Source: Bugula neritina
Taxonomy: Eukaryota; Bryozoa; Gymnolaemata; Cheilostomatida; Bugulidae
Direction: 5' to 3'
DNA: 64,000 nucleotides
NCBI GenBank assembly: GCA_964035545.1
Contig: OZ037771.1
Location: 806,001-870,000 of the forward strand
The notes beneath the pieces are model-generated. The model was not told where the DNA came from, did not search any database, and saw nothing but the letters and a program-made list of their open reading frames with translations. Shown piece after piece: positions 1 to 64,000 of this stretch; positions within the stretch are counted from its first letter, which is position 1, and the number at the start of each line of letters is the position of its first letter. The position numbers were made by a program, and so were the translations under genes.

Positions 1-168
1 AAACGATTTTTGTGTATAAGACTGTACAGTTCATTGCAGACAAGAATTGTCCACCCATGTATCTTCAAGGTTATAGTACTGTAGATCAGTGGTGGGGACA
101 TTGAGCTATAACTAATAAGTTTTAGTTTATTGGGTGGAAAGGTGGGTGTGGTCAAGTGTACAATTTAC

Positions 169-2837
169 CTCCTAAATCTGGTAGAGATGACGAAGTCCTT
201 CTGTAACGAGGCCGTTTTGGTTTGTTATGTTGCAATGCTGTGGGACAGGGTGCACTTTTAGTCTGTCTGACATCAAACAAAGAAGTGCGCATTGGCGTCC
301 CAACTTGCTCCACCTCTGCATCTGAGTCACTCAACTCTTAGAGTGAAATAGACAGTTGATTACTCTACATTTTTATAGTAAATAACATTAGAATGATTAG
401 CCTTATCACTTATATATACTCACGAGGATTGGGAGTTTTGTTACTTTTATCATCAAATATCAGTTCGTCTAGAATATCTATAATAAAAATGTGTGGTTTA
501 AACTGGGGCACAATTTTATCAATATAAACATAAATTGCACTGTTAGCATCAATCCTTCTGCAATCTGCATCATGAGCTTAGGTCTCAGAGCTGTATATAT
601 ACAATGTAGAACACTGTTAGTAAATTGAGCAAATTTCCTTTATTGGTGTTGGTGTAAAATTAGCTAATAATTGACTTCGAGTGAAACAGAGCAACTATTA
701 TCAGGGATAGTGTTTAGGTCAACTAACAGCAGCTAGTAAAATAAAACACTCACTTTCAGTTACAACATCACAATCACAGAGAGAATTCAGAGAAAAAGTC
801 TATGCATCACCTCAAGCCATGCTAGGAACATGACCTAAGATATTTCTGTTATTACAAAACTACCTCGCCATGTGGTTTGATCCTCAGCTAACAGCCTCTT
901 TACTCACCGGACAGTGAAGAGAGACATGGTGAAGAAAGAGACTTACCTAACTAACAGCTAAGCAATGAATCAGCCAATCACATAGTAGAAACCTACCATC
1001 ATCATCAAATATGGTATAAGTAAGACAGGGAAGTAAACTCTCATCTCTCACAGATAGTGAACTTTCCACATCAGATCTCTCTGTAGATTCTGATAACGAG
1101 TCCTTGGCTATCTGAAACACATTTGATTGGTCAAATGATATGCTTAATTAATCTATATTGAACTGTTCCCCTTTCAAGAGACCAACTAAAAGTTTGCTGA
1201 ATTGGCACTAGTCAAAAATCAAAAGTTTTAATGAAAATGAATGATAAATTTATAAATTGTCTTGTTATAGAACAGAGCAAAGCTAATTGGTATCACATCA
1301 CAGGAAGTGCATATATTATGACCTGTGTAATATAGAGGTCACACTGATTTCTATTCTAAATCATAAACATTAATGACAAATATAAAATTATATATTTTGT
1401 ATGTATGAGCTATGAAGTAGCAATAACATGTAAACTTAATTTAGTTTGGATATGATTATATCACCTTGCTCATTGCATAGATTTAGCTGATGGTAATGCA
1501 AATATTATGCATACAGTGAATTATTCAGTTATTTATCTAAATATAAATGAAATTCAAGTAGATAACAATAGAATACATCTTGCTAGGAAATTCTTACATC
1601 AATTCTTAGCATTTGGAGTCCATTGGCATTCTGTATATCTGTAGAAGATTTGCTTCTAATTTCTTCTGAGTGGTCAGTTTGCTTCTTCAGTGTCAGCTCA
1701 CTAAAACTAAAGTAAAAACTGATCTTTATACAGGATTTCAAAATATTTATTGTAATTAAATTAATTTATGTACATGTTTATGTGCGACTAGCTATAATTA
1801 TAAAATAATGTTATTTAATGTCATAGCAATAAATACGTCTTCACACTGTTGTAGCTTGAGTGTATTATTTCTACAAGTCTATAACATATAACTAAATTTA
1901 TGTATCTGGCTGTTATAATGTGTATAGCCTTTAACAGCCTTTAACTATAGTCTCCAACATATATCATAATTTATATGCCACGCTTTATGAAATATTTCAC
2001 AGCTTACCTTTTACGACTTATTTCCTGGGATTCTTCTTTGCTGGCAGCTAGGAAGTTGAAAGAAAAAGCAGTCATATACTATTACAGCAAACATTTTTTT
2101 GTAATTCATAATTAGAAAGTTTAATGCTATGTTTAAATATGTTATAAAGTGGTTCCATGTAATTTTACTTATATTTATTTTATTTTAAACATACTAGTGG
2201 TACTTTTGGACTTTCTATTAAAAAGAGTATGTGAGCAAAGATTGCATGCTGGATATAAAAATTTTAAAGGTGCTACAGTTAATTAACAACTTAAACTTGG
2301 AGTGCTAAAAATAGTTGTTTTTACTAGGTGCAAAGGTTTATATTTTATAATGTTTAATGCTATATTTCTTTAGTATAACAGATACATGTTGGCACCTGGC
2401 ACAAGCTAGCTAGCAATTAGTATAGAAACATTGCAAAAATCAGTTTCGCTCTAAATTTTGTAGGTATTGCTCAAGGAGCAGTGTTAAGTAAAGTTTACTA
2501 CAAAGCATCTGAAGATATCAATTCTCATTATATTTCATATTAAATATTGATACGGTGATAAATATAGTTGTATAATTATCGTGTGATGTAAGATTGCAGT
2601 CTACAGAATAAATTACTCATGCATTCACTTTTTGCAGTTGTCTTATCAATAATATTCACCAGCACATTCAAGGTGAATTAAAATGCTATTAGAGTCATTA
2701 AATAATGAGCCAATACACTATTCTCTCTTACATGTTTGTTCGAACTTATAGTAATATTTAGTCTTACATGTTGTGTTATCTTGATATTCAGTCTCAGGAC
2801 TCACATTCACTCTGCCTATGTTGTCGGCCATGTTCAT
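169..2837 (-). CDS. Unrecognised serine-rich acidic protein (5' part, 3' end off window)
   Basis: I do not recognise this protein. Five minus-strand exons join in one frame: 2008..2047, 1598..1706, 997..1111, 424..477 and 169..336, each with AG acceptor and GT donor. The peptide is polar, with a charged stretch (SEEIRSKSS), an acidic patch (TIFDDDDILDEL), and a basic-serine run RRTSSSLPDL that looks like a basophilic-kinase or 14-3-3 site. A likely start exon is 2805..2837 (MNMADNIGRVN, then GTGAGT), but it ends in phase 0 while exon 2008..2047 needs one leading base, so a small exon is missing between them or the start is wrong. The last donor (at 168) leads off the window. No signal peptide or membrane segment is visible, so a cytosolic or nuclear protein is inferred. 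It is transcribed head to head with the YAP gene. Confidence 0.6.
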
Positions 2838-3775
2838 CACTTTATGCTCCGCTAATCATCAACAAGATAAATGAATAAAATAATATTTTATTGCAGTTCT
2901 TCAATATAAAAAATTAACATGTTAACAATATAATATCAATAATACTAATATGGTACATAACTATAATGTAACAAATAATTTTAATCTAATAACATCATGA
3001 CATAATTATTTATATTAAAACTTATAAGTTGTAGTTTAAGTTACCTTACTCGCAACAATCAGTAACTGTACAGCATATAGTCTATACAATACAAGATGAA
3101 CATAGGAGTCTGAGAGTTACAATTTAGAAATTAGACGCCTATCAATGATTACAGATATCAAATTAATTGCTAGCTCCAAGTGTTTGCAGCAGTGAACTTT
3201 CGCGAGAGTGGAGTTGCACGTTCATTGAACGTCGTCTGCCAAATTTACGACACCTGTTGCAAAATAATCAAAAGGTATTATAGCCTTCGGTCTTTGAGAA
3301 GTATTACTCTCACTATGATAGGTGTTGGAAAAGACGATACTGCTGATTCCACACTATCGTTCTGACACTGAATTGTATTGAGGTCAAATTTTCTATTTAT
3401 TTGACCTTTTGTATTACGTAGCTCCATAAAATTAAAGCAAAATATTCTTTTGAAAGTTTGGATCTAAATATAATTTATTTTACTTTAACAATTTGTATTT
3501 AGATTTTTTTAATAATTAATTTAAATTAAAAAGCACTGAAAACTACAGGGAAAAAAAAGAGGTATTATTCGTTTTTTCTGCGCCGTAATATATATGTGCT
3601 CTGGTTAAAGAGCAACAAGTTTTAACGTCGAGCAGGTAAAAACAGGTGCGAGTACAAAAGTCTCTCCAAAATTTCGTTATAGTTTTACACATTTTACATT
3701 TTAGATTCTCAAGTATTGATAACTTTCGACTTACAGTTTGAGAAACAGCTGGTTTCCAGCTCTATTACCACCACC
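2838..3775. promoter_or_regulatory. Shared upstream region between divergent genes
   Basis: This 0.9 kb gap separates the probable start of the minus-strand unknown gene from the ATG of the plus-strand YAP homologue, so both promoters should lie here. It is AT-rich at both ends, with a more CpG-containing patch around 3195-3235. No convincing TATA box was found. A 61-codon open frame at 3180-3365 has no coding character or splice context and was not called as a gene. The divergent promoter is inferred from gene orientation only. Confidence 0.45.
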
Positions 3776-6700
3776 ATGTCTTCTGACGATATGATAACAG
3801 AACACACTGGCCCCAACCAAGTTGTTCACACCAGACAGGATTCAACAAAGGAGTTAGATATGTTATTTCATTCATCTCTTCAGAACTCGGATGGAAGTCA
3901 GTCTAGTTGGCTCAATAAGAAACTGCCAGAGTCATTTTATAAACCAATGGTTCGGTCTCATAGTAGAGAAAGTGGTATAGATGGTCCACAGCTACCTGAA
4001 CAACAGTCACAACCAGGACCTACATTTACAAGGTATCCTAATCATAAAAGACAAACATCTGCCCCAGAACTTATGGTGGGCTCTAATAGAAGAGGTACAC
4101 CAAACCCAACACATCACCGGACTCAGTCGCAAGGTTTAGAAGTCATATTAGATGAACGGGCTAATATCGAACACATACCCTTGCCAGCTGGGTGGGAGGT
4201 TGCATATACCCCTGATGGAAAGCGTTACTTTATAGAGTAAGTATACAAATTCGAGTAGCTAAAAACTGTCCTATTTTATAGTAATATAATATATTGAGTC
4301 AGGACTAATACTAATTGAGTAATAGTAATACTAATACTAATACTAATAGGTTGGATTATGACTAAAATACACACTAAGTCTAACACAGTGAAACTGAAAG
4401 GAAATCTGAGGGCGAATTGCGTCATGAGTTGAAACTGATAGCGGATAAGCTAATCATTATGAATATGATAATGAATACACCGAGTTAAAAATAAAAGTTT
4501 GGATTCTCTTAGCTATTGAAGTGAAAATGACTCGACTATCACTGTGATAGTTAATCACTTGATTCGTAAGAATACAAATGTTTTCCTTATAGTTATGTTT
4601 ATTAGATTAGAAGGTTAAACTTTATTACATACGATATTGGACAAGCAAGAAGCTAGTAGTGGTAGCACCAGTTACTAACTCTAAAACTATTCCTACTTAT
4701 TAGTTATTGTCATTGTTATGCTGACAAGTTCTAAGTTCTGGTGAATGAGTGAAAGTGGAGTGATGTGATTGAGCTTGGCTCAGTGCCTGGGTTACCTAAT
4801 ACTGATTTTTAATGACTTGACTCTGGGTGTGTGTTAGTCACTTAGAAACTGCTTCTATATGTCACCCATTTGGCAGTTAATAAACAGTTTATAAACACGT
4901 GACTGGGCATGCTGCCTTAATATTTTGTTGGAGTAAAAGCTACAAAACTTGAACGAAGTTTCTACATAATAGAGAATTCAATTCCAAGAAATAAGCTGAC
5001 AACTGCTGTAGTCCTAATAACCTCTCTCACTCAATTCAACAGTTGCAGTCATGCAGATGCAGTACATGTACAATTATGAGGGTGGTGAGTTGTAATCCAT
5101 ACCCTTGCTGGCTGCCACCATATGACGCCATCAGGTCAGACTAGACATGTGCTAGCAGTACACGCTTGTTATATAAAGGTCAATCGTGATGCTTTCCTCA
5201 TACAAACTACTGATGATGTTATCCTACCCCTAGTCGACAGGTTTTCATGAATTAACTTGAATTGGGTTGAGCAGTTTGAGCAGAGCCGAGCTGTTCCTAT
5301 TAGTAGACCAGCTAAAACCAACCAGCCAAAACCGGGATATCAAGTGCACACTGGAGCCTCATATATCATTGCCTGTATATTATACTTTCATTTGTTGGTT
5401 TTTTGTGAATAATTTTTGTGCTTGCCTGGTGCATGTTTGGGTTAGTGTCAATCTTATCTGTTTGATGGGGGTTTAAGTTACAGTATCAAGTAGATAGATG
5501 TGACCGCCCTGTACTGAAGTACTGGCAGACGTATAAGTGAAACCTCCACACGCCAAGCTTGACTTGCTGGATTACATGTTGTAGCAACACTTAATCTTGT
5601 CTCTTTTATTACAATAAGAAGCTGCTAGTTTCTTGTGCTGTAAAACTGAACCGTTGTATTTGGTTATATTTGGTGGGAGTACTGGGAACTATTAGTTTTC
5701 CAGTTACTAACTATTGACTGCTCAATAATAACAAACTAGGTAAAGCTGCTTTGTTGGAATCAACAATAAGAAGGTCTTATGTAAAGACTGGGACTTCCGG
5801 GCAAGTCAAACTTGTAATTGTTTAGCTAAATAATACAAGACAATATACTGTGTAACCAGCCAATTGTCTTATTGTTTGTCTCACCAAATGTTTGTGACTT
5901 GGTGGTAAAAACATAGCCTAGCAAGGTTAATGAGCACTTTCCATTAGTTAGGTTCTCACCACTGCAATATACTATAAAATTTCTATTTATTTCCCTGGCA
6001 AACTAATTCGGGTAACTTGTATATAATTAGTTAGATGTCTTAATTATTCTCCGTTATTATTGGTATATTAAGGACTACGTATGAACTACTTTTTCTATGC
6101 AGTCATAACTCTCACACCACTGCCTGGGTTGACCCAAGGAAACAGTATATCAATACGATTCGTGCCCAACCCCAGCCGCCGCACCACCTGCCCATGACCC
6201 TTGGCGAGATCATCAACTCCCCCCTGCCCCAGGGCTGGGACAGGGCTGTGGGGGGAAACAATGAAGTCTATTTTATCGACCATCAAAATAAGAAGACCTC
6301 TTGGTATGATCCTCGAATTCGTAAGTGGCTATTTCACTATCTCTTCATGATTCATACTTCTTAGGTCTTCTATGCTTTTACTAGTTACTCTACTGCTAGT
6401 TATAGTCACTCATACTCTACGCTGCCAGTTTATTTATACTCTGGTCTATTCTTGTATCCCAATGATGTTTTTAGTATATATAGTTTATGTTTATATATAA
6501 ACACAGTTGGTAGCATAGTGAACATTGAACTTTGGTAATAGTATACATTACTGTACAATATATACTACTGTATATCACTGTATATTACCGTATACTAACA
6601 TATAATACGTATTACAGTATATTATCGTATACTAACATATAATACGTATTACAGCTCAGCACTTCCAAGTGCCAGGTGGTCGACTCAAACCAGGTGTTAA

Positions 6701-9181
6701 TCCCAACCAGTTTCTCCCTCAGCAGGCTATGGGGGGACAGAGTCCAGTCATGTCTCAGGGTAGCCCGGGGATACCCCCAGGGCACCCCATGTCCCCCATG
6801 GGGGGTCATCAGAGGATGCCCTCAAATGAAGGGCTAGCTGGTGGACCTCCAGCCCACCATCAGAGTATGTGCTTTATATATCCCACCTTTATATTCTGTG
6901 CTCTCTACTATGTCTCTCCATCTCCTCACACATTGCCTTGTTCTGCATATAATATATAGTAGTTATACATTTCATAGAACTTTCCACTTGTTTCCTGCAA
7001 GTCTTGGATGTGTTTTGTTCCAGGAATGTCCTCTGGAGGCAGCGCTGACCTGAGCAACTCGAGAATGTCACCGGCCGCTGACTTCAGACAGATCCAGATG
7101 CAGGAGGAGCTGATGAGACAGGTGAGGGTAGCAGACGTGACTCGACTTCATTGCTGCAGATTGCTGCAGTGAATTCACTGAGTACTGGTTGAGGCTAGTG
7201 ACACAGCTTCTGCCTAATTTCCTAGCTTATCAGGCCACAGAACTCTGATGTAGATAATCCCCTGGCAGTAACGTGACAAATGGCAGTCAGTATATCAAGT
7301 GTTGTCACATATACATGTACACTGACTGGCAGTGATGTATGCCCTGCCTCTACGTCCCTCTCTCCCGTCCCTCTCTCCCACTATAGTGGCTGACCACTGA
7401 TACCGTAGCTGTATAAGTAGCCAGATTATGCTTCTAATCATGAGTGATTGTACCTAGGTCTGCCGCTATCTCTGTACACACCACACTTTGTTGGCCCCGT
7501 TGTTGTAAGAATGTGACATGTATGTTATTATCTCCCCTGTACGCTGACTCCATTCTGTTTAGAACATGGTGAGGCAGCAGCAAGCTATGTCCCCTGAAGG
7601 CATGGACATGCAGACCAGTCAGCATTCACCCGGTGACCCTTTCATAGGCAGCAGCGGCAACACTTTTTCGGCAGGAAATGAGAGTAACTCGAGTACTCTT
7701 CATACCAAGCAGGAGTCGGTGGACTCGGGGCTCGGTGGAATGGGCAACACCTTCAGTCTGGCTCGAACTCCCGGTGAAGACTTCATGGAGGAAACAATGG
7801 ATGACGGTGAGTAGACTGACATCTCACCTTATTATACGGGGTGTGGGGGGTGTGCTATGTGCAGCCCTAACAGTGCAGTTCCACCTTGACCTTTCAACTA
7901 TAGCAGCTAGTCACCCAGTGTTGGTTTCCTGTGAGGTTACCTCAAGGCTTAGTGGTTCGTAGTCTCTCCCTAAACTATTCACTCTGTACTATTCACTCTG
8001 TGTACTATTCACTCTCTGTACTATTCACTCTGTGTACTATTCACTCTGTACTATTCACTCCCTGTACTATTCACTCTCTGTACTATTCACTCTCTGTACT
8101 ATTCACTCTCTGTACTATTCACTCTGTACTATTCACTCTATACTATTCACTCTCTGTCCTATTCACTCTCTGTACTATTCACTCCCTAAACTATTCACTC
8201 ACTATACTATTCACTCTCTGTACTATTCACTCCCTGTACTATTCACTCCCTGTACTAGTCACTCACTATACTATTCACTCCCTATGCTATTCACTCCCTA
8301 AGCTAGTTAATGGTTGGCCTCATTCATTTCATCTACAAGTCATAAACTAGCTCACTGCTTGCAGTAACATGGCTTGGTGGCAAATGGCAATGTAATAAAT
8401 GTAGCAATGTGGTTGGTAGCTGTGTGCACATGTCGTTCCAAATGGTCTTCTTTCAAGTAAATACTCCTCTCCTCCTCCTCTCCTCTCCCCCCTCCCCTCC
8501 TCTCCCCTCCCCACTGTCATCAACTAGAGCAAGCCTGCCACTCACTCTACTATAAGAGCTCAGCCATCATCTTGTGTCACATTTTCTGCCTGTCAAACTA
8601 CGCTTCAACTGTCATTTCCTTGTCACGTTCATCCATCCACAGCTGAGATCTCATTTAGTACACTGTTTCACTGCTCAGTATAATTGCAGCCTCTCTTTCA
8701 ACAACATTTCTGCTCAATATTCAAATTTTAATTTCATTTTAGCTTTCTTTATCAATGAATTGGATTTCCTTTGAAATAAGTAGATGTGAGGTTACATTGT
8801 AGACAGAAGCCAATTTTGGTCAACCAAAATTTACCAGCTGATTGCCTTTGACATCAACACACATGCCTTCACTACCTGTACAGCTTTCTATTGTCACTAT
8901 TCACTAACTAGTATTTTACTAACATTAGTACTAGTAGTAGTACTATTAGTACTACTAGTACTGCTAGTGCTACTACTAGTACTACTACTAGTACTTCTAC
9001 TACCACCACCACCACCACTACACTAGTAATATTAACACTACTGTCAAAACCATCACTGGTCTACTTCTGTTTTAGTAACTAGTTCCCAGATTTCTAATCA
9101 CTTTGAATACTAACCAAAAGCTGACTTTTCACTAATCTTTATCTGCAATAAACTACTACTACTACTACCACTACTACCACC

Positions 9182-9248
<67 letters not shown>

Positions 9249-12047
9249 TTACTACCACTACTACTGCTACCACTACTACTACTACCACTGCTACTACCGC
9301 TGCTGCTACTACCACTACTACTACTACTACTACCGCTACTACTACTACTATTACTACTACTATTACTACTACTATTACTACCACTACTACTACTGCTACT
9401 ACCGCTGCTACTACCACTGCTACTACTACTACTACTATTACTACTACTACTACTACTACTACTATTACTACCACTACTACTACCACTACTACTACCACTG
9501 CTACTACTAGTACTACTACTACTGCCACTGCTACTACTACTACCACTACTACTACTACCACTACTACCACTACTACTGCTACCATAATCACTACTGTGAC
9601 AAGCAGCACTATAAGGGTCACCAGTTCATCTATATCATCTCATGCAGTTAAACACCACATGTGAGCTCCCATGAAAACCAGCTCATATGTTGATAGCTCA
9701 CAGCCAACACTACGAGGGAGGATATCAAATTGACACTTCTAAAACTTGAATCCTGGTCATTTTTATTGCTGAGGGGGCACTTGATGAAATCAGCTGAAGA
9801 AAATAACATTTTTCAATTATTTTCTTGTAGGCCAAAAGATGCACATAAACGGTGTGCACAGTGGTGGTGGCCACGCCCATTTCAGTCACATGAATAGCAG
9901 CAATAATAATAACATGGAGTCTACAGATGACGAGCTCTTGCCTAGCCTTCCGGTATGCTAGTGTCTTTCTGCCTGCTAATACTTTCCCTGCACTTGTGTG
10001 CTGTGTGTCTTTCTCTGGTTAGATCTTATTCTCTTTCCTTTCATCTTCTGTCAGTCTCTCCTCCCCTCTCTCCCCTCTCTTTCCACCCCTGCCCCCTCTT
10101 TCCACCCCTGCCTATCACACCAGGATGTTGGTTGTTTTCAGTAACACATGTTGGCCAGTACTTGCCTCACTTGTTTAGTGGGCGACACCAACTAGTATCA
10201 TCCTGAACTGTTCCTATACCTGGTACCAGTTTCAATGCAGCAGCTGCACCAGTTTCAATTAATCTTTCTGTTGAGTTTAAGTTGTCAATAGGAATTACAG
10301 TAGTAATATCGATAGGATGGCGGATAGTAGATTGCTTTTATAAGGTTGCTTTCTCTTTATTGAACTGCTAAGATTTCATCACCAGCTCCTTAGATTCAAG
10401 ATGAATCTAGCAGAACCACTTTCTGTGTGCAGCCATTATAATATGAGCAGCTCAGTAGGTTCCTGTTTGCTAGGAATTAATGCTTCATTACTGGTGATTA
10501 ATGCTAGTTTCTCCATGAGCTTATAGTTAGTCACTAGTAGGACTCTACAGTATTCAACTGTTAGTACTATTAGTCACTAGTAGGACTCTGCAGTATTCAA
10601 CTGTTAGTACTACTAGTCACTAGTAGGACTCTGCAGTATTCAACTGTTAGTACTACTAGTCACTAGTAGGACTCTGCAGTATTTAACTGTTGGTACTACT
10701 AGTCACTAGTAGGACTCTGCAGTATTCAACTGTTAGTACTACTAGTCACTAGTAGGACTCTGCAGTATTTAACTGTTAGTACTTTTAGCCACTAGTAGGA
10801 CTCTGCAGTATTCAACTGTTAGTACTATTAGTCACTAGTAGGACTCTGCAGTATTCAACTGTTAGTACTACTAGTCACTAGTAGGACTCTGCAGTATTTA
10901 ACTGTTAGTACTATTAGTCACTAGTAGGACTCTGCAGTATTTAACTGTTAGTACTATTAGTCACTAGTAGGACTCTGCAGTACTCAACTGTTGGTACCAG
11001 TTTAAATGTCTGCCTAGTAATGTGACATGGTAACTTATCCTATGAGTTAGAAATTGAATGAAGTTGTCTGCTCCCTGTAGCAACTGCTTTCAAAATCATA
11101 AGCTCAGAATTCAAACTAACTTGATGAGAAACTAGCAGCTAGCAGCTGGCATCCACTAGGACTACAAGGCACTGGGGAGGCAATATAAGTGGACTTTAAC
11201 CTTGTAGACTGCAACTGTATAAAGCAGTGTTTGTTTTACCTGTTTTCTTAGACATGGCTTATAACTGAGGCAAATGAGAGCAGTAAATTAGCTACAGCTA
11301 CCACTGCCTTGTTCAGCTAGTGCTATATATGTTAGTTATATAAGTAACACAGCTACACTACTATGCACTATTTAACTATTTATACACTATTTATACATTT
11401 CACTCTGTACTCATTCATACTCTGTACTCACTGGCAGTCTAGATGTAGTAGTCACTAGTAACTCTGTACTCACTGGCAGTCTAGGTGTAGTTTCTCCACT
11501 AGCTGCAGTTACTCAACTTCTCATTTGGATCAGGGAGGGCTTTTGTTAGCTGTTTAAGCATAGAGTAGCTTGAGTTTCTTCAGCTTTTAATACTAAAACT
11601 CTATAACCTAAGGCTTTTTCTTTCATCTGACAAGCTTAGCTGGGTTTACCTGCAATAATACCTGCAACTACCTGTAATAATACCTGCCAGTACCTGTCAC
11701 TACCTACAATACTGCCCTCTTTCTCTCAACACCTGGTGTCACCTACTCCACCTCTCAGTCCATCTACCTAAAAGTCGCATCTCTAAAGAATGTTGAGAAG
11801 ATCTCAACTTCAGTGCATGAAATTTTGTGATAATTTTAAAATACTTGTTTTTCATATTTCCTTGACAATTCATTTATAGTTCTGCTATTGAATGTTGGTA
11901 GACTGATATTCAGTCCTCATTGAATGTAGCCCATGTTGGTAGACTGACATTCAGTCCTATTCTGTTCTCTAATTGTAGACAGAGCAGCTTAACCCAGACA
12001 TACTAAATGAAGTGCTGAATTCGAAAGTAGATCTGACGTGGTTATGA
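3776..12047 (+). CDS. YAP1: YAP/Yorkie homologue, Hippo-pathway transcription coactivator (7 exons, 473 aa)
   Basis: Nuclear coactivator that binds TEAD/Scalloped and is held in the cytoplasm when LATS phosphorylates it. Exons: 3776..4236, 6103..6320, 6655..6864, 7024..7121, 7563..7806, 9831..9952, 11979..12047; all junctions are GT-AG and the frame closes at TGA. The ATG at 3776 has a CCACC context. The TEAD-binding region is residues 16-57: helix ELDMLF, then the loop LPESFYKP. LATS-type HxRxxS sites are at S23, S95 and S118. WW1 is residues 136-166 (W140, W162), split by intron 1; WW2 is 195-225 (W199, W221). A proline/methionine/glutamine-rich segment follows, then TKQESVDSG (degron-like), an LARTP motif as in vertebrate YAP, an acidic DDELLPSLP stretch, and the C-terminal PDZ ligand LTWL. 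Domain order matches vertebrate YAP and the length is similar. Identification is firm; the symbol is by family. Confidence 0.96.
4237..6102. other. YAP intron 1, no further gene seen
   Basis: This 1.9 kb intron splits the first WW domain. It contains a short TAATAC run near 4305-4350 and otherwise unique AT-rich sequence. The open frame at 5267-5476 has no splice context or recognisable domain and was not annotated. Confidence 0.6.
7975..8300. repeat. Minisatellite, about 14-16 bp unit, in YAP intron 5
   Basis: About 20 imperfect copies of a unit built on TATTCACTCTGTAC, with a shorter TATTCACTC core. It lies inside YAP intron 5 (7807-9830), well away from either splice site. Open frames across it on the plus strand are repeat artefacts. 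Confidence 0.9.
8925..9600. repeat. ACT/TAC trinucleotide microsatellite block in YAP intron 5
   Basis: A first patch (8925-9035) and a long imperfect trinucleotide array (about 9150-9590) of ACT, ACC and GCT triplets. On the minus strand it reads as a 160-residue nearly pure valine frame, which is an artefact of the triplet repeat. A CT-rich low-complexity tract lies at about 8462-8516 in the same intron. Confidence 0.92.
10525..10995. repeat. Minisatellite, 43 bp unit, about 11 copies, in YAP intron 6
   Basis: Tandem units each contain CACTAGTAGGACTCTGCAG followed by a TATTCAACTGTTAGTACT segment. Copies differ by one or two bases. The array sits in intron 6 (9953-11978) away from the splice sites. 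The rest of the intron shows no gene. Confidence 0.92.
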
Positions 12048-13626
12048 TAACTCCACCAGCAATCCTACTATACACTATACTATAGTATACTATACAGTAT
12101 ACTATACTATAGTATACTATACACCATACTATACTATAGTATACTGTCTAAAATATTGTGGTGTTAACAGTTTAGCTGCAGTGTGTAAAAATTATACTTA
12201 AACTTTATGATTATATAATAGCTAAATCTTAGTTGGACTATTTAGCAGTTGTGGCCCCCTGCTGCAAGCTCACTACCTATGCATATTAACACTCAAACTG
12301 CTATCGGTGCTTTCTGCAAAATCACATTTTCTTGAGCCTAGATGCTGTAGTAAACATAAAATCTGCCACTGCTCTCAGCATGTTTATTACAAGGTACAAA
12401 GGCTATTGGTTTTCATGTGCATACTTATTATTTAGCTTGGTTTCTTAACCAAAACCTTTTATACGGTTTGGGTTTGTATGCTTTTGGTGATCTCTACTAT
12501 ATTTATCATAAACATATTGCTATTTTATATACATAAATCAAATTTCAAATTTTATATTATAAATACATCATTTAGATTCATTCTCCTAAGTCCTAATTAT
12601 AGCTAATAGTCGTATCATTTTATAGTATTACTAATGCATATATAGAAGTTGCTTTCTCATGTGGCTACACATTCAGGCCATCAGTTGAGTCAATTACCTG
12701 CCTCACTGTCTCATCATATATTTTACCTCTTGCTGCCATTATTACTAGCATTGTTAGTGTAAGTTAGTAATCAAAATTTTAATACCACTAGACTACACTT
12801 GATTTTTGTATGTTTTTTACTAATAATGGGTATATGAAATATAACTACATTGAATATATCATACTCTACGCGGGTTATTCTGATCTACATTAGATATATC
12901 ATACTATACGTGGGTTATTCTGATCTACATTAGATATATCATAGTATGGAATAGTTAACTAGCAGAATTAGATGTAATGAATTGTCATATGAAATCATGA
13001 AATATATATTATACACTCATAAACCAATTGTACAGTTCTGGCAATACAAATATTAATAATAGTGTACCACAAAAAGCAGCATTTTTAATATCATACAAAA
13101 ATATATAAGGTGCACATAATGTTGTAAAGTGATAAACGTGTTATGTTACAGGTAAGTAGGTAGACTGATTATGGCATAGGTTTGGAGAGAGCATAACTCC
13201 TGGGTTGCCAAAATTAGTTATATTGATATTGCATTGAGAATAATAGAGTTTAATTATGCAGGCTATCAACACATTGAGTTTCAACACCAAACAGCTATAA
13301 CTGCAGGTGTATATTGCATATAAAGGAGTTAAAGAGTATTTATATTTACAGTTGGTTAGTAATATATAAGCTTATCCAATAGTCTTTGGGCAGCACAGGT
13401 GCTATAGTAAGTTTTGTTTCCAGCAGGAACTTAAATACTGTTTACTTTGAGTAGATTCCCTGAGCAGCTGTGCAGTTACACTGATAAATGCTGAGATTCT
13501 ATCACAGCTATGCATAGAGCAATCACAATTCACCTTTCTTGCTTATAACCAATCAGAATTTGACTCTTTTGCAGCCAAATATGAGAGGCGAAGAGTTAGG
13601 ATGGTGGCTTAAGTGTACCGTGCTAT
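12048..13626. other. Convergent intergenic region after YAP and the VWA gene
   Basis: The plus-strand YAP gene and the minus-strand VWA gene end tail to tail here, so both 3' UTRs lie in this 1.6 kb. A palindromic TATAGTATAC-rich tract occupies about 12062-12146 immediately after the YAP stop. A two-copy repeat of about 49 bp (ACATTGAATATATCATACTC and its variant) is at about 12846-12945. No other gene was seen. Confidence 0.6.
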
Positions 13627-16600
13627 TTAAGGACAGATAAGAGAGTAGAACTTATGCTTTAAATCCGTCAGCTCCGAGTAATCTGATAGGGTGATTTTAT
13701 AGTTTGCTGTCGGCTGACTGGCTATCAGTGACACTTCATTATCATTCACCTCCTTGCCTATGGCCACGGCCACAATCTCTATACCCGCTGCCTTCGCTCT
13801 GTTAGCTGCCGCAACTGTTTCCTCAAAATCATGAGACGCCCGGTCTAATATCACCACAGCTAAATTTCTCACCTACACATGTAATGGAGTAATTTAATAA
13901 ACAATGTACTGCACTATATCACCATCTACTAATATGCTATCACTGTATTATCATACTATACTACATATTATACTATATACTCTACTATAGATACTACAAT
14001 GTATACTATTGTTATATATAATTTATTATAATATACTATATAGTACATACTAAAATGTAGAATGTAGATACTATAATATACAGTAGATACTATAATATAC
14101 AGTAGATACTACAATATATGTTGTACTACATACTTTAATAAAAATATTATATATTATACTACGCTATAATATATGCTATACTATATTATATGCTATACTA
14201 AATACTATAATATATTATATTATAATACATACTATACTATATACTATACTATATACTACACTATGTATAAAGACAGAAACGTACCCCTTCTCTGTCTCCA
14301 CTCCTTGCTGTAAAGCTGTCAGTCACCAGTTGATTGATATAGTCAGCAGCACTTGGTATGACTTCTCTTTCCGCAAAGTGTCTCAGGATTTCTTCTTTAG
14401 TCTTATAAGTGTTGAGGTTAAACCCAATGTCAAGGTCACATTGCTTTGGTATCAGACCGAACCTCAAGGATGCGTCTCTGAAGATATAATATATTACATG
14501 ATATATATAGTATAGTATATACTATATATGATATATATTATATATAGTCTATAATATATAGTAGGTATATAATATTTAGTATATATTTTATGTAATACAG
14601 ACATATGTAATAATTATGAGTAGAAAGGACGCAAGCGATTGAGCTAGATGAAAATCGCTGATTGAGTTAGCTATGCAGAACCCTGTTGTGGTGAGAAAAA
14701 GTGAGAAACGGTGAGAAGTATGCCACAGTTATAATAAATATAATGTAATAAATAAATTAATAAATGTATTATTATTAGTATAAGGTATATGCAATGCAAG
14801 GAAAGTTGATTTTTTCTCGTATTACAATCACATATAACAATGAATATTCTGAAATGTGTGCTACATTTTCCAACAACTGAATTACCTAAGAAATGGGAGT
14901 TGTGTCTCCTAATTAAATGGGATAACCCCTTATACTCACCCAACATATGTATTCTTGTCTGATATGATTTTCTGTACCATTGAAAGAGCTGGCATAGTGC
15001 CAGATGGGTTTTGTGATGCTGACCCGAGTACGAACATGATGTCTGACTGAAAGCTGATGGTGCACACTGCAAATAGACAGACAAGATGGTGCACTCTGAA
15101 AACAGTCAGGCTTGCAATCTAAGATACGACAAACTTGATTTGATATGAAAAACTGGATCTGGAATTATAATCATCAGCTAAAGTAATACCAAGGAATATC
15201 TCAAAGGAGTTCAACTTGATTCACATAGAGAAGACAAATCTAATAACAGTTAGTATGCTGCTCACCTCCGACTGGGTTGCCCTGCACTTTGCATGTGGAA
15301 GTCACCAGTCGCTCAACCAAAGCACTTCCCAGATCATTGAAGGAATTGACCGTAAATATGTGACCTTCAGAAGGCTGAGACGACACGCTCTCTATCTCGT
15401 CCCAGTTTATCTGAATATCAAAACATATTTATTAAAATACATAAAATATTTCAACTGTTTAGGGTTGCATAAGGTCAAATCAGAAATAAATACCAAATAG
15501 GAACCTATTGATTGCAATAATTTCATTTGCTTTAAATTTCAACAACACACTTATTTTTAGCTCATTATCTCCAGAAAGATGATATTTCAGATTCAGTCAA
15601 TGTGATATATTTGGCTGTTGCTCTCATTTATTAAAAGGAAACTCTATATCTTAGAGGGATGAAGCACCTTTCTATATGCGATGAGCAGGAGATAATTGAA
15701 TTAAAAATCTGAAGTATGCCCTTATTGACTTTCCACCCATCAGTAACAATATGATTCTACATTACATCAACACCAACTTCTCAATTTCTGCACTCTTGCA
15801 ATGCGTAATCCTCAATGTACGATATTTATCAGTTTTAGTGCAAGGTGAACACCCATGGCAGGTATCAGAGTGAATTATCAGATTTCTACTGCCCTTAACA
15901 GGCTCCAAATATTGTATATTCGTGACTTTAAGGCACAGCTAAGCTGATGGTTAATGTCAGTGTAAAATCTCAGACTAAACTCTAATAAATTGTCAATTGT
16001 TTTCAGGCTGTTGGAATTTGATACCAAATTTCATCCTGTTTGGATTGACAGCCCAAAGCTGAGTCTGACCTGATTTAGCAATAAAAGGGAATTGTTGACT
16101 ACATTGTCAACACTGATACATGTTCCCAACCAGCTCAGCTCACCCAGGCCATTGTTCCATGCAGATAGAAATCAGCAATAAAGAAGACTAGTTCAAACCA
16201 CCGCTAAGCTTAAATATTCAGTGTTCTAGGGCTAACAAAAATTAAAAAGTTATTTAGCAAGGGCTGTAATTGAAGATGGTAGAGGAGATAACTATGCGCC
16301 ATTATTTCTTGAGTACAAAACAATAATTGAAAATGACTAAAAGCTAACAAGACTGATAAGAATCAAACTCTATTTGAAGTAATTAGGATGGTCGAGTCAG
16401 CTACACACTAAAGCTGCAAACAAATCTCTACATGGTGCTAGTTTTTAAGTAGTATATCCTGTGCTTACATTGTTGCTAATGGCAACGACAAATATGGTGA
16501 CATTATCTCTGCGGAGAAGCTGAGCCTGGTGGCTGGTTAGTTTGGGGTACCAACTGGATCCGTCAGTGATCAGCACAGCAATCTTCGGCACGCCTTCCCG

Positions 16601-19600
16601 GCTGTTGGAAAATATTTGGTGTCGAACGTGTTTCAGAGCAATGTCTGTCCGAGTACCTACAATCACCAGAAGTAAGGGGTGTGTAAGATGTACCCACCGT
16701 CTAGTGATAACAATTTACAGAGAACAAACTTCTAAGTTCAAAAGCTAGTCATCAGATGAGTACAGTATTGGTTGGTTATCAGGAGATCTCGGTAATGGGC
16801 AACACAAAACATGTCTGCTGAAGAGTAGTGGAAGGCACAGACACTCTGCTGTAGAGTAGTGGAAGGCACAGACACTGTGCTGTAGAGTAGTGAGAGACAC
16901 AGACACTCTGCTGTAGAGTAGTGAGAGGCACAGACACTCTGCTGTAGAGTAGTGAGAGGCACAGACACTGTGCTGTAGAGTAGTGGAAGGCACAGACACT
17001 CTGCTGTAGAGTAGTGGAAGGCACAGACACTGTGCTGTAGAGTAGTGAGAGACACAGACACTCTGCTGTAGAGTAGTGAGAGGCACAGACACTCTGCTGT
17101 AGAGTAGTGAGAGGCACAGACACTGTGCTGTAGAGTAGTAGGAGGCACAGACACTCTGCTGTAGAGTAGTGAGAGACACAGACACTCTGCTGTAGAGTAG
17201 TGAGAGACACAGACACTCTGCTGTAGAGTAGTGAGAGGCACAGACACTGTGCTGTAGAGTAGTGGAAGGCACAGACACTGTGCTGTAGAGTAGTGAGAGA
17301 CACAGACACTCTGCTGTAGAGTAGTGATAGGCACAGACACTCTGCTGTAGAGTAGTGAGAGGCACAGGCACTCTGCTGTAGAACCCAACCTACCATCTCA
17401 AGGTATCTCATCTTACAAGACTCACAGTCCAGTATGAGCTACTGACAAGTTGACTAATGTTTGCTGACCGTGATTGAATGCTGGACGTCTGCTTAGTGCA
17501 AACCATCAGGAAATGGGTAGCAGAGTACAGCAGCGTACAAGAGGCAGCATGCTACACTCTATGTGTGTGTACTGCCTCCCTGTATAATCAGATACTTCTA
17601 GGGCTAATTGTGAAAGCAGTGTAAGGTTTTTAATTAAGGAACCCGAGACTGGACAGTGTAACATCAAACAATACTCTCAGAAATCATCACATCCCGTCTT
17701 CGCATTGTTTTGCTTTGCATTATTATGAAAAGCATTTTCAATGCAGCATAATAGAGAAAGATGTTGGAAAAAGTGACATTTGAATAAATTTGCACAAGAG
17801 TTTTTGTGGTAATATGACTTTTGTTGACATAGCTATTTTTATTTGATTCAACAATTTCAGTTACTGTTGGCACAGAGTCAAGAGCAAACAGCTGATGGTA
17901 ATGTAAGAGTTGGGTGATGACAGAAGCACGCATTGTATAATTGCCTGTAATTGCTAGGAGCACATTTTCAGTGATATTTTGATAGATATCAAGTTTAAAA
18001 GATAGTAGAAGATGACACTCTGCTCTATTTAACTAATAATTTGAGTATCGAATAACAGAGAGGGCATTGAAAGGGAGAAGATGGGGGCCAGATTATCTAG
18101 ATAATGCAGAATGTAGTATTGTAAAGTAATACACTAGATGCAGGACCCTGAATCAGCTTGGCATTTTATGACGTCTAAACTCATGAGATTCTGTTTCACC
18201 TATTGTTGCCATATATGGGCATCAACTGCATACTTAAATGCACCGAAGCTAACAAACCATGAATATGAAAACTCGAACCCTTAAAGATAAGCTATATTCT
18301 GATTTTGAGATTTAAATTACTTATAAAAATGAATTATTTCACACTTTAGCCCACAGCAAACACTCAAGCCTCACCTCCTCTCCTCTGGTCAATTCGGCCA
18401 ATGGCTCTCCTCACGTCAGCCTCGTTCTTGTAGTCAGTGAAGGAGAACCGATGAGTCACCTTGTCGGAGAAGGTAATGGCCGCCACTCTAGTCTGCTCCA
18501 GTCCAATGTCGAAACTGGCCGTCAGGTTTGAGAGGAACTGCCTCAGTTTCATAAAGTGGACTGGCCAAATGCTCGACGACTCGTCGATCACAAAGGCTAT
18601 ATCGGCGGGCTTACCCGGACAGACTGAAAACACAAACAGGATGTGATGTAGTCATGCTATAATTTTTATCTTTTCCCAAGTCTTTGGCCGTTATGGGCAA
18701 ATAGATTAATTCTATAATTTAACTGAAACAGTATAAACATTTTATACAGGATTCAAGTTTGACAATAGTTCAAAACTCATTTACAATTACTTAAACTAGA
18801 ACTGCAAAGCCGAAACATGCGGAAGTATAATAAAACATAGTAATAATGCATAATACATTATAATACATTATGATGCAATGCAATACAGTATAATAAAATA
18901 TAATTTGACAGTTTCATGTAATGAATTCTATTAGAGGATTGGGGAAAACCCATGGAAACTCTAAGAGGTTGCCTGGAGATGCACTCAAGTGGCATGGAGC
19001 TTGTCTGGTATCCTGCATGCATCATTAGGCATAGAAGGGCTAGTACCACACCACCCCAGCTCTATCACTAAACTCTTCAAGTACTTCAGGTATTTTAGAG
19101 TATATGAAATGATTGATTTCATCAGATACTGCAACACATGTTGACAACCACCCCACCGTATTTTAGCACACAGCCTCACAATTAGAATGTGTTGACATAT
19201 ATAATATAATATAATATAGTATAATATAGTATAGTATAATATGATATATTATAATATAATATAATAATATTATAGTAAAATATAATATAGTACAATATAA
19301 AATAGAATAATATAATATAAAAAATATAAGATAACATAATATGATATGTTATAATAAAATATTTAGATATAAATATTGCATAAGATATAAACACATACCT
19401 TTTGTAAGAGCGCACTGTGTAACATCTATTGTGGCTGATATCTAAAATATACATTTTCTAGTGCATCACTTGATAAACAAAAAACAATTATAATTTTTGT
19501 ATGAAGAAATAAATAACCTTATAAATTACTGTGTTCTATTCGGTGTCACTATTGGCATTGCCAAACACTTTCAGAATAAAATGTCCTTCCAAAACTGTAG

Positions 19601-19744
19601 TCTTACACAAAATAAGCAAGGAAATTGTAGTAGAAAAGTAGAGTAAATCTAATAATTATTAGTGAGTCAATTTCTTACACAATTCAAATGACTCACCAGC
19701 AGGAGACATGCGCACAAGTTGAAGGTGATTTTCTTATACTCCAT
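13627..19744 (-). CDS. Secreted protein with two von Willebrand factor A domains (8 exons, 412 aa)
   Basis: Probable extracellular adhesion or matrix protein. Exons in transcription order: 19697..19744, 19399..19441, 18375..18623, 16469..16656, 15266..15410, 14940..15066, 14285..14477, 13627..13872. All junctions are GT-AG and the frame ends at TAA. It starts MEYKKITFNLCACLLL, a likely signal peptide that runs into exon 2. VWA1 begins PADIAFVIDESSS, with a complete metal site: DESSS, then GGTRT, then LITDGSS. VWA2 begins SDIMFVLGSAS and ends at the C-terminus (FYSLICP). In VWA2 the first metal-site aspartate is glycine and the threonine loop is lost, so it probably cannot bind a divalent ion. 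No collagen, EGF or membrane segment is present. The domain pair resembles matrilin or collagen-VI type VWA modules, but no orthologue is claimed. It lies tail to tail with YAP. Confidence 0.94.
13915..14275. repeat. AT-rich TATACTA low-complexity intron
   Basis: The last intron of the VWA gene (13873-14284) is almost entirely degenerate TACTATA/TATAATA sequence. No gene is visible in it. Similar tracts occur at 14495-14580 and 19195-19345 in other introns of the same gene. Confidence 0.8.
15411..16468. other. VWA gene intron, nothing recognised
   Basis: Unique AT-rich intronic sequence of about 1 kb between the exons that carry the middle and the end of the first VWA domain. No coding exon, RNA or clear repeat was found. 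Confidence 0.55.
16815..17385. repeat. Minisatellite, about 31 bp unit, about 18 copies
   Basis: Tandem units contain CTGCTGTAGAGTAGTG followed by a variable GAGAGRCACAGACACT segment; copies alternate between CTCTGCTG and CTGTGCTG. It lies in the VWA intron 16657-18374. All three minus-strand frames stay open through it because the unit lacks stops and its period is not a multiple of three; these 200-residue frames are not genes. The remainder of the intron (17400-18374) shows nothing recognisable. Confidence 0.92.
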
Positions 19745-21428
19745 TCTCTGTTCCGGCAGCTAGTCTTCCGTATAGAATATTTGAATCTGTGTTTGTGACA
19801 CGTGAGGTGTTGTGAGCTTAAAGTTTCTTACTTGAAAAACTCTGTAAAGATTTAAGAGTTGACTTTTCTCAAGATGCAAAGCAGTTGATCACCAGTGAAA
19901 GTTGCAATGAAATCTGACGTTCAAGAAGTGTGCACTTGTTTATAAAAGACAGCCTGTTCCGATTCTACTTTCTTTGTTTACATTTAACTTACAATCAGCC
20001 AATGAGAAGCAAGCTGCTCAAGTGCCCACGTAAGGCAAGTGCAAAAGGGCTACTCTTTGCTATTTAATACTACTCTAGCGTTATACTGAACATGCTAGTG
20101 TTAACAACTGTGGGGGTGGCATAATCTCCCCCTCACTTTCATCATAAGTAAAGATAATGGTCCAAAGGCTAGGCTGAGTTAAATATAGAGGAGGTGTGAA
20201 GTTTCGGAAATAATAATAATCGAAGAATCACTTTGGTAATCACTATGCATTCCTCTGCCATGTGTCATACTTAGGGGGTCATGTGACTCCTGAAATTCTT
20301 CTTTTTATGGTCAGCAACCTGAATACCCAAAATTCCACAATGAGACAGATTCCTGCACACGTTCAGATCAGGACACCGGCAGCCTTTCAAATAACTGATG
20401 GACAACTAGCAAATATTGTAAGTACGGCAAATACTGCAACTAGCCACTGGCAAACACTGCAATTGGCAAATATTGCAATTGGCAATTTAGTGTGAAATAG
20501 TTGCTATTTGCACCAACTGACTAAACAACCAGTAATCGTTGTAATTAACTATTAAAAAGTAATATTATATGTTGAATTTAACAGTAAACACAATGAAAAA
20601 AATTTTATCTATTCAAATCTTACCTTATTTTGTGTAAATGGGAAAACCTAGATGAGTGATTTCATTACACATTGTAGAGATAAACTCTACACGGCTAAGT
20701 TTTTTCTTGACACTTTCTCCCAATTGGAGCACCAGAAGTTCTGTCCCAGCTTCTACTCTGCTGTGTAAGTTTTACCAGAGTTTCAGCACAAGAATCTGGT
20801 AACTACAAACAATAAAACAGACTGACTAGTAACAACACGGGAGGGGGGAGAGGGGGGAGAGAGTGGTCATGGGAGATGCAAATACAAAATACTGTTTGCT
20901 GTAAAACTATTTTTAAAATATTTTCAATGCACATTTTGTTTAATTAGTAAAAACTTTTTTAAAAATTCACACACGCACACAACACACACCAAACAAAAGG
21001 CAAAATATGAGTAAAATATTTGCACCTGTGATAAGAATGAAGAAATAGGACCTTCAACTAGTGCACACACTCGATACCCGACTACAGCAACACGGCTCTT
21101 AGAACTGAGTGAGTACGGGAGACGAGTGACACATACCATCCTCTGCTGTCAGTCCCCGTAAACCGACTCCAACAAAGTGTGTCTCCAAAATTAGAGTAAA
21201 CAGATCACTTCAAAGCAGTTTCGGCCAGCAATTACCAGAGAGTGAGTAACAAACGTGTTGCGTTATCAGCATGTTTGTGCGGGGGAGGTAATAATAATAG
21301 TTGGATAAGACAAGAAGTGCCAAGAAACTCAACACAGCATTTATATATATCTCTTGTTCTATGAGTGAGAGGATGAGCATATCTCTAACTCTGGGTCTTT
21401 AGAAATCTGAAACAAAGTATGAATGTGG

Positions 21429-21473
<45 letters not shown>

Positions 21474-21571
21474 GAAATAAAATGAGATTTGATTAATATA
21501 ATGGCATTTATTACTAGTAGTTTCGTACACAAGAACGATGTGCACTCGTCAGATAAATTAGCCACTCATTT

Positions 21572-21638
<67 letters not shown>

Positions 21639-24600
21639 GTTGGAAAACATGTTTAGCAGTTCTTTTAAGTAAAGTTCATTTTTAGGTTGTTTGTTATAAT
21701 TGTTTTCAATAAATATGCCAGCCATTCCAACAGATGTCATTAGTGCAGGCACGTAATGTCATCGCTATAACATTCCAGCTTGGTGAATGGCAGCAATATT
21801 CACACTCACGTGCCACGGAGTGTCTGAACGACAAGTGTCAGTCACTCGCGACGAAATTCATGGCAGCAGAAAGCAAGTGATGGACATGCATCTGTTGCTG
21901 ACTTCAGTGTACCCAGCAGGTGTCCCCGGCAGCTGTGGCAGCAACACAAAGGGGGTTTGAATACTTTACGTAACTTTAAGAAATTCCGTAATACTTAATC
22001 ACATCTCCATTGCTTAAATTTTATTGGTCTCAAGTTGATGATTAGCTCTTCACAAGTTAAAGAGGTTATTTACACTCCTGAGGGGTTATCTGTGCTCCTG
22101 AGGGGTTATCTACGCTCCTGGGCTGTGGAACTCACTGCAGAGGGCTGTAAAACTAAAGTGTCACTCATATGTAACAGATTCTTTAACAATTTAACACATT
22201 GCAGATAGTTTTCATGATAAAATACAGAAACGATCATAAAATGTCTAAAAATACATGTTAAGTATATGTAAAGTAAGTGTTACCAGCATATTATACAGAT
22301 ATCTACAGTGACATCACATACAGTAACATACTCTTCACACTCAACATGGATATCACAAAGGAAATTATAGGGCTTTTCTGTTAAAGTTATTTTTATCATA
22401 AGAATGTCCAAATTACATAACTTCAGAGTCATTGCACATTTTTTAGTTTTTGTTAGCTAAACGTAAGCTTGTTATCACGCATTCCATCTGCAGCTTTATT
22501 CACCCTTCTAATTCCCTCATCCCTGAATCATCAGCAGCCTGGAATGTCAATTAACATTTTTATTCCGGCATCATAGATTACCAAACACAGTTTTTAAGAA
22601 AAGGGAAAAAATGGAGCAATAGAACTAGCTTCAGGTTATCCAGTTTCGTATCAGTGGTTACAAATTAACTATTCTAAGAATACTATGCATGAAATGTTGA
22701 AATATTAAGCAATGAAATGCGGATCTTGTAGCACTAGAAGCTATAGGGTCAGGAGCTGGTGGTTAGCTGATAAACTGACACTCAAATAGTGGTTGTCTCC
22801 CCTACATTACTCGATGAATTGCAGCATTAATAATTAATGTATGTTTATATGCTGAGGTTGTGTCATAGGAAGTAGGGATTTGGATGATTGGGTAACTATG
22901 ATTTACTCTTCTAATTTTGTTTATATTTAAACTGAGTTACTCATAACAGTGTGTTATGACCTCACAAAGCTTCTACACGCATTATGTAAACACATGGGTA
23001 AACTCCTGTTATACCAGTTTATAGCTTCTGCTATTCTACTGGCCAATGAAAAACAAAGACAAAAGGCCAACAGCTCTCTCTATCAAAGTGTATATAAATC
23101 AACCTAATTTATTGAAAGATTTTCATATATTCTAATATGAAAAGTAGTAAATACCTACAAATGGTTGATGCACACCTCATTGTGTAGACCTACACTATAG
23201 TATACCTACACTATAGTATACTTACAATATTGTATACTTACACTATTGTATACTTACACTACTGTATACCCACACTATTGTATATACTTACACTATTGTA
23301 TACTTACACTATTGTGTACTTACACTATTGTATACCTACACTATTGTATACTTACACCACCATTGACTTGACTATAGTTTCTATTCTGCTATAATGCTTT
23401 ACCCTCACCTATAAGCGCCTATAGCAGGACAACAAAGTAAAAGAAAAATTTTGCCAACACGGCTGTGCAGTCACAAGTACCTGTAGATGTCATATGTGTG
23501 CTGTATGTGCTGAAAGCTTTCGTTGGTAGCTACCAGCTAGCATTCTTTATGCTCTTCACAGCTCTATCTACTATCAAGTTTTACATTTCACTGCAATATA
23601 AAATTGATGTGTTGGACTTGCAGAATTTTATGAGCTTTTGGTGAGAGGCTGGCCATGTTTTGAATATTTGCTGAAGGCCAGGCATCATAAAGTCTGGATA
23701 CTACAAACTTCCCATTTATTTATGAAAATAACTCCTCAAAACATCTCAACTTTCATTAAAGCCACTTGTTTGATGTTTAGCTTAGTTATTTCCTGATCTT
23801 TGCCGCTATGAGAGTCAAATTAGACTGTAGATGTAACTCTATACAAGTCTAACAAAACAAGACACTGTTTCTGCCACCTTTTCATGTGCAGCATTACACC
23901 AGCATATTTGTATACTCTGATCATATGAAGGAGCTTATAAGGTCATATAAAGGTGAGTGGATGTTGTTGTACACAAAGTCAGTTAATCATGGCTGCCTCA
24001 TGATTGTCAGAATGTTTACAATGAAGTGTGAATTATTATCTAGTAGTATCTAGTAGCAGCTGTCCACAGTTTCAACTTTTTTAACTCAAAAATTTAGTTC
24101 TCCTTTCAGGATGTACAAGAGTTGTTTTAGCAAATTGGCTGTCCTTTATATTAATGACAAGTAGAGGTAACTACTGGTAGCAGAACATATAAGGAAGATC
24201 AACCGTTGAAAGACGAGAAGTGCAGGTAAAAGATGTTTACATAAAAACTACCTGCATGTGTGTCTAATACTAGACTCTATTACCTCAGCGGGTGTTGTGT
24301 GTTTTCAATATGGTTGAGTTCCAGAATTGGCTAGCTTGTATAAACCTTCATTAGCTGCAACCCTTATGATTGCAAAAGTGAGTAATTTAAAAAAAAGAGA
24401 TTTCTGTAAGCATATCTTCTAGTTGTGAGGAAGATTAATCAAGACATTGGCAGCTAAAAAAGGCGCTTTTATGCCTTGAAGTAGCATAAGGCAAGGTGTA
24501 ATTTGTCTGTATAAGCATACAGTATATGAGCATATGGACCTGATATACTGAATTAAAACCTCTAAATAGATGTTACGACAACTCTCTTTCTTTATGCCAA

Positions 24601-24738
24601 CTAGCGCTTTCCCACAGGCTACACATTGCATACTACACAGCAGTATAAACATCAATATGAGTTGTCAGCACATGGTGATATACACTGTATTTGAGCACCA
24701 ACAATACCCAGAAGGTACAACTGACAGACACTAACACA
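19745..24738. other. Five-kilobase intergenic region
   Basis: Lies between the VWA start (19744) and the astacin stop (24739). I found no exon chain on either strand. It contains a purine-rich GGGGGGAGA tract near 20840-20865, two TA microsatellites (21431-21468, 21573-21634), a two-copy GGGGTTATC repeat near 22082-22120, and an 18-19 bp minisatellite built on ACACTATTGTATACTTAC at about 23190-23355. The open frames at 20262-20495, 24419-24655 and 24691-24921 are not supported as genes; the last is the antisense of an astacin exon. Confidence 0.6.
21431..21634. repeat. Two TA microsatellites flanking a 105 bp unique segment
   Basis: Alternating TA tracts at 21431-21468 and 21573-21634 bracket a segment that contains TCGTACACAAGAACGATG and GTGCACTCGTCAGAT. 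This could be a short non-autonomous insertion that expanded at both TA-rich edges, but no terminal inverted repeats could be shown. Confidence 0.6.
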
Positions 24739-27700
24739 TTAACCAGAAGTACTGCAGCTGTACATCTTCCTGACAACGGGGATATCCGACTTGCTGGACA
24801 GGTGCCCTGCAGTGCCCATCAGCCTTGTCGTACTGGAGCCTTTCTTCGATACAATCGTATAACAGGGGGACTTACATCCACTCTTTTTGAAGGACTAGAA
24901 AGAAATAAGTATAAAATATAAAACTATCAGGAGTTGTCTGTACTTGACTACTTGGTGTATTGTGATACAGAAGTTATGCTCTCTCTCTCAAGTCACGTGT
25001 TACAACACTCAGAATAAACTCCCCCCAATACTCTCAGTAATGCTATATACAGCACAATGTGGTATTATCTACACATGTATTACAAAAACTGCTCACCGTG
25101 CTGCGGTAGTGCATAATGCTGGTAGGATCGTACGCATATCCGTAACTGGAAACTCCACTCTTGGTTTTGAAATTAGATTTCTTGGTTGGGTTAATGTTAT
25201 CCCATACAATCTACAATTTAATTTATATTACAATCACTTTATATGCTGGGCTGTTATTTGTAACTAATAATAAAATATATGATAGATGTAACAGTTTCAT
25301 ATTACACAATGGTGTCTTCAACTCTTATAGTGATATATAACACAATGATGTATTCAACTCTTATAGTGATATATAACACAATGATGTCTTCAACTCTTAT
25401 AGTGATATATAACACAATGATGTCTTCAACTCTTATAGTGATATATAACACAATGATGTATTCAACTCTTATAGTGATATATAACACAATGATGTCTTCA
25501 ACTCTTATAGTGATATGTTATACAATGATGTCTTCAACTCTTATAGTGATATATAACACAATGATGTCTTCAACTAACCGTGACGTATTTCTCTCTCTCG
25601 GGGTGCTGATGCTCATGAATCAAGCCAATGGTGTGGCCGAGTTCGTGGAGAATGGTTCGGTGAGCGAAACAGTTCTTGGAGAGGTTTATGTACTGAACTC
25701 GTCTGGTATATCCCAGAGCAGAGGAGCAACTAAATTTATGCGTTATACAGTGTTATATACCAGAAGAGGCCTAGTAATAGTAATAGTGATAGTAATACTA
25801 ATAGTAACAGTAACAGTAATAGTATTAGTAGTAGTCATAGTAATAGTAATAGTATTAGAGAGCTGGACAGTATAAACTAATGAATAGTTTATTATCTAAC
25901 TTAAATATAATAAGATGTAATAAGCCTAAGTGATGTTAGTGTATACTAATACGTAAGTATGTACTAAGATGTAAGTTCAACTTACCCAGGTATATGTAAG
26001 TTCAACTTACCCAGGTATATGTAAGTATACACTTACCCATGTATATGTAAGTTCAACTTACCCAGGTATATGTAAGTGTACACTTACCCAGGTATATGTA
26101 AGTGTACACTTACCCAGGTATATGTAAGTATACACTTACCCAGGTATATGTAAGTATACACTTACCCAGGTATATGTAAGTATACACTTACCCAGGTATA
26201 TGTAAGTATACACTTACCCAGGTATATGTAAGTATACACTTACCCAGGTATATGTAAGTATACACTTACCCAGGTATATGTAAGTATACACTTACCCAGG
26301 TATATGTAAGTATACACTTACCCAGGTATATGTAAGTATACACTTACCCAGGTATATGTAAGTATACACTTACCCAGGTATATGTAAGTATACACTTACC
26401 CAGATATAGTGGCTCCCTTGGAGTCTGTTTTAGTTCTGATCTGCACAAACCTTCTATCGGAACTTTTCTTATATTCAAACTTGATGCAAGTGTATTTCTC
26501 CCACTCGTTCATAGCAGAGCGTATCTTGCTGTGACTTCCATCTTGAGTATTATATTATAGTATTATATACAGTAATACAGTATTATATACAGTCATATAA
26601 CATTATATACAGTCATATAACATTGTATACAGTCATATAACATTATATACAGTCATATAACAATATATATACAGTCATATAACATTATATATACAGTAAT
26701 ATGGTATTATATACAGTCTTATAACAATATATATACAGTCATATAGTAATAGATATACCGTAATATAGCATTGTATACAGTCATATAACATTATATATAC
26801 AGCCATATAGCAATATATATACAGTAATATAACAATATATATACAGTAATACAATGCTACACGGTAGAGTAGTAACCTAGCACACAGTATAATATTCTAC
26901 TAGATCACGTACCGAGTTTAGAACTGTAAGTGTACGGTATCCTTCCATTGGGCCACAACCTTGACCTTGATGACATTCCTGCTCTTCTATGAATAGATTG
27001 TCTCCCCTGGTTTCTGTACAAAATACAGTTTAGCATTACTTTACAATATTACTAATATAGTACAGGTGAAGCCATTGTCAACTACAATGAGACACACTGC
27101 ATTTATGTTACTTGATATTCTAACATACTGTATGTGTAATGTAGAGTAGAGAGAAAAGCTGTAACAGTGTATTATATAATATATACACACAGGAATATAA
27201 AGTTGGGTATACAAGGAAACACAACTCACTCTGGGTGATCAACGACATGGGGAAACAACACCTGAAACATGTCCGGGGAGACAATCATGTCCTCTATTTC
27301 AATAGAACCGTCATCAGTTATATTAGCGTGCAGTACTTGATTGTCTAAGCTGGAGTTGTCTGTCCATAAGTAGATATATAATGATAGTGCAAATGCACGT
27401 ACAGCAACAGTAGAATGTAAATTTTAAACAAACAGTTCAACATGTATAAAACACTTAAAACAAGTTGAAAGAGTTGTAAGGGTGGGGATGCCACCGTACC
27501 CCTAGAGTGTAATGGGTAGAACTCTGACTTGTAGGTTGGAGGTTTGATTCCCGGTGGACTAAAGGATTACTCTCTTTCTGATAAACCTACGAGAGTAGAA
27601 GGCTAGTGATTAGTGGCTACAAAACCATGTGTAGAAAAATAACAAAATTATGAATTTACTTCTGCCTTCAATTAAACAGAATGGCAGACTGCTTTGTGTA

Positions 27701-28765
27701 ACTAGAAGCTGTTGACAAACTAAACTCACCTTCATCTTCGTCTATAAGCAGAGGGACGTCCTCTCCATCATCTCCCTCGTCCAATTCGTCAATTACTTAA
27801 AACAAAACAGACACCTTGAGTTTGAAACGTCTTTGCATACACACAACACAACTCAGCAAGTCTAATACCAAATAGAATGAAAAATAAGTTCCTCTGAATA
27901 TGAAGTGAATCGACGAGAATACTTTTACAGGGCTAAATAATTTAAGGTTTTGGTTTCCAAAATTATACAACTTCTGTGACTGTAAATAATTGTAGGTTTA
28001 ATACAGAGCATAGCAAAAACTTTTACTCTAATCACTTCTGATTTAATCAAAATATTTAAAAACTTGAATGCAAAATTTCAGAACTATACCAAAACAATAT
28101 AAAATAAAATAATATATGTTATAATAGATGGTATTGAAAAATATGTATATTATGATTAAGGAAAACAGTGAGTTACTCTTGAGCTAGAAGAGTGACCTTT
28201 GAACCATGAAAATGACCTCTAAACTATGAGTAATGATCTCTAACTTACAAAACCCAAAGGTTTCTAGGGTAGTAGCAGTGAACTCATCAAGGTCTTCAGA
28301 GTAGTTGGGGACACCATCCGACGCCCCAATAGGTGATGGTAAAGAACTTGATGTTGCTATGGCTACCAAAACTGAGAGCTGCAACAGAATAAAATAAAAA
28401 TAAAAAAGAAATGCACACTAAAATAATCCCTGACTTTGCAGAGTAGAAAATACTGAATACTACACGTGGCAAGTGACACTGTTATTTATTCGAAATATTT
28501 ATAATAAACTGCATATGAATCTTTCCTGAAATGTCTGGTAACTAATATGAGATAGTGCTAAGAGAAATCTATTCTTAAACAAGAATCTTATGCCTATTCG
28601 TTCAAACCAATTGAATTTAAGAATTATCAAACAATCCTAGTGAATAATAAATACTGCAGCACATTTACTATGATAAAATAAAATATAATCTAAACATTTA
28701 GGAATATTTTACAAGCATGACTGAGATGAACATGCAACTCTACTTACAACAATAACGCCCTTCAT
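24739..28765 (-). CDS. Astacin-family zinc metalloprotease (9 exons, 335 aa)
   Basis: Secreted peptidase of family M12A. Exons: 28748..28765, 28249..28378, 27730..27795, 27230..27359, 26913..27013, 26400..26541, 25579..25729, 25097..25210, 24739..24894; frame closed, ends TAA. Signal peptide MKGVIV-LSVLVAIATSSS spans exons 1-2. An acidic propeptide follows (DELDEGDDGEDVPLL; NSSLDNQVLHANI), then a basic stretch before the mature start (SSRSR-LWPNGRIPYTY). The zinc signature is HELGHTIGLIHEHQHPERE: HExxHxxGxxH is intact, but the usual Arg of the family signature is His and two Asp are Glu. The Met-turn is SIMHY with its tyrosine. Cysteines at TCIKF, SGCSS, KNCF and MYSC fit the two conserved disulfides; SGCKSPCY adds a pair. 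No CUB or EGF domain follows, so this is a short astacin rather than a tolloid. The gene lies 0.6 kb downstream of the LRP stop, on the same strand. Confidence 0.96.
25280..25576. repeat. Minisatellite, 36 bp unit, about 8 copies, abutting an astacin donor
   Basis: Units contain CTTATAGTGATATATAACAC followed by AATGATGTCTTCAA (plus strand). On the coding (minus) strand the array begins within about 5 bases of the donor of exon 25579..25729 (ACG|GTTAGT). Every unit is a multiple of three and free of stops, so open frames appear on both strands; these are not genes. The intron is 25211-25578. Confidence 0.92.
25978..26402. repeat. Minisatellite, 26 bp unit, about 16 copies, each carrying the splice donor
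   Basis: On the minus strand each unit reads CTGG-GTAAGTGTATACTTAC plus ATATAC. The astacin exon 26400..26541 ends TCTGG|GTAAGT, so the array is a tandem amplification of the exon-intron junction itself and every unit keeps a consensus GTAAGT. Adjacent units also form the near-palindrome GTAAGTATACACTTAC. Confidence 0.93.
26555..26862. repeat. Minisatellite, about 20 bp unit built on ACAGTCATATAACATTATAT
   Basis: About 15 imperfect copies in the astacin intron 26542-26912, starting about 15 bases upstream of the acceptor of exon 26400..26541. Copies vary between CATATAAC and AATATAAC forms. Confidence 0.85.
27490..27560 (+). mobile_element. tRNA-derived element (degenerate SINE-like head)
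   Basis: Shows a polymerase III A-box-like GAGTGTAATGG and, at the usual spacing, a B-box-like GGTTTGATTCC (one mismatch to GGTTCRANTCC). A possible anticodon arm pairs CTGAC with GTTGG around a 6-base loop. It sits antisense inside the astacin intron 27360-27729. It is too degenerate for a functional tRNA and shares its layout with the element at 63691-63762. A SINE origin is inferred; no tail or target-site duplication was identified. Confidence 0.5.
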
Positions 28766-28812
28766 GGTTGAACTCAGTGCCTGAATTGGTGCTCCACCAC
28801 AGAGTAGGTGAG

Positions 28813-28819
28813 TTTTATA
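28813..28819 (-). promoter_or_regulatory. TATA box of the astacin gene
   Basis: TATAAAA on the minus strand, 48 bases before the astacin ATG (28765). That would place transcription start about 20 bases before the start codon. It lies in the 632-base gap after the upstream LRP stop codon. Confidence 0.5.
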
Positions 28820-29033
28820 CAGCAATCAATACAGTAGGGTGGGGGGGGGGAGATACTGCCTGCAAGGTATTTCTCCCAGGTGTTACTTCTCATCCTATCT
28901 CATAACCAAAGCTGTCAAGTTACATAATAGAGATATGGATGCTGCTACATCCTCTCCACCTTATACGTATATATACCTTGTAGGCCTGGATGTGTGAGCG
29001 TATAATATTGTCAAGCAATATTGAACGAATAAT

Positions 29034-29039
29034 TTTATT
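29034..29039 (-). terminator. Candidate polyadenylation signal of the LRP gene
   Basis: AATAAA on the minus strand about 360 bases after the LRP stop codon and about 220 bases before the astacin TATA box. It is the only clear hexamer I found in this short gap. Confidence 0.45.
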
Positions 29040-29397
29040 AATATACAATATGGAAGAAATACGCAATGTCCATGATTACAATAATCAAATTAAAAAAATT
29101 GCAAATAAGAAAGTAGACAGAGACTAGTGTTAGAATATCTGTGTGTATTATTAGATACTATTATAAATACCATTAATGTTGGCACAAAATGAACCAAATA
29201 TGCTTATTATATCATAAATAACATAAATTATTCATTGAATAGCATAATATTAAACAAAAGATTAGTTAAATCTAAAATATACACAAAGAATAATGTTTGG
29301 AAGGAAAGATGTTTAACTTAACTGGCCCATTGATCATCAAATTCCTAAATAAAGGAGAACAACGTGGGAGAATAATAGTCTAAGAGAATGTAAATTG

Positions 29398-63615
<34,218 letters not shown>

Positions 63616-63690
63616 CTACAACAACAATTAGGAGATCTTCATTAGTGACTAAATGAATTTGAGTGGTGAACTGTATCTTTCAAAAAGAAT

Positions 63691-63762
63691 TGCCCCCACT
63701 GGGATTTGAACCCGAGACCTCTGGCTTGCAAGCAAGTGTGCTAACCATTACACCACGGGGAC
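63691..63762 (-). pseudogene. tRNA-Ala(UGC)-like sequence with damaged anticodon arm
   Basis: A 72-base cloverleaf-like sequence in the most 5' intron visible in the LRP gene. The acceptor pairs GTCCCCG with TGGGGGC, and the D arm is GTGT/GCAC. The A box TGGTGTAATGG and B box GGTTCAAATCC match the polymerase III consensus. The anticodon arm reads CTTGC-TTGCAA-GCCAG: the loop has six bases instead of seven and the stem has one mismatch. It looks like a tRNA-Ala(UGC) that lost one loop base, or the head of a tRNA-derived SINE. Compare the element at 27490-27560. Confidence 0.6.
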
Positions 63763-63904
63763 CACTGGGTAAACTCATCACTACAATCTTGTCCTCTACA
63801 AAGGTCAAGGGTAAACACTGAACCCTGCACTACATATTATATTGCAAATATGTAATGATGTTGTCAAATAGATTTTGTTAAATAGATTAATTATATTTAA
63901 TGTT

Positions 63905-64000
63905 GTATGATTGTAGTGAGTAAGGAGAGTGAGTAGTGAGTTAGTAGAGTGAATAGTGAGTTAGTATAGTGAATAGTGAGTTAGTATAGTGAATAGTGAG
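63905..64000. repeat. GTGAGTTAGTATAGTGAATA repeat running off the window
   Basis: About four copies of a 21-23 bp unit at the window edge, in an LRP intron whose upstream exon is outside. Confidence 0.85.

Follow-up and report, generated by a model that had tools for sequence, protein, structure and literature searches.

Minisatellites that duplicate an exon-intron boundary have been described in amphioxus as 'mirages', with examples in Adh3 and in the globin genes BflGb6 and BflGb9, and a link to intron gain has been proposed for them (PMC3087553). PGBD5 is a further amphioxus case, described in an account that also mentions troponin C (PMC3902484). In an initial annotation of the DNA discussed here, the anchoring of tandem arrays on splice sites was not known as a described genome-wide pattern; it is not new, since the amphioxus mirages had been published earlier (PMC3087553, PMC3902484). 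Among the papers listed by a literature search that was thin on subscription papers, none described such arrays in bryozoans or a genome-wide excess of arrays close to splice sites, and the words 'intron' and 'satellite' are absent from the main text of the Flustra genome paper.

Here we describe arrays of this kind in a 64,000-nucleotide stretch of DNA (the window, meaning the whole stretch analysed), which lies in an assembly of 215.8 Mb and 295 contigs. They are likely to be minisatellites of the mirage type, in a genome that is probably bryozoan; they are situated close to splice sites, and their units sometimes repeat the donor or the acceptor. Three properties of mirages are found in them: the boundary lies inside the duplication (in nine of 107 arrays, and in a further one at the locus L035:9602-9873), donor and acceptor sides are both affected, and many units carry AG or GT. 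The arrays are ordinary in kind, as they belong to a known class of minisatellite, and are notable in their place and number. The initial observation of arrays anchored on splice junctions stands, but is smaller than claimed, and its interpretation was half right.

Testing drew on 324 kb of the 216-Mb genome and a single 10-kb locus, most of this coming from one block. The sample provided 152 introns (72 curated and 80 ab initio), 85 of which contain at least one array, and 107 arrays, 44 in the curated genes and 63 others. The gap between the LRP and astacin genes was excluded from the distance tests. An ab initio spanning array at 14183-14342 of the block stays in the counts despite its implausible intron, and a sample with 2,500 masked bases (C5) was excluded from gene prediction and included in the test of unit motifs. 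Under the array-touching-intron null, each array was collapsed to one unit and the start of the tandem duplication could fall anywhere touching the intron; alternative nulls placed arrays wholly inside the intron, or spread a fixed 25-bp unit over all introns. Splice signals were scored per unit with a matrix trained on this same genome.

Repeats with a period of at least 7 make up 20% of the 264-kb block surrounding the window. In the curated genes, repeat sequence accounts for 10,012 of 26,800 intron bp (37%), compared with 0.5% of exon sequence, and so the arrays do lengthen introns, as had been proposed. In the flanking block C7, the repeat share is 31% in introns against 20% in other non-exon sequence. 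Minisatellites thus occupy about one third of intron sequence, and coding exons are nearly free of arrays. Intronic microsatellites number only five, too few to serve as a control.

The window contains two curated genes, both on the minus strand, and all its arrays are given below for that strand. The LRP2 (megalin)-like gene (29427..63615) has 67 curated exons and is incomplete, with weak further exons predicted upstream, outside the window. It is LRP2-like by best hits, and a Pfam scan of 34000-43000 detected, on its minus strand, EGF domains together with LDL-receptor domains of classes A and B. The astacin metalloprotease gene (24744..28378) has seven curated exons; its chain is open, matches solved astacins and is 50% identical to P0001. 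As P0001 has 38 additional residues inside 27229-26529, the astacin model probably misses an exon there. In flanking sequence, a predicted phosphorylase kinase alpha (PHKA) finds its top match in the bryozoan Watersipora subatra (901 bits; 53% identity along the full query), with 252 residues aligned gap-free at 77% identity; the runner-up among the matches listed is an annelid (688 bits, 44%). This match is the ground for regarding the genome as probably bryozoan. A tRNA match (63691-63762, minus strand, 41 bits) just upstream of the curated LRP2-like exons overlaps a weak predicted exon, and is possibly a tRNA-derived repeat. By eye, the exons predicted at 13750-18623 (minus strand) have the look of von Willebrand A domains, and an open reading frame of 1561 codons on the minus strand of block C7 resembles, also by eye, a retroelement polyprotein.

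Exons were predicted by a self-trained exon-chaining script, and the 74 curated ones (67 LRP and 7 astacin) were drawn from its second round. Curation was by eye: it discarded 24 predicted exons within 63615-24744 that were small or lay in arrays, one of which, 56670-56627, may be real, and the exon edges at 51303, 49824 and 50945 were fixed by eye or homology. A later automatic model, partly trained on the curated exons, recovered 56 of these 74 with identical borders, and all 60 exons that it placed in the same stretch fell within curated ones; this agreement is consistency rather than independent proof. Phases agree at all but five of the 66 LRP junctions, and one of these mismatches would be due to a GC donor at 50945. 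Judged from phase and homology, the intron at 50945 in the LRP2-like gene is a putative GC-AG intron. An acceptor at 50608, weighed owing to the phase mismatch, was dropped for 50621, paired with the GC donor.

Nine arrays had been reported initially as starting at or containing an exon border, and all nine were found at about the places given. The five regarded as clearest do carry tandem splice signals in 6 to 16 copies, according to per-unit scores and, at 51302, by eye. On the donor side, the array at 25969..26408 (17 units of 26 bp) spans the end of an astacin exon, with its first intron base at 26399 and 9 bp of exon in the unit. It contains 16 equal-scoring donors including the working one, the 17th register scoring -2.9, and P0001 has two extra residues at this junction. 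The same 26-bp unit has GTAAGT on both strands. The array at 51154..51326 is built of 28- and 22-bp units and spans the donor 51302 of an LRP2 exon, 24 bp of which are included in the unit. By eye, six copies of AG/GTGAGT can be counted at mixed 28- and 22-bp spacing, only three of them in the exact 28-bp register, and the LRP2 alignment across the junction is gap-free.

On the acceptor side, six units of 35 bp at 50611..50819 include the exon start 50621 and 11 bp of exon. They present six equal acceptors, whose partner would be the GC donor 50945, the junction having been settled by eye from phase and homology. The array at 55091..55469 (13.5 units of 28 bp) occupies 379 of the 392 bp of its intron and stops exactly at the acceptor of exon 55090. 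It offers 14 acceptors, with an AG in every register, and of the 13 copies lying upstream, 8 come within 2 of the score of the real site; the LRP2 alignment to P0127 is gap-free here. At 59684..59896, about 15 units of 14 bp (of the TTTTAGTATTTATA type) run 4 bp past the acceptor into exon 59687; AG is present in 14 of 16 registers, and the LRP2 homologues are two to three residues shorter at this junction. An acceptor-spanning array absent from the initial list, 59201..59274 (2.6 units of 29 bp), overlaps exon 59212 by 12 bp and has weak acceptors; near the junction, a few residues upstream, the LRP2 alignment has gaps of one to two residues. On another chromosome, an LRP5/6-like gene (named by eye) has the spanning acceptor array L035:9602-9873, with AG in 12 of 12 registers and a unit that includes, by eye, about 12 nt of exon.

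Four of the nine spanning arrays counted in the sample lie at donors and five at acceptors, and in each of the nine at least two units have comparable in-register sites. Comparable sites in at least half of the units are found in 10 of the 32 arrays that span a junction or lie within 10 bp of one, as against about 2.6 expected from other registers. Such repeated-site arrays amount to 10 per 152 introns, or about one in 15, and about one tenth of arrays include or touch a junction in such a way that their units repeat a donor or acceptor. None of the nine spanning arrays has a unit length that is a multiple of 3, compared with 39 of the 107 arrays overall, a shortage that is suggestive only, as in-frame arrays could have been read as exon and missed by ascertainment. 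With units of such lengths, splicing that slipped by one unit would change the reading frame. Nothing in the sequence or the homologues shows the extra splice sites in use: both the reading frame and the homologues fit the exon-proximal copy, and no evidence was found for the proposed role of the arrays as a source of alternative or new splice sites.

A second group of arrays adjoins a junction without spanning it. One of these, absent from the initial list, repeats the splice signal: 37474..37822 is an array of 17 units of 20 bp, which begins 6 bp inside the donor 37828 and has comparable in-register donors in 13 of its 17 units. The four arrays initially thought to overlap the border in part only adjoin it, and their units lack a comparable splice signal. 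Three are on the acceptor side. At 62063..62330, 2 bp from the acceptor of exon 62060, AG was sought in nine other registers and found in none. At 38018..38190, which the 28-bp TRF row puts about 2 bp from the exon 38015 acceptor, it was absent from all ten other registers searched. At 38979..39195, 5 bp from the acceptor of exon 38973, eight registers score 0.9-2.1 against 4.8 at the real acceptor, so that none has a comparable site; the LRP2 alignment to P0130 runs through this junction without a gap. The fourth, 60043..60150, lies 1 bp from the donor 60148 and has no comparable donor, the best of three registers scoring -1.1 against 4.6 at the real one. At 25299..25575, 3 bp from the donor 25578 of the exon bearing the astacin zinc site, a comparable donor was likewise sought in the other units and none was found. 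The array at 44403..45999 (48 units of 33 bp) begins 10 bp inside the donor and fills 1597 of the 1759 bp of its intron. The idea that such gaps are degenerate array edges was rejected: in 45 arrays, the sequence between array and junction is not more unit-like than the far flank (31.8% versus 34.5%, p 0.50). In eight of the 16 introns with at least two arrays, donor and acceptor each have an array of their own within 60 bp, a raw count.

Across the sample, array ends lie closer to splice sites than they would if arrays were placed at random in introns, the opposite of the outcome that had been set beforehand as refuting anchoring. Seventy-four of the 107 arrays span a splice site or lie within 40 bp of one, whereas two nulls predict 50.1 and 55.8 (0 of 4000 simulations as high in each case); for non-spanning arrays alone the figures are 65 of 98 against 45.1 (0 of 4000). 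Set against the positions available, the excess is 3.3-fold at 0-10 bp (24 versus 7.2), 2.3-fold at 11-20 bp (15 versus 6.4) and 2.5-fold at 21-40 bp (29 versus 11.6). Counts lie below expectation at 41-80 bp (11 versus 17.8), 81-160 bp (8 versus 20.4) and more than 160 bp (11 versus 27.7), amounting to 0.4 times the expected number beyond 80 bp. The bias is similar on donor and acceptor sides, and is present separately in the 44 arrays of curated genes and in the 63 others. When array edges were trimmed by 10 bp and five doubtful introns left out, 63 of 103 arrays still lay within 40 bp, compared with 45.7 expected, and no excess was left within 20 bp (32 versus 26.7, p 0.10). The firm excess is that within 40-60 bp, whereas junction-spanning arrays show none over random duplication.

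To account for this arrangement, we suggest that short tandem duplications may arise, or persist, more often beside exon edges. Where a duplication includes the junction, the copy beside the exon body would keep working, and the other copies would become inert intron, free to grow or shrink by slippage or unequal exchange and so to lengthen the intron. Duplications that disrupt splicing would be removed, which would fit the scarcity of spanning arrays. Tandem splice sites would on this account exist because of duplication together with selection on the exon. It is also possible, although we hold this only tentatively, that intron ends are hot spots for the birth of minisatellites, through a process acting at exon edges (chromatin, transcription or co-transcriptional splicing). 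If so, duplications would occur up to about 40 bp from working splice sites, at either edge of exons and regardless of local sequence, and mirages would be the conspicuous extreme of a general process of duplication near splice sites that sets intron length.

It seems unlikely that there is no anchoring at all, with duplications falling at random in introns, exons being cleaned by selection, short introns forcing nearness to an end, and spanning arrays forming the expected tail. The counts of spanning arrays agree with such randomness, as they are not enriched: nine of 107 were observed where the array-touching-intron null predicts 22.6 and the null with a fixed 25-bp unit 15.9 (p 0.075). Spanning arrays are thus no more numerous than random duplication would yield (about 16 to 23), and therefore need no junction seeding by themselves; of the initial idea of junction-seeded duplication it remains true that some arrays do duplicate the junction. 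Exact abutment also fits in part. Arrays 0-5 bp from a junction number 12 among all 107, with no excess over the 11.5 expected from placement wholly inside the intron, but with one over the 5.9 expected under the other null (p 0.015). At 0-10 bp the 107 arrays again show no excess over the wholly-inside-intron null; the 98 non-spanning ones give 23 against 16.3 within 10 bp (99 of 4000 simulations as high), a modest difference that depends on the edges set by the repeat finder. Moreover, no end bias is seen in introns with 40-100 bp of non-array sequence (n=18, p 0.43), and in those with 100-200 bp it reaches only p 0.06 (n=15). Against randomness, more arrays lie within 40-60 bp than under either kind of null, in which short introns are already allowed for, and the bias holds in introns with 60-200 bp (n=27, p 0.018) and more than 200 bp (n=25, p 0.0057) of non-array sequence.

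Survivorship would produce an end bias without a hot spot of birth: arrays would form anywhere, and those near intron ends would last because deletions reaching into splice signals are lethal. Scarce spanning arrays are expected under such selection. Near-end arrays should then be older and more degraded, and the trend is opposite, the median unit identity being 92% matches near ends as against 88% (rho -0.35, p 2e-4). This evidence against survivorship is weak, since units are also longer in the arrays near ends; when arrays are compared inside each of three unit-length classes, the identity difference keeps its sign but is not significant (p 0.19-0.27). On balance we regard survivorship as unlikely.

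A role of the arrays as splicing regulators, or as a reserve of alternative splice sites for which they are kept, is quite improbable. There are precedents, as some C. elegans minisatellites (CeRep25B) have been linked to alternative splicing (PMC4039745), and minisatellites at human exon-intron boundaries can yield novel introns (PMC2812944). The content of the units argues otherwise. In 71 non-spanning intronic arrays the best unit scores are alike on sense and antisense strands (donor p = 0.89, acceptor p = 0.64), and strong donor motifs in 74 intronic arrays show no sense bias (8 sense versus 11 antisense); that each unit keeps a usable signal, as had been supposed, is therefore not general. 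GTAAGT does occur in 14 and GTGAGT in 18 of 212 units, counting both strands, compared with 7.7 and 9.2 in dinucleotide shuffles, but this enrichment is not read as splicing, because sense bias is lacking within introns. CCAGGT is likewise enriched in units over dinucleotide shuffles. The splice scores and the 6-mers listed revealed no shared regulatory unit: the units of the arrays listed are mostly unrelated to each other, and GTAATA, the most widespread of 25 listed enriched 6-mers, is present in only 29 of 212 arrays. The shortage of multiples of 3 among spanning units, with its possible ascertainment, also speaks against a reserve of splice sites. A branch-point function was considered for ACTTAC and ACTCAC, the reverse complements of the donor motifs, which occur in many acceptor-near units, and was rejected, since neither ranks with the 15 most enriched 5- or 6-mers in the interval -45..-12 relative to acceptors.

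Finally, it is highly improbable that the pattern stems from errors of gene prediction or from the edges set by the repeat finder: junctions outside the two curated genes are mostly ab initio, the curated exons were themselves picked from predictions and a few LRP phases mismatch (one mismatch since explained by the GC donor), but the trend is common to both sets and survives edge trimming, and the predicted PHKA chain aligns closely with that of Watersipora.

Arrays are over-represented up to 40 bp from splice sites, and spanning ones are not; this separates the claim that arrays copy the junction from the claim that they form near it. Descriptions of single genes cannot separate the two, and the latter can be tested genome-wide in existing bryozoan genomes. 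Human introns that derive from tandem arrays were reportedly described by Zhuo in 2007. Those cases, and the human ones in segmental duplications, concern new or alternative introns, whereas nothing here shows a new intron. The arrays resemble the modification of human genes by tandem repeats in segmental duplications in that units at the boundary are able to supply splice sites (PMC2812944). They are like CeRep25B of C. elegans in being intronic minisatellites near splicing decisions, but CeRep25B has one shared unit with regulatory motifs, while the units here are mostly unrelated (PMC4039745). Amphioxus mirages are closest, sharing the tandem duplication of the exon-intron boundary, 5′ or 3′, and the many AG or GT units (PMC3087553). 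The spanning arrays of the window have units of 14-35 bp, compared with 150-160 bp in the amphioxus globins and 10-72 bp in Adh3 (PMC3087553), and are known from the sequence of a single assembly. The published accounts describe mirages gene by gene in the lancelet; the bryozoan arrays would add a second, distant lineage, in which one may ask whether duplicated junctions ever turn into new introns. Unlike the amphioxus mirages, they belong to another phylum and extend over numerous loci, and their excess close to splice sites has been measured.
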